NCBI RefSeq assembly: GCF_004804275.1
Contig: NZ_STGI01000005.1
Location: forward strand, 124,001-188,000
DNA: 64,000 bases
Reading direction: 5' to 3'
DNA from: Herbaspirillum sp. ST 5-3
GTDB taxonomy: Bacteria > Pseudomonadota > Gammaproteobacteria > Burkholderiales > Burkholderiaceae_D
In this document: one piece after another, positions 1 through 64,000 of the stretch
Position numbering within the stretch: the stretch's first letter is position 1
Layout: each line of letters begins with the position of its first letter
Notes under the pieces: generated by a model
Told to the model about the DNA's origin: nothing
Seen by the model: only the letters and a program-made list of their open reading frames with translations
Databases searched by the model: none
Position numbers and translations under genes: made by a program

Positions 1-217
1 TGGTCCAGGAAACGGCGTCCGTCGAGGCGTCCGTCGACGAGCGCAGGCCCTCCGATGCGTCCCTTAAGAAAAGCCCCCAGGAAGCACCTGTGCTGCGAAC
101 GGGAAACCGTCCACGTACTCGTTCAACCTCATCAGATATTTCCATGGTCCAGGAAACGGCGTCCGTCGATGAGCGCAGGTCGTCTGATGCGTCCCTTAAG
201 GAACGCCCCCAGAAAGC
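1..217 (+). repeat. Two copies of a 144-bp-spaced coding repeat with an inner 12-bp tandem duplication
   Basis: Bases 1-85 and 145-217 are near-identical copies in the same reading frame. Copy one carries an extra 12 bases because ggcgtccgtcga occurs twice in tandem (14-25 and 26-37), while copy two has it once. Both differences keep the frame, so the repeat is under coding constraint or recently expanded. More copies may lie left of the window. Confidence 0.85.
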
Positions 218-806
218 CGCTGAACAAGAACAAGAGAAGACAACCGATAAGGATGTGACTTCAAAAGAGTCGAGCAGTCATCCCTATTTGGACCGCATGA
301 AAGAAAAATTCAAAAACGGCGCAGAAAGAGTGCTAACAGCGTTCGATAAGCGTTTGGTAAAACCGTTTAACGACACGTTTGACAAACATGTGAAAGAACC
401 ACTTGAACCAGTTTTAAAACCAATCGCCAGAGTACTAAAACCGGTTGCGGCATTGTTTAAAACGATAGCAAAAGCACTTGCAGTTGCCATGGTGCTTGCG
501 GCGAAACTGCTTAACGAAATTAGGAAAATAGGTCAGGAAATCGCTGTTAACGCATGGAATTTACTCGCGCCGCATTTATTTGCTACCAGGGAGGTCATAC
601 TGAAGGTGATGAGGCCAATAGCGAAGCTATTCCAAAAGAAAAAGAAAGACCCGGCCGACAGTTCCACGGATGGCGAACAGGCCAATAATGACAAGTCAAA
701 CAAAGAAAACGAGACTCAAGATAACAATCCTTCAGGTCGCAACGAAACTGCTGAAACCTACGTCCTTGCGCAACAAGCCGCTCAGCAGGGGCGCCAACAT
801 TCTTGA
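1..806 (+). CDS. Repeat-containing membrane-associated protein of unknown function, 5' end at window edge
   Basis: I do not recognise this protein. The frame is open from base 3, so the gene begins at or beyond the left edge. By analogy with the ATG that opens the second repeat copy at 144, a start could lie one base outside the window. The visible 267 residues have an N-terminal region with two imperfect 48-residue repeats rich in Ser, Glu and Arg. A basic amphipathic stretch with several K-P-F and K-P-I/V steps follows, then a hydrophobic segment (DNA about 450-530, Ala/Leu/Val-rich) that could be one membrane helix. The tail is very hydrophilic, rich in Asp, Asn, Lys and Gln. It lies convergent to the type IV secretion arm, so a secreted substrate or accessory protein is possible but unproven. 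An internal start at 144 is an alternative. Confidence 0.6.
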   Translation, partial: VQETASVEASVDERRPSDASLKKSPQEAPVLRTGNRPRTRSTSSDISMVQETASVDERRSSDASLKERPQKAAEQEQEKTTDKDVTSKESSSHPYLDRMKEKFKNGAERVLTAFDKRLVKPFNDTFDKHVKEPLEPVLKPIARVLKPVAALFKTIAKALAVAMVLAAKLLNEIRKIGQEIAVNAWNLLAPHLFATREVILKVMRPIAKLFQKKKKDPADSSTDGEQANNDKSNKENETQDNNPSGRNETAETYVLAQQAAQQGRQHS

Positions 807-1340
807 GCTTCCTGATCTCGAGCGCACATGCTTTTCTTGCGGCGCTCCATGCCGGCCTGCACACCGCGCGCTCTTCATCCTCTGAATCGCGCGGCATCCC
901 CTTCTGCCATCCGGGACGCATCCAGATAGTCGTCGCTCATGACTCATGGCGCAAGCCTGAGTCGGGCCTGCATTTGTCGCCTGCGCAAGCGCATATGCGT
1001 AGTCAGCACGGTGGCAGTGGAAAAGCGCAATGAACGCTGCCGGACTTCGGTCTGTGCCGACTGTGGCCATGAATAATGTCGTTGACTGAATAAGAGGCCA
1101 TTTCGGCAGGCCGTGCCGGCAGCTTGCCATGGAATGGACGCTAGGCCTCGCCCCGTCAAGCAGTTCTGCGCCATGTTCACTTCTACAACATGCAAACTGC
1201 GACGTGGAAGGTTGGAGAGGGTCTGCCCGATCCGTCCGGCAGGCCGTCCAGAGGATTTTGCAGGGTGCGGTCTGCGCGCCAACACCATTGCCACCACCGC
1301 AACGGCGCGCGGAGCGCCCCTACTTCTCTATCTGAATGCT
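807..1340. other. Gap with no supported gene
   Basis: Several short open frames overlap here on both strands, but none has a convincing ribosome site, domain or composition. The stretch separates the left-edge plus-strand gene from the end of the minus-strand secretion arm. No clear terminator hairpin with a T-run was found. Confidence 0.5.
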
Positions 1341-1592
1341 CTACCAGCCGGGCTCACAAGATCTTTTTCCCGAGGCGCGATGCTTCTCCGTCACGCTTTC
1401 AATACAGTGGAGTCCGGTTGGCCTTGTTCCGGGACCGCATCTGGCGATCTTCGAGGTTGGCGCTTCGTCGCCGTCCTTGATCTCGTTGAAGACCGCAGCG
1501 GTTCCGTTTGATATCACCAACAGAATGCCGGCCCTCGTAATGACTTTCTTCTTGCGCCGCAGATCAGGCGCCAAACTTGCCAGCATCTTCAA
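1341..1592 (-). CDS. Possible small protein downstream of virB6
   Basis: An 83-residue open frame begins with a TTG at 1592, eight bases after the virB6 stop codon on the same strand, so it could be the last gene of the minus arm. It has a basic N-terminus, a short hydrophobic stretch (GILLVISNGTAAV, about residues 22-34) and two Cys in the second half. No family is recognised and no clear ribosome site precedes the TTG. It may be spurious. Confidence 0.25.
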   Translation of the reverse strand: MKMLASLAPDLRRKKKVITRAGILLVISNGTAAVFNEIKDGDEAPTSKIARCGPGTRPTGLHCIESVTEKHRASGKRSCEPGW

Positions 1593-1599
1593 TCTGGCT

Positions 1600-2664
1600 T
1601 CATTTTTTTGCCGCCTCCAGCGCCTTTACCCCGGGCGATTTACCCGCCGCAGCTTGTTTCGCCCCTCCTCCGCTCACCAGATTCTTCGCACCTCTCCCCG
1701 CTGCTCTGACTGCGCTCACAGCGCCGCCGCCAACTTTTTGCGCTGCCCCGACAGCGGCACCACCTGCGCCTTGTGACATGCCGGGCATCGGCATGCCACC
1801 AATAATATCGGCGGCCAGTTGACCCGCCTTGGAGGTAAGAATCATCAGTGCGATCGTGGTCGCCAGGATCTGTCCACAAACTGTCATGATGTGCGCGAAG
1901 TCGCCACCCGTATTTACGTCTTTCAAAAATTCGGCCATGATCAAAGCGGCCATCCAACAAATGATCGCAAGAACGACGCTTGCAAAACTCCACTTCAGGA
2001 CCGCCGATAGCCAGGTGTGAAAAAAGTTTTGCGTTGCTTCAAAGGCATACAAGGCAATGAAAACAGGGCCGACGCCAAAAATGATGATCAACCCCAGCCC
2101 GTTGGTCATCATGTCCGCAAAAGCCAGCACACACAAGATTAGAACGAATAAAATCAGGATACAGGCGGTCAGGATCACCGGGATCCCTGACAAATCAAGC
2201 TCAATGGGGATTTTTAGCGCAAGGCTGAACTTGAACCCAATCGTGATGTGGTCCCATCCCCATGCAACGAGTTCGAAAAACGTTTTTAAACCGGCGTTGA
2301 AGACATCATCGATTGCAGCAACAGGCGCACCGGACGCCTTGGGGAAAAAAGCTTGGATAAATGTCGCGGAAAAGTTTCCTGCCTTCGACGTATCAAAGAA
2401 GCCCAATATATATTTCTGATAATTTGCGGCCGTCAGCCCTAAAAATGTGACCAGCGCCACTTTGATATTGTTGGCAAAAAGGTCGAGCAAATGATTGCTC
2501 CCACCCTGCCCTCTGATGATATTAATGCCCTGCCACATGATTTTCACGGTCAACCCCAATGTCATAAAGGGGGTGACGACCTCGGCAATCGCCGTGCTCG
2601 CATGGGTCAAGGGCTCGAATTTCACTATAACGATGTTGTGGTACAAATCAGTAAAAAATGGCAT
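1600..2664 (-). CDS. virB6: Type IV secretion inner-membrane channel protein VirB6 (VirB6/TrbL family)
   Basis: This 354-residue polytopic inner-membrane protein matches VirB6, the part of the translocation channel that contacts substrate beside VirB8 and VirB10. Hydrophobic segments lie near residues 25-50, 70-90, 150-200, 205-245 and 255-290, with the family's long central stretch of consecutive helices. After about residue 290 the tail is Gly/Ala-rich and basic, typical of cytosolic VirB6 tails and low in complexity. It is the last recognised gene of the minus arm, 87 bases after virB4. The gap holds no virB5, which often sits here in related clusters. The length fits the family (about 300-400 residues). 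The ATG at 2664 is the first good start. Confidence 0.85.
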   Translation of the reverse strand: MPFFTDLYHNIVIVKFEPLTHASTAIAEVVTPFMTLGLTVKIMWQGINIIRGQGGSNHLLDLFANNIKVALVTFLGLTAANYQKYILGFFDTSKAGNFSATFIQAFFPKASGAPVAAIDDVFNAGLKTFFELVAWGWDHITIGFKFSLALKIPIELDLSGIPVILTACILILFVLILCVLAFADMMTNGLGLIIIFGVGPVFIALYAFEATQNFFHTWLSAVLKWSFASVVLAIICWMAALIMAEFLKDVNTGGDFAHIMTVCGQILATTIALMILTSKAGQLAADIIGGMPMPGMSQGAGGAAVGAAQKVGGGAVSAVRAAGRGAKNLVSGGGAKQAAAGKSPGVKALEAAKK

Positions 2665-2751
2665 GGCGAAGCTTCCCGTAATTTATAAGAATGTGACCAA
2701 TTAACATTTCGCCGGAATTCCGCAATACCAGTCATTACGACGTGCCGCGAT

Positions 2752-5136
2752 TCAAGCCACCTCCAAAAACTTGTGTATCCAATTTCCCGGATCATCGCCA
2801 ACGCGCTTGCGCAATTCATCGAGTTTGGCGATATTCGCCGTCGTGCCCGACAATATTTTTAGTTCATCATCAAAACCGTTCAGATCCAGTGTGGCAACGA
2901 ACACCGTGCCGCCCTGCTTGACCACGAACATTCTTGATCCCTCGCCCAGGCTTCTTACCAATTCGAATTCGGCATCCGTCAGCTTGAAACCCTCGACATA
3001 GTCTTTGTAGTCGGCGGTGGGATTGGGCAGAAAGATGAAGGTAGCGGTCTGCTCAATCAGCGCACGGGCGATCGGGCTGCGCAAGGTGTCCGACGGGCTT
3101 TGCGTCATGTAGACGCCGAATCCGTTTTGCTTTCGTATCGTTTTCTGTTTGTTCTTCGCGAAATCTTCAAAGTAGGAAACCGACAGCGCCTTCCAGTATT
3201 CATCCATGAAGAATGCGAAGCGGCGGCCGTCAATCAGATTTTCGACCCGGTACATCAGGTACATCATGATGGCCGGACAGGTCAGCGCATCATCCAGCAC
3301 TTCCGTATAGTCAAAACCGTAGGTGCGATTCCCGGAAAACTCCAGCAGGTCTTCGTCGCAGTCCAGCGCCCAGCCGAGTGGGCCTGACCAGCACCATTTC
3401 TTGAGCCGCTCGGCGACACTATTGTCATCGATGTTAGGCAAGTTCTGCAGGACGGCCTCGAAGCCGCGCAATTTCTGGGGCAGCAATGCGACGGCACGGG
3501 CCGCGTGGGATATCTCGGCTTCCTCGAGCGGTGTGTGCGGCGAGCCCGGCATCAGCGTACAGAATTTGATGAGGTCTTCCCAGAACAGGATGTTGGCTTC
3601 GGTCGGCTCCATCTTGAATGGGTTGAAGCCGGTTGGCTGGCCGCGTTCCAGCGACAGGTACTGGCCTCCCGCCGCACGAATCGCAATCTCGGCGCCGCGG
3701 TCCTTGTCGAAGAACACCATCTGGGTGCCGTACTTGTACATGTTCATCATCAGGAACAGTGCCAGAACGGTCTTGCCGCCGCCGGATTGGCCGATGATCT
3801 GGCAATTGCCCAGCGCGGATTTGCCGAACGAGTCTTCATCCTTGGGCGTGGCGTGGAAGTTGAAGTAAACAGGCTGATCTGCGGGCGAGCGGAGAATCGT
3901 GACCGCTTCGCCCCATGGATTGCCGTCGCGCTTGCCAAGCGAGAAATTATGCATCGCGCACAAACCGGAAAAATTGCGCGAGCTGAGATTGGCGGAACGG
4001 GGACGAGAACGCCAGTTGCCGGGCAATTGCGATGCATAGGCATGATCCACGACCAGGTCCAGCGGCACGCCCAGGAATCCTGCTGCCTGCAGTGCTTCCA
4101 CTGCGGCCGATCGTGCCGTCTTGAGGGTGTCCAGCGTCGGTGCTTTGACTTGCATCAGGTAGTGATATTGGCCCAGTGCGAAGGTCCCGCTTGCGACCCC
4201 GTCAATTGCCTCATCCAGTTGCTCCATCTGGCTCACCGCGTTGTCCTGGGAGCTGATCATGCGATTGCGCTGCAGTTTCAGGGTCGCCTTTGCGTCCAGG
4301 GCATGCATGGGTGAAAACGAATGGGTTTCGACATATTCGCAAGGCAGGCTGAGCATGGTATTGAGAATGCCCGGCTCGGAAAAATCCGCGTAGTCCTTGA
4401 TGTCGACAAACGCCGAAAAGAAGGTTCCATGGCTTCCCCGCGTCTCCATGACTTCGTTGCCGCACAAGACGCGGGCAGTCGCGAGATACTTGTAAAGCGG
4501 AACGCGCTTGACCGGGATGCGCCACCAATAGCCATTGATCAGAAAAGCATAGAACTCCTGCTGCTGGCTATAGGTGACGTCGTCCAGCTCATATTCATCA
4601 AGCCGGATCGGCCCGTAGGCCGACAAGGTACGCATCACCTGTTGATGAAGGTTGTCCATCGCGTCGATGACCGCCTCTTGCTCGATGCGTATCTCCTCAA
4701 GGGTGACGCCTGTCTTTCCCACCAGTTTTCCGGATTTTTGCGGATAGGGGCGATAGATGATGGTCAAATAGATTTCGGTTGCCATCAAACCGTCGGCAGA
4801 CAGCGCGTCGTAATACTTCCTGATGAGTTGGTACGGAAAGCCGGACTTGGGCGTGTCGAGCGTGTCGTAGGTATGCCGCCGAACCCGGTGCACCCAAAAT
4901 GCGTACTTCCCGTTGGACAAGCTGCGCACCAGCAGATTGAGTGCATCCATTTTTGCATAGGCTTCTTCATTGCTCATCCCTTCAAACGACAAGCCGTGGA
5001 TGAACCAGGTTGTCATATAGTCGCCGTTTCGGGTCGATACAATATTGCTGGTCAAGCGAGAAGAGAACGGAATCAGTCTGCTGACGACATCTTCGGTTGA
5101 CGCGAGCCGACGTGTTGCGGTGCTATCTGCATTCAT
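2752..5136 (-). CDS. virB4: Type IV secretion ATPase VirB4
   Basis: A 794-residue VirB4/TraC-like AAA ATPase that powers pilus assembly and substrate transfer at the cytoplasmic face. The N-terminal half (CagE/TrbE/VirB4 domain) runs to about residue 420. The Walker A motif GQSGGGKT ends with Lys455 and Thr456, and the Walker B region is near FAFFMDEYWKAL (about residue 650). The length matches VirB4 (about 780-820). It follows virB3 by 9 bases and precedes virB6, so virB2-B3-B4-B6 form one transcription unit. Family assignment is firm from the Walker motifs and neighbours. Confidence 0.95.
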   Translation of the reverse strand: MNADSTATRRLASTEDVVSRLIPFSSRLTSNIVSTRNGDYMTTWFIHGLSFEGMSNEEAYAKMDALNLLVRSLSNGKYAFWVHRVRRHTYDTLDTPKSGFPYQLIRKYYDALSADGLMATEIYLTIIYRPYPQKSGKLVGKTGVTLEEIRIEQEAVIDAMDNLHQQVMRTLSAYGPIRLDEYELDDVTYSQQQEFYAFLINGYWWRIPVKRVPLYKYLATARVLCGNEVMETRGSHGTFFSAFVDIKDYADFSEPGILNTMLSLPCEYVETHSFSPMHALDAKATLKLQRNRMISSQDNAVSQMEQLDEAIDGVASGTFALGQYHYLMQVKAPTLDTLKTARSAAVEALQAAGFLGVPLDLVVDHAYASQLPGNWRSRPRSANLSSRNFSGLCAMHNFSLGKRDGNPWGEAVTILRSPADQPVYFNFHATPKDEDSFGKSALGNCQIIGQSGGGKTVLALFLMMNMYKYGTQMVFFDKDRGAEIAIRAAGGQYLSLERGQPTGFNPFKMEPTEANILFWEDLIKFCTLMPGSPHTPLEEAEISHAARAVALLPQKLRGFEAVLQNLPNIDDNSVAERLKKWCWSGPLGWALDCDEDLLEFSGNRTYGFDYTEVLDDALTCPAIMMYLMYRVENLIDGRRFAFFMDEYWKALSVSYFEDFAKNKQKTIRKQNGFGVYMTQSPSDTLRSPIARALIEQTATFIFLPNPTADYKDYVEGFKLTDAEFELVRSLGEGSRMFVVKQGGTVFVATLDLNGFDDELKILSGTTANIAKLDELRKRVGDDPGNWIHKFLEVA

Positions 5137-5145
5137 CGAAGACTC

Positions 5146-5466
5146 CTATCTGCGTTTACTGAAGTCTATCGGAGACATGCTGTGCGCCTCCCAATAAGAG
5201 CTGTTTCTCCGACCCGCGATGCTCTTGAGTCTGAGCACATGCTGATTCAAGCGCTGTTCGTCCTGCGTGCTGATCTGCCGCATGAAGAATACGTTCACCG
5301 CCCCCGCTGAAAGGATCACGAACATGGCGAAAACCCCGATCAAGGTCATGGCCCACATCCCCAGCAACAAATGAATGCCTACGACGAGAATCAAGGGGAC
5401 GATAGGAACGCCCAACATCATCGCCGGACGAGTGGCGCCTTTAAAAATGACATCACGGTATTCCAT
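5146..5466 (-). CDS. virB3: Type IV secretion protein VirB3
   Basis: A small 106-residue inner-membrane protein of the VirB3 family, which associates with VirB4 and is needed for pilus biogenesis. It has the usual N-terminal lead with a Thr-Arg-Pro step (GATRPAMMLGVP) and two close hydrophobic helices (about residues 18-36 and 38-62), then a basic soluble tail containing DEQRLNQHVLRL. It lies between virB2 (18 bases upstream) and virB4 (9 bases downstream). Confidence 0.9.
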   Translation of the reverse strand: MEYRDVIFKGATRPAMMLGVPIVPLILVVGIHLLLGMWAMTLIGVFAMFVILSAGAVNVFFMRQISTQDEQRLNQHVLRLKSIAGRRNSSYWEAHSMSPIDFSKRR

Positions 5467-5484
5467 GGTTGCATCGCTAGGTAA

Positions 5485-5787
5485 TTATTTTGCTTGAGTA
5501 ATAAACATAGGCGCGACAGTCGCTGCGGCGCCGATCAGAACGCCGCCCCAAAACACCGGAGCGACGTCTTTCCACTCCGCTGCCTGGAATGCCATGCGGA
5601 ACCCTACAAACATCAAGGCGAGCGTAACAACCAGCGCGCCAATCGTGGTGAGCCATGTCTTAATATTTTCTAGCAAGGTTTGACCCGCATTGATTTGGGC
5701 AAACGCCGGCTCGGTGAATGCGAGCAGCAAAAAAGCGATGGACAAAATTTGAAATACCCAGAACGAGATGGATTGGAATTTATTCAT
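5485..5787 (-). CDS. virB2: Type IV secretion major pilin VirB2
   Basis: A 100-residue prepilin. A long signal peptide (about residues 1-30, ending EPAFA before Gln) is followed by two hydrophobic helices (about 44-66 and 76-95) joined by a short basic turn, the layout of VirB2/TrbC pilins. It is the first gene of the minus arm. A strong purine-rich ribosome site (gggggaaag, read on the minus strand) precedes the ATG, as expected for an abundant subunit. Family length is about 95-125 residues. Confidence 0.88.
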   Translation of the reverse strand: MNKFQSISFWVFQILSIAFLLLAFTEPAFAQINAGQTLLENIKTWLTTIGALVVTLALMFVGFRMAFQAAEWKDVAPVFWGGVLIGAAATVAPMFITQAK

Positions 5788-6809
5788 GGCTTTCCCCCTT
5801 AAAAATAATGTGAAAATAGAAAGGTATTACCTGATTGATTCGATATCGCCAAGAGGCGCATCATTGGTCGATTGCATTTCTACCGCCGATGTTCTTTCAG
5901 CTTACGTAGCGCCTGATGGTGGGACGACAAATCGGCGCAAGCCCGGAAGAGCTTCTATCGTCTTGTTTGCACTCTCCATGATTTGGAATGGAATGAAGTT
6001 CTGCATGCATTTCTCCGAAGTTCACCAACATGTCTCGGCACCGCTTTCCAACATCAGTGAACGTCGCGCTGACTGCATTCCTGCCTTATTTCGCAGATGC
6101 CCTGATTTTCTCTCGATACGGTGTGAACTCTTGAGCATGTGTAGAGCGGTGCAATGCTTAGTTCCAGAAATTTTCATAAAGGGACGATTTTCCTGAAGGA
6201 CGACGAGCCGCGAAAACGCGCCCTGACCCGCCCGCCAAAACGAGACAAAACCAAAGGCAATCCGTGCTGCTGGCCACGCGCAGGCTGGTAATACTTAAGT
6301 ATGAAACGCAGTTCGTTTCATCTTCAGGTCGTATGCGCATGCCTACTGACGAACCCGCTGCCCTAAGTTCCAAATCATTACGATGTCTCGCAAAGCGAGA
6401 TTTCCGGAAAAGGAAAAGGTGGCCATCAACAAGCGGACACGTCCGACATCAACCTGTCACACTGGAACCATTCCAACGGTCAGCCCACTTAATAGCGACG
6501 ACTGCAGTTCGCCATGAATGAGCATGGTTAGACGCGGAATTCATCGTGAGGCAAATGCGCATCTGCGCAGCCGTATCGCGACCGCTCGACTCTACCAACT
6601 CATGACGGGGCGACGCACTGCAGGCATCCGTCTACAACGCAGCATTCCGGGCCGATCAAGAAATCTCAAAAAAGCTTTGATCAAGCGCCTGGCAATTTGA
6701 ATTGCGTCATGGGCCTGGATCATCCTGCCGGTGCGGGTTGATCCACAAAATCTTCGTGCCCGAGTCGTGCAACTCGTTGGATAGGTAAACACATGCAAAA
6801 GGTCGCAAC
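5788..6809. other. Divergent intergenic region between the two secretion arms
   Basis: About 1 kb separates virB2 (minus) from the virB7-like gene (plus). Open frames exist, including one of about 140 codons starting at 5768, but they overlap each other and lack protein-like composition or ribosome sites. The part next to virB2 (5790-5830) is A/T-rich and suits a promoter. No operator could be matched to a known regulator. It is a plausible site for bidirectional control or an unrecognised small RNA. Confidence 0.5.
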
Positions 6810-7235
6810 ATGAAAATCGCTTCCCTACTCGCAGTCCTGGTACTGACAGCATGTTCCACCTCGCCGCCGGAATTGAAGTATGCGGATGGCAGCAACAGAA
6901 TTCCCATCAAACCGAGGCCGATTCCTCACCGCCCATCTGCGGCCGAAAAATTAGCGGCACCAGAAGCAATCGCAGCGGTGCAGAAAACAGCGCCGGAAAA
7001 GAGTGGAGCAAACCAAGCAGGCTCGACAGCGAAACCGGCAATATCCGCTGACAAGCCATCGCCACCCGCCTCACCTGCCGTCGCCGAGGCACCAGCGGAG
7101 ACCTTTCATGTTGCGCCTTCTCCCTTTGCACCAAAGTTGAAAGCAAAGCATAAATGCAGCCGTCCGAACAACGCGGCCCCGGGTTCTGACCCCGACGCGG
7201 CACTCGGCCATCTCCAATTCAAATCGCCCAGCTAA
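6810..7235 (+). CDS. virB7: VirB7-like outer-membrane lipoprotein of the secretion core complex
   Basis: A 141-residue lipoprotein with a signal peptide and an LTAC lipobox (Cys15 as acylation site). VirB7 anchors VirB9 in the outer membrane, and the position just before virB8-virB9-virB10 supports that role. The mature part is mostly Pro/Ala/Lys-rich and low in complexity, with one further Cys near residue 117 that could pair with VirB9 or itself. Classical VirB7 has only 45-60 residues. Long versions exist in killing-type systems, but I cannot see the folded N0 domain those carry. Assignment rests on lipobox plus context, so the exact family is uncertain. The gap to virB8 is 75 bases. Confidence 0.7.
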   Translation: MKIASLLAVLVLTACSTSPPELKYADGSNRIPIKPRPIPHRPSAAEKLAAPEAIAAVQKTAPEKSGANQAGSTAKPAISADKPSPPASPAVAEAPAETFHVAPSPFAPKLKAKHKCSRPNNAAPGSDPDAALGHLQFKSPS

Positions 7236-7310
7236 GGCCGCGTCGATCCGGCCCGATTGAGAGGGGAATTTCAACATATTGATACGTGCATCAAACCAAG
7301 GGTTACCTAA

Positions 7311-8024
7311 ATGGTTAAGTCGAAAAAAAAGAGAAACAAAACGGACGAAGAGAATTTCGTACCAGATTTGAGTTGGGACGCGGACATCGTCTCGAACGAG
7401 CGCGCCTCGCGAATCACGGCCTGGCGCATCGCCTCCTGCGCCATTGCGATGGCCTTTGTCATGGCGATCGCCTTGATATTCCTGATCCCGCTCAAACAAG
7501 TCGTTCCCTACGTGGTAGCAGTAGACAAATTGACGGGCGAGGCGAACGTCGTCAGCCCCGTCAAGGATTACGTCACGACGGGTGCGATAAACGACAAATA
7601 CTGGATCAAACGATTCGTGATCGCACGAGAACGTTATAAGTATCAAATCCTGCAGCAAGACTACGACACCGTGAGAGCACTAGCCGGCGACAAGGTCTGG
7701 CAATCCTATGCCGCGATGTGGGAGGGATCGGATGGATTGGACAAGAGACTGACCGATCAGGTCGAATACATCCCGACTATCTTGAGCGTGACCTTGAATG
7801 GCAAGGGCATTGCGACGGTACGCTATGAATTGAGAACACGCGACTTTCGCAAGAATGCCGCGACTGTGACGCGCAATGTGGCGACATTGCGCTACAACTA
7901 CTCACTACAGATGATGAAAAAGGAGAGCGAGCTGATCGAAAATCCGCTTGGCTTCTCCGTCGACGCGTATCAAACCGATCCTGAGTTGGCCACTTCTGCT
8001 TCCGAATCCAAGGTGACGAAATGA
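7311..8024 (+). CDS. virB8: Type IV secretion inner-membrane protein VirB8
   Basis: A 237-residue bitopic protein of the VirB8 family, an assembly factor linking inner-membrane subunits to the core complex. It has a short basic cytoplasmic N-terminus, one membrane helix (about residues 39-61) and a periplasmic NTF2-like domain (about 75-225). The typical motifs VVPYVVAVDKLTGEA, YDTVRALAGD and RNYVATLRYNY-like text (seen as RNVATLRYNYS) are present. It overlaps virB9 by ATGA (8021-8024), indicating translational coupling. Length is normal. Confidence 0.93.
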   Translation: MVKSKKKRNKTDEENFVPDLSWDADIVSNERASRITAWRIASCAIAMAFVMAIALIFLIPLKQVVPYVVAVDKLTGEANVVSPVKDYVTTGAINDKYWIKRFVIARERYKYQILQQDYDTVRALAGDKVWQSYAAMWEGSDGLDKRLTDQVEYIPTILSVTLNGKGIATVRYELRTRDFRKNAATVTRNVATLRYNYSLQMMKKESELIENPLGFSVDAYQTDPELATSASESKVTK

Positions 8025-9037
8025 ACTATCTATTTCTCGCTGGCCTGGCGCTGACGATAGCGTCCGGTGTTGCCCATAGCACCGAAACATCAACAATGGC
8101 CGACGAAAAGGGCGGCAACAAACGAATCGAGCGCGCAGCGTCCATTGGTGCTCGTAGCGCCGAGGCATCAACAATGTTCGAAGAAAAAGATGACGACAGG
8201 CGAATCGAACACATAGCCCCCGGTGTTGCTCATAACACCGAGACATCGAAAGTGTTCGAAAAAAAAGGCAGCAAAAAACGAACCGAACACCTGGCGTCCG
8301 GTGTTGCTCGTAATACCGAGACGTCAAGAATGTTCGAAGAAAAGGGCGGTGACAAACGAATCGAACACATTAAGTATTCAGAAAACAAGGTAATCAAAAT
8401 TGCCGCCGTCGTCAATTACCCCTTTCTGATCGAATTCAAGGGTGATGATCCGATCGAGGAAGTCGCGGGAGGAGAAATCGCGGGATGGGACGTGCAGAAG
8501 AAAGGCTCTCGGCTGTATATCCGCGCAATGGACAATGCGGAAGACACGACACTACTCGTCACTTCTCACAGTCGCTCTTATGTATTCGATTTGGTGAAGG
8601 CAAAAGCGACCGCGAAAAATATCGCTCGGCTACGCTCCAAGATTGTATTTGATTATCCGCCGCCTCCGGCTTCGCTGGCCGAGTCGTCTCAGCAGCCCGT
8701 CCGCCGGAATGAAAACTATTCGATGCAGGTCGTTTCCGAATCCGCCGATATTCGACCGCGTGACGTGTTTGACGATGGGCGCTTTACCTGGTTCAAGTTC
8801 TCAGAGAACGGAGAAATTCCTGCTATCTACAAGAGCCAGCCCAACACAAAGGACGAGGTTCTGATCGGCTCGCATATGGAGGGAGATTATGTGGTGATGC
8901 ACGCGGTTTCACCACTATGGAATCTGCGCCTCGGTGAGTCGATGATCGGTATATTTAATGACAGCTTTGATGCGCAGGGTGTCGGCCCCGAGGGCGGCAC
9001 GACGGTACGCGGATTTGTCAGGGAGATCAAGAAATGA
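8021..9037 (+). CDS. virB9: Type IV secretion core protein VirB9 with a tandem-repeat insertion
   Basis: A 338-residue VirB9/CagX-family periplasmic and outer-membrane core subunit, which pairs with VirB7 and caps the VirB10 ring. After the signal peptide (about residues 1-20) come four tandem 26-residue repeats (residues 14-117) with the pattern GVAxxTETSxxFEEKGxxKRIEHxA. Ordinary VirB9 begins near residue 118 (KYSENKVIKIAAVVNYPF). The C-terminal domain (about 235-338) has DVFDDGRFTWFKF and the NWMVR-like end in altered form. Usual family length is 260-300 residues, so the repeats account for the excess. It overlaps virB8 and virB10 by ATGA on both sides. Confidence 0.92.
   Translation: MNYLFLAGLALTIASGVAHSTETSTMADEKGGNKRIERAASIGARSAEASTMFEEKDDDRRIEHIAPGVAHNTETSKVFEKKGSKKRTEHLASGVARNTETSRMFEEKGGDKRIEHIKYSENKVIKIAAVVNYPFLIEFKGDDPIEEVAGGEIAGWDVQKKGSRLYIRAMDNAEDTTLLVTSHSRSYVFDLVKAKATAKNIARLRSKIVFDYPPPPASLAESSQQPVRRNENYSMQVVSESADIRPRDVFDDGRFTWFKFSENGEIPAIYKSQPNTKDEVLIGSHMEGDYVVMHAVSPLWNLRLGESMIGIFNDSFDAQGVGPEGGTTVRGFVREIKK
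8060..8371 (+). repeat. Four tandem 78-bp repeats inside virB9
   Basis: Units lie at 8060-8137, 8138-8215, 8216-8293 and 8294-8371, each exactly 78 bases and in frame. Units three and four agree at roughly 78% of positions by hand count. Substitutions are spread out and include many silent changes, so the expansion is not very recent. The first unit begins within the signal peptide end, so it has also been shaped by export. Confidence 0.95.
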
Positions 9038-10266
9038 GCGACCAGAATAATGCAGCCGAAACCCTGCCTCCGGATTCTGAATCGCCATCGGAAGCGCCAT
9101 ACGATCCGCATCGGTTCGACGCGGAACCCAAACGCAAGTCGAAAAAGATATTCCTGTTTGTTTTCATTGCCTTCATGGCCTTCGTAGTCACTGTCGGCGC
9201 ATCCGCCATGTTCATCAAGTCGCGCTGGAACGCCTTTATGGCAGAGCGCGCAGAAAAGGAGAAGCTCGAAAAAGAAAAGCAGGCTGCGAACAACGCCAAT
9301 GGCCGCATGGAAAAGGAATTTATCAGTACGGCGGCATTACCGGACTCGTTTGGCAATCCGAAATCCTTCCCGCCTCTGGGCGAATTGGTCGCCCCGAAGT
9401 CAGAAGGAGTGCCTCCGCCACCGCCATCAAACACCGCGCCACCACCGCCGCCCAAAAAAATGCTCATGGATACCGTCAACGAAACGGCCTCGGGCGAAGC
9501 AGTGCCTTCACGGCCGGGAACGCGAGCAAAAGCGCGTCCCAGGACGGTCCAGGACCTTGCAAACCAGGTCGCGGCCGACGCCCCGATCACGTCGACACCG
9601 CAGGCAAGTGCGGCAAATCTTGGAAATCGTTCGCTCTTGCTGGCCAGAGGCGCTTTCATTCCGTGTGTGCTTGAAACCCAGTTGGTATCGACCATTCCTG
9701 GCAGCGTCAGTTGTGTGGTGCCACAGCATGTGTATTCCGACGACGGCAAGGTACTGTTGATCGACAAAGGCAGCAAGATCGTCGGCGAATACAAAAGCGA
9801 CGTCAACACCGGGGATAAGCGCATCGCGATTCTGTGGAAACGCATCAAAACCCCGACTGGCGTCGTACTGGATGTTGACTCGCCCGCCGCCGACGGCGTC
9901 GGCACGATGGGTGTGCCCGGCATTGTCGACAATCATTGGATGGAACGGATCGGCGCCGCGTTCCTGCTGTCGCTGGTCGAGGATGCAATCACGATCGAGG
10001 TCGCCAAGCAGAGCGGAAAAGACAACAGCGCGCCTGCTGTGGGCGTGCCCTACCCCTACCCAGTTCCCGTTCCCTATCCCCCGATGCAAAACAACCAGAA
10101 CATGCCGACTGCCACCATCGACGCAGGCAAAAAACTGTCTGAGAAAGTGCTATCAGAAACGATCAATATCAAGCCGACGCTGTACAAGAATCGCGGCGAT
10201 CGGGTCATGGTGTTTGTCAATCGTGACCTTTGGTTCGATTCGGTTTACCAACTCACCCAACGCTGA
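9034..10266 (+). CDS. virB10: Type IV secretion core protein VirB10
   Basis: A 410-residue VirB10/TrbI-family protein that spans from inner to outer membrane and gates the channel. It has an acidic cytoplasmic N-terminus, one membrane helix (about residues 38-60), a Lys/Glu-rich coil (70-90), a proline-rich spacer with two runs of five Pro (127-140), and the C-terminal beta-barrel domain (about 205-410). The outer-membrane antenna lies near GIVDNHWMERIGAAF. Features such as LLARGAFIPCVLET and ILWKRIKTPTGVVLDVDSP are characteristic. It overlaps virB9 by ATGA and is followed 4 bases later by virB11. Confidence 0.95.
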   Translation: MSDQNNAAETLPPDSESPSEAPYDPHRFDAEPKRKSKKIFLFVFIAFMAFVVTVGASAMFIKSRWNAFMAERAEKEKLEKEKQAANNANGRMEKEFISTAALPDSFGNPKSFPPLGELVAPKSEGVPPPPPSNTAPPPPPKKMLMDTVNETASGEAVPSRPGTRAKARPRTVQDLANQVAADAPITSTPQASAANLGNRSLLLARGAFIPCVLETQLVSTIPGSVSCVVPQHVYSDDGKVLLIDKGSKIVGEYKSDVNTGDKRIAILWKRIKTPTGVVLDVDSPAADGVGTMGVPGIVDNHWMERIGAAFLLSLVEDAITIEVAKQSGKDNSAPAVGVPYPYPVPVPYPPMQNNQNMPTATIDAGKKLSEKVLSETINIKPTLYKNRGDRVMVFVNRDLWFDSVYQLTQR

Positions 10267-10270
10267 AGAG

Positions 10271-11353
10271 ATGAGCACAATCACTGAACCCGGCCTCGCC
10301 AACCGTTACGAAGCGCTCTCATCGGAGCAGGTCGCGACGGCCGTTGCACTGCAACGCGATGCGTCGGTACGGATTTTTCTTGAGCCGTTCAAGGAATGGA
10401 TTGATGATCCGGCGGTCACCGAGATTGCGGTGAACTCGGTCGGTGTCGTATGGACTGAAAAGAACTCGATCTGGGTCAAGCACGCGTGCCCGGCTGCCAC
10501 CAACAAGGTACTCAGGGCGCTTGGGACGGCCGTTGCAACCTTCTCGAATCAGAAGTGGGATGCCACCACGCCGATCCTGAGTGCTTCCATGCCGGACGGT
10601 TCGCGGATTCAATTGGCCATGCCACCTGTGGTCGAGGAAGACCGGTATTCACTGACCCTGCGCAAGCCATCCCGGACGACGCGAACGCTTGACGATTTTT
10701 CCGCGTCCGGCCTGTTCAAGAAAGTTCAACCCATGAAGGCAGCGTTGAGCAGCCAGGAACAGGAATTACTCAATTTGCTGGAAGCGGGAGACTACGAGGC
10801 CTTTTTGCGGCTTGCGGTGCGGGCACGCATGAACATTGTGGTGGCAGGCGCCACCGGCTCGGGGAAGACGACATTCATGAAAGGTCTGGTGCAGGAGATT
10901 CCGAGAAACGAGCGCCTCATCACGATCGAAGACGTGCGCGAGCTGTTTTTGCCGCATGAAAATTGCGTCCATCTCCTGTACAGCAAGGGCGGTCAGGGCA
11001 AATCCAATGTGAAGCCGAAGGACTTGCTCGAAAGCTGCCTGCGCATGAAGCCGGACCGCATCCTGCTGGCGGAATTGCGCGGCGACGAATGTCTCTATTA
11101 CGTGCGTAATGCTGCCTCCGGCCATCCGGGCAGCATCACCAGTTGTCATGCCGGATCGCCCGCGCTCGTGTTCGAGCAATTGGCCATCATGATTCAGGAC
11201 TCCCCTGGCGGTGCGAACCTGACCTTCGACGTGATCAAGCGCCTGCTGGTGTTGACGATTGATGTGGTCGTTCAGTTCCAGAATCATATGGGCGAGCGCT
11301 TCATCAGCGAAATCTACTTCGATCCAAAAAGGAAGCTGGAGGCGATGAAATGA
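10271..11353 (+). CDS. virB11: Type IV secretion ATPase VirB11
   Basis: A 360-residue hexameric traffic ATPase at the inner membrane that switches the machine between pilus assembly and transport. The N-terminal domain (about 20-150) has the DPAVTEIAVNSVGVVW motif. The ATPase domain has Walker A GATGSGKTT (Lys199), an Asp box near LITIEDVRELF, Walker B near RILLAELRGDE, and a His box (SGHPGSITSCHAGSP). The frame is open far upstream into virB10, but the ATG at 10271 just after the virB10 stop, preceded by gaagag, gives normal length and N-terminus. Its stop overlaps the virD4 start (ATGA, 11350). Confidence 0.95.
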   Translation: MSTITEPGLANRYEALSSEQVATAVALQRDASVRIFLEPFKEWIDDPAVTEIAVNSVGVVWTEKNSIWVKHACPAATNKVLRALGTAVATFSNQKWDATTPILSASMPDGSRIQLAMPPVVEEDRYSLTLRKPSRTTRTLDDFSASGLFKKVQPMKAALSSQEQELLNLLEAGDYEAFLRLAVRARMNIVVAGATGSGKTTFMKGLVQEIPRNERLITIEDVRELFLPHENCVHLLYSKGGQGKSNVKPKDLLESCLRMKPDRILLAELRGDECLYYVRNAASGHPGSITSCHAGSPALVFEQLAIMIQDSPGGANLTFDVIKRLLVLTIDVVVQFQNHMGERFISEIYFDPKRKLEAMK

Positions 11354-14300
11354 GACGCCCGAAGAAAAGAGTCCTCATCGCGGGCGGTGTGCTGTTGTTC
11401 ATCATGCTGCTCGCATTGGCGAATTATCTTTCCGGCGTCATTTTCTTTATCACTTTCTTTGAGAATCCGTCCAAAGCGGGCTTTTTGACCATCGAGCGGG
11501 CCTATATGGCGAGCCCCGACGCGCGCACGATGACGCGAATCCAGGCCAGCGCAATGATTGCATTTCTTCTCTGCGTTTGCGCTCCGATCGGTCTGGCGAT
11601 CGCTTGGCGAAAAAAAAGCAGCGATCTGTTTGGCAAGGCGCGTTTTGCCGATATGGACGACATCCAGCAAGAGAAACTCGATGCAAAGAAAGGCTTGGTT
11701 CTCGGCAAATTCAAGAACGAATTGTTGCGCCTGGGTGGCTATGAATTCGTTTTGCTCGCGGCGCCTACCCGCACAGGTAAAGGTGTCGGTTTTTGCATTC
11801 CGAACCTGTTGCAGTTTCAGGATTCGGCAGTCGTGCTGGATATTAAAGGCGAAAACTACAATCTGACATCCGAGTTTCGCCGGCGGTATATGGACAACGA
11901 GATCGTTTATTTCAATCCGTTTTCCGAAAATACCAAACGCTGGAATCCGCTCTCCTACGTTTCAGCCAATCCCAGCTTTCGGGCAAACGATCTGATGGCG
12001 ATTGCCACGATCATATATCCTGTCAATGAAAAAGACCCGTTCTGGTCGGACGCGGCCAAAAACCTTTTCGTCGGTCTCGGACTACTTGTGCTGGAAACGC
12101 CGGAGCTTCCAAAGACGATCGGCGAAATCCTCCGCCAGGGTTCCGGCAAGGGCAATTCCATCGAGACCTACCTCCAGCATGTTCTGGCTGTCAGGGCCGC
12201 CGGCCCGAATCCCTTGTCAAACGCCTGCCGCGATGCCCTGGGCCGCTTCCTGGGAAGCGGTGAAACGGCATTGAAAGGCATCGTCGCGACTTTCTCGGCG
12301 TCCCTGACGCCTTTTGCCAATGACGTGATCGACAAGGCCACCTCTGGCGACGATTTCGATTTGCGCGATGTGCGCAAGAAGAAGATGACGATTTACCTGC
12401 ACATTCCGGCGGGTGAGATTCTGCAGGCTGCCTTCATCATCAATCTTTTCTTCTCGCAGCTTATCAACGAAAACGTCAAGGAACTGCCAGAACAGAATCC
12501 AGACCTGAAATATCAATGTTTGTTGCTGATGGACGAATTCACGGCCATGGGAAAGGTGGCCATTATCGCCAAGGGCGTCGGTTATATGGCCGGCTACAAC
12601 ATGCGGCTGGCGATCGTCATCCAGGACAAGACACAACTGGAATCTGCCTACGGCAAGGAAGATGCGCACAACATCGTGAGCAACATGGGCGCCGTCATTT
12701 ACTTCACCCCGTCGCAAATCCAGGAGGCCGAAGAATATTCGAAAATGATCGGAAACGATACGGTCATTTCGGACAGCATGCAACGTGCGAAGGGAACCCT
12801 GTTCGGCATCAAGGGCTCTTCCGGAGACAGCAAGACGGCTTCGTATCAATCCCGCGCCGTCATGCTTCCACAGGAGTTGCTGCAAATGCCCAAGGACCAG
12901 GAATTGGTCGTGCGTTCTGGCATACCGGTCATCAAGGCGGAAAAGATTCGCTATTTTGAAGACAAGTTTTTCAAAGAGCGCTTCACCGCCGTGCCCATGC
13001 AGGAGGTGGTAATTGGCGGCGAAAAACGCAAGGTTCCGGTGCCGGCAAAGCTTCCGAAAGGCGACTGGGACGCCTACTACGAATCGATCCGCGGCAGCGA
13101 TTATTACCTGCGTCAGGCAGCACCCCAGTCGGATCAGTCACAAGTCGGTGCGGGCCAAACTGCAGGTGCAGCACCGATCGGCAATCAGGACGATTCACCA
13201 GCAATGCAAGCCGATGCAGGCACTTTCGAGCTGCCTTCCTTACCGGATGAATTTGAATCCTTCCACACCCTGCTCGCCCGATTAAAAGGCTCCGTTTCGC
13301 CACAGCCGATCTCAACCACTATCGCAAGCGCCTTCGCGGAAAGTATCATCCAGTATTGGCAGATGGCCCAGTCGGCGGGTCGCATTGACGATGATGCGCC
13401 ATTGACTATTCTCGATCTTGCACCCGGCGCCGGTCAGTTCGCGTGGCAATTAATGAATGCCTTGCGTGAGCGCGTGGGAACACTGCCGCAGGCGCTTCCG
13501 CCGATTCAATACCATGCCTGCGCCAGCGACGCTCAGGAACAGGCAGCGCTGAACGCTCATCCCTACTTCGCTTCTCTCCACGAGCAAGGCGCCTTCTTTA
13601 CTTCGACGCGCGCCGATCTGCTGGCCGGCGAGGACGCGCTCTCGGCCAATCCTGTCGTTGTGGTGGCGCGTCAGCTTTTCGGCATCCTCGAACAGTTGCT
13701 GATCGATACCCACTATGGGGAAATGTTCGGCGTGACTGCGAAGGCCGCGGCTGATTTCCCTTCAGACGCCAATGCAAATGAACTGAAGCTGGAATATGAC
13801 TGGCCGCCTTTGGAGACCGATTCTCTTTCCTCCTCCTCCGCCGCCGTCCTGGAGATGTATAACAACACCGTCAGCAGTGCGGTCATCTCGCTTCCCTCCG
13901 GCGCCCTGAACCTGCTGGACGAGGTTGAGCGCATTGCTGGAAACCGCTTCCTCCTCTTGTGCTCCGACCGTGCCGTCGTTGATGAAAGAGAGATCCGTCT
14001 CGGCGTCTTTGCGCCGCCTTCATTCGTCACGGTGCCTGCGCCGCCTCCCCTGGTCAATTACCATGCCATCGCCCTTCATCTACGCGCCGCCGGCGCCAGC
14101 GTCTGGCAGGAGAAGGTGCCCGATAGCGATTCGTGCTTCTGTATCGCGCTTCGTGATGACAATAGTAGCGATGAAAGTGGCGACGATCATAGTGACAGTA
14201 CCGATACCCTTTCCCGTCTTCAGGCGCCGCTTGCTGAAGTGCATGGTGATGATGCGCAGCGCCTGGCCGAGTTCGCGCGAAAGTCGGGGAAGTCATTGCC

Positions 14301-15282
14301 GAATTGTCTGTCTTTGTTGAAGCAAGCCGACCATGACCCGCAAATTCTCGGCAAGATCTACCCCGTCCTGGAAACCGACGACTGGAAACTGACGACCACG
14401 ACACGGGAACATTGGCAAGCGGCCTTGGCACGTACCTGGTCGCAGTATTTACCGCAGGCAGACGATGAGAAATTTTTTAAAAAAATGGTCTTCCTGGCGA
14501 GAAAAGTCAGCCACTACGGCTTGGCCCGCATGGTAAGTCAACGTGGTGCCGATTATTGCGGAAGGACTGATGAAAACCTGTGTCGCCTCGCGGAATGCGA
14601 GCTGCAGATCGGCCGCACGGAAGCCGCCGCCGCGCTGGTACGGGAGGTGCTGGAACAGTCTCCGGACCACGAGGCCGCCACTGCATTGATGACGACTATT
14701 ACTACCCGTCTGCAAACCGAGCAGTCGCTCGACTGGTATGTCAGCGATCAGGCACAAACGGGGGCTTTGCATCTTGAGCCGTTGGGAAGCCACCATGCCG
14801 ATCAATATTATTATCAATATCGCGACCCGCAAATCGGCGTGATGGCGATGCTGCCAAAGCTGAAATCACTGGAAGAAGCAAAAGACTGGATAAACCAAAC
14901 GGTGTCCACCCCGACCAGTATGAGTTGCGCAGTCATGCATGAGGATTGGGGGCTGGTTGGCTTCGTCTGCATGCAACGTGCGAGTGACGACGGCTTTTTG
15001 TCCTTCTGGGTCGGTGCCGATCATCAGGGCCATGGTTATGGCGTCGCTGCCGTCAAGGCGTTTCTCGACATGCTTCGTGGCAGCGGCGTGGAAGAAGTGT
15101 TTGCGTCAAGCTTCCGGAATAATCCGCGTGCGCTGCGCGCCTTGAATTCGATGGGATTCCACCAGCTCGACAGGGTGGTGGATGGTGATTACGGCGGAAT
15201 TCTGCTCTTTCATCGTGGGACGCTGGACGATGAAGATGAACTTGAAGACAGGTTTTACAGCTTGTGCGAATCCTTGTCGTAA
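11350..15282 (+). CDS. virD4: VirD4 coupling ATPase fused to methyltransferase-like, TPR-like and GNAT acetyltransferase regions
   Basis: This 1310-residue protein starts as a normal VirD4/TraG coupling protein, the inner-membrane ATPase that recruits substrates. It has two N-terminal membrane helices (about 5-37 and 69-87), Walker A APTRTGKG (Lys144), and Walker B LLLMDEFTAMG (Asp395, Glu396); the ATPase ends near residue 590. A usual VirD4 stops near 560-680. Here, after a Gln/Ala linker, come a Rossmann-like region with SAM-binding motif LTILDLAPGAGQ (685-696), an acidic low-complexity stretch (around 940), a TPR-like repeat (about 1075-1110), and a RimJ/RimL-type GNAT domain (1138-1295) with acetyl-CoA loop QGHGYG (1226-1231). 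No stop or frame change interrupts the reading. Methyltransferase and acetylase activities are inferred only from motifs. Confidence 0.88.
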   Translation: MRRPKKRVLIAGGVLLFIMLLALANYLSGVIFFITFFENPSKAGFLTIERAYMASPDARTMTRIQASAMIAFLLCVCAPIGLAIAWRKKSSDLFGKARFADMDDIQQEKLDAKKGLVLGKFKNELLRLGGYEFVLLAAPTRTGKGVGFCIPNLLQFQDSAVVLDIKGENYNLTSEFRRRYMDNEIVYFNPFSENTKRWNPLSYVSANPSFRANDLMAIATIIYPVNEKDPFWSDAAKNLFVGLGLLVLETPELPKTIGEILRQGSGKGNSIETYLQHVLAVRAAGPNPLSNACRDALGRFLGSGETALKGIVATFSASLTPFANDVIDKATSGDDFDLRDVRKKKMTIYLHIPAGEILQAAFIINLFFSQLINENVKELPEQNPDLKYQCLLLMDEFTAMGKVAIIAKGVGYMAGYNMRLAIVIQDKTQLESAYGKEDAHNIVSNMGAVIYFTPSQIQEAEEYSKMIGNDTVISDSMQRAKGTLFGIKGSSGDSKTASYQSRAVMLPQELLQMPKDQELVVRSGIPVIKAEKIRYFEDKFFKERFTAVPMQEVVIGGEKRKVPVPAKLPKGDWDAYYESIRGSDYYLRQAAPQSDQSQVGAGQTAGAAPIGNQDDSPAMQADAGTFELPSLPDEFESFHTLLARLKGSVSPQPISTTIASAFAESIIQYWQMAQSAGRIDDDAPLTILDLAPGAGQFAWQLMNALRERVGTLPQALPPIQYHACASDAQEQAALNAHPYFASLHEQGAFFTSTRADLLAGEDALSANPVVVVARQLFGILEQLLIDTHYGEMFGVTAKAAADFPSDANANELKLEYDWPPLETDSLSSSSAAVLEMYNNTVSSAVISLPSGALNLLDEVERIAGNRFLLLCSDRAVVDEREIRLGVFAPPSFVTVPAPPPLVNYHAIALHLRAAGASVWQEKVPDSDSCFCIALRDDNSSDESGDDHSDSTDTLSRLQAPLAEVHGDDAQRLAEFARKSGKSLPNCLSLLKQADHDPQILGKIYPVLETDDWKLTTTTREHWQAALARTWSQYLPQADDEKFFKKMVFLARKVSHYGLARMVSQRGADYCGRTDENLCRLAECELQIGRTEAAAALVREVLEQSPDHEAATALMTTITTRLQTEQSLDWYVSDQAQTGALHLEPLGSHHADQYYYQYRDPQIGVMAMLPKLKSLEEAKDWINQTVSTPTSMSCAVMHEDWGLVGFVCMQRASDDGFLSFWVGADHQGHGYGVAAVKAFLDMLRGSGVEEVFASSFRNNPRALRALNSMGFHQLDRVVDGDYGGILLFHRGTLDDEDELEDRFYSLCESLS

Positions 15283-15595
15283 GCCGATTTCATTCGGCGA
15301 CGGCGAGGCAGGGCTGGTATGGGTTTCAGTGCTTTCGCATGGTCGGTAGGGCCACCAGGGAAAGCCTAGCGATACTCGCCATTGCCGCTCTTGTTTTCTT
15401 TCGGCGATACGTGCTGTTGCCCCGTGGATGCCCAAGACCGTGGACAATGGTTGAAGCCTGAACACTAGCGTTCGCAGCGGAGAGCTTGTCGGCGGCATGA
15501 AAATTGTGCATCCGAGTTTTTGCCAAGTCGCATTTGCGGACAAGCAGAAGCCCGGCGCGGACGGCGTCAGGCTTTACCCATGTCTGAGTATCCTG
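15283..15595. other. Convergent intergenic region after virD4
   Basis: No gene is supported here. Short frames on both strands lack ribosome sites and protein-like composition. It lies between the ends of two convergent genes, so transcription of both should stop here, yet I see no strong hairpin with a T-run. Confidence 0.5.
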
Positions 15596-16498
15596 TTATT
15601 GTAATTTTTTGAACAATCTGAAAGCGTCCGAAAGCGATCTTCTTTCTCCCGCATTTTTCGGCACTTGGGGTGTCTGTTCCAATTTCTGCATTTGTTCCGG
15701 CTCCGCTTCCCTCAGCGGCTGCACCCCTTTCAGCTTCGGCAATTCCGGAGATCCCGGCCGCGCCAGATCCCCCATTTTCTTATCCTCGCCTTCTATTGCT
15801 TTCGATATCAGCGCCGCGAGTTCCGTTAGCCGGCTCTGTTCCTGATCCAAATGCTGGAATCGCTCCCGATGCGCTTGCTGCAGCTCGAAAAGGAGCTTCC
15901 GAGCCTGCTCGAGTTGTTGCCGAGCCGGGTCTTCCTCTCGGCCTTCGGGTACGGCCGTCCTGCGGTCGATGTCTTCTTGTGGAGCGGGAGCAGGACTTTG
16001 AGCAAGAGGTGGGGCATTCTCCGATCTCGCGAAAGGATGTTCAAGCCTTGTCTCCAGTGCGTCGAGCTCAGGCTGGTGATTTTCCTGCTGAACTTCCCTT
16101 GTCTGCTCCGTCTGCTCCGAAAGCATCTGCTTCGACTGCACATCCTCCGACTTTTCCTGAGTCGATGGACTTTCCCGGCCGCTTTGAGACGATGATTCCT
16201 CCGGCATCTCCATCGTCTCAGCCGGTTCCGCCGGTTCCCTCGCCGAATTCAGACGATGAACAACAAATGGGATCTTGGTTCCACTGTTAGTCGGCCTTCT
16301 GGCCAGATCAATGAGTTTTTTGGGGCTGGGCGCACTCTGCGTCCTGTTTTGAGTGGCGCGCCCGCCGGAAGCGGAATTCCGCCAGGTGCCTATCTCTGGC
16401 GCCGCCTGAGGTACCGCCACATCAGAACGTGGCGACGCGCCTGGAGTTGGCGTGCGCAGCGGGCTAGGAAGCGGTGAAGTGGGCCGTGGACCGGGCAT
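15596..16498 (-). CDS. Charged, coiled-coil, Pro/Ser-rich protein; candidate secretion substrate
   Basis: I do not recognise a family. The 300 residues divide into a Pro/Ser/Arg-rich disordered N-terminus (1-75), a Glu/Gln/Ser-rich middle with many SEQTEQ-type steps (90-150), a likely coiled coil (about 195-240, with heptad-like LEQARKLLFELQQAH), and a basic C-terminus ending SDAFRLFKKLQ. There is no signal peptide or membrane helix, so it is cytoplasmic unless secreted. Glu-rich and basic C-terminal patches occur in many type IV secretion effectors, and the gene sits next to virD4, so a substrate role is a reasonable guess. The opposite strand is also open over much of this span, but with weaker, Pro/Ser-dominated composition. 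The ATG at 16498 has only a weak purine-rich ribosome site. Confidence 0.6.
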   Translation of the reverse strand: MPGPRPTSPLPSPLRTPTPGASPRSDVAVPQAAPEIGTWRNSASGGRATQNRTQSAPSPKKLIDLARRPTNSGTKIPFVVHRLNSAREPAEPAETMEMPEESSSQSGRESPSTQEKSEDVQSKQMLSEQTEQTREVQQENHQPELDALETRLEHPFARSENAPPLAQSPAPAPQEDIDRRTAVPEGREEDPARQQLEQARKLLFELQQAHRERFQHLDQEQSRLTELAALISKAIEGEDKKMGDLARPGSPELPKLKGVQPLREAEPEQMQKLEQTPQVPKNAGERRSLSDAFRLFKKLQ

Positions 16499-16686
16499 GA
16501 TTTCTTCTCTTCGGTGAAGACACGCTTGCTCGTGTCAATTGTCTGTTGCAATTCTGAACAGATGGCTGCCTTGCTCATGACGTGGCGAAAGCACTCGCCC
16601 TTGGCGTCATGGATGCGCGTTGCGTTGTGCATCTGGATACAGTTTTGAGTGGTGCAGTCTGTTTCGGCAGTTCCTTGGCCGATCAA
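16390..16686 (-). other. Open frame with Cys-containing, protein-like sequence; possible gene remnant
   Basis: Between the PH-domain gene and the coiled-coil gene a frame stays open from a stop near 16719 to 16390. Its first 65 codons read like a folded small protein (several Cys, then KAAICSELQQTIDTS), but there is no ATG with a ribosome site; TTG at 16686 is the first start. Its end overlaps the coiled-coil gene in another frame. It may be a degenerate gene or an upstream part lost by frameshift. I see nothing else in 16499-16759. Confidence 0.25.
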
Positions 16687-16759
16687 ATTGCTACTGGGTG
16701 GCCGAGGCGCCGCGCTTCACAAACTCCGACTCGACATCGCCGAAATTTGTCAACACGAT

Positions 16760-17227
16760 CTAGTCGATTTCCCGCACGCCTTTCGCGATTCTGCAGCGCT
16801 CCACGCAGTCGCGCATGGTTCTCGCGACCGCGTGGGGATCGCTGATCGCATTGAGGACGACGACAGGCGTTGATCGATCGGAAGTCAGCAAGACAACGCA
16901 GCCATGTCCCAGCATTCGCTGCAACAAGGGTTGCTGAATGGAGATGTCCTTGACGCGATACAGTTCCAGTTCATCGGTTTGTCGAAACAGAATGCCGCTC
17001 GATTCCTGCAGGCGCTGGTCGGTCAATCTGTAGGTGTGGCAGACCGTTTTCAGACAACGGTACATCGCATAGATGACGGGCACGACCAGCCAGCAAAAAA
17101 GCAGGCATAGAAAGTAGGCGCCGGCATTGGCGATTTGCCCCTCCGTGCCGGCCCAAAGCAGACCGGATTCAGGAGAATAGGTCGGCTGTGGGTTACCGGA
17201 GTAGGGATCGTCGTATTGATCACTCAT
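16760..17227 (-). CDS. Small membrane protein with bacterial PH (bPH2, YdbS/YdbT-like) domain
   Basis: A 155-residue protein. It has a Tyr/Pro/Ser-rich N-terminus, a hydrophobic stretch that can form one or two helices (about 34-60), and then a bPH2/DUF304-like domain (about 65-145) with the characteristic YRLTDQRLQESSGILFRQTDELELYRVKDI pattern (seen in shorter pieces: YRLTDQRLQ, VKDISIQQPL). Such domains occur in inner-membrane proteins of unclear biochemical role. It is divergent from modA and upstream of the coiled-coil gene on the same strand, so those two might be co-transcribed. It may mark the right border of the accessory block. Confidence 0.75.
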   Translation of the reverse strand: MSDQYDDPYSGNPQPTYSPESGLLWAGTEGQIANAGAYFLCLLFCWLVVPVIYAMYRCLKTVCHTYRLTDQRLQESSGILFRQTDELELYRVKDISIQQPLLQRMLGHGCVVLLTSDRSTPVVVLNAISDPHAVARTMRDCVERCRIAKGVREID

Positions 17228-17384
17228 GGCATGGGTTGCGCAACGCGTTCTGCAAGGCCGTCTCCCGCACGATGCCGTGGCGAAGGCGGTTCGTTAACTG
17301 CAAGTGGAAGTGACCATTATGTGGACTTCCGGTGCGATCTGGTTCCATTGCGGAAAGGGAGTTTCGTATGGAAAAGTCGCCGCC

Positions 17385-17394
17385 ATCGTTATAT
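17385..17394. promoter_or_regulatory. Possible ModE half-site upstream of modA
   Basis: The ten bases ATCGTTATAT match one arm of the ModE molybdate-repressor site known in other proteobacteria. The expected second arm is not evident at the normal distance, so this is a weak prediction. Confidence 0.2.
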
Positions 17395-17499
17395 GATGGC
17401 GCAATCGCCAATCCGGCGGCGATAGCCTCCGTGCGCATCACCGGCGCATCTCGATCGCGTGTTACCGCCGGCATGACCAATCCTTTCCATGTTCGTCTC

Positions 17500-18255
17500 A
17501 TGAACCGTTTATCCCTGCTTTTCGTCGGGCTGCTGTCGATGGCCTGCGTACCGGCATTGGCCGGCACCCTGACGATTGCGGTGGCGGCCAACGTGCAATA
17601 CGCATTCGACGAGCTGCAAACGGCATTCAGGAAAGAGTCCGGCCATGATCTCAAGCCGGTATACGCCTCTTCCGGCAAGCTGACTGCCCAGATCATGAAT
17701 GGTGCGCCGTTCGACGTCTTCCTGTCGGCCGACATGGACTATCCGGAAAAACTGCACAAGGAAGGCCACGCCACTGCAGCGCCGAAGGTGTATGCGTACG
17801 GCACACTCGTTCTGTGGACGCTGAAGGATCTTGACCTTGCCAAATGGCAGAGCGTCCTCGCGGGCCCGGCGGTGACGAGAATCGCCGTCGCCAATCCGAA
17901 GACCGCACCCTACGGGCGCGAAACGATGAAGGCACTCACCTATTTCAAGCTGGACACCGCATTGAAAGACAAGCTGGTATTCGGCGAAAGCATTTCGCAG
18001 ACGAACCAATATATCCAGTCCCGCACTGCCGATGCCGGATTCACCGCCAAGTCGGTTGTCGTCTCGCCCGAAATGAAGGGGCAGGGAAAATGGATCGAAC
18101 TGCCGAAGGAATCGTATCAACCGATCGCCCAGGGTATCGTGGTGCTCAAGCATGGCGCAAAAACAAACGCCGCAGTCGCGCAGCAATTCCAGGATTTCAT
18201 GCTGTCGACGAAATCACGCACCATCCTCGAACGTCACGGATACCTGCTGCCATGA
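17500..18255 (+). CDS. modA: Molybdate ABC transporter, periplasmic binding protein ModA
   Basis: A 251-residue oxyanion-binding protein that delivers molybdate to ModBC. It has a signal peptide (about residues 1-21, cleaved after VPALA), then LTIAVAANVQYAFDEL, a standard ModA mature start, followed by SSGKLTAQIMNGAPFDVFLSAD, which lines the anion site. The frame is open from 17332, but ATG 17500 places the signal peptide correctly. ATG 17473 would add nine residues and cannot be excluded. It overlaps the next gene by ATGA (18252-18255). The variant belongs to the group with AAN in place of the more usual AAS motif. Confidence 0.93.
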   Translation: MNRLSLLFVGLLSMACVPALAGTLTIAVAANVQYAFDELQTAFRKESGHDLKPVYASSGKLTAQIMNGAPFDVFLSADMDYPEKLHKEGHATAAPKVYAYGTLVLWTLKDLDLAKWQSVLAGPAVTRIAVANPKTAPYGRETMKALTYFKLDTALKDKLVFGESISQTNQYIQSRTADAGFTAKSVVVSPEMKGQGKWIELPKESYQPIAQGIVVLKHGAKTNAAVAQQFQDFMLSTKSRTILERHGYLLP

Positions 18256-18662
18256 ACCGCTTGCCCGGCACCATCAGCGCCATCGACATGCACGGCAGCA
18301 TCGCACTGGTCGACGTGGCAGTCGGCGATCATCGGTTCAGCGCGACGCTGATCGGCGCAGGCGATGAAATCGGCACATGGACGCCGGGCATGGCCGTTGT
18401 GCTGCTGTTCAAGGAAACCGAAGTATCGCTCGCGAAAAACCTGTCCGGCCTGATCAGCATGCGCAACCGCCTTTCCTGCACCATTAGCACCATCGAGCGC
18501 GGCCAGGTGCTGACGCGCGTCGGGCTCGATCTCGATGGCCACCGCATCGAATCCATCATCACGACACGCTCGTCGCATGCGCTTGAGCTTGCCGTCGGCG
18601 ATGCAGTAGAGGGATTGGTGAAGGCCAATGAAATGACCTTGGTGCCGGAGGCGGATGCATGA
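18252..18662 (+). CDS. Molybdenum-pterin/molybdate-binding protein with two Mop (TOBE) domains
   Basis: A 136-residue cytoplasmic protein made of two tandem Mop domains: about 2-67 (NRLPGTISAIDMHG start) and 70-134 (RNRLSCTISTIERG start). Di-Mop proteins such as ModG store or buffer molybdate in the cytoplasm as oligomers. Its place between modA and modB, overlapping both by ATGA, fits an operon for molybdate handling. The name modG would be reasonable but is not certain from sequence alone. Confidence 0.85.
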   Translation: MNRLPGTISAIDMHGSIALVDVAVGDHRFSATLIGAGDEIGTWTPGMAVVLLFKETEVSLAKNLSGLISMRNRLSCTISTIERGQVLTRVGLDLDGHRIESIITTRSSHALELAVGDAVEGLVKANEMTLVPEADA

Positions 18663-19330
18663 GCTATGACTGGCAACCTCTTCTGCTGACATTCCGGCTG
18701 GCGGCGGTCACGACGCTGATCCTGTTCGTGATCGGTATTCCGCTGGCCTACTGGGTCGCCTATGCCCGCACACGCTTCAAGCCGGTGGTCGAAACACTGG
18801 TGAGCATGCCGCTGGTATTGCCACCCTCGGTCCTCGGCTTCTACCTGCTGCTCGCATTCAGTCCGCAGAACGCTTTCGGCCAGTGGCTGGAGCAGTGGTT
18901 CAATATCCGGCTGGCATTCAGCTTTGCCGGTCTGGTGATCGGTTCGGTGATTTTCAGCCTGCCCTTCATGGTGCATCCGATCCAGTCGGGTTTCCAGAAT
19001 CTGCCTGTGTCGCTGATCGAAGCATCGCGCACGCTCGGCAAGCCGGATCGCGTGACCCTGTTCCGCGTGCTGCTGCCGAATATCAAACCGGCGCTGCTGT
19101 CGGGGGCGGTGCTGAGCTTTGCGCACACGATAGGCGAATTCGGCGTGATCCTCATGATAGGCGGGAACATCCCCGGCGTGACGAAGGTGGCCTCCATCGC
19201 GATTTACGATGAAGTGGAGAGCCTGAATTATGCAGCGGCGAATTTCTATGCCGGCGTGCTGTTTGCGATCACATTCGCGATCCTGCTGATGGTGTACCTG
19301 GTCAACAAGAAATGGCTGAGGGCGCACTGA
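18659..19330 (+). CDS. modB: Molybdate ABC transporter permease ModB
   Basis: A 223-residue inner-membrane permease with about five helices (near 13-33, 46-67, 83-103, 140-165, 195-215). The ATPase-contact EAA loop reads SLIEASRTLGKPDRVTLFRVLLP (positions about 118-140), and the family signature GEFGVILMIGGNIPG follows. It forms a homodimer with two ModC subunits. It overlaps the Mop gene by ATGA, and modC starts one base after its stop. Confidence 0.95.
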   Translation: MSYDWQPLLLTFRLAAVTTLILFVIGIPLAYWVAYARTRFKPVVETLVSMPLVLPPSVLGFYLLLAFSPQNAFGQWLEQWFNIRLAFSFAGLVIGSVIFSLPFMVHPIQSGFQNLPVSLIEASRTLGKPDRVTLFRVLLPNIKPALLSGAVLSFAHTIGEFGVILMIGGNIPGVTKVASIAIYDEVESLNYAAANFYAGVLFAITFAILLMVYLVNKKWLRAH

Positions 19331-19331
19331 A

Positions 19332-20210
19332 ATGATCGACATCGCGCTCGTCAAGACTTTGCGCAGTTCGTCCGGACAGCTCGATCTGGCGGTGGATGCC
19401 GTGATCGCGGATGGCTGCTTCGTCACGCTCTTCGGCGCATCCGGCGCCGGCAAGACCAGCATCCTGCGCATGATCGCGGGATTGACCGAGCCCGATGGCG
19501 GGAGGATCGTCGTGAACGGCCAGGTCTGGTTCGATGCGGACCGGCGCATCAGCTTGGCGCCGCAGAAGCGCGCGATCGGCTTCGTGTTTCAGGACTACGC
19601 GCTGTTCCCCAATTTGAGCGTACGCGAGAACGTCGCCTATGCCGCGTCCAAAGACGACGGTGCATGGGTGGATGAATTGCTCGACCTCACCGGACTGGCG
19701 AACTTGCAGCACCGGCTGCCCGACACGTTATCGGGCGGGCAGAAGCAGCGTGTCGCGCTTGCGCGCGCGGTCGCCAGAAGGCCGACCCTGCTGCTGCTCG
19801 ACGAACCCTTGTCCGCGCTCGACGCCTCGCTGCGCAGCCAGTTGCAGGACGACCTGCTGCGCCTGCATCAAGGCCTCGGCCTCACCACGCTGCTGGTCAG
19901 CCATGACATCGGCGAAGTGTTCAAGCTTTCTCAGCGCGTGCTGAAGCTGGAAGGCGGGCGCATCGTGCAGTCCGGCACGCCCTCGGAAGTCTTCCTGCAG
20001 CAACGCGTCGCAGGCAAGCTGAATGTGCATGCGCAGGTGCTGGCGCTACGGCGCGAGGAAGTGGTTTGCATCGTGTCATTGCTGATCGGGCAGGACATCG
20101 TCGAGGTGATTGCGTCCGACGACGAAATCGAAGGACTGCGCGAAGGCGATACCGTCTCGGTATCCGCCAAGGCATTCAGCCCGCTGCTCTTCAGGCAGAA
20201 AGCGCGCTGA
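19332..20210 (+). CDS. modC: Molybdate ABC transporter ATP-binding protein ModC
   Basis: A 292-residue ABC ATPase with Walker A GASGAGKT (35-42), Q-loop VFQDYALFPNLSV, signature [14 protein letters not shown] (about 136-149), and Walker B LLLLDEPLSALD. The last 65 residues form a Mop/TOBE regulatory domain that lets cytoplasmic molybdate inhibit transport. This is a normal ModC apart from length: E. coli ModC is about 350 residues, so this one is shorter in its C-terminal part. It is the last gene of the operon. Confidence 0.94.
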   Translation: MIDIALVKTLRSSSGQLDLAVDAVIADGCFVTLFGASGAGKTSILRMIAGLTEPDGGRIVVNGQVWFDADRRISLAPQKRAIGFVFQDYALFPNLSVRENVAYAASKDDGAWVDELLDLTGLANLQHRLPDTLSGGQKQRVALARAVARRPTLLLLDEPLSALDASLRSQLQDDLLRLHQGLGLTTLLVSHDIGEVFKLSQRVLKLEGGRIVQSGTPSEVFLQQRVAGKLNVHAQVLALRREEVVCIVSLLIGQDIVEVIASDDEIEGLREGDTVSVSAKAFSPLLFRQKAR

Positions 20211-20220
20211 GAGGTTTCTT

Positions 20221-20292
20221 GTCCACGGAAAACACGGAAATCACGGAAAAAACCAGGTCTTTCCTTCCGTGATTTCCGTGTTTTCCGTGGAC
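20221..20292. terminator. Perfect 28-bp inverted repeat between convergent modC and hutC
   Basis: Arms 20221-20248 and 20265-20292 are exact reverse complements with a 16-base loop. Each arm is itself made of near-repeats of the unit cacggaaa. Located 10 bases after modC and 8 before the hutC stop, it would fold in either transcript and can end both. The repeated internal motif also suggests a dispersed repeat element. Confidence 0.75.
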
Positions 20293-20299
20293 CACCCTG

Positions 20300-21040
20300 T
20301 CAAAAACTCCCCGCAAACTGGTACCTGCTGCCCGGATGCCACATGGTGGCGACAGTCGCCACTTGCCCTTTCGACAGCGTTCTGCGCTTGAGCACCAGAC
20401 AAGGTTCTTTTGATGGGATGTGCAGCATCTCCACGATGTCGCGCGGCGCGATCAGGGCTTCGATGCTGTAGTTCACGCCTTGCAGCGGCGCGACCGCCAT
20501 CAGGTATTCGTTCGGCGTGATGGTGGAGAAATCCTGCTGCATGTAATCGGGGGCGACGTCCGGATTGACCCAGCGGTCCTCGACCTGGATCGGGATGTCG
20601 TTTTCGAAGTGCACGATCACGGAATGGAACAGCGGGTGGCCGGCCTTCACGCCGAAGGCATGCGCCAGCAGCTCGTTTGCCTTGCTGCGTTCCAGCAGGT
20701 GCAGTTCGCTGCGATGCTGGTCGCCGCGCGCGCGCACTTCCTCCGCGATGCTTTTGATCTCGACCAGGGTTGCCTGGTATTTGTGTTGCGCCACGTAGGT
20801 GCCGGAACCCTGGATGCGGGTGAGAATCTGCTCGTCGGTCAGTTCACGCACCGCGCGGTTGACGGTCATGCGCGAGACCTCAAACTGCTTGGCGAGCGCC
20901 TGTTCGGACGGAATGGCCTCGCCCTCTTTCCATTTGCCGGCCTGGATTTCCGCCAGCAGGTAATTCTTGATGTGCTGGAAAACGGGTACGCGCTCTGTCG
21001 TTTCTTCTGCCGCCGATGTGCTTGCCGAACTGTCCTTCAT
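20300..21040 (-). CDS. hutC: Histidine utilisation repressor HutC (GntR family)
   Basis: A 246-residue GntR/HutC regulator. The winged-helix DNA-binding domain covers about residues 18-85 (IPSEQALAKQFEVSRMTVNR), and the ligand-binding UTRA domain about 100-240 ends with PGSRYQFAGSF, typical of HutC. In characterised bacteria HutC releases DNA when it binds urocanate. It is divergent from the transporter-hut operon, and a matching palindrome lies in that operon's promoter, so the target assignment is strong. Confidence 0.93.
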   Translation of the reverse strand: MKDSSASTSAAEETTERVPVFQHIKNYLLAEIQAGKWKEGEAIPSEQALAKQFEVSRMTVNRAVRELTDEQILTRIQGSGTYVAQHKYQATLVEIKSIAEEVRARGDQHRSELHLLERSKANELLAHAFGVKAGHPLFHSVIVHFENDIPIQVEDRWVNPDVAPDYMQQDFSTITPNEYLMAVAPLQGVNYSIEALIAPRDIVEMLHIPSKEPCLVLKRRTLSKGQVATVATMWHPGSRYQFAGSF

Positions 21041-21105
21041 CCCGCCCTCTCATGAATGCCCATGGATTTTATGGCAATAATTTGTATTGTCAATTAAGAT
21101 TTTTC

Positions 21106-21134
21106 TTGCGAGAGTTGTATATACAACTTATGAT
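21106..21134 (+). promoter_or_regulatory. Promoter of the transporter-hut operon with HutC operator in the spacer
   Basis: A -35 box TTGCGA (21106-21111) and -10 box TATGAT (21129-21134) are 17 bases apart. The perfect palindrome agttgtatatacaact (21113-21128) fills the spacer almost entirely and matches the TTGTATATACAA core known for HutC-type GntR regulators. A weaker relative, TTGTATTGTCAA, sits at 21082-21093. Repressor bound here would block polymerase directly. Confidence 0.75.
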
Positions 21135-21262
21135 ACATCGGACGACTCGGGCCGGTCCACGGTTTTCGGGTACGCAATCGGGCTCAAGCACGCATTCAGA
21201 ACGTTTTGCAACAGCGCGGACGGAATGAGCGCTTGGTGTGACGCATTTTCAGGAGACAGTAG

Positions 21263-22417
21263 ATGATTCCATTTCGCCGCAAGCAACTACTCACTTTCGC
21301 CATCGCCGGAGCCGCCTTCGCGGCCTCGCCTGCCTTTGCCGACATCAAGATCGGCTTCAACGTTCCGCTGACCGGCTTTGCCGCGGCCGACGGCAAGTCG
21401 GCGCTGGAAGGCGCCAAGCTGGCCGTGGCGCAAGCCAATGCCAAGGGCGGTGTCGCCGGCCAAAAGCTGGAGCTGGTGATCTATGACGACCAGGCCTCGC
21501 CCAAGGAAGCCGTTCCGGTCGCCACCAAGCTGGTGGAGAAGGACAAGGTGGTTGGCGCGGTGTCCGGTTCGTACTCCGGCTCGACGCGCGCTGCGGCGGC
21601 CATCTTCCAGCAAGGCAAGGTGCCGTATGTGGTTGCCTATGCGATCCATCCTGAAATCACGCTGGCCGGCGACTACATGTTCCGCACCGCCGCCATGGGC
21701 GAAGTGCAGGGTCGCGCCGGCTCGATGCTGGTGAATAACCTGGGCAAGAAAAAAGTCGTGATGATCACGCTGAAGAACGACTTCGGCCAGGCGCTGGCGG
21801 CGGGTTTCAAGGAAGGTGCGCCGAAGTTCGGCCTGCAGATCGTCAATGAATACGAGTACGGCATGCCGGACCGCCAGTTCGGCGCGCTGGTATCCAAGGT
21901 GAAGTCCGACAATCCGGACATCATTTACGCCTCCGGCTACTACTTCACCGCCGGCCCGCTGGTCAGCCAGTTGCGTTCGGCAGGCGTGAACGTGCCCATC
22001 ATCGGCCAGGAAGGCTATGACTCCGACAAGTTCATGGAGATCGCCGGCCCCGCCTCGGAAGGCGTGTATGTGACCACCTCGCTCGACCGCGATTCAGATT
22101 CGCCGGTGACCAAGGCCTTCCTTGCCGACTACCACAAGGCGACGAACACCAATGCCGACATGGTGGCCGCCTCCGCCTACACTGCAACCAGCGTGCTGAT
22201 CGAAGGTCTGAAGAAGACCAGCGGCAAGGGCGGCGAGCCATTGAAGAACGCGCTGGCCGCCGGCAGCTACGAGACGCCGATCGGCAAGCTGTCCTTCAAC
22301 GACTTGCATGAAGTGAAGAAGGATGTGCAGGTGCAGATCGTGAAGGACAAGGCCTTCCACCGCCACTCGGTGATCACGGGCCCGCTGCTGACGCCGCCTT
22401 CCAAGCCGGCCAAATAA
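21263..22417 (+). CDS. ABC transporter periplasmic binding protein, branched-chain amino acid (LivK) type
   Basis: A 384-residue type-I periplasmic binding protein with a signal peptide (about 1-26, cleaved after SPAFA). The mature start IKIGFNVPLTGFAAADGKSALEGA is typical of LivJ/LivK-like receptors, and the hinge region includes GSYSGSTRAAAAIFQQGKVP. The ribosome site aggaga lies 8 bases before ATG 21263. It heads an operon that continues into hut genes and sits behind a HutC operator, so its ligand is probably histidine, urocanate or a related imidazole rather than leucine. That ligand is inferred from context only. Confidence 0.88.
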   Translation: MIPFRRKQLLTFAIAGAAFAASPAFADIKIGFNVPLTGFAAADGKSALEGAKLAVAQANAKGGVAGQKLELVIYDDQASPKEAVPVATKLVEKDKVVGAVSGSYSGSTRAAAAIFQQGKVPYVVAYAIHPEITLAGDYMFRTAAMGEVQGRAGSMLVNNLGKKKVVMITLKNDFGQALAAGFKEGAPKFGLQIVNEYEYGMPDRQFGALVSKVKSDNPDIIYASGYYFTAGPLVSQLRSAGVNVPIIGQEGYDSDKFMEIAGPASEGVYVTTSLDRDSDSPVTKAFLADYHKATNTNADMVAASAYTATSVLIEGLKKTSGKGGEPLKNALAAGSYETPIGKLSFNDLHEVKKDVQVQIVKDKAFHRHSVITGPLLTPPSKPAK

Positions 22418-22481
22418 GGCAAGCGACGAGCAGGCGGCAATGCACCGCCTGCGCCATCAATATCCAATTTGAGGAGTGGAG

Positions 22482-23345
22482 ATGCTCTTTGTCGAGCTGA
22501 CCGCGCAGGGCCTGGTCCAGGGCGCCATCTACGCGCTCGTCGCGCTGGGGCTAACACTGGTGTATGGCCTGCTGCGCATCCTGCATGTGGCGCATGCCGC
22601 ATTGTTCACGCTGGGTGGTTACCTCGGCGTGCTGGTCGCCAATGCGACCGGCAGCCTGGCGCTCGGTTTCGCGGTCGCCATGACCGTGGCCGGGCTGGCG
22701 GGCATTGCGATGTTCCGCCTGTGCTATGAACCGATCCTGAAACAGCCGCCCTTCGTCGCGCTGATCGCCTCGATCGGGCTGTACATCGCTTTCGAGGAAC
22801 TGTTCCGCATCGTGTTCGGCGCTTCCGGCTTGTCCTACCAGAATCCGCCCTTGCAGCAGCAGGTTGCCCTGTTCGGCGGATTGCAGTTCAAGGAAGCCGA
22901 ATTGATGGTGATGGCAAGTGCCGCTGTCATCATCGGCGCGCTCGGTTACTTGCAGAACAAGACGCGCATCGGCGTCGCCTGCCAGGCCACCGTGTCCGAT
23001 CCGCAGATGGCGGAATCCTTCGGCATCAAGTTGCGCCAGGTGCGTGACATCAATTTCTTCGTCGGTTCGGCGCTGGCCGGTTTCGCCGGTGTCTGGGTCG
23101 CACTGCTGAACAACCTGGTCGAGCCGACCATGGGCAGCGTGCCGTCCTACAAGGGACTGGCGATCATCGTGCTGGGCGGCATGGGTTCGGTGCGCGGCAC
23201 CCTGCTCGCCGCGCTGGTGCTGGGCGTGATCGAATCCTTCGGCACGATTTATCTCGGCAAGCTGCTCGATCGCAACGCCATCGCGTTCGCCTTCCTGATC
23301 GCGGTGCTGATGGTGCGCCCGCAAGGCCTGTTTGCAAGGAGATAA
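22482..23345 (+). CDS. ABC transporter permease, LivH type
   Basis: A 287-residue inner-membrane permease of the branched-chain amino acid transporter class, with about eight hydrophobic helices. The signature region is GLAIIVLGGMGSVRGTLLAALVLG (about residues 225-248), with an N-terminal QGLVQGAIYALVALGLTLVYG pattern. ATG 22482 follows gaggag at ideal spacing; an upstream GTG at 22476 overlaps that ribosome site and is less likely. It pairs with the LivM-type permease 2 bases downstream. Confidence 0.9.
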   Translation: MLFVELTAQGLVQGAIYALVALGLTLVYGLLRILHVAHAALFTLGGYLGVLVANATGSLALGFAVAMTVAGLAGIAMFRLCYEPILKQPPFVALIASIGLYIAFEELFRIVFGASGLSYQNPPLQQQVALFGGLQFKEAELMVMASAAVIIGALGYLQNKTRIGVACQATVSDPQMAESFGIKLRQVRDINFFVGSALAGFAGVWVALLNNLVEPTMGSVPSYKGLAIIVLGGMGSVRGTLLAALVLGVIESFGTIYLGKLLDRNAIAFAFLIAVLMVRPQGLFARR

Positions 23346-23347
23346 GA

Positions 23348-24208
23348 ATGGACTACGAAATTTCCTTGCTCACCTCGATGGCGATCAGCGTGCTGTTTGC
23401 GCTCTCGCTCAATCTGATCACGGGCTTCTGCGGCCAGATCAGCCTGGGCCACGCCGCCTTCCTCGGCATCGGCGCTTATCTGTCGGCGCTGCTGGCCAAG
23501 GCCGGCCTGCCCTTCCTCGCCACCTTGCCGCTGGCGATGCTGCTTGCCGGCGCGATCGGCGTCGTGGTCGGCCTTGCCAGCCTGCGCGTGCGTGCCGACT
23601 TCCTCGCCATCACCACGATGGGCGTCGGTTTCCTGTTCGTCGGCGTGGTGCGGCAGCAGGAATGGCTGGGCGGCGAACTCGGCGTCTCCGCGATTCCCGA
23701 CTCCGGCTTGTCGAAGACTGGTTTCATGCTGCTCAGCGTGATCCTGTGTGTTGCGACGGCCGCACTGTGCATCTACATCCGCAAGTCCTGGATGGGCCGC
23801 GTGTTCAACGGCGTGGCGGAAGACGAGGACACCATGCGCGTGCTCGGCATCGACGTGCCGCGCTACAAGCTGGCGGCATTCGCGATCGGCACTGCGCTGG
23901 CGGGATTGGCGGGCGGCTTGTATGCGCAGCACCTGAAGTTCATCGGCCCGGACAGCTTCGGCTTTGTGGAATCGGTGACCGTGCTGTCGATGGTGGTGGT
24001 CGGCGGCATCGGCTCGGTGCTCGGCGTATCGATCGGCGCTGCGGTGCTGAGCGCCTTGCCGGCGTGGTTCCAGTTCATCGGCGACTACAAGCTGCTGGTG
24101 TATGGCGGCCTGCTGTTCCTGATGATGCGCTTCTCGCCCGGCGGCATGGCCGGCATGGTCAGCCGCGTGGTGAATCGCAAGCGCGTCGCGCAAGGAGAAC
24201 GCGCATGA
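23348..24208 (+). CDS. ABC transporter permease, LivM type
   Basis: A 286-residue permease with about nine helices. It carries the LivM hallmarks NLITGFCGQISLGHAAFLGIGAY (early) and GGIGSVLGVSIGAAVL (about 218-233). A ribosome site aaggagat overlaps the end of the previous gene. The stop overlaps the LivG-type gene start by ATGA (24205-24208), so the permeases and ATPases are translated together. Confidence 0.92.
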   Translation: MDYEISLLTSMAISVLFALSLNLITGFCGQISLGHAAFLGIGAYLSALLAKAGLPFLATLPLAMLLAGAIGVVVGLASLRVRADFLAITTMGVGFLFVGVVRQQEWLGGELGVSAIPDSGLSKTGFMLLSVILCVATAALCIYIRKSWMGRVFNGVAEDEDTMRVLGIDVPRYKLAAFAIGTALAGLAGGLYAQHLKFIGPDSFGFVESVTVLSMVVVGGIGSVLGVSIGAAVLSALPAWFQFIGDYKLLVYGGLLFLMMRFSPGGMAGMVSRVVNRKRVAQGERA

Positions 24209-25026
24209 GCAAAGCACAACAAGCGCTGCTCAGCGTATCCGACGTGACCGTGCGTTTCGGCGGCCTGACCGCCATCGACAAGGTGTCCTTCGACGTCTAT
24301 CCGGGCGAGCTGCTCGGCCTGATCGGGCCGAATGGCGCAGGCAAGACCACCATGCTGCGCGCGATCACCGGCGTGGTGCGCGCAAGCGACGGTGAAGTGC
24401 GATTGGAAGGAGAAAAGCTGAACGGCTTGCCGATTCACAAGCGCATCCAGAAAGGCCTGTCGCTGTCGCAGCAACTGGTGAAACCTTTCCGTGAAATTTC
24501 GGTGCTGGAGAACGTCGCACTGGCGGCCGGCATGCGTCGCACGCGTTCGCCGCTGAACGCCTTGCTGCATGTTTCGCAGCAAGAGGAAGCCGCAATCGGC
24601 CGCGCCATGCTCGAGCGCGTTGGCATCGCCGCCTACGCCGATCAAATGCCGGGCATCCAGCCACTGGGCATTTTGAAGCGTCTCGAGATGGCGCGCGCAC
24701 TGGCGCTCAAACCGAAGCTGCTGCTGCTCGACGAGCCGCTGGCCGGACTCAATTCGAAGGAAGCCAATGCGCTCGCCGACACCATCGCAGACATCAACCG
24801 GCAGGGGATGACGATCATCCTGATTGAACACAACCTGGGTGAAGTCATGCGCATCTGCCAGCGCCTCGTCGTCCTCGACAACGGCCGCAAGATCGCCAGC
24901 GGCGACCCACGTGCCGTGATGGCAGATCCGGGCGTGCGCGCCGCTTATCTTGGCGGCGATGCCGAAATCACCGAGGAGGGTGCCGCGCGCCCCACCCTCG
25001 CCGTCGTCGGAGGCACGCATGCTTGA
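24205..25026 (+). CDS. ABC transporter ATP-binding protein, LivG type
   Basis: A 273-residue ABC ATPase with Walker A GPNGAGKTT (41-49), Q-loop LSLSQQLVKPF, and Walker B LLLLDEPLAGLN. The ABC signature is atypical: where LivG normally shows LSYGxQRRLEIARAL, this protein reads IQPLGILKRLEMARALAL, so the LSGGQ-like core is replaced by PLGIL. The frame is open far upstream, but ATG 24205 gives the normal N-terminus. It overlaps the LivF-type gene at 25019. Confidence 0.9.
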   Translation: MSKAQQALLSVSDVTVRFGGLTAIDKVSFDVYPGELLGLIGPNGAGKTTMLRAITGVVRASDGEVRLEGEKLNGLPIHKRIQKGLSLSQQLVKPFREISVLENVALAAGMRRTRSPLNALLHVSQQEEAAIGRAMLERVGIAAYADQMPGIQPLGILKRLEMARALALKPKLLLLDEPLAGLNSKEANALADTIADINRQGMTIILIEHNLGEVMRICQRLVVLDNGRKIASGDPRAVMADPGVRAAYLGGDAEITEEGAARPTLAVVGGTHA

Positions 25027-25723
25027 AATCCATCACCTCTCTTGCGGCTACGGCGCGTTTCAGGCGGTCGGCGACCTGTCGCTCACGCTGCAGCGCGGCA
25101 CCATCACCGGACTGATCGGTGCCAACGGCGCCGGCAAATCCTCCACCCTGATGTGCGTGGCCGGCCATGTCGCGCTGCAATCCGGCGCCATCATGTTCGA
25201 GGGCAAAGACATCAGTACGCTCGCACCGGACCAGCGCGTACGCCATGGCATCGCCATTTCGCCGGAAGGACGCCGCCTGTTCAAGGATCTTTCGGTGGAA
25301 GACAACCTGCGCGTCGGCGGACTGACCCAGCCTGCCAGCCGCTTCGCGCAGGACCGCGACTATGTGCTGGCCCTGTTCCCGCGTCTCGGCGAACGCCTGC
25401 AATCGCTGGCGGGCAATCTCTCCGGCGGCGAACAGCAGATGCTCGCCATCGGCCGTGCGCTGATGGCGCGCCCGAAGCTGATCATGATCGACGAACTTTC
25501 GCTCGGCCTGATGCCGAAAGTCATCGATCTCTGCTACCGCGCGCTCAAGCAATTGCAGCAGGACGGCATGACCATCCTGCTGGTTGAACAGAACACCGAT
25601 CGCGTGCTCTCGATCGCTGACGACGTCTGCGTGCTGGAATCCGGCCGCACCGTATGGCAAGGCAAGGCGAGCGATGCGCGCAAGGACTCCACGCTGGCTG
25701 CGGCCTATCTCGGCCTGCACTGA
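25019..25723 (+). CDS. ABC transporter ATP-binding protein, LivF type
   Basis: A 234-residue ABC ATPase: Walker [10 protein letters not shown] (34-42), Q-loop near [14 protein letters not shown], intact signature [16 protein letters not shown], and Walker [12 protein letters not shown]. The start ATG 25019 overlaps the end of the LivG-type gene and gives the canonical LivF beginning ([12 protein letters not shown]). It is the last transporter gene; hutU follows after 26 bases, showing that uptake and catabolism share one transcript. Confidence 0.93.
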
Positions 25724-25749
25724 TCCCACATTCGAAGGAAGGAACAAGC

Positions 25750-27471
25750 ATGAATACCATCACCGAATCGACCAATCTGAACAATGACCCGCGCTGGGAT
25801 GCCTCCCGCGTCATTCGCGCGCCGCGCGGCAGCGAAAAAGCCTGCAAGAGCTGGCTGACCGAAGCCGCCTATCGCATGATTCAAAACAATCTCGATCCCG
25901 AAGTCGCGGAAAATCCGAAGCACCTCGTGGTCTACGGCGGCATCGGCCGCGCCGCGCGCAACTGGGAATGCTTCGACAAGATCCTCGAAACCTTGAAAGA
26001 CCTGAACGACGACGAATCGCTGCTGATCCAGTCCGGCAAGCCGGTCGGCGTATTCAAGACGCATCCCGATGCGCCGCGCGTGCTGATCGCCAATTCCAAC
26101 CTCGTGCCGAAATGGGCCAACTGGGAACACTTCAACGAGCTCGACCGCAAGGGTCTGTTCATGTACGGCCAGATGACCGCCGGCAGCTGGATCTACATCG
26201 GCAGCCAGGGCATCGTGCAAGGCACTTATGAAACCTTCGTCGAAGCCGGCCGCCAGCATTACAACGGCGACTGGGCCGGCCGCTGGATCGTCAGCGCGGG
26301 CCTCGGCGGCATGGGCGGCGCGCAACCGCTGGCCGCGACCTTCGCCGGCGCCGTCTCGCTCATGGTCGAATGCCAGCAAAGCAGCATCGACTTCCGCCTG
26401 CGCACGCGTTACCTCGACAAGCAGGCGAAGGACATCGACGACGCCCTCGCGCTGGTGAAGTACCACACCGAACGCAAGGAAGCCGTCTCCATCGGCCTGC
26501 TCGGCAACGCCGCCGAAGTGTTGCCCGAACTCGTCAAGCGCGCCAAGGCCGGCGGCATCAAACCCGACCTCGTGACCGACCAAACCTCCGCGCACGACCT
26601 GGTCAACGGCTACCTGCCGATCGGCTGGAGCGTCGCGCAATGGAAAGCCGCGCAACAGGACCACACGCAGCACGCACAACTCACCGCCGCCGCCGCGCAA
26701 TCCTGCGCAGTCCACGTGCAAGCCATGCTCGACTTCCACGCGATGGGCATTCCCACGGTGGACTACGGCAACAACATCCGCCAGGTCGCCTTCGACACCG
26801 GCGTGAAGAACGCCTTCGACTTCCCCGGCTTCGTGCCCGCCTATATCCGCCCGCTGTTCTGCGAAGGCAAGGGTCCGTTCCGCTGGGTTGCATTGTCCGG
26901 CGATCCGGAAGATATTTACAAGACCGACGCCAAGCTCAAGGAACTGTTCCCCGAGAACAAGCATGTCCACCACTGGCTCGACATGGCGCGCGACCGCATC
27001 GCGTTCCAGGGCTTGCCGGCGCGCATCTGCTGGCTTGGTTTGGGAGAACGCCACCGCGCCGGATTGGCCTTCAACGAAATGTTCCGCAATGGCGAACTGA
27101 AAGGCCCGATCGTGATCGGTCGCGACCATCTCGACACCGGATCGGTCGCCAGCCCGAACCGCGAAACCGAAGGCATGAAGGACGGCACCGACGCCGTATC
27201 CGACTGGCCGCTTCTCAACGCCCTCCTCAACACGGCAGGCGGCGCAACGTGGGTGTCCTTCCATCATGGCGGCGGTGTCGGCATGGGCTATTCGCAGCAC
27301 GCGGGCATGGTGATCGTGGCCGATGGCACGGACGCGGCGGCGAAGCGGCTGGCACGGGTTCTCGTCAATGACAGCGCGTCGGGCGTGATGCGACACGCGG
27401 ATGCAGGGTATGAAACAGCAGTTGCGTGTGCGAAGCGCAACGGATTGAAATTGCCGATGGTAAAAGAGTAA
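25750..27471 (+). CDS. hutU: Urocanate hydratase HutU
   Basis: A 573-residue NAD-dependent urocanate hydratase (urocanase), which converts urocanate to 4-imidazolone-5-propanoate in the cytoplasm. Family landmarks are [14 protein letters not shown] near residue 60, the NAD-binding [13 protein letters not shown] near 183, the [14 protein letters not shown] block, and the active-site Cys region [22 protein letters not shown] (about 362-385). Length and motifs are complete. The true start is ATG 25750 with a ggaaggaac ribosome site. Confidence 0.97.
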
Positions 27472-27783
27472 GACAAGACGAGATCGCGCATAAAGGCTGT
27501 TGCCTTTCCGCTGTGCGCTGCCGAAAAATTCATCGGCCGAGCGGAAAAAGAAGCGAAATCTGTCTGAGCTCCGAGCGTAGCGAGGGCGAGTTATTTCGCT
27601 TCCCGCTCGGCCGATGAATTTTTCGGGAACCCCGAAGGGGCAGCGAAGTGCGGTCGCCTTCTTTTGCTTACTTTTCTTGGCGAAGCAAGAAAAGTGAGCG
27701 GCTGCCGGGCCGCCCCCGGCAAGCTCCCACGGAGAGACGCCAGCATTGCATCACCGAAGAGAACACCAAGAAGGTTTCAACAC
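27472..27783. repeat. Intergenic hairpin-rich repeat element between hutU and hutH
   Basis: Perfect 24-bp arms (27521-27544 and 27603-27626) are reverse complements, and a further 10-bp pair (27550-27559 with 27593-27602) extends the stem inward. A second imperfect hairpin built on cttacttttctt/aagaaaagtgag lies at 27666-27697. This type of sequence resembles dispersed intergenic repeats I associate with Burkholderiales genomes (recollection, not searched). It interrupts the otherwise tight hut operon, so it may lower or stop read-through into hutH. Confidence 0.7.
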
Positions 27784-29313
27784 ATGACAAACAAACTCAC
27801 CATCACCCCCGGCCAACTCAGCCTAAGCCACCTCCGCCAAATCTGGCGCGACGCGCCCCCGCTAGAGCTGGCCCAATCGGCCTACACCGCCATCAACACC
27901 TCCGCCTCCACCATCCACAAGATCGTGGAAAAAGGCGCCCCCGCCTACGGCATCAACACCGGCTTCGGCAAACTCGCCAAGACCCACATCCCCAACGACA
28001 AGCTCGAAGAACTGCAACGCAACCTCATCCTGTCGCACTCCGTCGGCACCGGCGAACTGATCGCCGACGAAGTGGTACGCCTCATCCTCGCGATGAAAAT
28101 CGGCAGCCTTGCCCGCGGCTACTCCGGCATCCGCGCCTCGGTCATCGACACCATGATCGCGATCTACAATGCCGGCATCATGCCCTGCATTCCGAGCAAA
28201 GGCTCGGTCGGTGCATCCGGCGACCTGGCGCCGCTGTCGCACATGACGCTGGCCCTGATGGGCGAAGGCAATGTCCGCGTCGGCGGCAAGCTGCAGGCGG
28301 CGCAAGAAGCATTGCAGGCAGCCGGCATCGCGCCGGTCACGCTCGCCTCCAAGGAGGGACTCGCGCTCATCAACGGCACGCAGGTTTCCACCGCGCTCAC
28401 GCTGCACGGACTGTTCCTGGCAGAACGTTTGCTTGAAGCTGCAACCGTGTCGGGCGCGCTCGCCGTCGATGCCGCCAAGGGCAGCGACGCGCCCTTCGAT
28501 CCGCGCGTGCATGAAGTGCGCGGCCAGCCCGGCCAAATTGCTATTGCAAAAATTTACCGCGAACTGCTGGCTGGCAGCGAGATCCGCAAATCGCACCTGG
28601 TCAACGATGAGCGCGTGCAAGACCCGTACAGCCTGCGGTGCCAGCCGCAGGTGATGGGCGCCTGTCTCGACCTGATCGGCAATGCCGGGCGCACCCTGCT
28701 GATCGAAGCCAACGCGGTGACCGACAACCCGCTGGTGTTCGCGGATGGCGGCGACGTCATCTCCGGCGGCAATTTCCACGCCGAGCCGGTCGCCTTCGCC
28801 GCCGACACGATCGCCTTGGCCATTGCCGAAATCGGCGCACTGTCCGAGCGCCGCATCGCGCTGCTGATCGATTCCACGCTGTCGGGCCTGCCGCCCTTCC
28901 TCGTCGCCGCATCGGGCCTCAACTCCGGCTTCATGATTGCGCATGTCACGGCGGCAGCACTCGCCTCGGAAAACAAATCCCTCGCGCATCCCGCGAGCGT
29001 CGACAGCCTGCCGACATCCGCCAATCAGGAAGACCATGTCAGCATGGCCACCTTCGCCGGCCGCCGTCTGCACGAGATGGCGCACAACACGGCGACCATC
29101 GTCGGCATCGAGCTGCTCGCCGCGGCGCAAGGCGTTGATTTCCATCGGCCGCTCACGACTTCGCCGAGACTGACGCAAGTGCAGCAGCGTCTGCGTCAGC
29201 AAGTGAGCTTCTATGACAAGGATCGCTTCTTCGCACCGGATATCGAAGCCGCGAAGCAGTTGGTGCTGCAAGGCGAACTGAGTTCGGCCTGCCAGGAATT
29301 GTTTGCCGATTAG
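27784..29313 (+). CDS. hutH: Histidine ammonia-lyase HutH
   Basis: A 509-residue enzyme that removes ammonia from L-histidine to give urocanate, the inducer of this pathway. The Ala144-Ser145-Gly146 triad in [14 protein letters not shown] cyclises to the MIO prosthetic group. The catalytic Tyr lies in [10 protein letters not shown] (about residue 55), and [15 protein letters not shown] and [11 protein letters not shown] follow as in the family. The upstream open frame belongs to the repeat element; ATG 27784 is the proper start. Confidence 0.97.
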
Positions 29314-29321
29314 GAGGATGT

Positions 29322-30302
29322 ATGCATCAACAAGCAGACATGACACTGTGGCAGGGTCGCATCGACGACGCCGAAGGTGAAGCCGGCAAGCGCTGGCACC
29401 AGATCGTGCGCCCGCTGCAGGACGCAAAGGATGAGGGCGGCATCGCCTTGCTCGGCTTCGCCTGTGATGCCGGCGTTGCACGCAATCATGGCCGCACCGG
29501 CGCACGCCAAGGGCCGGCTGCCTTGCGCGCCATGCTGGGCAACATGCCGGTGCGCCGCTGCCGGTCGATTGCGGATGCGGGCGATGTGGTGTGCGTGGCA
29601 AACGGCGACGACGACGGTCTGGAAAACGCGCAAGGCGAGCTGTCCTGCGCCGTCGCCGATCTGCTCGCACGCGGCAAATTGCCGATCGTGATGGGCGGCG
29701 GGCACGAGATGGCATTCGGCTCCTTCGGCGGCCTCGCGCGTCATCTCGCCGCCAGGGAAGCCATGCCGCATGTCGACCACCCACGCATAGGCATCATCAA
29801 CCTCGATGCCCATTTCGACTTGCGCATGGCCGACCGTGCCACGTCCGGCACGCCCTTCCGCCAGATTGCGGAACACTGCCAGACCAAAGGCTGGCCTTTC
29901 CACTACTGCGTGCTCGGCATCAGCGACTTCGGCAACACGCAAGCCTTGTTCGATCGCGCGCGCTCGCTCAGCGTGCGCTGGATGCTCGACGAAGAACTGC
30001 ATGTCGCCAATCTCGGCAAGGTGCAAAAGACGCTGTCGGATTTCATGGCCGAAGTCGATCACGTCTATTTCACGATCTGCCTCGATGTCCTTCCCGCCGC
30101 TGTCGCTCCCGGAGTAAGCGCGCCGGCCACGCGCGGCATTCCGCTCGAGGTGGTGGAGCCGGTGATCGACCTGGTCGTCGCCAGCGGCAAGCTGCGACTG
30201 GCGGACATGGCCGAACTCAATCCCGGCCTCGACATCGACAAGCGCACCGCACGCGTGGCGGCACGCCTGCTCGCGCGCATCGCCGAACGTTCCGGAGCCT
30301 GA
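29322..30302 (+). CDS. hutG: Formimidoylglutamase HutG (arginase/ureohydrolase family)
   Basis: A 326-residue ureohydrolase that hydrolyses N-formimidoyl-glutamate to glutamate and formamide, the one-step end of the pathway. The manganese-binding blocks are GGGHEMAFG (His126 region), NLDAHFDLR (about 159-167) and CLDVLPAAVAPGVSAPA (from Cys253). In arginases the last block normally reads D-x-D; here the first position is Cys253 and the second Asp255. This may be a subfamily variant. Eight bases separate it from hutH, with gaggatg as ribosome site. Confidence 0.9.
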   Translation: MHQQADMTLWQGRIDDAEGEAGKRWHQIVRPLQDAKDEGGIALLGFACDAGVARNHGRTGARQGPAALRAMLGNMPVRRCRSIADAGDVVCVANGDDDGLENAQGELSCAVADLLARGKLPIVMGGGHEMAFGSFGGLARHLAAREAMPHVDHPRIGIINLDAHFDLRMADRATSGTPFRQIAEHCQTKGWPFHYCVLGISDFGNTQALFDRARSLSVRWMLDEELHVANLGKVQKTLSDFMAEVDHVYFTICLDVLPAAVAPGVSAPATRGIPLEVVEPVIDLVVASGKLRLADMAELNPGLDIDKRTARVAARLLARIAERSGA

Positions 30303-30309
30303 GCCCATC

Positions 30310-30909
30310 ATGCGCAAACTGACTGCCACCGATTACGTCCCGATGCCATGGAAGAACGGCGGCGGAAGCACTAGGCAGCTTGCGATCTCTCCGCCGTCCG
30401 CGAGTATCGACAACTTCGACTGGCGCATCAGCGTCGCGCATGCGGCGACCGATGGCCCGTTCTCCCTGTTCCCCGGCGTCGACCGCTCGCTCATCCTGTC
30501 GCACGGCACCCTGTCGATGGAAGTCGACGACGGCGAAACGGCCACGCTGACAACAGGCGATGAACCATTCGTCTTTCGAGGCGAACAGCAGATTCAGGCA
30601 ACGCTGCCCGACGGGCCGATTGCCGATTTCAATGTCATGACCCGCCGCGACCGCTGCACGCATGCATTGCAAATGTTGCGCATTGATGGAGAGCTTGAGT
30701 TCAAGCAGCGCGCGGATCTGATGTTCATCCATGTCGCGCAAGGGCATCTGCGATGCGGCAATGCGACCGGCGAAGCCGTCAATTGCCGTGAAGGCGAATC
30801 GCTTCTGCTGGACCGCAAAGAGAGCGCAAGAATTGCCCTCTCGCCGGAATCCTCCGCGCTGCTGTATATCGCACGTATCACCTTCAAGGATGCAAGCCAT
30901 GCCCAATGA
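30310..30909 (+). CDS. hutD: HutD family cupin protein
   Basis: A 199-residue HutD-family bicupin found in many hut operons. In Pseudomonas it has been proposed to cap hut expression, possibly by binding an intermediate. Landmarks are [18 protein letters not shown] at the N-terminus, [26 protein letters not shown], and DFNVMTRR. Its end overlaps hutI by 11 bases. The metal and catalytic status is unknown. Confidence 0.9.
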
Positions 30910-32134
30910 CGGAAACCTGTTGTGGGACGCATTATGGGTCAACGTCCATGTGGCGACGATGGCGTCGCCGGGAAGCTATGGCGAGATCCGCGACGGCGCC
31001 ATCGCCGTGCGCGACGGCCGCATTGCCTGGCTCGGCCCGCGCAATGCGCTTCCTGCCGGCTATCGTGCCGCTGTCATACATGAGGGTGAAGGCGCATGGA
31101 TCACGCCCGGCCTGATCGACTGCCATACGCATATTGTCTACGCCGGCAATCGCAGCGATGAATTCGAGGCACGCCTGAATGGCGCGAGCTACGAGGAAAT
31201 CGCGCAACGCGGCGGCGGCATCATGTCGACCGTGCGCGCAACGCGTGCCGCGTCGGAACAGGAACTGTTCGACGCAAGCCTGCCGCGTGTCAGGAATCTG
31301 TTATCGGAAGGCGTGACCACGCTGGAAATCAAATCCGGCTATGGCCTCGACATGGCAACGGAACGCAAGATGCTGCGCGTTGCGCGCCGCATCGGCGAAT
31401 CGCTTCCGGTGCGAATCAGGACCACCTTTCTCGGCGCGCATGCCCTTCCGCCGGAATATGCCGGCCGCGCCGACAGCTATATCGATGCCGTTTGCAAGGA
31501 AATGCTCCCCGCGCTGGCGGCCGAGGGACTGGTCGATGCGGTCGATGCCTTCTGCGAAAAAATCGGCTTCTCGGCGGCGCAGACAGAACGGGTATTTCAG
31601 GCAGCCCGTGCCCTTGGCTTGCCGGTAAAACTGCACGCCGAGCAGTTGTCCGATCAGAACGGCGCCGCCCTCACCGCACGCTATCGCGGACTGTCCGCCG
31701 ATCACCTCGAATACCTGTCCCCGGAAGGCATCGATGCAATGGCTGCTGCCGACACGGCTGCGGTGCTGCTGCCGGGCGCGTTTTATTTTTTGCGCGAGAC
31801 GAAGATGCCGCCGATTCAGGCCTTGCGCGCGGCACGCGTGCCGATCGCGATTTCCACCGACTGCAATCCGGGAACATCGCCGATGACCTCGCTCCTGCTG
31901 GCAATGAACATGGCTTGCACGCTGTTCCGCCTGACACCGCAGGAGTCATTGGCGGGCGCGACGATCAATGCGGCGAAAGCCCTGGGAATGGAAAACGAAG
32001 TTGGCAGCCTGGCCGCAGGCAAAGCAGCGGATTTCGTGCTGTGGTCGATTGAGCGGCCGGGCGATCTCGCGTACGCCATCGGCGGCAATCCTTGCCGCCG
32101 GATCGTGCATCAGGGCAGGATCACCGCCCCTTGA
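30899..32134 (+). CDS. hutI: Imidazolonepropionase HutI
   Basis: A 411-residue amidohydrolase that opens imidazolonepropanoate to N-formimidoyl-glutamate. The metal-binding [10 protein letters not shown] (about residue 78), [12 protein letters not shown], the KLHAEQLSD and SADHLEYLS histidines, and [11 protein letters not shown] are all present. The frame is open upstream within hutD; ATG 30899 gives the standard N-terminus. It closes the hut operon and its 3' end overlaps the convergent waaF by 14 bases. Confidence 0.96.
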
Positions 32135-33167
32135 TCATCGCCTGCAGCGGCTCCCACACCATGCCCGCAGTAATCTCCCGCATGCACCGATGATGCCCCA
32201 AGGGGCACTCCCGTTCACGGCAGGGAGCACATTCGAGCGCGAGATAGAGTGACTTGCACACATCGGAAAACGGCGGCGCATGATTCGGATCGGTCGGCCC
32301 GTAGATCGCGATGATCGGCCGGTTCAGCGCGGACGCAATATGCAGCAGGCCGGAATCATTGCTGACCACCGCATCTGTCCTGGCGATCACCGCCACCGCC
32401 TCGTCCAGCGCAGTGACGCCCGCGAGATTGCGCACGCCCGGCGCCAATGCAGCGATCTCGTCGCATACATCCTTGTCCTTGCCGGAACCGAGCAGAGCGA
32501 TTTGGACGTCGCCGTTTGTCTGCTGGATGGTCCTTGCCAGTTCGGCGAAATGCGCAGTCGGCCAGCGCTTGGCCGAGCCGAACTCCGCGCCCGGCGCAAA
32601 TACGATGAGCCGCTTGTCCATCCGCAATCCCACGCGTGACAGTACCTGCGCCATGCGCTCTTCCGCGACACTCAGCGCGGGGCGCGGCAAGGCCGAGGGC
32701 GGCGGCACGTCCTTGCGCGGCTCTTCCGCCAGGGCCGCATAGAACGACACCATCGGCCGCGGCGTCTCGGGGTTGTCGTGGTGGATCACGTTCAGCAAGC
32801 CGTACCGCATTTCCCCCTTGTAGCCGACGCGGCGCGGGATGCCGGCCAGCCAGGGGATCAGCGCGAACTTCAGTGTGTTGGGGAGCACGTAGGCGTCGGC
32901 ATAACCGCGCTCGCGCAGCATCCTGGCGTATTGCCGCCGCTCGCCCAGTTGCAGCGCGCCGTGCCGGAACGGCGCTTCCAGCACGGTGTCGACTTCGCGC
33001 ATCGCGCGCCACACCGGCGCCACCCAGGCCGGCGCGAGCACATCGATCGGCCGCTCGGGATGTTGCTCGCGCAACAGACGCAGCAAGGGCTGCGCCATGA
33101 CCGCGTCGCCGATCCAGTTGGGAGAAATGATCAGCGTGCGCGCCACGCCATGCACAGGAACCGTCAT
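32121..33167 (-). CDS. waaF: Lipopolysaccharide heptosyltransferase II (GT9)
   Basis: A 348-residue GT9 glycosyltransferase that adds the second heptose to the LPS inner core at the inner membrane. The N-terminal domain starts with [16 protein letters not shown], the WaaF hallmark. The nucleotide-sugar domain contains [14 protein letters not shown] (about 192-205) and [15 protein letters not shown] (about 265-280). [18 protein letters not shown] cluster near the end is also typical. Its start overlaps the AhpD-like stop by ATGA, making it the third gene of the msbA unit. Confidence 0.95.
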
Positions 33168-33754
33168 TTGTTGCGCGGTACGCGGCCCATCAGGAAGAAC
33201 TCGTCGTTCGGACGCATCGAGATCGCATTGGCCATGCGGTTCGACAAGCCGAAGAAGGCCGTGATCGCGGCGATGTCCCAGATGTCTTCGTTATCGAAGC
33301 CGTGCTGGTGCAGCGTCGCATAGTCGTCATCGTTGATCTCCTGCGAATTCAGGCAGACCTTGATCGCGAAATCGAGCATTGCCTTCTGGCGCGGCGTGAT
33401 ATCCGCCTTCAGATGATTGACCGCGACCTGGTCGGCGATCAGCGGCTGCTTCGCATAGATGCGCAACAACGCGCCGTGCGCCACCACGCAGTACAGGCAG
33501 CCATTCTTCGCGCTGGTCGCGGTGACGATCATTTCGCGGTCGGCCTTGGTCAGGCTGCCGGTTTCCTTCAGCATCAGGGCGTCGTGATAGGCGAAGAAGG
33601 CGCGGAACTCGGCGGGACGATGCGCCAGCGTGAGGAAAACGTTCGGCACGAAGCCGGCCTTTTCTTGCACGTTCAGGATCATCTGGCGGATGTCTTCCGG
33701 CAGCTCGCTGATGTCGGGAACGGAAAAACGCGAGATCGGTTTTGGATCGGACAT
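33164..33754 (-). CDS. AhpD-like peroxidase-related protein (carboxymuconolactone decarboxylase family)
   Basis: A 196-residue protein of the AhpD-like, uncharacterised peroxidase-related group. The redox motif is CLYCVVAH (C-x-x-C plus His, about residues 92-99), inside the helical CMD domain (about 45-110), with an extra helical half toward the C-terminus. It likely works as a thiol-dependent peroxidase or oxidoreductase, substrate unknown. Its start codon overlaps the msbA stop (TAATG), and its stop overlaps the waaF start, so it is co-translated with two LPS genes. Confidence 0.88.
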   Translation of the reverse strand: MSDPKPISRFSVPDISELPEDIRQMILNVQEKAGFVPNVFLTLAHRPAEFRAFFAYHDALMLKETGSLTKADREMIVTATSAKNGCLYCVVAHGALLRIYAKQPLIADQVAVNHLKADITPRQKAMLDFAIKVCLNSQEINDDDYATLHQHGFDNEDIWDIAAITAFFGLSNRMANAISMRPNDEFFLMGRVPRNK

Positions 33755-35490
33755 TATGCGGTTTCCTTTGCAAATTGAAGGTGGTACAGGTTGGCGTAAA
33801 CCTCATTCTTTTCCAGCAATTCCGCGTGCGAGCCGGTTTCGACGATGTGGCCGCCGACCAGTACCACGATGCGGTCGGCATGTTCGATGGTCGACAGGCG
33901 ATGCGCGATGACCAGCGTGGTGCGACCGCGCATCAGCTCATCCAGCGCCGCCTGCACCGCGCGTTCCGATTCGGTGTCGAGCGCCGATGTCGCTTCGTCA
34001 AGAATCAGTATAGGCGCATCCTTGTAAATCGCACGCGCGATCGCCAGGCGCTGCCGCTGCCCGCCGGACAAGCGGCTGCCGTTGTCGCCGATGGTCGTTT
34101 CCAGTCCGTCCGGCAGTCCGGCGATGACGTCGTTCAGATGCGCGGCCCTTGCCGCCGCTTCGACGCGAGCGCGATCGGGATGCGCATCTCCGTACGCGAT
34201 GTTGGCGGCGACGGTGTCGTCGAACAGCACCACGCTCTGGCTGACCATGGCGATCTGCGCGCGCAGGCTCTCCAGTGTGATCTGCTCGATCGGTTCGCCG
34301 TCCAGCCGTATCTCGCCGCCGGTCACGGAATAGAAGTTCGGCACCAGATTCACCAGCGTCGATTTGCCGCCGCCCGACATGCCGACGAAGGCCACCGTTT
34401 CACCCGGCCGCACCGACAGATTAATGTGCGACAACGCCGTCTGCGACTGGCCCGGATAACTGAAGCTGACATCGACGAAATCGAGTTGCCCCGATGCCCT
34501 GCCCTGCAGCGGCTTGCCGTTGGTACGTTCCACCGGCGCGTCGATCAGGCCGAACACCACTTCGGACGCCGCCAGGCCGCGTTGCAGCGGACCATTGACT
34601 TCCGCAATATGCTTGAGCGGCGTGAGCAGCATCAGCATCGCGGTAATGAAGGAGACGAAGTCGCCCACGGTCGCCTGCCCCTGGCTGGATTGGTGCAAGG
34701 CAATCACGATCACGATCGACACTGCGAAGGCGGTGATGACCTGGGTAATCGGTACCGTGGCGGCAAAGGTGCTGGCCATGCGCATCGAGTAGCTGCGCTG
34801 CCTGTCGGCGCGCTCCTCGAATCGCTTCTTTTCATACTGATGGCCGCCGAAGATCTTGATGACCTGGTTGGCGCGCGTGGTTTCTTCAATCACCTGCGTC
34901 AATTGCGCATTGATGGTCAGGTAATTCTGCGTCAGCTTGCGCAGCCGCTTGCCGGTCAGGCGCACCACCACGCCGATCACGGGAATCAGCACCAGCGTGA
35001 TGAGCGTGAGGCGCCAGTTCAGCCAGAACAGATAGGACAGCAGGCCGATCACCGTGAGCGAATCGCGAATCATCGAGGTCAGCACGTTCTTGAGCATGTC
35101 GATGATCTGCTCGACTTCAAACATCAGCGAGTTGATCACGCGGCCGACCGAGGTCGTGACGTAGAATCCGAGCGGCACATCGAGGATGCGGTTGAAGGCC
35201 TGCTGGCGCAGCTCGCTCAGCAGGCGCGTCGACACCCAGGTCATCATGTAGGTCGTCATGAAGGTCGACACCCCGCGCAGCGCAAAGATGCCGATCACGA
35301 ACAACGGGACCATCCAGAGCGAAAAAGTCGGCTTGGACACGAAGCCCTTGTCGAGCAGGAGCTTCATCATTGCGGACAAGGTCGGCTCGGTGGTCGCCGT
35401 CAGTATCATCCCGACAAAAGCCAGTCCGAGGCGCGCCTTGTAAGGCGTCAGCATGCGGACGACCCGCCTGAGATGCGGTGGGATTATCAT
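33754..35490 (-). CDS. msbA: Lipid A/LPS flippase MsbA
   Basis: A 578-residue half-size ABC exporter that flips lipid A-core across the inner membrane. The N-terminal membrane domain has six helices (residues 15-320). The ATPase domain has Walker A GMSGGGKST (370-378, Lys376), Q-loop, signature LSGGQRQRLAIARA (about 475-488), and Walker B ILILDEATSALD. Length matches E. coli MsbA. It opens a minus-strand operon with the AhpD-like gene and waaF. Confidence 0.96.
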   Translation of the reverse strand: MIIPPHLRRVVRMLTPYKARLGLAFVGMILTATTEPTLSAMMKLLLDKGFVSKPTFSLWMVPLFVIGIFALRGVSTFMTTYMMTWVSTRLLSELRQQAFNRILDVPLGFYVTTSVGRVINSLMFEVEQIIDMLKNVLTSMIRDSLTVIGLLSYLFWLNWRLTLITLVLIPVIGVVVRLTGKRLRKLTQNYLTINAQLTQVIEETTRANQVIKIFGGHQYEKKRFEERADRQRSYSMRMASTFAATVPITQVITAFAVSIVIVIALHQSSQGQATVGDFVSFITAMLMLLTPLKHIAEVNGPLQRGLAASEVVFGLIDAPVERTNGKPLQGRASGQLDFVDVSFSYPGQSQTALSHINLSVRPGETVAFVGMSGGGKSTLVNLVPNFYSVTGGEIRLDGEPIEQITLESLRAQIAMVSQSVVLFDDTVAANIAYGDAHPDRARVEAAARAAHLNDVIAGLPDGLETTIGDNGSRLSGGQRQRLAIARAIYKDAPILILDEATSALDTESERAVQAALDELMRGRTTLVIAHRLSTIEHADRIVVLVGGHIVETGSHAELLEKNEVYANLYHLQFAKETA

Positions 35491-35858
35491 GGTTGTGTCT
35501 GCTGCCAGTTAAGTAGAAATGTGGACACCGGTCGAACGGCCTCTCGTGCCGGCGCGAGGAAGCATTGAACAGGATGTCATCAAGTGGGCGTCATCAAGGG
35601 TGCCCATAAGGGTGCCACTTAACGGCGAACCCGGCCAGCCTGCCATCGCCGCCGACTTTTCTTGAAGGCAAATTATAGTGGATAAGGGTGGGCGAAATAC
35701 CTTGTCGAGAAGGCAAGACGCTCATCCGCCCGATTGTCCGGTCCGAAGAAGCCCCGTTCGGCCTGCTGCTATACTGCCCTACGATATGCTCGGCATTGGC
35801 AGGGTTCCTGCTTGCATTGCAAATGCGCCTTGCACGATATTGCCTCGAATACAAGAAC

Positions 35859-37190
35859 ATGCCTGTCTACCCGATCCCGCCCAAGCGCACGTCCATCCAT
35901 CCTTTCGTCGGTTTGCTCGCAGTCTGGTCCCTCGCCGCTTTTCCGCTCACCTTTGTCTTCCCCTTTGACATCAAGGTGGTGCTTTATCTCGCGCTGCTGG
36001 CCATTGCCATCCATGTACTTCGGAGCAACAAGGAAGCGCGCCAGACCTACGGCGAAATGAAATCCGTCACACTAGCATTCGGCCTGTATGCGCCATACTC
36101 GCTGATCGGCATCTGGGTGCATCATGGCGTCATCAGCTCGGCCGACAATGGCGTGCACCTCCTGTATTTCCTTGGCATTGCGGCCTGCTTCGCGATAATT
36201 CCGTCGAGAAGAATTTTCTGGTGCGGTTTGAGCGCCGCGGCCATGGCGGCCGGCGCGCTTGCAGTTTATCAACGCGTTGGTCTCGGCATTGACCGTCCGT
36301 ATGGATTGTTCGGCATTAATGAACTGGGTTTGTCCGGGTCGATCAAGTTTGGCATGGTGACAACCGTCTTCACGCTGCTCGCGCTCTACGCGGCGCTGGA
36401 TAGTTACCTGCCGCGCAACATTCGTTGTTGGCATGCCGCCAGCGCACTTGCCGGGATGGCAGGTTGCCTCACCATCGCAAGCCGGGGACCATGGCTTGCC
36501 TTGTTGGCGACGGGCGGCGCCATCATCGCCATGAAAGCCCTGCAACTGGACCGCAAGCGCCGCCTCATTGCTGCGGTGACGCTGCTCGCCGGCACGGCCT
36601 TGTTTGCGGCCTTGTTCTACTCGGAACTGCATGCGCGTTATCTGTCCACCATTACCGAGCTGACCGCGATGCGTGGCGGCGACCTGAACACGTCGATAGG
36701 CGGACGTCTCGTCATGTGGAAGGCGGCGCTGATGATGTTCCTTGCCCACCCCGTCCTGGGCGTGGGAATGAATCAGTTCGGCCAGCATTTGCGCGAAATG
36801 GTTGCGCTCGGCCAGGCGCCGGAGTTCGTCGCCATCTTCTCGCAAACGCACAACGAATATCTGGAAGCGCTGGCCACCGGCGGCGTGATCGGCATTGCGT
36901 ATTTCCTCTGGTTGCTGGGCGCTCCGTTGACGCTTTTTCTGCGCCAGTTGTCCCGGCAACATGCAGCAGGCGGCAACACTGCCGCGCCGGCCGGCGGCCT
37001 GATCGTGGTCGCGGCCTTCGCGCTCTTTGCAACCACCGACAACATCTTCGACCGCCAGATGACCACCTCCCTGTTCGCCTTCCTGACGCTCGGCTTCGCA
37101 GTGATGAGCGTGCAAAGGGTTCCGGCATCTGCTTCGGCCCGCGACGGCCATGCAGAACAGCGGGACCGCGAGACGGTAGTTAACCTATAA
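35859..37190 (+). CDS. O-antigen ligase-like membrane protein (WaaL/Wzy family)
   Basis: A 443-residue polytopic membrane protein with about eleven hydrophobic helices and a large periplasmic loop (about 280-360). The Wzy_C features GGRLVMWKAALMMFLAHPVLGVG and FSQTHNEYLEALATGGVIG are diagnostic of O-antigen ligases and polymerases. Sitting beside msbA, waaF and core glycosyltransferases, it probably joins O-antigen to lipid A-core. The frame is open upstream to 35688; ATG 35859 is chosen because hydrophobic, family-like sequence begins shortly after, though 35823 is possible. Confidence 0.85.
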   Translation: MPVYPIPPKRTSIHPFVGLLAVWSLAAFPLTFVFPFDIKVVLYLALLAIAIHVLRSNKEARQTYGEMKSVTLAFGLYAPYSLIGIWVHHGVISSADNGVHLLYFLGIAACFAIIPSRRIFWCGLSAAAMAAGALAVYQRVGLGIDRPYGLFGINELGLSGSIKFGMVTTVFTLLALYAALDSYLPRNIRCWHAASALAGMAGCLTIASRGPWLALLATGGAIIAMKALQLDRKRRLIAAVTLLAGTALFAALFYSELHARYLSTITELTAMRGGDLNTSIGGRLVMWKAALMMFLAHPVLGVGMNQFGQHLREMVALGQAPEFVAIFSQTHNEYLEALATGGVIGIAYFLWLLGAPLTLFLRQLSRQHAAGGNTAAPAGGLIVVAAFALFATTDNIFDRQMTTSLFAFLTLGFAVMSVQRVPASASARDGHAEQRDRETVVNL

Positions 37191-37223
37191 TTCAGCGTCA
37201 TTCTGCACAGGAAGAAAACCGGC

Positions 37224-38033
37224 ATGGCTAGCTCACCGCCCGAGAAACGGACTCTGCTTTCGGTCATCCTCATCACCAAGAACGAAGAAGCGAACATCCA
37301 GGCGTGCCTCGATTCCGTCGACTTCGCCAATGAAATCATCGTCGTCGATTCCGGAAGCACCGACCAGACCGTGGACATCGCCCGCAAGGCCGGCGCGATC
37401 GTCATCCAGACGCCCGACTGGCCCGGCTTCGGTCCCCAGAAGAGCCGCGCGCTCGCTGCCGCGACAGGCGAATGGGTGCTTTCCATCGACGCCGATGAGC
37501 GCATTACGCCGGAGCTCGCCGCAGAGATCCGCAAGACGATCCAGAACCCGTCCGCCGATGCATACGACATCTCGCGCCGCTCGTGGTACTGCGGCCGCTT
37601 CATCGAACACGCCGGCTGGACGCCCGATTACGTGACACGCCTGTTCCGGCGTGGCAAAGCACGCTTCTCGGACAATATCGTGCATGAACGGCTGATCGCG
37701 GACGGTCCGGTGAAACGGCTCAACGGTCTGATGCTGCACTACAGCTTCCTCGATTTCTCGCAAGTGCTGCAAAAGATCGACAGCTACTCGACTCTCTCGG
37801 CGCGCCAGGCTTACGCCAACGGCCGCCGCGCGACGGTCCTCGATGCAGTGCTGCACGGCTTCTGGGCCTTCATCCGCACCTATTTCCTGCGCCTCGGTCT
37901 GCTGGACGGCTCACACGGCCTCGCGCTGGCCGTCTCCAATGCGGAAGGCAGCTACTACCGCTACCTGAAAATCTGGCAGCTTGAACAGGCGGCAAAGAAG
38001 CTGCCATCCGGCGACGCAAAGGAAGGCCGGTGA
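37224..38033 (+). CDS. LPS core glycosyltransferase, GT2 (WaaE/KdtX-like)
   Basis: A 269-residue GT2 glycosyltransferase. Landmarks are SVILITKNEEANIQACLDSV at the N-terminus, IIVVDSGSTDQTV, and the DADER metal-binding motif (about residues 92-96); the C-terminal half is basic and amphipathic for membrane attachment. WaaE/KdtX homologues add glucose to heptose I of the LPS core. It follows the ligase gene by 33 bases and overlaps the next glycosyltransferase by GTGA. Confidence 0.88.
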   Translation: MASSPPEKRTLLSVILITKNEEANIQACLDSVDFANEIIVVDSGSTDQTVDIARKAGAIVIQTPDWPGFGPQKSRALAAATGEWVLSIDADERITPELAAEIRKTIQNPSADAYDISRRSWYCGRFIEHAGWTPDYVTRLFRRGKARFSDNIVHERLIADGPVKRLNGLMLHYSFLDFSQVLQKIDSYSTLSARQAYANGRRATVLDAVLHGFWAFIRTYFLRLGLLDGSHGLALAVSNAEGSYYRYLKIWQLEQAAKKLPSGDAKEGR

Positions 38034-38860
38034 CCGACTTCCTCATTTCCGTCATCGTCAGCACCTATAACCGGCCCGACGCGCTAAGTGTCGTTCTGAG
38101 CGGACTGCTGCGGCAAAGCGACCGCCGCTACGAAATCATCGTCGCTGACGACGGATCTGGCGCGCCGACCCGCGCGGTAGTTGAAGAATTCGCGGCCAAA
38201 TCGCCGATGCCCCTTCACCATGTCTGGCATCCCGACGACGGCTTCAGGCTGTCCGCGATACGCAACAAGGGCATCCTGCGCGCGGAAGGCAGCTACCTGA
38301 TTTTCCTCGACGGCGACTGCGTTCCGCAATCCGATTTCGTCGCACGGCACCGCATGCTGGCGCAAGCCGGGATGATGATCACCGGCAGCCGCATCCTCCT
38401 CGGCGAGCAACTCACCACGCGCGTCGTGCAGGGCCTACCGATACTTGACCAGGGACCGGGCTTCTGGCTCGCGCAGCGCGCAAAGGGGCAGGCCAACAAG
38501 ATCCTGCCGCTGTTCTTCCGCCTACCCGACATTTCGCAACGGCAGGTGCCGGGTTTCAAATGGCGCGGCATCAAGGGCTGCAATCTCGCCGCATGGCGTA
38601 CCGACATCGAGATGGTCAACGGCTTCGACGAAACCTTCACAGGCTGGGGCCACGAAGACGCCGATTTCGTGGCGCGACTGTACAACGCAGGCATCCAGCG
38701 GAAGAAGGGATTCTGGAGCACCGAAGTGCTGCACCTGTGGCACCGCGAAGCAAAGCGCGATCAGGAAAGCCCCAACCGGCAAAAGGTGCTGCGCCGGGTG
38801 GAGAGCCGGGAAACGCGCGCGGAAAGCGGCCTCGATGAGTGCCGCCGGCAGATGTCGTAG
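38030..38860 (+). CDS. Glycosyltransferase family 2 with galactosyltransferase-type C-terminal domain
   Basis: A 276-residue GT2 enzyme. The N-terminal domain starts SVIVSTYNRPDALSVVLSGLL and has a DGDCVP metal-binding motif (about 98-103). The C-terminal part (Glyco_tranf_2_7-like) has FTGWGHEDADFVARLYNAG (about 204-222), a region that binds acceptor and donor sugar. The start is a GTG at 38030 overlapping the previous stop. It probably extends LPS core or another surface glycan; the sugar cannot be told. Confidence 0.88.
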   Translation: MTDFLISVIVSTYNRPDALSVVLSGLLRQSDRRYEIIVADDGSGAPTRAVVEEFAAKSPMPLHHVWHPDDGFRLSAIRNKGILRAEGSYLIFLDGDCVPQSDFVARHRMLAQAGMMITGSRILLGEQLTTRVVQGLPILDQGPGFWLAQRAKGQANKILPLFFRLPDISQRQVPGFKWRGIKGCNLAAWRTDIEMVNGFDETFTGWGHEDADFVARLYNAGIQRKKGFWSTEVLHLWHREAKRDQESPNRQKVLRRVESRETRAESGLDECRRQMS

Positions 38861-39177
38861 AGCGCCATACTTATTGCGACTGACGCTCTCTGAGAATCAA
38901 CAGCTCAGTGATATTACCGCCGCACAGCTGACGTTGTCCCGCCAGAGCAATTGCATCTGGCCTATTTCGCGCCTCAGTATTTGCGAATGATGCGTTGACG
39001 ATACTCGGTGCCCGCCATTGTGCATCCATGCGATGAAGCGCTTTTTTTAGGTCTGCTATTAGCCGCTTACCAGCGGTCGGTGGATTGTCGTGAGAGCCTG
39101 TTGTCGCCCCTTACCCGACAAACCGGCACCGGCTCTATAGATGACCAGGGGCACCTGGTTTACCGGTTGGCGTTCTC
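38861..39177. other. Intergenic stretch with nested inverted repeats
   Basis: No gene is supported. Bases 39121-39168 can fold as a nested stem (aaccgg with ccggtt, and inside it accagg with cctggt around 39143-39158). It lies just before the regulator promoter and could be a regulatory structure or the terminator region of the glycosyltransferase operon. Confidence 0.45.
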
Positions 39178-39208
39178 TTGACCCTATCACGGTGTCATGG
39201 TTTAGACT
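39178..39208 (+). promoter_or_regulatory. MerR-type promoter with 19-bp spacer and dyad operator
   Basis: The -35 box TTGACC (39178-39183) and -10 box TAGACT (39203-39208) are 19 bases apart, the over-long spacing that MerR-family activators correct by twisting DNA. The spacer region 39181-39201 is an imperfect dyad, ACCxTxxCACxGTGxxAxGGT. It lies 40 bases before the regulator's own start, implying autoregulation. Confidence 0.7.
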
Positions 39209-39247
39209 TCCTTGCATCCCCACGTTGCTCGCGGAGTTTCATCAAAC

Positions 39248-40270
39248 ATGTCCACTGCTTTCGAAGAACCGCTGCGGATCGGAGCGCTGGCTGCACGAGC
39301 CGGTATGACCGTCCGTATGCTGCACCACTATGACCGGATTGGGTTACTCAAGCCCTCTGGGCGCAGCGGGTCTGCTTATCGTCTCTATTCCACGGCTGAC
39401 GTCGCTCGATTGCAAGCGATTCAGGGCCTACGTCAACTTGGTCTTTCATTGCGGGAGATTCAAAACCTGCTAAGGGATGAGTCGGATCGCCTGCCCGAAA
39501 TCGTCGATCGGCAGATTCACACGATTGAACGACAAATTGCACAGTCTCGCCAGCTCTGCGAACAACTTCTCCTTCTAAAGTCGGCACTGACACGAGGGGA
39601 AAAACCTACGCTCAATGACCGCTTACGCTTGCTCACGACGATGTCTACCTATGAGCGATATTTTTCACCTGGAGAACTCGCGAAATTTTTCGAATCGCGT
39701 CCAAGCATTGAGGAACGATGGCCGCCCTTGATTACCGCGATACGCGACGCGATGAACCGTGCCGTTCCCATCGACTCGCTTGAGCTCCAGCCACTGGCGC
39801 GTCAATGGATGGATCTCAGCCTCCTGATGGCGCGTGGGGACTACGACTTGATGAAGCGTTGGGAGAAGATGTATCTGCAGGAGCCTGCAGTACGAGGCAA
39901 GGCCGGAGATGACCTTGAGCTAGTCACCTATATCAATCGGGCAATCGAATTGCGTCTCACCGCCTTCTACCGACATCTCACGCCGGAGCAATTCAAGCGG
40001 CTCGACTTCAGCCTGGAAACCGAATGGGAGCAACTGAGGTGGGAGTTTGCAGGCAGTGCCGAATCTAATTTACGACTGCGCGGTGCCGTTTTGCGCCAGG
40101 CTCGTGTCCGCTACCGTTCACTCGTCGACCGCATGGCCGCGCAAGAGCCTACATTGGCAGAGAAGTACATTACGGCTCTTTGCGCCGAGCCGCTGCTTCG
40201 GGCCGGATCGATTCTCGGTCCTGATCTCGAGCGCCGTATCCATGAGAATCCAGAGAGGCGACGCCGTTAA
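39248..40270 (+). CDS. MerR-family regulator with TipAS-like effector region
   Basis: A 340-residue regulator. The MerR winged helix covers about residues 10-80 (RIGALAARAGMTVRMLHHYDRIGLLKPS in overlapping parts, then YRLYSTADVARLQAI), followed by a long dimerisation coil (about 85-125). The C-terminal 200 residues are helical and include EERWPPLI and WMDLSLLMARGD, as in TipAS antibiotic-recognition domains. TipA-type proteins activate drug-response genes. ATG 39248 gives the normal N-terminus. The DUF1579-like gene 40 bases downstream is probably co-transcribed. Confidence 0.85.
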   Translation: MSTAFEEPLRIGALAARAGMTVRMLHHYDRIGLLKPSGRSGSAYRLYSTADVARLQAIQGLRQLGLSLREIQNLLRDESDRLPEIVDRQIHTIERQIAQSRQLCEQLLLLKSALTRGEKPTLNDRLRLLTTMSTYERYFSPGELAKFFESRPSIEERWPPLITAIRDAMNRAVPIDSLELQPLARQWMDLSLLMARGDYDLMKRWEKMYLQEPAVRGKAGDDLELVTYINRAIELRLTAFYRHLTPEQFKRLDFSLETEWEQLRWEFAGSAESNLRLRGAVLRQARVRYRSLVDRMAAQEPTLAEKYITALCAEPLLRAGSILGPDLERRIHENPERRRR

Positions 40271-40310
40271 ATGGCGCACCCACGTTCAACCAACCATGCA
40301 CGAGGTAACA

Positions 40311-40859
40311 ATGAATACTCATGCTTCGCAACCCCGGCAACTCCCTCCGGAAATTGCGCGCTATGTCAACGGCCCAACCGAAGAAGGCAAACAGTTTGAT
40401 TTTCTGATCGGCGAATGGGACGTACGCGGAAAGCGCTACCAACCTGATGGATCTGTCTTGTTTGAGTACTCAGGCGATTGGCGGGCGCAGTATCTCTGCG
40501 GCGGTCGCATTGTCATGGATGAATTCACTATGCACAGCCCAGAGGGCAGGCCCGTCTCATCGTTCGTAACCTTGCGCACCTATTCCCAGACAAACGGGCG
40601 CTGGGAGGTGGCAGGTATGCAGGCGCTAGAAGGCACGCCAATGTCCGACTGGCACGGAAATTGGCAGAACGGCGAAATGGTATTGGAATTCAGTGTGCTA
40701 GATGCAGAGGGGAAGCCCCTTAAGAACCGCATTCGTTTCTTCAACATTGAGCGAGATCGATTTGAATGGGAGATTCGGCATTTTACCCACGGCGGTCAAC
40801 AATGGAACTCGCCATTAGGCACTCTCGAAGCGCGCCGGCTTGGGAGCGCGCTGTCGTAA
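40311..40859 (+). CDS. DUF1579-like lipocalin-fold protein
   Basis: A 182-residue soluble protein. The FDFLIGEWDVRGKRYQPDG block (about residues 30-48), repeated Trp and Gly in beta-rich text, and FNIERDRFEWEIRHFTHGG suggest the DUF1579/lipocalin-like barrel seen in small-molecule or heme-binding proteins. Function is unknown. ATG 40311 has gaggtaac upstream; an in-frame ATG at 40296 is possible. Placement behind a TipA-type regulator suggests a role in handling a toxic small molecule. Confidence 0.65.
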   Translation: MNTHASQPRQLPPEIARYVNGPTEEGKQFDFLIGEWDVRGKRYQPDGSVLFEYSGDWRAQYLCGGRIVMDEFTMHSPEGRPVSSFVTLRTYSQTNGRWEVAGMQALEGTPMSDWHGNWQNGEMVLEFSVLDAEGKPLKNRIRFFNIERDRFEWEIRHFTHGGQQWNSPLGTLEARRLGSALS

Positions 40860-41262
40860 TGACGATATTTCGCTGTTCCGATAGGAAGTCCGTCAACTTT
40901 GCCGGGTGGCTGTAATTGCCGATTCACCAATGGCCAAGTTGACAGCTCGACAAGCCCAAGAATCACTCGAACGACTGTTCTGGAAAATGGATGAGTGGCT
41001 GGAATTGACCGGCTGCAGAAGTGCAAATGAATCGTCAACGTGACCGGTTTATGGCAACAAGCAGCCTCCCCCAGCCCATACGCTCTCAAACGCTCAGCGA
41101 AAAAAGGACCAGCGATTTACCGCTAGCCCTTCTTCTTTTCTACATCTCGCGTCAATCCTGGTAGGGCAGTCGCACTAGCTGTGGCACCCAGTTGCAGATA
41201 TGTGTCGCCAGCTGCAATTAATCCGGTGCCCTACGCATGTCCTGAATCCCGCTTAGTGCGCC
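40860..41262. other. Gap with no supported gene
   Basis: Convergent region between the DUF1579-like gene and the GT4 gene. Short frames on both strands are unconvincing, and no clear terminator hairpin or repeat was noticed. Confidence 0.5.
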
Positions 41263-42465
41263 TCAGGCTGCTTTCGCAAACATCCGCTGCACCAGTTGCT
41301 CAAACCGATTGCCGAATGCGCTCACGCCAAAGGTATTCGCATGCTCTGCCGCCTGTGCGGTCAAGGCATTTCGCAGTTCGCCATCCTGCAACCCGAGCAG
41401 CATCGCCTTGGCCAGTGCTTCGACATCACCGACCGGCGCGAGCAGCCCTGCCTTGCCGTCGTTCAGGATTTCTCTCGGCCCGGTCGGGCAGTCCGAGCTG
41501 ACGAGAATCTGCCCGACAATCAAACCCTCGATGAGGACGGTCGGCAGTCCTTCGAATTTAGAACTCAGCACCTTCAGTCGAGCCTTCCTGATGTAGGGCA
41601 GCGGATTGGTGGTGAACCCGAAAAACTTCACTCTGTCGCTGACGCCCAGTTCGGCGGTCAGGCTTTCCAGTTCGGGACGGTGCCGCCCTTCGCCGACGAT
41701 CAGCATCGTCTCCTCGATCGCTTGCTGCTTCACCAGCAAGGCGAAGGCCTTGATGAGGGTCGTGACATCCTTTTGCGTCTCTTCCAGGCGCGTGACGGAC
41801 ACAATGTAGGGCTTGTCCGGAATCGATTCGGCATGCTCGTTCGCGCGCCGATCGATCTCTTCCAGATCGAAGCCAGGGTACAGCGTGGTGAAGCGGTCGG
41901 CCAGCATCGGGAACAGCTTCCTGCCTTCGTCGCGCATGGCATCGCAAATCGTCACGATGGCGTCGTAGCGCTGGTAATAGCGCGCGGCTGTGCGGTATTT
42001 GCGCCGATTGGTGGAGAGCCGCTGGGAAAAGCTGAAATGGCTGATGCCGATGAGCGGCTTGCCGAAGTCATGGGCGAAGCGCGCGAGCGACAGATCGTAA
42101 TCGATCACCACATCGTACTGGTGCGCGATGCGTTCGATGCGCTCGCGGAACACGCACTTGCGCACCTGCGGCAGCAACACCTCTTCATACACGCGGCCGG
42201 GCCAGCGCAGCTCACCCTTGATTTTCAGATTCCTGCAATGCGACAGCCAGGGCTCCGGCCCGAGCACATGCACCGCAACGTCTTCGGGAATCCGCGACCG
42301 GAAAACGCTTTCCATGTCATCGGTCGGGTAGGCAATCGACAAACCGACCGAGAAGCGAGTCCGGTCCAGGATGCGCAACCAGCTCATCAGCGAGGTCTCG
42401 ATACCGCCCCCGCGCCGCAGGTGCGTTACATGGAAAAGCACACGAATCTTGCGCAAAATCGTCAC
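41263..42465 (-). CDS. Glycosyltransferase, GT4 family
   Basis: A 400-residue GT-B fold glycosyltransferase. The N-terminal domain shows LFHVTHLRRGGGIETSLMSWL. The C-terminal domain carries the group 1 motifs VSVTRLEETQKDVTTLIKAF, KFFGFTTNPLPYIRKA, and the E-x7-E region SSKFEGLPTVLIEGLIVGQ (about 316-334) that binds the nucleotide sugar. It follows galE on the same strand after 39 bases, so the pair probably makes and uses UDP-galactose for a surface glycan. Confidence 0.9.
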   Translation of the reverse strand: MTILRKIRVLFHVTHLRRGGGIETSLMSWLRILDRTRFSVGLSIAYPTDDMESVFRSRIPEDVAVHVLGPEPWLSHCRNLKIKGELRWPGRVYEEVLLPQVRKCVFRERIERIAHQYDVVIDYDLSLARFAHDFGKPLIGISHFSFSQRLSTNRRKYRTAARYYQRYDAIVTICDAMRDEGRKLFPMLADRFTTLYPGFDLEEIDRRANEHAESIPDKPYIVSVTRLEETQKDVTTLIKAFALLVKQQAIEETMLIVGEGRHRPELESLTAELGVSDRVKFFGFTTNPLPYIRKARLKVLSSKFEGLPTVLIEGLIVGQILVSSDCPTGPREILNDGKAGLLAPVGDVEALAKAMLLGLQDGELRNALTAQAAEHANTFGVSAFGNRFEQLVQRMFAKAA

Positions 42466-42504
42466 GCCTTATGGTTGTTGTTCCTGTCCTTGCACAGCCC
42501 GGCA

Positions 42505-43482
42505 TCATTGCCAGTGCTTGCGCTCCCACGCCCATGCATGCCGCACGATATCTTCAAGCGCGCCGTATTGCGGCGTCCAGCCGAGTTCCTGGCGCGCCAA
42601 GCGACTGTCGGCAACCAGGACCGAGGGATCGCCTGCGCGGCGCGGGCCGAACTCGACACGGAAATCGCGCCCCGTCACGCTGCGCACGGTATCGATCACC
42701 TGACGGATCGAATAACCATTGCCATTGCCGAGATTGAATGCCGCGCTGCGACGATGCGCATCGAGGTAACGCAACGCCTGCCAGTGCGCCTGCGCGAGGT
42801 CTTCCACGTGGATGTAGTCGCGGATGCAGGTTCCGTCCTCGGTCGGATAATCGGTGCCGAATACCGTGATGTGCTCACGCCGACCGGACGCGGCCTGCAA
42901 CACCAGCGGAACCAGATGCGTCTCCGGCTCGTGACGCTCGCCGAGCAGCGCCTCCGGGTCCGCTCCCGCAGCGTTGAAGTAACGCAGGCAGACGCTGTGC
43001 AATCCGTACGCCGCATCATAATCCTGCAACAGTTGCTCCACGATCCATTTGCTGCGGCCGTAGGGATTGATCGGCGCCTTGGGATGCGCTTCGTCGATCG
43101 GTGAATATTCAGGATTGCCGAAAATGGCCGCACTGGACGAGAACACCAGCTTCTTCACATCGTGGCGCACCATCGCGTCGAGCAAAACCAGTGTATTGCC
43201 GACATTGTTCAGGTAATAACCGGAAGGATGCTGCACCGATTCGCCGACCTGGATGTAGGAAGCAAAATTGAGCACGGCGTCAATCCGGTGCGCGCTGAAC
43301 AGGCGATCAAGAAGCGCCGCATCGCCGATACTCCCGTTGATGAAGGTCGCATCGGTGACGGCATCGGCGAACCCGCGGCTGAGATCGTCGAGCACCACGA
43401 TCTCGTAGCCCTTGGCACGCAGGAATTTGACGTTGTGGGAGCCGATGTACCCGGCCCCGCCGGTTATCAGAAGAGTAGTCAT
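42505..43482 (-). CDS. galE: UDP-glucose 4-epimerase GalE
   Basis: A 325-residue short-chain dehydrogenase that interconverts UDP-glucose and UDP-galactose. It shows the NAD-binding GGAGYIGSH (residues 8-16), the catalytic Ser in SSSAAIFG, the Tyr-x3-Lys motif YGRSK (about 146-150), and the substrate loop RYFNAAGADPE. Length is typical. It is the first gene of the galE-GT4 unit. Confidence 0.95.
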   Translation of the reverse strand: MTTLLITGGAGYIGSHNVKFLRAKGYEIVVLDDLSRGFADAVTDATFINGSIGDAALLDRLFSAHRIDAVLNFASYIQVGESVQHPSGYYLNNVGNTLVLLDAMVRHDVKKLVFSSSAAIFGNPEYSPIDEAHPKAPINPYGRSKWIVEQLLQDYDAAYGLHSVCLRYFNAAGADPEALLGERHEPETHLVPLVLQAASGRREHITVFGTDYPTEDGTCIRDYIHVEDLAQAHWQALRYLDAHRRSAAFNLGNGNGYSIRQVIDTVRSVTGRDFRVEFGPRRAGDPSVLVADSRLARQELGWTPQYGALEDIVRHAWAWERKHWQ

Positions 43483-43602
43483 TCAATTCCTCAAATCAGG
43501 CCGCCATTCTACCGCGCCTGACTGCGTCCTCAAGGACTTGAATGCCGTTCTTCCAATCGAAGAAAAGAAAACTGCCTATGAATCTGATAGCTCGAATTAT
43601 CC

Positions 43603-44745
43603 TTAATCGAGCACCCTGGCACGAATTGCAACGAGTGCAATCGAGATCGTTGTCAGTCCGATGAATGCGAACGCTGCCTGTAGTCCGAACGCATGGGCAA
43701 TAAAACCGATGACCGGGGGGCCAATCAAGATGCCGCTGTATCCCATCGTGGCCACCGCTGCCAATGCGGTCGGCCCGCGTTTTCCCGCTGCGCTGAAAAC
43801 AAAAGGAAACACTGAGGCAAGGCCAGCGCCAGTCAAGGCAAATCCGACAATGGTGGTGCCGAGATTGAAGGCCATCACGACAATGGCGATACCGGCCGTT
43901 GCCAGCAATGCACCTGCAGCGACGACACTACGCGCGCCAAAACGGTCCTTTGCGCGATCGGCGTACAGGCGCGCAGCCAGCATGACTGCAGAAAACGCAG
44001 CATAGGCGAGCGGAGCGATACCTTCCGTCGCTGCCAATTCGTCGCGCATGTAGATGCTGCTCCAGTCCGTAATGGCACCTTCAGCGATCGCGACGCAATG
44101 ACATATCACGCCGAGCGCAAGCAGTGGCCCCTTCGGAAGCACAAAATGGTTTTTCCTGTCGGCCGCCGCAGGGCTGTCGTTTGGCAGCACGCGGCAACTG
44201 AGGAACAGCATGAGGAGCAACAGCAATGTGATCGCGCTGAAGTGCATGGTCACTGCAAGCCCGGCCCCCGCCAGCAGGCTTCCCAGCACTGCACCGGCCA
44301 GACTTCCGACGCAATACCACGCATGCAACGAAGACAAGACCGAACGACCCGTGGTCTTTTCCAGCTCAGAGCCGATCGTGTTGATAGCGACATTAAAACT
44401 TGTTTGGGATGCACCGAGCACCACCATCAACATCATCAACGAGACCATATTCGGCGCCGCAGCGAGAGCGGGCAATACCGACACAAGCACCAGGCCCGTA
44501 TACCATGCAGCCTGCCTCGACCCGAATCGGCCTGTCAGCCATGCGGCAATCGGGAAACAAACGACAGATCCGCCTCCTCCGCACAGGAGAACCACCCCTA
44601 ATTCAGCGGCATCAAGCTGAAGCCCATCCCGAATCGCAGGTATGCGTGCGGCCCAGGTCGCAAACACAATGCCGAGCACAAAAAATAGCGTGGATGCCGC
44701 GACCCTGTACGTGCGATTAACAGACAATGATCCTGAAATAGGCAT
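43603..44745 (-). CDS. Major facilitator superfamily transporter
   Basis: A 380-residue inner-membrane MFS protein with about twelve hydrophobic helices. The loop between helices 2 and 3 reads AAWLTGRFGSRQAAW, and FATWAARIPAIRDGLQL in the first loop is typical of the YbjJ-like (sugar/drug) MFS group. Substrate is unknown. The start at 44745 (MPISGSLSVNRTYR) is chosen over 44799, whose extra 18 residues are basic and not family-like. Confidence 0.85.
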   Translation of the reverse strand: MPISGSLSVNRTYRVAASTLFFVLGIVFATWAARIPAIRDGLQLDAAELGVVLLCGGGGSVVCFPIAAWLTGRFGSRQAAWYTGLVLVSVLPALAAAPNMVSLMMLMVVLGASQTSFNVAINTIGSELEKTTGRSVLSSLHAWYCVGSLAGAVLGSLLAGAGLAVTMHFSAITLLLLLMLFLSCRVLPNDSPAAADRKNHFVLPKGPLLALGVICHCVAIAEGAITDWSSIYMRDELAATEGIAPLAYAAFSAVMLAARLYADRAKDRFGARSVVAAGALLATAGIAIVVMAFNLGTTIVGFALTGAGLASVFPFVFSAAGKRGPTALAAVATMGYSGILIGPPVIGFIAHAFGLQAAFAFIGLTTISIALVAIRARVLD

Positions 44746-44924
44746 GGCTTTTCTTGCTAATGAGCGCGGGTGCAAACGCGACGACCGATGCGCCGGCAAT
44801 AGCTATCTGTTGAATTCACTCATTGTCCCAACGCCTCCTCTTCAGAAATGGTTCTTTTCTTGCGCAGACTATTCCATTTCCAGCGCTCGTTAGGAGTTCT
44901 TCTGGTTGGAAGGTCATGGCACCC

Positions 44925-44967
44925 TTAAAAAGAAAAATCCCCTGCCACTTGACGTATGCAGGGGATT
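44925..44967 (-). terminator. Rho-independent terminator of glcB
   Basis: A perfect 10-bp stem (44936-44945 with 44958-44967) and a 12-base loop are followed, on the minus strand, by a T-rich tract (tttttcttttt). It lies 21 bases after the glcB stop. Confidence 0.85.
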
Positions 44968-44988
44968 CCGGTGACTGCGCCGAGCGGA

Positions 44989-47214
44989 TCAGGCTTGCGC
45001 GGCCTTCACCTTCAGGCGCCATGCATGCAGCAGCGGCTCGGTGTAGCCGCTCGGTTGCTCGATGCCCTTGAAGATCAGGTCGCGTGCGGCGCGATAGGCG
45101 AAGGATGCTTCATAGTTCGGCGCCATCGGCTTGTATGCCGGATCGCCGGCGTTCTGCTTGTCCACCACCTTGGCCATGCGCTGCAGGGTCTTGTGCACCT
45201 GGTCTGCGTTGACGATGCCGTGCAGCAGCCAGTTGGCGATGTGCTGGCTGGAGATGCGCAGCGTGGCGCGGTCTTCCATCAGGCCGATGTTATGGATGTC
45301 CGGCACCTTGGAGCAGCCGACGCCCTGGTCGACCCAGCGCACCACGTAGCCGAGAATGCCCTGGCAGTTGTTGTCCAGTTCCTGCTGAATCTCTTCGGCC
45401 GACCATGTCGGCTTGGCGACCACCGGGATTTGCAGAATGTCGTTCAACAGGCGTTCGATTTCGGCCGGCGCATCGATCTTCAGCAATTCCTTCTGAATCG
45501 CGAACACATCGACCTGGTGGTAGTGCAGCGCATGCAGGGTCGCGGCGGTCGGCGATGGCACCCACGCAGTGTTGGCGCCGGTCTTCGGATGACCGATCTT
45601 CTGTTCCATCATCGCAGCCATCAGGTCAGGCATGGCCCACATGCCCTTGCCGATCTGCGCACGGCCGGACAGGCCGCTGGACAGGCCGGTCAGCACATTG
45701 CTGCGCTCATAGGCGGACAGCCAGGTGCTGGTCTTCATGTCGCCCTTGCGCATCATCGGGCCGGCCACCATGGCGGTATGCATCTCGTCGCCGGTGCGGT
45801 CGAGGAAGCCGGTATTGATGAAGGCGATGCGCGCTTCGGCTTCCTTGATGCAGGCCTTGAGGTTGACGCTGGTACGGCGCTCTTCGTCCATGATGCCGAG
45901 CTTGACGGTGTTGGCGGGCAGGCCGAGCATGGCTTCGACGCGCGAAAACAGTTCGTTGGCGAAGGCGACTTCCGCCGGGCCGTGCATCTTCGGCTTGACG
46001 ATATACACCGAGCCGGTGCGCGAGTTGCTGATGGTCTGGCCAGCCTTGCGCTTCATGTCGTGCAGAGCGATCGTGACGGTCACGACCGCATCCATGATGC
46101 CTTCCGGGATTTCCTTGCCATTTTCCAGCAGGATCGCGGGGTTGGTCATTAGGTGACCGACGTTACGCACAAACAGCAGTGAACGGCCGTGCATGGTGAC
46201 CACGCCATCCCTGGCATCGGTCGCGCCGACTGCGGCGGTGTACTTGCGGTCTTCGTTCAGGGCACGGTCGAAGGTCTTGCCGCCCTTGCTGACGGTTTCC
46301 ACCAGCGTGCCTTGCAGGATGCCCAGCCAGTTGCCGTAGGCGAGGACCTTGTCTTCGGCGTCCACTGCTGCAACCGAGTCTTCCAGGTCGAGAATGGTGG
46401 ACAGCGCCGCTTCGCAGATCACGTCGGCCACGCCGGCGGCGTCCTCGCTGCCGATCCTGGTCGAACGATCGATGCGGATGTCGATATGCAGGCCGTTATT
46501 CTTCAGCAGCACCGACGACGGGTTTTCCGCGTCGCCCTGATAGCCGATGAACTTGTTCTCGTCCTTCAGGCCGGAAGTGCTGCCGTCCTTCAGGGTGACG
46601 ACCAGTTTGCCGTCCACGACGCGGTAAGCGGTCGAGTCGGTATGCGAGCCCTTGGCCAGCGGCGCGGTGCGATCGAGCACGTAGCGTGCATATTCGATGA
46701 CCTTGGCGCCGCGCACCGGGTTGTAGCTCTCGCCCTTCTTGCCGACCTTGGTCGCACCGTTGGTCTCGGGCAGCACGTCGGTTCCGTACAGGGCGTCATA
46801 CAGCGAGCCCCAGCGTGCGTTGGCGGCGTTCAGCGCATAGCGTGCGTTGAGGATCGGAACCACCAGTTGCGGACCGGCTTGCAGCGCCAGTTCGGCGTCG
46901 ACATTGGCGGTAGTGGACTGCACGTCCTGCGGCGCCGGCACCAGGTAGCCGATCGATTCCAGGAATTCGCGGTAGGCCGGCATGTTCTTGATCGGGCCCG
47001 GATGGGCGCGATGCCACTGGTCCAATTCGGTTTGCAGGCGGTCGCGCTCAGCCAGCAGTGCAGCATTCTTGGGAGCCAGGTCGTGGGCGATGGCGTCGAA
47101 GCCCTTCCAGAACGTGGCGCTGTCGATGCCGGTACCCGGCAGGACCTGGTCTTCGATGAAGCGATACAAAACTGTGGCCACTTGAAGTCGGTGGGCAGCG
47201 GTGCGTGCAGTCAT
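44989..47214 (-). CDS. glcB: Malate synthase G
   Basis: A 741-residue monomeric malate synthase that condenses glyoxylate with acetyl-CoA to malate in the glyoxylate/glycolate pathway. Landmarks are [16 protein letters not shown] (substrate Mg site region), [33 protein letters not shown] (about 435-453), [16 protein letters not shown], and the C-terminal catalytic [22 protein letters not shown] with Glu-Asp. ATG 47214 has a gagga ribosome site; ATG 47241 upstream is less likely. It appears monocistronic with its own terminator. Confidence 0.96.
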
Positions 47215-47531
47215 GGGAATCCTCGTATGTTGTTGCAACAAAAAATAGAAAGGGAAAAAGTCAAATCAAAGCGGCTGCGGGCACGTCATCCCTGCTCGCG
47301 ATCTGCTTGTCGCGCCACAACACAGCTGGCGCATTGCCTGAAAAGGATTGAATTGGAGTATATGAGATCAAAAAGTGAGCTAGTACATGATTTTGTCACA
47401 TCATTTGTGAGTTTTTGTAAAAAATCGACGGTTTGTTCTCACGGATAGTCTCCTGCGAAGCCGCCACGGAGAAACGGCGCGAAAAGACAACAGTGTGTAC
47501 ACTACCGCGCTACCGTTTTTTTGCCTGGCCC
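47215..47531. other. Divergent regulatory region of glcB and the ParB-domain gene
   Basis: A/T-rich intergenic DNA with a small dyad, tcacatcatttgtga (47396-47410), flanked by further tgtgag/ctcac-like half-sites. It could bind a regulator of glcB, but no known operator is matched. No gene is supported. Confidence 0.4.
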
Positions 47532-48341
47532 ATGACGATCACTATCAACGAAGACCTCCGCGCCTATATCGATCCGCTGACAGAAGACGAATACGCGGCG
47601 CTGGAACGCAGTTTACTCTCCGAGGGATGCCGCGATGCGCTGGTATTGTGGGGCGACCTTCTGGTGGACGGGCACAACCGCTACAGCATCTGCCAGAAGC
47701 ACGGCATCCCTTTCAATACCGTACAAAACCAGACCTTCCAGTCCATGGACGATGTGCACCTGTGGATGATCGACAATCACCTCGGGCGGCGCAGCGTGTC
47801 GGATTTCCAGCGCGGCGTGCTCGCATTGCGAAAGAAAGAAATCGTCGCCGCGCGTCTGGCACAGGCGCAGGCCCAGCAACCGGCTGCAGAGCCGGCCGCC
47901 GCCGAAGCCGCCGCACCATCCAGCACTGCTCCGGTGTTGACGCGCGAAGCGGTTGCGCGTGCAGCCCGGGTAAGCAGTGCGACGCTCGGTCAGATCGAGA
48001 AAATCCAGAAAACGGCCGCGCCCGAACTGGTCAGCGCTGTCAAGGCGGGCGTGATTTCCATTAATGCCGCGGCGGCAGTCGCCTCCTTGCCCGGCGAGAA
48101 GCAGGTCGCGGCAGTCGCCGGCGGCAAGAAGGAACTGCGCCAGGTGGCGCGACAGGTGCGCGAGGCCCGGCTGCCACCCAAGCCGGAACCGGCGCCGCCG
48201 CCCAGCGACGCCACACCCGAGCAACTTGAAATTCATCGCCTGACGCTATTGGTTACCAGGCTCACGGAAGAACGCGATCAGCTGAAAAAGAAGGTGCAGC
48301 ACTTGACGATCGCGCTTGCAGAGGCTCGCGGCGAGCAATAG
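47532..48341 (+). CDS. ParB N-terminal-domain protein, chromosomal orphan
   Basis: A 269-residue protein. The ParB/sulfiredoxin-like domain (about residues 5-95) holds LVLWGDLLVDGHNRYSICQKHGIPF. An Ala/Pro/Gln-rich linker, a helix-turn-helix-like segment (VARAARVSSATLGQIEKI, about 140-157) and a C-terminal coiled coil (about 235-265) follow. No ParA partner is next to it, so it is unlikely to be a normal partition protein; it may be a DNA-binding regulator derived from mobile DNA. The ATG at 47532 gives the family-like N-terminus. Confidence 0.8.
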   Translation: MTITINEDLRAYIDPLTEDEYAALERSLLSEGCRDALVLWGDLLVDGHNRYSICQKHGIPFNTVQNQTFQSMDDVHLWMIDNHLGRRSVSDFQRGVLALRKKEIVAARLAQAQAQQPAAEPAAAEAAAPSSTAPVLTREAVARAARVSSATLGQIEKIQKTAAPELVSAVKAGVISINAAAAVASLPGEKQVAAVAGGKKELRQVARQVREARLPPKPEPAPPPSDATPEQLEIHRLTLLVTRLTEERDQLKKKVQHLTIALAEARGEQ

Positions 48342-48680
48342 CCTGCTGCGCACTCGCGTGATCTCTTGTCACGCTTTCCATGCTCCCGCTTGTGCTGATT
48401 GCACATTGATATCGCAGGACGAAGAAAGTCATTCCGACAGAAAGGGTTGGCATACAGGCCAGCCCTTTTTTATTTCGCAAGCTTGTCGCTTGCCGATGCG
48501 TCGAAATCCCCCGATTTAGTCTCCTTCAAGAAACTTTCTGTCGATCAACTTGTCTTTCTTTCGGTCATTCCGCCCGATGGCTTTGCAAGATGATATTTGT
48601 CCTTAGGCACCAATGAGTAAGGTACGCCTTGGATAAAGCCTTTCTCGCGCTTGCCGGGCTCACTTACCCTGATACCTGTT
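48342..48680. other. Intergenic stretch between the ParB-domain gene and the SGNH gene
   Basis: Apart from the terminator at 48442-48475, nothing clear is seen. Short open frames on both strands lack support. Confidence 0.5.
48442..48475 (+). terminator. Rho-independent terminator
   Basis: The stem gggttggc/gccagccc (one G-U pair) is flanked by aa and followed by six T. It lies about 100 bases after the ParB-domain gene on the same strand. Confidence 0.8.
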
Positions 48681-49613
48681 ATGAAACTATCCGCACTCGT
48701 CGCCGCCATTCCTTTCCTGCTCGCTGCCTGCGGAGGAGGCGGCAGTGATGCCACCACCTCCGGCAATACGCAATCCCTCCAATCGGCGATAGTGGCACAG
48801 CCGGCTGCCGCAACGGCAACGGCAGCGGCAACAACGCCCTCGACAGCGGCGACGGCATCAGCGGCTCAGGATGCGCCCGCGACAACGCCATCCGCTTCCG
48901 CGCCGCAGCCGTCGGCGGAATCGGCGCCAACGCAAGCACAGGCCCCTGCGCAATCCGCCCCAACACAGGTTTCCGCACCAGTTCAAGAACCCGCTGCAAC
49001 CACATCCCCTTCGAGCACGACGACCACTGCCCCGGCAAATAACACGCCGGTGCTGGTTGAATACTACGGCGACTCGATCATCTGGGGCTGGCTGCCGAAC
49101 AACGACTGGGTACGTGTCGAGAGCCCCGCTCCTGCGGTGTTCGCCGCCGATACCGGCCTGACGGTACACAACATGGGCAGCCCCGGCCGCCTCGCGGAAG
49201 CCGCGCTTGCCGGCGACGGCGTCTATCCGGCATGGAACCAGCAAATGGCACAGTCGAAGGCGACGCACGTCATCATCGAATATCACTCGCACGACACGGT
49301 GGCCAACACAACGTCGCGCGTGCGGCAACTGATCCAGATCGCCAAGGCCAATGGCAAGAAGGTGATCGTCGAAACGATCGGGCCGGGATATCACTCCGGC
49401 GACCTGAGCTTTGAGCAGATCACCCAGGCGCAGCGCGACGCGGCAGCGGCCGAGAACGTCCCCGTCATCGACCAGACCGCCTACCTCCAGCAATACCTCG
49501 CCAGCAGCGGCAAGGGCGTGTGGGACATTTGCCCGGACGGCCTGCATCCGGATCAGACGACGTACATCCTGAAGGGACATTACGCGGCCAAGCAATTTGC
49601 AGCCATGAAGTAA
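48681..49613 (+). CDS. SGNH/GDSL-type hydrolase lipoprotein
   Basis: A 310-residue lipoprotein with signal peptide and LLAAC lipobox (Cys17), a long Ala/Thr/Pro/Ser spacer (about 25-120), then an SGNH hydrolase domain. The catalytic Ser is in GDS (130-132), a Gly/Asn block reads TVHNMGSPGRLAEAAL, the third block HSHDTV takes the place of G-x-N-D, and the Asp-His pair is DGLHPD (Asp286, His289). It is probably an esterase or deacetylase acting on envelope polysaccharide or peptidoglycan. The start with cttacc upstream has a poor ribosome site. Confidence 0.8.
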   Translation: MKLSALVAAIPFLLAACGGGGSDATTSGNTQSLQSAIVAQPAAATATAAATTPSTAATASAAQDAPATTPSASAPQPSAESAPTQAQAPAQSAPTQVSAPVQEPAATTSPSSTTTTAPANNTPVLVEYYGDSIIWGWLPNNDWVRVESPAPAVFAADTGLTVHNMGSPGRLAEAALAGDGVYPAWNQQMAQSKATHVIIEYHSHDTVANTTSRVRQLIQIAKANGKKVIVETIGPGYHSGDLSFEQITQAQRDAAAAENVPVIDQTAYLQQYLASSGKGVWDICPDGLHPDQTTYILKGHYAAKQFAAMK

Positions 49614-49673
49614 GCTCGCGCCGGAAGGCAACAACGGCATAATACGTACCGACTCAACGCTGAGAGGACGGAC

Positions 49674-51062
49674 ATGATGATGCTTCGATTGCTGCACTTC
49701 CGGATGACGACGGGCTGGCTGCTATTCCTTGCGGCGGCAAGCACGGCCGCTTTTTCGCCGTCGGCGCACGCATGGAGCAATCACGCCCTGGGGACATGGC
49801 AGGCGCTTGCGTCGGCTGACGAAGTCGCGAATGCCGCACCGGTTCGGGTCGAAGGCCTGGACGCTTTTCTGGCTGCGGAGGGGCCGGCGCTCGAACGCCT
49901 GCTGGATGCGGAAGAAAGCTGGGCCAGGAGCAATGTGCCGCACTACCCTGCGCGCCCCGCCGCCTTGGCCTTCAAGGCGGATGGCAGCGCACCCGAGATG
50001 CGCCGCCGATTCATCGCGGCACTGCGGATCAACCCGGCATCCCGGCTGACGCTCTTCATGCAGGTCCGCCCCGGAACCGCGGTTCCCGCGTCGGCCGCCA
50101 TGCCGAGGTCCGAAGTAACGACGGTCGGCCAGCGCGACGATCACAACAAGGCCGCCTTCCTGCGCTTGCACGAGGGCGACCTGGTCACCCCACTGGACGT
50201 GACGGCGACCGCATCGGACGAGCCGGATTTCGGTTTGGACATCGGCATTTGGGCGGACAACGGCACCAGCTACGGCAGACAATACGGCTTCGGGAAACAG
50301 CCGTTCGGCAATCCCGCGCTCGAATTTTCCAGTCAGGCGCCGATGCACATGGGCTTTTTTCACGAGCAATGGATCGTGTACAAGGCCGCGCCATTCCTGC
50401 TGCGTACCTATCCGGAATACCGGATCCACCTCTACCAGACCCTGGCGCGCCACGCGCTGCGTAGCGGCCATCCCTACTGGGGCTGGCGGTTTGCGGGATG
50501 GGCGCTGCACTATGTGCAAGACCTGACCCAGCCATATCACGCCCGCGTCGTCCCCGGCGTCGGAACGGCCACGCTGCTATGGACCAACTCGCTCGCCCTG
50601 CTCGGAATGACGACGCAGAAGGAGCATGCCATCACGCTCGTATCGAACCGGCACCAGGCGCTGGAAAACTACCAGGTCCGCCGAATGCGGGATGCCTATG
50701 CCAGAAAGGATGACAAGGACGCACTCCTGCTTGCCGCACGCGACGCCACCGATGACAAGCGCTATCCGCGCTACACCGATGCCGCAGTACGGGCATCCAT
50801 CACGCAGCAATCGCACGCCGCCGCGGACGCCACCGACGCCGCCCTGGAGCGCGGAATACCGCCGAAATACATCTCCGATCCCGATTACGTGATGACCGCC
50901 TCCGGTTCCGACGTCGACCTGTATGCGCTGGTGTCCGCCGGCCCGCAAGCGGCGCGCGACGAGATGACGACGCTGGTTGCGGGACTGATGAAGAACTTCG
51001 GCATCCACTCGCGCCTGTTCATCCGCGCGCTGGCTGAAGGGGCGCAGGCCGGAGCCAATTGA
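49674..51062 (+). CDS. Exported protein related to zinc-dependent phospholipase C/P1 nuclease fold
   Basis: A 462-residue secreted protein. The signal peptide ends at about residue 33 (SAHA), so the mature protein starts with Trp34. Members of the zinc phospholipase C family use this N-terminal Trp and nearby His (His37) as metal ligands. The motif HYVQDLTQPYH (His279, Asp283, His289) gives further expected ligands, and DDHNKAAFLRLH (about 160-171) may add more. Enzyme activity is inferred. The gene follows the SGNH lipoprotein by 60 bases with a gagagga ribosome site, so the two may work together on lipids or envelope. Confidence 0.7.
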   Translation: MMMLRLLHFRMTTGWLLFLAAASTAAFSPSAHAWSNHALGTWQALASADEVANAAPVRVEGLDAFLAAEGPALERLLDAEESWARSNVPHYPARPAALAFKADGSAPEMRRRFIAALRINPASRLTLFMQVRPGTAVPASAAMPRSEVTTVGQRDDHNKAAFLRLHEGDLVTPLDVTATASDEPDFGLDIGIWADNGTSYGRQYGFGKQPFGNPALEFSSQAPMHMGFFHEQWIVYKAAPFLLRTYPEYRIHLYQTLARHALRSGHPYWGWRFAGWALHYVQDLTQPYHARVVPGVGTATLLWTNSLALLGMTTQKEHAITLVSNRHQALENYQVRRMRDAYARKDDKDALLLAARDATDDKRYPRYTDAAVRASITQQSHAAADATDAALERGIPPKYISDPDYVMTASGSDVDLYALVSAGPQAARDEMTTLVAGLMKNFGIHSRLFIRALAEGAQAGAN

Positions 51063-51107
51063 GGTTCGCAGGGAGCACAAGCTTCGGGAGACTGCGCCCT
51101 TCCTCGC

Positions 51108-52019
51108 TCAATACCTGTCCCAAGGCGGCACCGGTCCGAAATGCGCCATCAGGTGATCGATGAACGCGCGCACCTTCGGCTGCATGTATTTGTTCGGCAT
51201 ATAGGTCATGTAGAGCGACATGCCGGGATTGGCAATGCTGTCGGGCAGGATCTCCTGCAAGCGCCCGCTCTTCAGGTACTGGCCGACGATATAGGTCGGA
51301 AGCATCAGGATGCCCATGCCATCGAGTGCCAGCTGGATCATCACCTCGGAACTGTTGACCCGGCATTTCCCCTGCAGGTGGAGATGGACTTCCTTGTTGC
51401 CGACGACATAGCGCCAGCCGCTGCGCAAGGCAGGTATGTCCTGATAGACCAGGCAATGATGCTCACGCAAGTCCTGCGGCGTCTCCGGCGTGCCGTGGCG
51501 TTCCAGATAGGCGGGAGCAGCGCAGGTCACCCAGCGCACCGGCGCGATCTGGCGCGCAACCATGTTCGGCGCCGGACGATCCGTAATGCGTATCGCCAGG
51601 TCGTAGCCCTCTTCCACCAGATCGACCACGCGGTCGCTCGCATTCAACTCCACTTCGACCTGGTCATGCTGCTGCAGGAAAGCGCCGAGTGCCGGCGCAA
51701 GATGCAGTGATGCGAAGATCACCGGCGATGTCACGCGCAGCACGCCGCGCGGTTCCGCCTGCAGGTGCGTTACGGTTTCCGTCGCGGCATCGATCTCCTG
51801 CGCGATGCGCGCGCAATGCTCGTAATAGGCGGCGCCGATTTCCGTCAGGCTCAGGCGGCGCGTGGTGCGGTTCAACAGACGCACGCCCAGCGCCTGTTCC
51901 AGGCTGCTGACCTGTTTGCTGACCAGCGACTTCGAGGTCGCGAGTTCCAGCGCCGCCGCAGAAAAGCTCTTGGCTTCCACTACCTTGGCAAAGGTCATCA
52001 TTTCCGCCAGTCGTTCCAT
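51108..52019 (-). CDS. LysR-family transcriptional regulator
   Basis: A 303-residue LysR regulator of the CrgA/AaeR-like subgroup. The winged helix-turn-helix lies at about residues 1-62 (MTFAKVVEAKSFSAAALEL, LVSKQVSSLEQALGVRLLNRTTRR), and the effector domain at about 90-300. ATG 52019 gives the standard start; the longer open frame to 52190 runs through the divergent promoter. Its target is probably the divergent DUF2917-GNAT pair. Confidence 0.93.
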   Translation of the reverse strand: MERLAEMMTFAKVVEAKSFSAAALELATSKSLVSKQVSSLEQALGVRLLNRTTRRLSLTEIGAAYYEHCARIAQEIDAATETVTHLQAEPRGVLRVTSPVIFASLHLAPALGAFLQQHDQVEVELNASDRVVDLVEEGYDLAIRITDRPAPNMVARQIAPVRWVTCAAPAYLERHGTPETPQDLREHHCLVYQDIPALRSGWRYVVGNKEVHLHLQGKCRVNSSEVMIQLALDGMGILMLPTYIVGQYLKSGRLQEILPDSIANPGMSLYMTYMPNKYMQPKVRAFIDHLMAHFGPVPPWDRY

Positions 52020-52152
52020 AGTAGTTCCCTTTGATTGTCCACCCATGGAAACAATATTATTCCAATTTGCATAATTGTAAATCCATGAGAACAAATCATA
52101 CTGTGCTTCATGGGGCCAAACGCCTCTAACCGATCGAAACAAGGAGATCGCC

Positions 52153-52536
52153 ATGCATGCCACAGTCCACAAGACCTTCGCGGCCGACAAGCATCATGAT
52201 CGTGATGACGCTGCGCCCGAATCACTGCTGAAACTCAACCCCGCCGGGGAATTGGTCCGTCTGCAAGCCAAACAACATCTGCGCCTGCACAAGGCGACCG
52301 GCTGGACCGTCCGGGTGCTGGCCGGTGCTGTCTGGCTCACGCAGGACGGCGATATTCGCGACATCGTGCTGCAAGCCGGCGAGAGCTACGTGCTCGACCG
52401 CAAGGGCCCCGCACTCCTGTCGCCGTTCAAGGATGCGCAGATTTGCATACAGCGCGACACAAGCCGGCAAGCGGTATCCCGCAGCCCGCTGACGAGCAGC
52501 CTCTCGCCGGCCACGGCCTGCGCATTACTGGCATGA
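52153..52536 (+). CDS. DUF2917 domain protein
   Basis: A 127-residue small cytoplasmic protein with a cupin-like DUF2917 domain (about residues 30-95; VRVLAGAVWLTQDGDIRDIVLQAGESYVLD in parts). Such proteins commonly sit next to LysR regulators in Burkholderiales; function is unknown. It has an aaggaga ribosome site and precedes the GNAT gene by 13 bases, divergent from the LysR gene. Confidence 0.85.
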   Translation: MHATVHKTFAADKHHDRDDAAPESLLKLNPAGELVRLQAKQHLRLHKATGWTVRVLAGAVWLTQDGDIRDIVLQAGESYVLDRKGPALLSPFKDAQICIQRDTSRQAVSRSPLTSSLSPATACALLA

Positions 52537-52549
52537 AACGGAGGCGATC

Positions 52550-53233
52550 ATGCGCAGCCTTTTACCTGTTACGCTGACTTGGAGGCAGGTCCTGTCGTTC
52601 GCCCCCGCCGCCTCGTCGCCTGCGATGCTGCAGTCCGAGGTGCACGATACCTGGCGCTTGCACGATGGCACAGCAGTCACGCTGCGCGCGGCGCGCGAGG
52701 ACGATGGTGAACTGATGCAGGCATTCGTGCGCGGACTGTCGCAGGAGAGCCGCTACCATCGCTTCTTCTATCCCGCGCATGAGCTGCCGCCGAAAATGCT
52801 CGACCGCTTCACGCATAACGCGCCGGCCGCTGCAATGACGCTGCTGGCCTTCATTCAAAGGCAAGGCCGTGAAGTGATGATCGCGATGGCGCAATACGCT
52901 GCGGATCCCTATCCGAAACGTTGCGATTTCGCCGTTGTGGTCGGCGATGCATGGCAGCGCGAAGGTCTTGGCACCCGTTTGATTCAAACGCTCGTCTGCC
53001 TCGCACGCGAAGCCGGTTTTGAACGCGTCGAAGGCGACATCCTGGCAGAGAACAGAGCAATGCTGCGCCTGATGTCACGCATGGGATTCAGGCTGATGCA
53101 GCATGAGGATGGCCCGACTCTGGTGAGAGCAACGAAGGCGCTCGATGTGCCGGGATGGAAATGCTCTCCACTCACTGCACTGGCAAAGGCGGGCAACCAG
53201 GGATCGCGCATGCCATCGGCGGCATGCGCCTGA
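52550..53233 (+). CDS. GNAT-family N-acetyltransferase (Pat-like)
   Basis: A 227-residue acetyltransferase. The GNAT domain (about 40-205) contains LRAAREDDGELMQAFVRGLSQESRYHRFF in parts and the acetyl-CoA loop QREGLGTRL (about 141-149). It resembles the C-terminal domain of protein lysine acetyltransferase Pat, without the acyl-CoA-synthetase-like part. A substrate cannot be named. The start with ggaggcgatc as ribosome site is good, but the first 30 residues are less conserved in type and the domain could begin later. Confidence 0.85.
   Translation: MRSLLPVTLTWRQVLSFAPAASSPAMLQSEVHDTWRLHDGTAVTLRAAREDDGELMQAFVRGLSQESRYHRFFYPAHELPPKMLDRFTHNAPAAAMTLLAFIQRQGREVMIAMAQYAADPYPKRCDFAVVVGDAWQREGLGTRLIQTLVCLAREAGFERVEGDILAENRAMLRLMSRMGFRLMQHEDGPTLVRATKALDVPGWKCSPLTALAKAGNQGSRMPSAACA
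53206..53229. terminator. Hairpin between convergent GNAT gene and dnaE
   Basis: A perfect 9-bp stem (gcgcatgcc/ggcatgcgc) with a 6-base loop overlaps the end of the GNAT gene and lies 20 bases from the dnaE stop. It lacks a T-run, so it may be only a weak or Rho-assisted stop. Confidence 0.4.
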
Positions 53234-53248
53234 GACTGTGGACGTCGA

Positions 53249-56200
53249 TCAGTATTCGACGTCCGCGCCCTTGACTCCGAGCTTGTCCGCCAGCATCTGC
53301 TTGAGCGCATCGGCGGGCGCAATCCGCCAGTCATCCGGCAGGCGGATCTCGCAACTGCCCACGCCATCGCGAATGTAACGCATCAGCAGCGGCAGGCCCG
53401 TCTCCGAGCGATAGGGCGACAGGATGGACTTGATCTGCGACGCATCGATCTGCGACGCCAGCGCAAACGAGAACTGCCGGCCGAACTGCACGCGCGCCAT
53501 CGCGATGTCCATCACCTTGTCGGCGGTCACGCGCAGGCCGCCCGAGAAACGGTCCTCGGACACCTTGCCCTGCACCGCAAGGAATTCGTCTTCCTTGAAC
53601 AAATGCCGGTTCGGCTCATACAGTTCGTTGTACACGGTGACGTCAACCGTCGCGGTACCGTCATCCAGCGTCACCACCACCATCTTGCCGCGCTGCGTCA
53701 TCTGCACGCGCACGCCGCTGATGATCCCTGCCAGCACGCGCGCGTCGCGCGAGGGTTCGAGGTTGACCAGCTTGGTCTTGACGAACTTGCGCACCTCGTG
53801 CGCATAGGCATTGAACAGGTGGCCGGACAGATAAAAGCCGAGCGCCGCTTTCTCTTCGGTCAGCCGCTGCTTCTCGGTCCAGGGCGGCACCTTCACATAT
53901 TCCGGCGGCGCCTCCATGTCGCTGTTTTCATCGCCGAACAGGCTCACCTGATTGATCGAGGCTTCCGCCTGCTCCGCACATTCCATCGCAAAGTTCACCG
54001 ACGCGATCAGCACACCACGATCGACGCCGAAGCAATCCATTGCGCCGCCGCGGATCAAGGCTTCGATGGTGCGCCGGTTCATCTGCTTCTTGTCCACGCG
54101 CTTGACGAAGTCGAACAAGTCCTTGAACGGCCCACCCGCTTCGCGCGCGGCGACGATGGCTTCGATCGCATGCTGCCCCGAGCCCTTGACCGCGCCGAGG
54201 CCATAACGGATCTGCATCGCCTTCTTGCCCGGCTCGCCGACCGGCATGAAGCGGTAGTCGGACTGGTTGATATCCGGCGGCAGCAGTTGCAGCTTGCAGA
54301 TATCGATCGCGTCCTCGACCAGGATCTTGATCTTGTCGGTGTCGTCCATCGCGAGCGACATGTTGGCTGCCATGAACGCGGCGGGATGATGTGCCTTCAG
54401 GTAGGCCGTGTGATACGACAGCAAGGCATAGGCGGCCGCATGCGACTTGTTGAAGCCGTAGCCCGCGAACTTCTCCATCAAGTCGAAGATCTCGTCGGCT
54501 TTTTCCTGCGACAGTCCGTTCTTGGCCGCACCTTCCCGGAAGATCTGGCGATGTTCCGCCATCTCTTCCGCCTTCTTTTTACCCATCGCGCGACGCAGCA
54601 AGTCGGCGCCGCCGAGCGAGTAACCGCCGATCACCTGCGCCATCTGCATCACCTGCTCCTGATACACCATGATGCCGTAGGTTTCGGACAGGATGCCCTC
54701 GGTACGCGGATCGGGATAATCGAATTTCTCGCCATGCTTGCGTCGGCAGAAATCCGGAATCAGGTCCATCGGTCCCGGACGGTACAGCGCCACCAGCGCG
54801 ATGATGTCCTCGAAGCGGTCGGGACGCGCATCCTTCAGCATGCCTTGCATGCCGCGGCTTTCCAGCTGGAACACGGCGACCGTCTTGGCCTTGGTCAGCA
54901 GTTCGTAGGATGCCCTGTCATTCAGCGGCAGCTTCTCCAGCGCAAAGTCCTTCATCGCCGGATCGAGCTGCTTGATGTAGCGCACCGCGCGGTCGAGAAT
55001 CGTCAGCGTGGTCAGGCCCAGAAAGTCGAACTTCACCAGGCCGACCGCTTCCACATCGTCCTTGTCGTACTGCGATACCACGCCGGTGTCGCCACCCTGC
55101 GTATAGAGCGGGCAGAAATCGGTCAGCTTGCCCGGCGCGATCAGCACGCCGCCGGCATGCATGCCGATGTTGCGCGTGATACCTTCCACCTGCTGCGCGA
55201 GGTCGAGCAACTGCTTGACCTCCTCTTCCTTCTCCATGCGCTCCTTGAGCAGCGGCTCTTCCTCGATCGCGTCGGCCAGCGTCACCAGCTTGCCCGGCTT
55301 GAAAGGAATCAGCTTCGAGATGCCGTCGCAGAAGTTGTAGCCCATGTCGAGCACGCGGCCGACGTCGCGCACTGCGCCCTTGGCCGCCATGGTGCCGAAG
55401 GTCGCAATCTGCGACACCGCATCGCGGCCGTAGCGGTCCTTCACGTACTGGATCACGCGGTCGCGGTTTTCCTGGCAGAAGTCGATGTCGAAGTCAGGCA
55501 TCGATACGCGCTCGGGATTGAGGAAGCGCTCGAACAGCAGGTTGTACTGCAAGGGATCCAGATCCGTGATCTTCAGTGCATACGCCACCAGCGAACCGGC
55601 GCCCGAGCCGCGGCCCGGCCCGACCGGCACGCCGTTGTTCTTGCCCCACTGGATAAAGTCCGCCACGATCAGGAAGTAACCCGGGAAGCCCATCTTGATG
55701 ATGGTATCCGTCTCGAACTTCAGGCGGTCTTCATAACGCTGCCGGTTCTTCTCGCGCTTTTCCTCGTCGGGATACAGTTGCTGCAAGCGGACTTCCAGGC
55801 CTTCCTTCGCCTGCTTCACGAGGAAATCGTCGAGCGACATGCCGTCCGGCGTCGGGAACAGCGGCAGCTTCGGCTTGCCCAGTTCCAGTTGCAGGTTGCA
55901 GCGCTTGGCGATCTCGATCGAGTTCTGCAATGCCGCCGGTATGTCGGCGAACAACTCGGCCATCTCGGCCTGCGTCTTGAAGCACTGCTGCTCGTTGAAG
56001 CGCTTCACGCGGCGCGGATTGGCAAGGATCTCGCCTTCCGCGATGCAGGTGCGCGCCTCATGCGCAATGAATTCTTCCGGCTTCAGGAACTGCGTCGGAT
56101 GCGTCGCGACGACAGGCAGCTTGAGCTTCGCCGCGAGTGCCACCGCCTGCCGCACATGGTTGTCCATGTTGGGCTGGCCGTAGCGCTGGATTTCAATATA

Positions 56201-56704
56201 AAAATGGTTCGGAAAAATCGCCGCCCAGCGCTGCGCGCAACGCGCTGCCGCATCCGGATTGCCGTTGTCGATGGCAATCCCGACATCGCCGCTATGCGCG
56301 CCCGACAAGGCAATCAAATCGCTCGCCGCGCCGTTCTCCAGCCACTCGGTGCGGATCTCCGCGCGCCCGCGATGCACGTTCGTCAACCACGCTTTGGTCA
56401 GCAGTTCGCACAACTGCAAATAGCCGGTGCGATTTTTTACCAGCAACAGCAGTCGCGACGGCTTGTCGCGGTCGTCGTCGTTGGTGATCCAGACGTCGCA
56501 GCCGGCAATCGGCTTGACGCCCTTGCCGCGCGCCGCCTTGTAGAACTTCACCATGCCAAACAGATTGGCCAGATCGGTAATCGCGAGCGCGGGCTGACTG
56601 TCTTTTGCAGCCACTTTGACAACATCGTCGATGCGCACGAGGCCATCGACGATCGAGAATTCGGAATGGAGACGGAGATGAATGAATTGCGGCGAGGTCA
56701 TCAC
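53249..56704 (-). CDS. dnaE: DNA polymerase III alpha subunit
   Basis: A 1151-residue replicative polymerase. The PHP domain (1-270) starts FIHLRLHSEFSIVDGLVRIDD. The catalytic palm has PDFDIDFCQ (Asp404, Asp406) and a third Asp further on; the finger region and tandem helix-hairpin-helix follow, with GYGFNKSHAAAYALLSYHTAYLKAH (about 745-769). The OB fold and tau-binding tail complete the protein. Length matches beta- and gammaproteobacterial DnaE (about 1160). The PHP residues suggest a DnaE1 type. Confidence 0.97.
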   Translation of the reverse strand: MMTSPQFIHLRLHSEFSIVDGLVRIDDVVKVAAKDSQPALAITDLANLFGMVKFYKAARGKGVKPIAGCDVWITNDDDRDKPSRLLLLVKNRTGYLQLCELLTKAWLTNVHRGRAEIRTEWLENGAASDLIALSGAHSGDVGIAIDNGNPDAAARCAQRWAAIFPNHFYIEIQRYGQPNMDNHVRQAVALAAKLKLPVVATHPTQFLKPEEFIAHEARTCIAEGEILANPRRVKRFNEQQCFKTQAEMAELFADIPAALQNSIEIAKRCNLQLELGKPKLPLFPTPDGMSLDDFLVKQAKEGLEVRLQQLYPDEEKREKNRQRYEDRLKFETDTIIKMGFPGYFLIVADFIQWGKNNGVPVGPGRGSGAGSLVAYALKITDLDPLQYNLLFERFLNPERVSMPDFDIDFCQENRDRVIQYVKDRYGRDAVSQIATFGTMAAKGAVRDVGRVLDMGYNFCDGISKLIPFKPGKLVTLADAIEEEPLLKERMEKEEEVKQLLDLAQQVEGITRNIGMHAGGVLIAPGKLTDFCPLYTQGGDTGVVSQYDKDDVEAVGLVKFDFLGLTTLTILDRAVRYIKQLDPAMKDFALEKLPLNDRASYELLTKAKTVAVFQLESRGMQGMLKDARPDRFEDIIALVALYRPGPMDLIPDFCRRKHGEKFDYPDPRTEGILSETYGIMVYQEQVMQMAQVIGGYSLGGADLLRRAMGKKKAEEMAEHRQIFREGAAKNGLSQEKADEIFDLMEKFAGYGFNKSHAAAYALLSYHTAYLKAHHPAAFMAANMSLAMDDTDKIKILVEDAIDICKLQLLPPDINQSDYRFMPVGEPGKKAMQIRYGLGAVKGSGQHAIEAIVAAREAGGPFKDLFDFVKRVDKKQMNRRTIEALIRGGAMDCFGVDRGVLIASVNFAMECAEQAEASINQVSLFGDENSDMEAPPEYVKVPPWTEKQRLTEEKAALGFYLSGHLFNAYAHEVRKFVKTKLVNLEPSRDARVLAGIISGVRVQMTQRGKMVVVTLDDGTATVDVTVYNELYEPNRHLFKEDEFLAVQGKVSEDRFSGGLRVTADKVMDIAMARVQFGRQFSFALASQIDASQIKSILSPYRSETGLPLLMRYIRDGVGSCEIRLPDDWRIAPADALKQMLADKLGVKGADVEY

Positions 56705-56846
56705 GCTATTTTACCGTGCTTGGGCGCTTCCGATTGGCAATCCGGAAGCTGTTGCGCGTCGCATGCATCGCTTGATTTTTCGGCGCCCGACGATTTGACG
56801 GTGCGGCGTCTATAATGGCGGCAAATCAAGGACTTACTGCCTCCCT

Positions 56847-57701
56847 ATGCCATCAAGCAACACCTACGTCAACATCGCCGCCTACAAATTCATCACCTTC
56901 AACGACACCGTCGAAAAGCGTCCGCAGTTCAGCGCGCTGTGTGAAGAGCTCGGCCTGAAAGGCACCATTCTGCTCAGCCCGGAAGGCATCAACCTGTTCC
57001 TCGCCGGCCTGCGCGAACCGATCGACCGCTTCCTCGCCTGGCTGCGCGCAGACGAACGATTCGCCGACATCGAGGTCAAGGAAAGTTATTCCGACCGCCA
57101 GCCCTTCACCAAGATGCTGGTCAAGCTCAAGCGCGAAATCATCACGATGAAGAACCCCTTGATCAAGCCGGAAGAAGGCCGCGCGCCCGCAGTCGATGCC
57201 AAGACCCTCAAGCGCTGGCTCGACCAGGGCCATGACGATGCAGGCAAGCCGGTCGTGATGATGGACACGCGCAATGCATTCGAAGTCGATGTCGGCACCT
57301 TCACCAACACGATCGATTACCGCATCGAGAAGTTCAGCGAATTCCCCGAAGTCGTCGCCCGCGACAAGGACGAACTCAGCGGCAAGACCGTCGTCACTTT
57401 CTGCACCGGCGGCATCCGCTGCGAGAAGGCGGCAATCCACATGCAGAACGTCGGCTTCGACAGCGTGTATCAACTGGAAGGCGGGATCCTGAAGTATTTC
57501 GAAGAAGTCGGCGGCGCGCATTACACCGGCGATTGCTTCGTCTTCGACTACCGGACGGCATTGAATCCGCAACTGGAAGCAACCGACACCAAGCAATGCT
57601 TCGCATGCCGCGCGGTCGTCACGCCGCGCGAGCAATTATCGCCGTATTACGTTCCGGGGAAGTCTTGTCCGCATTGCAGGAAGGCGACGCCGCAGGCATA
57701 A
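56847..57701 (+). CDS. trhO: tRNA uridine(34) hydroxylase TrhO (rhodanese family, formerly UPF0176/YceA)
   Basis: A 284-residue protein. The N-terminal acylphosphatase-like domain (about 5-100) has [16 protein letters not shown], and the rhodanese domain (about 120-225) has the active loop [10 protein letters not shown] with catalytic Cys186. Two C-x-x-C pairs at the C-terminus (CFACR, CPHC) bind zinc. TrhO makes 5-hydroxyuridine at the tRNA wobble position using oxygen. It is divergent from dnaE. Confidence 0.94.
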
Positions 57702-57914
57702 GCGGACAGTCCGCATCGCAAAACTTCCTCTTGACATGTTTTTGCTACATTGCATCTTTGCGGACGCGCTCCCACTGTTGAAAGAGTGAGCGCGCGCAAA
57801 CATTCTCGTATTCAAGCTGTTCCCAAGCATCATCCCTTTACTTATCGCAAGGTCGGCACTGCAAGCCGACCTATATTTCCCTTGTCATCAGGATTTCTTA
57901 CTGGGGAGGTAGTC

Positions 57915-59966
57915 ATGCGCTGTTCGATAACGAGGGGTTTCCTCATTGCATTGTTGCTTGCCGGTTGTGGAGGCGGAGCGCCTGGCGACGAAATGAGCTC
58001 AGCCTTCAAGGCGGAAACTGTCGCCGTTCCCAAAGCGGTCGTCGCCGACGATTACCAGCCTATCGTCCAGGAACTGTACATCGCCTACTTCGGGCGCCCG
58101 GCCGATCCGCAGGGACTTGCAAATTTTGCTGCGCAACTTGTGTCCACCCAGGTGTCCACCGACATCCAGCAATTGGACGCGACATATAGCAGCAATCCGA
58201 CTATACGGACGCTGGTAGACAGCTTTGGCAACAGTGATGAATCAAAGGCACTTTACACCGGCGATACGACGTCCTTTGTCACGTCCATCTACAGGAACAT
58301 CCTGAGCAGGACGCCCGATGCAGAGGGATTGAATTTCTGGGTTACCGCCATCGACAACGGTACGTTGACCAGGGCTCACGCCGCCTTCTCGATGATGGCT
58401 GGCGCCCTGGCAAACCAAACCACGCAAGGACAGATTGACGCGGCATTGGTCAATCGACGCGTGCAGGCCGCATCCAGCTTCACCTCTGCCCTGACCACGC
58501 CGGAGTTAAAGACTGCGTATCAGGGTAATACCGCCGCAGCCATCGCACGCGACATGCTCGCCACGATCACCAATACCAGCGACGCCTCGGCAATCCAGTC
58601 CGGCATATCGTTAACCTTGCCGTTGCTGACGCAGGCAGCGACGGCACCGACAGCGGGCGAATTGCCCGCTGCGGTCCCTGCAGCCACACTGACCATGTCA
58701 TGCATTGACGGACCAAGCGTCCAGTGCAGCGGCGATACCGTCCTGAGAACCGAAAACGGCGTTGCGCTCACCGGTTCCGGCGTGCAGGCACATGGGCGAT
58801 CCACCAGTGACTTGGCAGTGCCAAATCTGACCATGACCGGCGCCTTCGGGCTTGCAGCAGCAACGGCAGGCATGGCTGAGGTGCGGCTGACAAAAGACGT
58901 CTCCGGTACCGTGTCCACCACGGCGCTGCTGCTGAAAGACCTTGGTTTGTCCTGGGACGGCAACACCGAACGCCCGCCAATCATTGAAACGTTCCGCACC
59001 GCGCAAGGCCATGTGCAGCTCGGCTCGAACGGCGCGCTGGCATCCATTGCGCTTCCACCGAGCACGGATCTGTCCTTCTACAACTACGCGACAACCGGCA
59101 CTGCGGCGACGCAAGCCAACTATGCCAACAATGCCTACTTCCCGCGTACCGACCCCTCACGCTGCAGCCCAGGTACTGTTCCGTGCCCGACCGTAGAGAC
59201 CGCCGGCGTCAGGTTTACCGCAGGTGACTGGAAATCGGGTGGCAACAATCCGGATATGACCAATGCCACCAGACTCCATGAGGACGGAGACATCCACGCC
59301 GGCAATGGCGTCCCCAACGCGGACGGGTCCGCGACCCTGCTGCCCGGCGCGACCGGGACCGGAGTCCCGTTCCCAGGCGCCAAGGGCTACCGTGAAATAT
59401 TCAACTGGGGTTTGCGCTATGCAAATCTCTCCACCTGGCTCACTCAGGACACGGTCCAGATGGGAGACTGGGGAGCGATCGGCGATGAGCACAACAAGAA
59501 CCGGCGCGGAGTGGTTGCATTCGGAGCGGTAACGGATCCAGCAATCATTCCGGCATCGGGCAGCGCGACCTATTCCGGCCTGGTATATGGATGGGAGGGC
59601 GGCAGCAACACGCTTGACCCCGACGTATTCCGCGGCGTGGCAACCATCACGGTCGACTTCGCGACACGCCGGGTGAATATCTCATTCACGAAAACTGCCA
59701 CCTATGACTCGGCCAATGCATACGTCGCCATCCCAAGTTACGTCGCAGCCGCAATGGGAACGACCGGGACCAATGTAGCGAATTACTTCAAGGCGGGAGT
59801 TACCACCACGGCCTTCACCGGCGGCCTGAGCGGACGCTTCTTCGGACCGCTGGTCAGCACGGGAACGAGCGGAGTCGGTCCGGCCGAAATCGGTGGCGCC
59901 TTGACTCTCACGAGTGCGTCGACAAGCGCAGCGATGATCGGAGGCTTTATTGGCTGGAAGCAGTAA
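57915..59966 (+). CDS. Surface lipoprotein with DUF4214-like repeats and TbpB-like C-terminal domain
   Basis: A 683-residue lipoprotein with LLLAGC lipobox (Cys17). Residues about 45-185 hold two DUF4214-like units (LYIAYFGRPADPQGLANF; IYRNILSRTPDAEGLNFW). The central part (about 260-520) is beta-rich, and the final 130 residues (GSATYSGLVYG, ATITVDFATRRVNISFT, LSGRFFGP, PAEIGGALTL) resemble the transferrin-binding-protein-B-like beta-barrel. Such proteins are surface-exposed and capture ligands. ATG 57915 has ggggaggt as ribosome site. It is convergent with a type I secretion operon; DUF4214 proteins are often type I substrates, but a lipobox suggests another route, so the link is uncertain. 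Confidence 0.82.
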   Translation: MRCSITRGFLIALLLAGCGGGAPGDEMSSAFKAETVAVPKAVVADDYQPIVQELYIAYFGRPADPQGLANFAAQLVSTQVSTDIQQLDATYSSNPTIRTLVDSFGNSDESKALYTGDTTSFVTSIYRNILSRTPDAEGLNFWVTAIDNGTLTRAHAAFSMMAGALANQTTQGQIDAALVNRRVQAASSFTSALTTPELKTAYQGNTAAAIARDMLATITNTSDASAIQSGISLTLPLLTQAATAPTAGELPAAVPAATLTMSCIDGPSVQCSGDTVLRTENGVALTGSGVQAHGRSTSDLAVPNLTMTGAFGLAAATAGMAEVRLTKDVSGTVSTTALLLKDLGLSWDGNTERPPIIETFRTAQGHVQLGSNGALASIALPPSTDLSFYNYATTGTAATQANYANNAYFPRTDPSRCSPGTVPCPTVETAGVRFTAGDWKSGGNNPDMTNATRLHEDGDIHAGNGVPNADGSATLLPGATGTGVPFPGAKGYREIFNWGLRYANLSTWLTQDTVQMGDWGAIGDEHNKNRRGVVAFGAVTDPAIIPASGSATYSGLVYGWEGGSNTLDPDVFRGVATITVDFATRRVNISFTKTATYDSANAYVAIPSYVAAAMGTTGTNVANYFKAGVTTTAFTGGLSGRFFGPLVSTGTSGVGPAEIGGALTLTSASTSAAMIGGFIGWKQ

Positions 59967-59973
59967 GGGCGAG

Positions 59974-60010
59974 CGGCGAACCAGCTTAGGCAATTCCAGC
60001 TGGTTCGCCG
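59974..60010. terminator. Perfect 13-bp hairpin between convergent lipoprotein and tolC genes
   Basis: Arms 59974-59986 and 59998-60010 are exact reverse complements with an 11-base loop, 7 bases after the lipoprotein stop. It can fold in either transcript; there is no T-run. Confidence 0.65.
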
Positions 60011-60059
60011 AACGTTCCCGCGCCGCGTGTATCACCTCGACAGCGGCAACCCGGCGCTA

Positions 60060-61415
60060 CTACGCGCCACCTGGCTTGAAATAGGACGCCACCGTGTGCA
60101 GGTCTTCGGTAGTCAGTGTTCCGGCCGCAACGCGCAAGCGCAGGTAACTGATCAAATAGTTATAGCGAGCCTGCGCGAGGTCGCGCCTTGTCGCAAAAAG
60201 CTGCTGCTGAGCGTTCAGCACGTCCAGATTGATGCGCACGCCACCCTTGACGCTCTGCTGCGTTGCCTCCACCACCGCTTGCGCGGACTTCACTGACTTG
60301 ACCAATGCATCAATCTTCGATGCACTGCTCAGCGTCTGGTTGAATTCCTTGCGCAACTCGACCAGCACTTGATTGGTCTTGGCATCCAGGTCGGCTTTCG
60401 CCTTCTCGCGGTTCGCCACCGCCTGGCTGCTTTGCGCGGCGACGGAGCCACCCGAGTACAGCGGAATATTCAATTGCACACCCAGGCTCCGCACGGTCGA
60501 ATCCTGATTACGCGTCGTCAGTGTTTCCGACTTGCTGTCGCTATAGCTGGCCACGAAATCCAGACGCGGTGCATGTCCCGCGCGCGCCTTATTAACCTCC
60601 TGCTCCGCAGCTTCAACCGCAAAACGCTGGGTCGCAATTTCAGGGTTGTGCTCCTGCGCAATGGCGCGCCATTCATCGAAGCTGGCCGGCTGCATCGGCA
60701 TGACGCGAAAATCTTCTGACAGCGCATCCAGGCCGGTTACCTCGGTGCCGATGATGGCAGCGAGGAAATTTCGTGCATGCGTCAGATTGTCCTGCGCCTC
60801 GAGGACCTGCGCCTCGGCCACATCGTACTTCGCCTGCGTCTCGAGCATGTCGGTCTTGGTGCCCTCGCCCTTTTGGAACATGCGTTCGTTGACTCGCTTC
60901 TGTTCTGCGAAGGTATCGCGCTGCGCGATCATCAACGCAAGCTGGTCTTCGGCAAACTTGGCGTCGGCATAGGCGCCAAATAACCGAATCATGAGATCGC
61001 TCTTCTTGAAAGCAAATTGCGCATCGCTGATGCTCGTCTGCGCCTCACCCTGGCGATACCGCGCCAGCGCTTCAAGATTGAATAAGGGCTGGCGCAGGGA
61101 CACTACGCCCGACTCGCTGGTATAGGCCGGGTGGGTCGTGCTTAACTGCCCAATGATATTTGGCGCAGTGGTATCCGCTCGGTTCTTGTTCTTCGAATAG
61201 CTCATGCCCACGCTGGGCAGCAGATTCGCACGGCCGAGCACCCTGTACTGCTGACCAGCTTCATTTTCATGAACCGCCGATTGGAAGGTCGGGTCGTTCT
61301 GCACGGCGGCCTCGTATGCTTCGATCAGACCGAGTGCGCATGCCTGGCCAGCCTGCATTGTCAATACCGTCGCCAACGCCGTAGCGAGCAAGCGTTTTTT
61401 GGGAATGGACCTCAC
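60060..61415 (-). CDS. Outer-membrane efflux/secretion protein, TolC family
   Basis: A 451-residue TolC-family channel with a signal peptide (about residues 1-28, ending ACA) and the typical pair of OEP repeats: ALGLIEAYEAAVQNDPTFQSA at the N-terminus and NPEIATQRFAVEAAEQEV at about 255-272, with long helices and SLGVQLNIPLYSGG. TolC trimers form the outer-membrane exit of type I systems. It follows the HlyD-type gene by 2 bases. Confidence 0.92.
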   Translation of the reverse strand: MRSIPKKRLLATALATVLTMQAGQACALGLIEAYEAAVQNDPTFQSAVHENEAGQQYRVLGRANLLPSVGMSYSKNKNRADTTAPNIIGQLSTTHPAYTSESGVVSLRQPLFNLEALARYRQGEAQTSISDAQFAFKKSDLMIRLFGAYADAKFAEDQLALMIAQRDTFAEQKRVNERMFQKGEGTKTDMLETQAKYDVAEAQVLEAQDNLTHARNFLAAIIGTEVTGLDALSEDFRVMPMQPASFDEWRAIAQEHNPEIATQRFAVEAAEQEVNKARAGHAPRLDFVASYSDSKSETLTTRNQDSTVRSLGVQLNIPLYSGGSVAAQSSQAVANREKAKADLDAKTNQVLVELRKEFNQTLSSASKIDALVKSVKSAQAVVEATQQSVKGGVRINLDVLNAQQQLFATRRDLAQARYNYLISYLRLRVAAGTLTTEDLHTVASYFKPGGA

Positions 61416-61417
61416 GC

Positions 61418-62770
61418 TTACTCCTCGGTCAGGGCCGTGTGGGCGCGATCAAGCACGGGCTTGAACAAATAGCTCATCATCGTGCGCTCACCGGTCTTGA
61501 TAAACAACTCCACGGGCATACCGGGACGGACCTGCAGGTTGGACAGCAACTTCTTGCCTTCCGGTGTCACTGCGACCTGCACCTTGTAATAGGGCATGCC
61601 GGACTTTTCCTCGACGAGACGGTCCGCCGACACCTGCGTCACAACACCCGGAATCTGTGGCGTCTTGTTGCGATTGAAAGCAGCGAAACTCATCTCGACT
61701 TCCAGATCCTTATGTACCTTGTCGATCAAATGCACCGGTATCTGCCCTTCGACGATCAAGGGATCCTCGTTGGGCACCAGATCCATCAACCGGAAACCGC
61801 CGGGAATCACACCGCCACGCGTGAACACGTTCAAACCCACGATCGTGCCGTCCACCGGCGCCCTGACCACCGTGTTTTGCAGATCAAAATCGAGCCCGGT
61901 AAGCCGGCTTGCCAATGCCTCCGCCTCTTTCTGGGTATCCGTCAGTTGCGTACGCACTTCTTTTTGATAGTCCTGCAGCCGTTGCGCGCGACGCAAAGTC
62001 AGCTCCGCGATTTGACGTTGTCCGTGACCGATATTGCCAATGTTCTCGGCAATGCCTCCGTTGACCTGCGCATAGGTCCGCTCCAGGTCAAGCAAGCGAT
62101 TGCGGGCGACATATCCATCCTTGGCCAGATCGCGCAAGCCTTCCAGTTGCTCCTTGAGGAAAACCTGTTGCTGCTTCTGACTTTCGAGGGACTCCTTCAG
62201 GCCCGTCAATTGCGCCTTCAGTCCGGCAATATTTTCATCAATCGCGGCCAATTCACTCTGCAGCGACGACTGGCGCGATGAAAACAATTGCGATTGCAAT
62301 GCGATATTGCTGGCAACGCGAGGATCATTCTTCGCCGATTCCAGCTCCGGGGGAAAGGCAATCGTCTTCTTGCCATCGCGTTCAGCGATCAGACGCGCTT
62401 CAACAGCCCGATCGGTAAAGTACTGCACGCGAGTCATCTCCGCCGCCGACTTCGCCTGCACATCGTTCATACGCACCAGCGGCTGACCGGCTTTCACCAC
62501 GTCGCCTTCCTTGACGAGGATGTCCTCGATGATGCCGCCGGTTTGATGCTGGATGATCTTGCGGTTGCCGGACACGATCACGGTTCCGGAGGCAGGCGCG
62601 CCCTTGTCGAGTGGTGCAAAGGACGCCCACAGCAAGAACCCGCCCACGCCCAGCAGCACGATGAGCCAGCCGAGCCGCGCATAGCGCGACGGATCGGTTT
62701 CCAGTTTGACCGGGGATACATCCTGCGCTTCGACGTCGGTCGCGACTTCTTTTGTCTTCAAGAGTTTCAT
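61418..62770 (-). CDS. Type I secretion membrane fusion protein, HlyD family
   Basis: A 450-residue adaptor. It has one membrane helix (about 33-55), a lipoyl-like half (ASGTVIVSGNRKIIQHQTGGIIEDILVKEGDVV in pieces), a long coiled-coil hairpin (about 110-290), and a C-terminal beta domain with the family motif ending LRPGMPVELFIKTGERTMMSYLFKP (seen as QVRPGMPVELFIKTG). It links the ABC transporter to TolC. The start at 62770 follows a purine site and gives the normal N-terminus. Confidence 0.93.
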   Translation of the reverse strand: MKLLKTKEVATDVEAQDVSPVKLETDPSRYARLGWLIVLLGVGGFLLWASFAPLDKGAPASGTVIVSGNRKIIQHQTGGIIEDILVKEGDVVKAGQPLVRMNDVQAKSAAEMTRVQYFTDRAVEARLIAERDGKKTIAFPPELESAKNDPRVASNIALQSQLFSSRQSSLQSELAAIDENIAGLKAQLTGLKESLESQKQQQVFLKEQLEGLRDLAKDGYVARNRLLDLERTYAQVNGGIAENIGNIGHGQRQIAELTLRRAQRLQDYQKEVRTQLTDTQKEAEALASRLTGLDFDLQNTVVRAPVDGTIVGLNVFTRGGVIPGGFRLMDLVPNEDPLIVEGQIPVHLIDKVHKDLEVEMSFAAFNRNKTPQIPGVVTQVSADRLVEEKSGMPYYKVQVAVTPEGKKLLSNLQVRPGMPVELFIKTGERTMMSYLFKPVLDRAHTALTEE

Positions 62771-62780
62771 GGGTATGCTC

Positions 62781-64000
62781 CTATTCCGCAACGGCAGCAG
62801 CGGTAACCTGCTGGGGCGCGCGTGCCGGCGCTTGTTGTTGCGGTTTGGCTTGTGCCTGTTGTGCCTGTTGCTGCGCCGGAACCTGGCCCGGCTTCTGGGC
62901 TTGCGCCAGTGTCGCCAGCACGTCATTTGTCGGACCAAACAGTTGCGCAACGCCGTCGCGCAACAACAGCAGCTTGTTGGTCGCGCTGATGACGCTGGTC
63001 CTGTGGGTGACTAGCACGACGGTCTTTCCGCGATTGCGCAGGTCGACAATAGCGGCGACCAGTGCCTGCTCTCCGACTTCGTCAAGGTTGGAATTGGGCT
63101 CGTCCAGCACCAGAAGGGACGGGTCGCCATACATGGCGCGGGCCAGGCCGATGCGCTGCTTCTGCCCGCCGGATAGTCCTGCGCCGCCATCGCCCAACGG
63201 TGTGTCATAGCCTTTCGGCAGGTGCAGGATCATGTCGTGCACGCCGGCGCGCTTGGCCGCATCCACCACCTTGTCCGAATCCACTTCGCCGAAGCGCGCG
63301 ATATTTTCCGCAACGGTACCGCCGAACAGCTCGATATCCTGGGGCAGATACCCGATATACGGACCCAGTTCATCCTTGTTCCACTGGTAGATATCGGCGC
63401 CATCCAGGCGCACCTTTCCCATTGCGGCCGGCCAGATGCCGACCAGCAGGCGCGCCAATGTCGATTTGCCCGATCCGCTCGGGCCGATCACGCCCAGCGA
63501 GTCGCCTGCCTGCAGGGCGAGATTCAAGCCCCGGATCACCGGCACCTGAACACCCGGCGGTGCGGCGGACACCGATTCCACTGCAATTGCGCCCTGCGGC
63601 GCGGGCAGCGGCATGCCAACAACGCGTGGCGGATTGGCTTCCAGCAGTTGCGTCAGACGTGCATAGGCGCTGCGAGTGCTGCTCCACTGCTTCCAGACGC
63701 CGATCAGCATCTGCACAGGGCTGAGTGCGCGTCCCATCAGAATAGAGGCGGCAATCATCATGCCCGGGGTGATCTTGCCTTCGACAGCCAGCAGCGCGCC
63801 AAAGCCGAGCACCAGCGATTGCAGCGAAGTCTGGAAGAACTTGGTGATCGCACCGACGATGCCGGCCTTATCGCTGGCTTCGGCCTGCAATTGCAGGAAA
63901 CGGCCGTGCAACTTGAACCAGCGGTGAATAAGGCTTTGCAGCATACCCATCGACTCGATCACTTCCGCATTGCGCAGATTGTTGTTGGCCAATGTGCTCG
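62781..64000 (-). CDS. Type I secretion ABC transporter permease/ATPase, PrtD/LipB type (5' end outside window)
   Basis: The visible 406 residues include the end of the membrane domain and the ATPase domain: Walker [11 protein letters not shown]-loop near [14 protein letters not shown], signature [14 protein letters not shown], Walker [13 protein letters not shown]. Reading stays open at the right edge ([16 protein letters not shown]), so the N-terminal part is outside. The last 40 residues are a Gln/Pro/Ala-rich tail ([16 protein letters not shown]), unusual for this family. The gene is the first of the ABC-HlyD-TolC operon, whose substrate is not visible here. Confidence 0.93.

Follow-up and report, generated by a model that had tools for sequence, protein, structure and literature searches.

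A VirD4 coupling ATPase fused to a MidA-TPR-GNAT module with relatives beside other injection machines

Known coupling proteins and the locus in the window

The closest described relatives of the protein considered here are the VirD4-type coupling proteins (Nitrosomonas eutropha plasmid p2 VirD4, TrwB and TraG), which have the same two N-terminal membrane segments, the same Walker A and B motifs and the same Pfam family, PF02534; VirD4 is the hexameric substrate receptor. The virB11-virD4 gene order of N. eutropha p2 is also that of the window (the whole 64,000-nucleotide stretch of DNA analysed), but the N. eutropha VirD4 is complete at 666 aa, and no unfused VirD4 compared carries the MidA-TPR-GNAT domains found here. 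A likeness in working only is offered by the Dot/Icm system (DotL with DotM/N/Y/Z and IcmSW), where the long C-terminal part of the ATPase DotL is a platform for cargo recruitment, its tail being the docking site of adaptors and chaperones (PMC12857230). No sequence kinship is claimed; whereas DotL holds separate adaptors by way of its tail, the window protein has folded, enzyme-like domains attached covalently. Among the matches listed from the open full-text literature, taken at the level of titles and abstract starts (a scope that leaves out most subscription papers and all preprints), there was no VirD4 with such domains and no account of the module; a GNAT-domain gene is placed downstream of tssL in the T6SS-1 of Paraburkholderia sabiae in PMC10434147.

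The fusion gene (11350..15282, plus strand, 1310 aa) is the last gene of a virB locus in which VirB6, 4, 3 and 2 are encoded on the minus strand and VirB8, 9, 10, 11 and the fusion on the plus strand. The minus strand holds VirB6 (1600..2664; PF04610), the VirB4 ATPase (2752..5136; PF03135), VirB3 (5146..5466; PF05101) and the VirB2 pilin (5485..5787), the last recognised by BLAST from 65% identity over 72 aa to N. eutropha VirB2. On the plus strand follow a small VirB7-like lipoprotein (6810..7235; no Pfam match, called from its position and a lipobox seen by eye), VirB8 (7311..8024; PF04335), VirB9 (8021..9037; PF03524), VirB10 (9034..10266; PF03743) and the VirB11 ATPase (start tentative, 10300..11353; PF00437), whose open reading frame opens at 9872 with homology beginning at its residue 158. 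BLAST against the N. eutropha set gave no VirB1 or VirB5 in the locus. This is the sole VirB4-type system found in the genome, which has one copy of the module; the one relaxase family searched for, PF03432, gave no match in the whole genome. A single TssA (ImpA_N) gene is present on another contig, and the 20 kb around it contain TssM and TssA matches and no module. Convergent with the fusion gene lies a gene (15596-16498, minus strand) for a 300-residue, proline-rich and probably disordered protein with no Pfam match, and a gene for a small bacterial PH-domain (bPH_2) protein (16760-17227, minus strand) adjoins the type IV locus. Just upstream of the window (L066:13412-18116) three adjacent proteins with similar signal peptides are encoded; the product of 14675-16087 has a phage-tail lysozyme domain (PF18013), and one of its neighbours has chitin-binding-like repeats, as judged by eye.

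The frame is uninterrupted, and the domain reading and coordinates given for it in the earlier note hold when examined by PF02534, motifs and predicted folds. The VirD4 part (residues 1-592; 11350..13125) matches PF02534 at E 8e-103 (345 bits against a cut-off of 20.1), with Walker A at residue 138, Walker B at residue 391 and two hydropathy peaks (residues 14-32 and 66-85) that mark the membrane segments. After a linker (residues 593-655; 13126..13314) that is not conserved between the window and the other fusions described below comes a MidA/COG1565-type methyltransferase fold (residues about 656-938; 13315..14163) with the glycine loop ILDLAPGAG at about 686-694. Its predicted fold is that of the MidA / PF02636 methyltransferases, although it is only 10-14% identical to the MidA / NDUFAF7 / COG1565 arginine methyltransferases and does not reach the PF02636 gathering score (12.8-14.3 bits versus 23.3); among the 22 members of the module family PF02636 matches one at E up to 0.01 (best E 1e-8). 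The helical or TPR-like region (residues about 947-1126; 14188..14727), which is probably protein-binding, shows helices in the structure model and stays below the Pfam TPR_19 cut-off (20.4-21.6 bits versus 25), a cut-off passed by the relative L037 with 30.6 bits. The C-terminal domain (residues about 1138-1293; 14761..15228) is a RimL-like GNAT, above the cut-off for Pfam Acetyltransf_3 and with a predicted GNAT fold, and QGHGYG at residues 1226-1231 (15025-15042) conforms to Q/R-x-x-G-x-G/A, which we take to define the acetyl-CoA loop. It differs from the RimL/RimJ GNATs in being one part of a larger conserved domain arrangement that goes with injection machines. The fold matches of the two end domains, MidA arginine methyltransferase and RimL N-acetyltransferase, are both protein-modifying enzymes, and on sequence both loops look intact in the window protein. 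An ATG at 13204-13206 (codon 619), for which the sole AGGA is distant (by eye), may allow a separate module product to be made from an internal start. No NCBIfam model spans the module: its 22 members give only partial GNAT or TPR matches at E 4.2e-5 or weaker, among them weak matches of three members to the SycD/LcrH type III chaperone TPR model (best E 4.2e-5).

Sister fusions in two other genera

The earlier note had proposed looking for the same fusion in other genomes where it would neighbour virB11, and it was found, joined to VirD4 in the same frame and directly after virB11, in three genomes of two other genera (G904, 1233 aa; G1074, 1218 aa; G1126, 1238 aa); the fusion is thus common to four genomes in three genera, and its homologues do not always occur as two separate genes. 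The linkers of the sister fusions are in-frame and differ in sequence and length. The VirD4 part of the window protein is 76% identical to that of each of the three sisters, which are 89-95% identical among themselves, whereas identity between window and sisters is 36-40% in the MidA part, 28-30% in the TPR part and 30-33% in the GNAT, so the module has diverged much faster than VirD4 (28-40% versus 76% identity). To judge from sequence, this fast divergence might mark a client-facing part; it also fits relaxed constraint. In a tree of 37 modules the four fused modules form one clade with support of 100/100, and a single fusion event is therefore enough to explain them. Among the unfused VirD4 proteins found, the nearest come from N. 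eutropha plasmid p2 (58% over 591 aligned residues) and G797 (57-58%); the alignment of fused with unfused proteins runs to about residue 590, beyond which they diverge. In the window's own genus the 14 other genomes gave no VirD4 match at E 1e-30 and no module match at E 0.001 or at E 1e-20.

The sister fusions differ from the window protein in both loops. Their GNAT has lost the QYRDPQI stretch and has RGRRYS in place of the acetyl-CoA loop, a sequence that does not conform to the loop pattern, and the MidA loop reads APARG versus APGAG in the window. Directly 3' of all three lies a conserved gene (L125:5218-6207 region; L126:6840-7631; L127:10929-11636) that is identified by Pfam as TraX in G1126 (E 4.4e-40), the genes of G904 and G1074 being 75% and 80% identical to it. 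TraX is the family of F-pilin acetylation, and it has no match in the window's genome. The pairing of an intact GNAT without TraX and a degraded GNAT with TraX is a hint only, as it amounts to a single evolutionary contrast.

Free-standing relatives and their neighbourhoods

The module profile matches 30 of the 392 sampled genomes of the same family (its own and 29 others), 12 other genomes of the 399 sampled in the order and one other of the 369 sampled in the class, and in most genomes with a match the homologue is a standalone gene. A scan of GTDB genomes with alignment A3 gave relatives at 21 named loci among 58 pattern matches (a scan with the single protein gave none among 21), and partial-query relatives were found in 5 of 72,556 plasmid records, two of which were taken into the locus survey; the order, class, family, GTDB and plasmid sets overlap. 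The relatives do not include GNAT-only matches in G059, G025 and a Serratia plasmid (the last covering 18% of the query). A viral source of the module was considered and rejected, there being no relative among 22 pattern matches in viral contigs. From the 32 match rows of the family profile search, 20 plus G031 and the window were taken in and 10 were left out of the locus count.

After removal of contigs seen twice, 50 distinct loci were examined with marker proteins, and 42 of them, the three sister fusions included, lie in or beside an injection-machine locus: 20 are type VI, 10 type III, 9 extracellular contractile (eCIS) and 3 VirD4 fusions. The other eight (L131, L132, L133, L134, L135, L139, L074 and L088) have no machine marker within a stretch of at most ~10 kb on each side, some of it on short contigs. 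For these assignments TssK/L/M/A, SctC/N/U/Q and VirB were identified by Pfam on one or two representatives and the other markers as their BLAST relatives, type VI neighbourhoods were called by TssM/TssA, eCIS labels come from annotated Chromobacterium/Iodobacter plasmids, tblastn to these and PF13699, and the SctT and SctR labels rest on position. VirD4 and VirB4 probes found nothing beside the standalone homologues where their context was readable. At type III loci the module gene starts -1 to +24 bases from the end of the sctC secretin gene in 10/10 cases measured; the gene after the module in L033 and L073 we take, from position and recall, to be SctW, for which Pfam gave no match. At type VI loci it is on the same strand as tssA in 20/20 rows (19 distinct loci, L036 and L040 not being in the list), from overlapping or adjoining to 5.35 kb away; in L044 the called frame of 537 aa overlaps tssA in another frame, which makes its stated length too high. 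In the type VI locus L040 (in G122) the module is split into a MidA-TPR gene (8426-10306) and a TPR-GNAT gene (11268-12470) about 1 kb apart, and G1037 has two relatives on one contig (L141 and L143), one beside a contractile and one beside a type VI system. The short TPR-GNAT relatives L133, L134 and L135, with open frames of 310-318 codons and no machine marker in their stretch, belong to one genus.

These standalone T6SS, T3SS and eCIS genes are homologous to the window protein over nearly the whole module (e.g. 29% over 641 aa) and differ from it in not being fused to VirD4; some also lack a domain, the contractile-system members L128 and L129 keeping MidA-TPR without the GNAT and the type VI members L039 and L041 keeping TPR-GNAT without the MidA part. 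A GNAT match is found in 22/22 members of alignment A4, and the Q-x-x-G loop is kept in the window and in 25 of 26 type III and type VI rows (9/10 and 16/16), while the GNAT of the Chromobacterium/Iodobacter contractile-system members is truncated at its end. The second MidA motif, with its acidic residue, which we take to be NEFxDALP, is recognisable in the contractile-system members L090, L128 and L129 as well as in L074 and L132, and is not recognisable in L091, L015 and L016 or in the type III, VI and IV rows; at this position, where the alignment is uncertain, some eCIS members have NYVFDS or NYVLDS and the window protein has NPVVVVARQLFG.

In the 37-module tree, which leaves out the short rows L039 and L041 (both in another tree) and counts L132 as eCIS without evidence of its own, the type III members form one clade (100/100), the type VI members do not, and the contractile-system members fall into two groups. 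Pairwise divergence of the module was compared with that of apparatus proteins in 10 type III and 12 type VI loci (the TssM of L087 is cut by a contig end), and the Spearman correlation is 0.72 with SctC (1 of 2000 label shuffles as high), 0.56 with TssM (10 of 2000), 0.68 with the SctT-like protein, 0.47 with SctU and 0.53 with TssA, with at most 26 of 2000 shuffles as high for any apparatus protein. These values are about equal to those of the apparatus genes with each other (0.35-0.70), of which the control pair TssA-TssM is the weakest (0.35; 133 of 2000 shuffles as high). The co-divergence may come in part from shared host ancestry.

A possible role in cargo handling

The fusion itself, its occurrence in four genomes, the folds predicted for its domains and the association with four types of machine are observations; the reading of them preferred here, held with just under even confidence, is that the module is a cytosolic accessory for cargo handling or maturation in injection machines, and in the window a coupling-complex adaptor tethered to VirD4. 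Elsewhere it has a gene of its own next to type III, type VI and extracellular contractile systems, and in one type IV lineage it would have been joined to VirD4 by a single fusion. Its TPR/MidA part would bind a cytosolic client, either an effector or the chaperone of one, and in the window's genome the GNAT would acetylate the client or a partner before hand-over to VirD4; the fusion would then have its coupling complex built in, with a role like that of the adaptors docking on the C-terminal tail of Legionella DotL. We infer client binding, acetylation and the identity of the client as cargo, and likewise the cytosolic location, the module being beside or fused to the cytosolic side of the machines. 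The binding role would be general and acetylation retained in some members, the window's included; methylation is doubtful, since the second MidA motif is unrecognisable in the type III, VI and IV rows. The operon position after sctC, the co-divergence with apparatus genes, the protein-modifying fold matches and the weak matches to the SycD/LcrH chaperone model speak for this reading; against it stand the eight of 50 loci with no machine in the stretch covered and the TssA locus of the window's own genome, which has no module within its 20 kb.

Since the core parts of the machines in question are for the most part unrelated, a shared target within the apparatus is hard to envisage; cargo and its chaperones are a common theme, and fusion to the receptor puts the module where cargo enters, which favours a cargo-handling adaptor. 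The suggestion of the earlier note that the extension modifies or selects cargo at the gate thus stands as the best-supported class of explanation, with the restriction that acetylation is not the whole function and is not needed in the sisters, as the GNAT is degraded in all three. It is further proposed, with confidence somewhat below even, that one module serves as a common cargo-preparation part of at least four evolutionarily unrelated machines (types III, IV and VI and eCIS), the VirD4 fusion being the "Rosetta stone" from which its place at the substrate receptor can be read.

A rival reading is a non-catalytic scaffold or sensor, in which a pseudo-methyltransferase, TPR and pseudo-GNAT unit would bind SAM or acetyl-CoA and regulate assembly or the ATPase, leaving cargo unmodified. 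The GNAT degraded in three of four fusions and cut short in the Chromobacterium/Iodobacter members, the unrecognisable second MidA motif of the type III, VI and IV rows, and the domains missing from L128, L129, L039 and L041 all agree with such a role, which is nevertheless rather unlikely, as a pure scaffold would not need the Q-x-x-G loop that is kept in nearly all type III and VI rows and in the window. Modification of the apparatus rather than of cargo (e.g. of the pilin, an inner-membrane component or VirD4/VirB11, licensing assembly) would account for the absence of a TraX match from the genome with the intact GNAT and for the free gene adjoining core apparatus genes (SctC, TssA); it is improbable, however, because the contrast is that of one genome with one clade of three, TraX sits in the inner membrane and acts on pilin whereas the GNAT here is presumably cytosolic, and the apparatus proteins of the machines are unrelated. 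GNATs include toxins and self-immunity enzymes, and one of the best fold matches is MccE, the acetyltransferase of microcin C7 immunity; that the machine carries the module as an effector which modifies proteins of the target cell, or as an immunity or self-protection enzyme of the producer, is nonetheless very improbable in view of the conserved operon place beside core genes, the co-divergence with them and the covalent joining to a membrane ATPase expected to remain in the donor. The plain alternative of the earlier note, that a recently lost stop codon or a sequencing error (or misassembly) joined two genes, has next to no chance, for although VirD4 is unfused in Nitrosomonas and G797 and the module relatives are mostly separate genes, the fusion recurs after virB11 in G904, G1074 and G1126, which belong to two further genera; their linkers are in frame and vary in sequence and length, and all four modules fall in one clade.

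As the core machines of type III, IV, VI and contractile systems are largely unrelated, work on how they select substrates usually treats each system separately. A homologous accessory present in each of the four would suggest that they have a cytosolic step in common, which might be the acetylation of proteins or a chaperone-like treatment of cargo. The VirD4 fusion would offer a direct handle on this step, as the module could be deleted or point-mutated while the ATPase is left intact, and its partners could be caught at a site already known. The known features of type IV coupling proteins would come to include folded, enzyme-like C-terminal domains, and a module common to four injection machines may be something new in kind.
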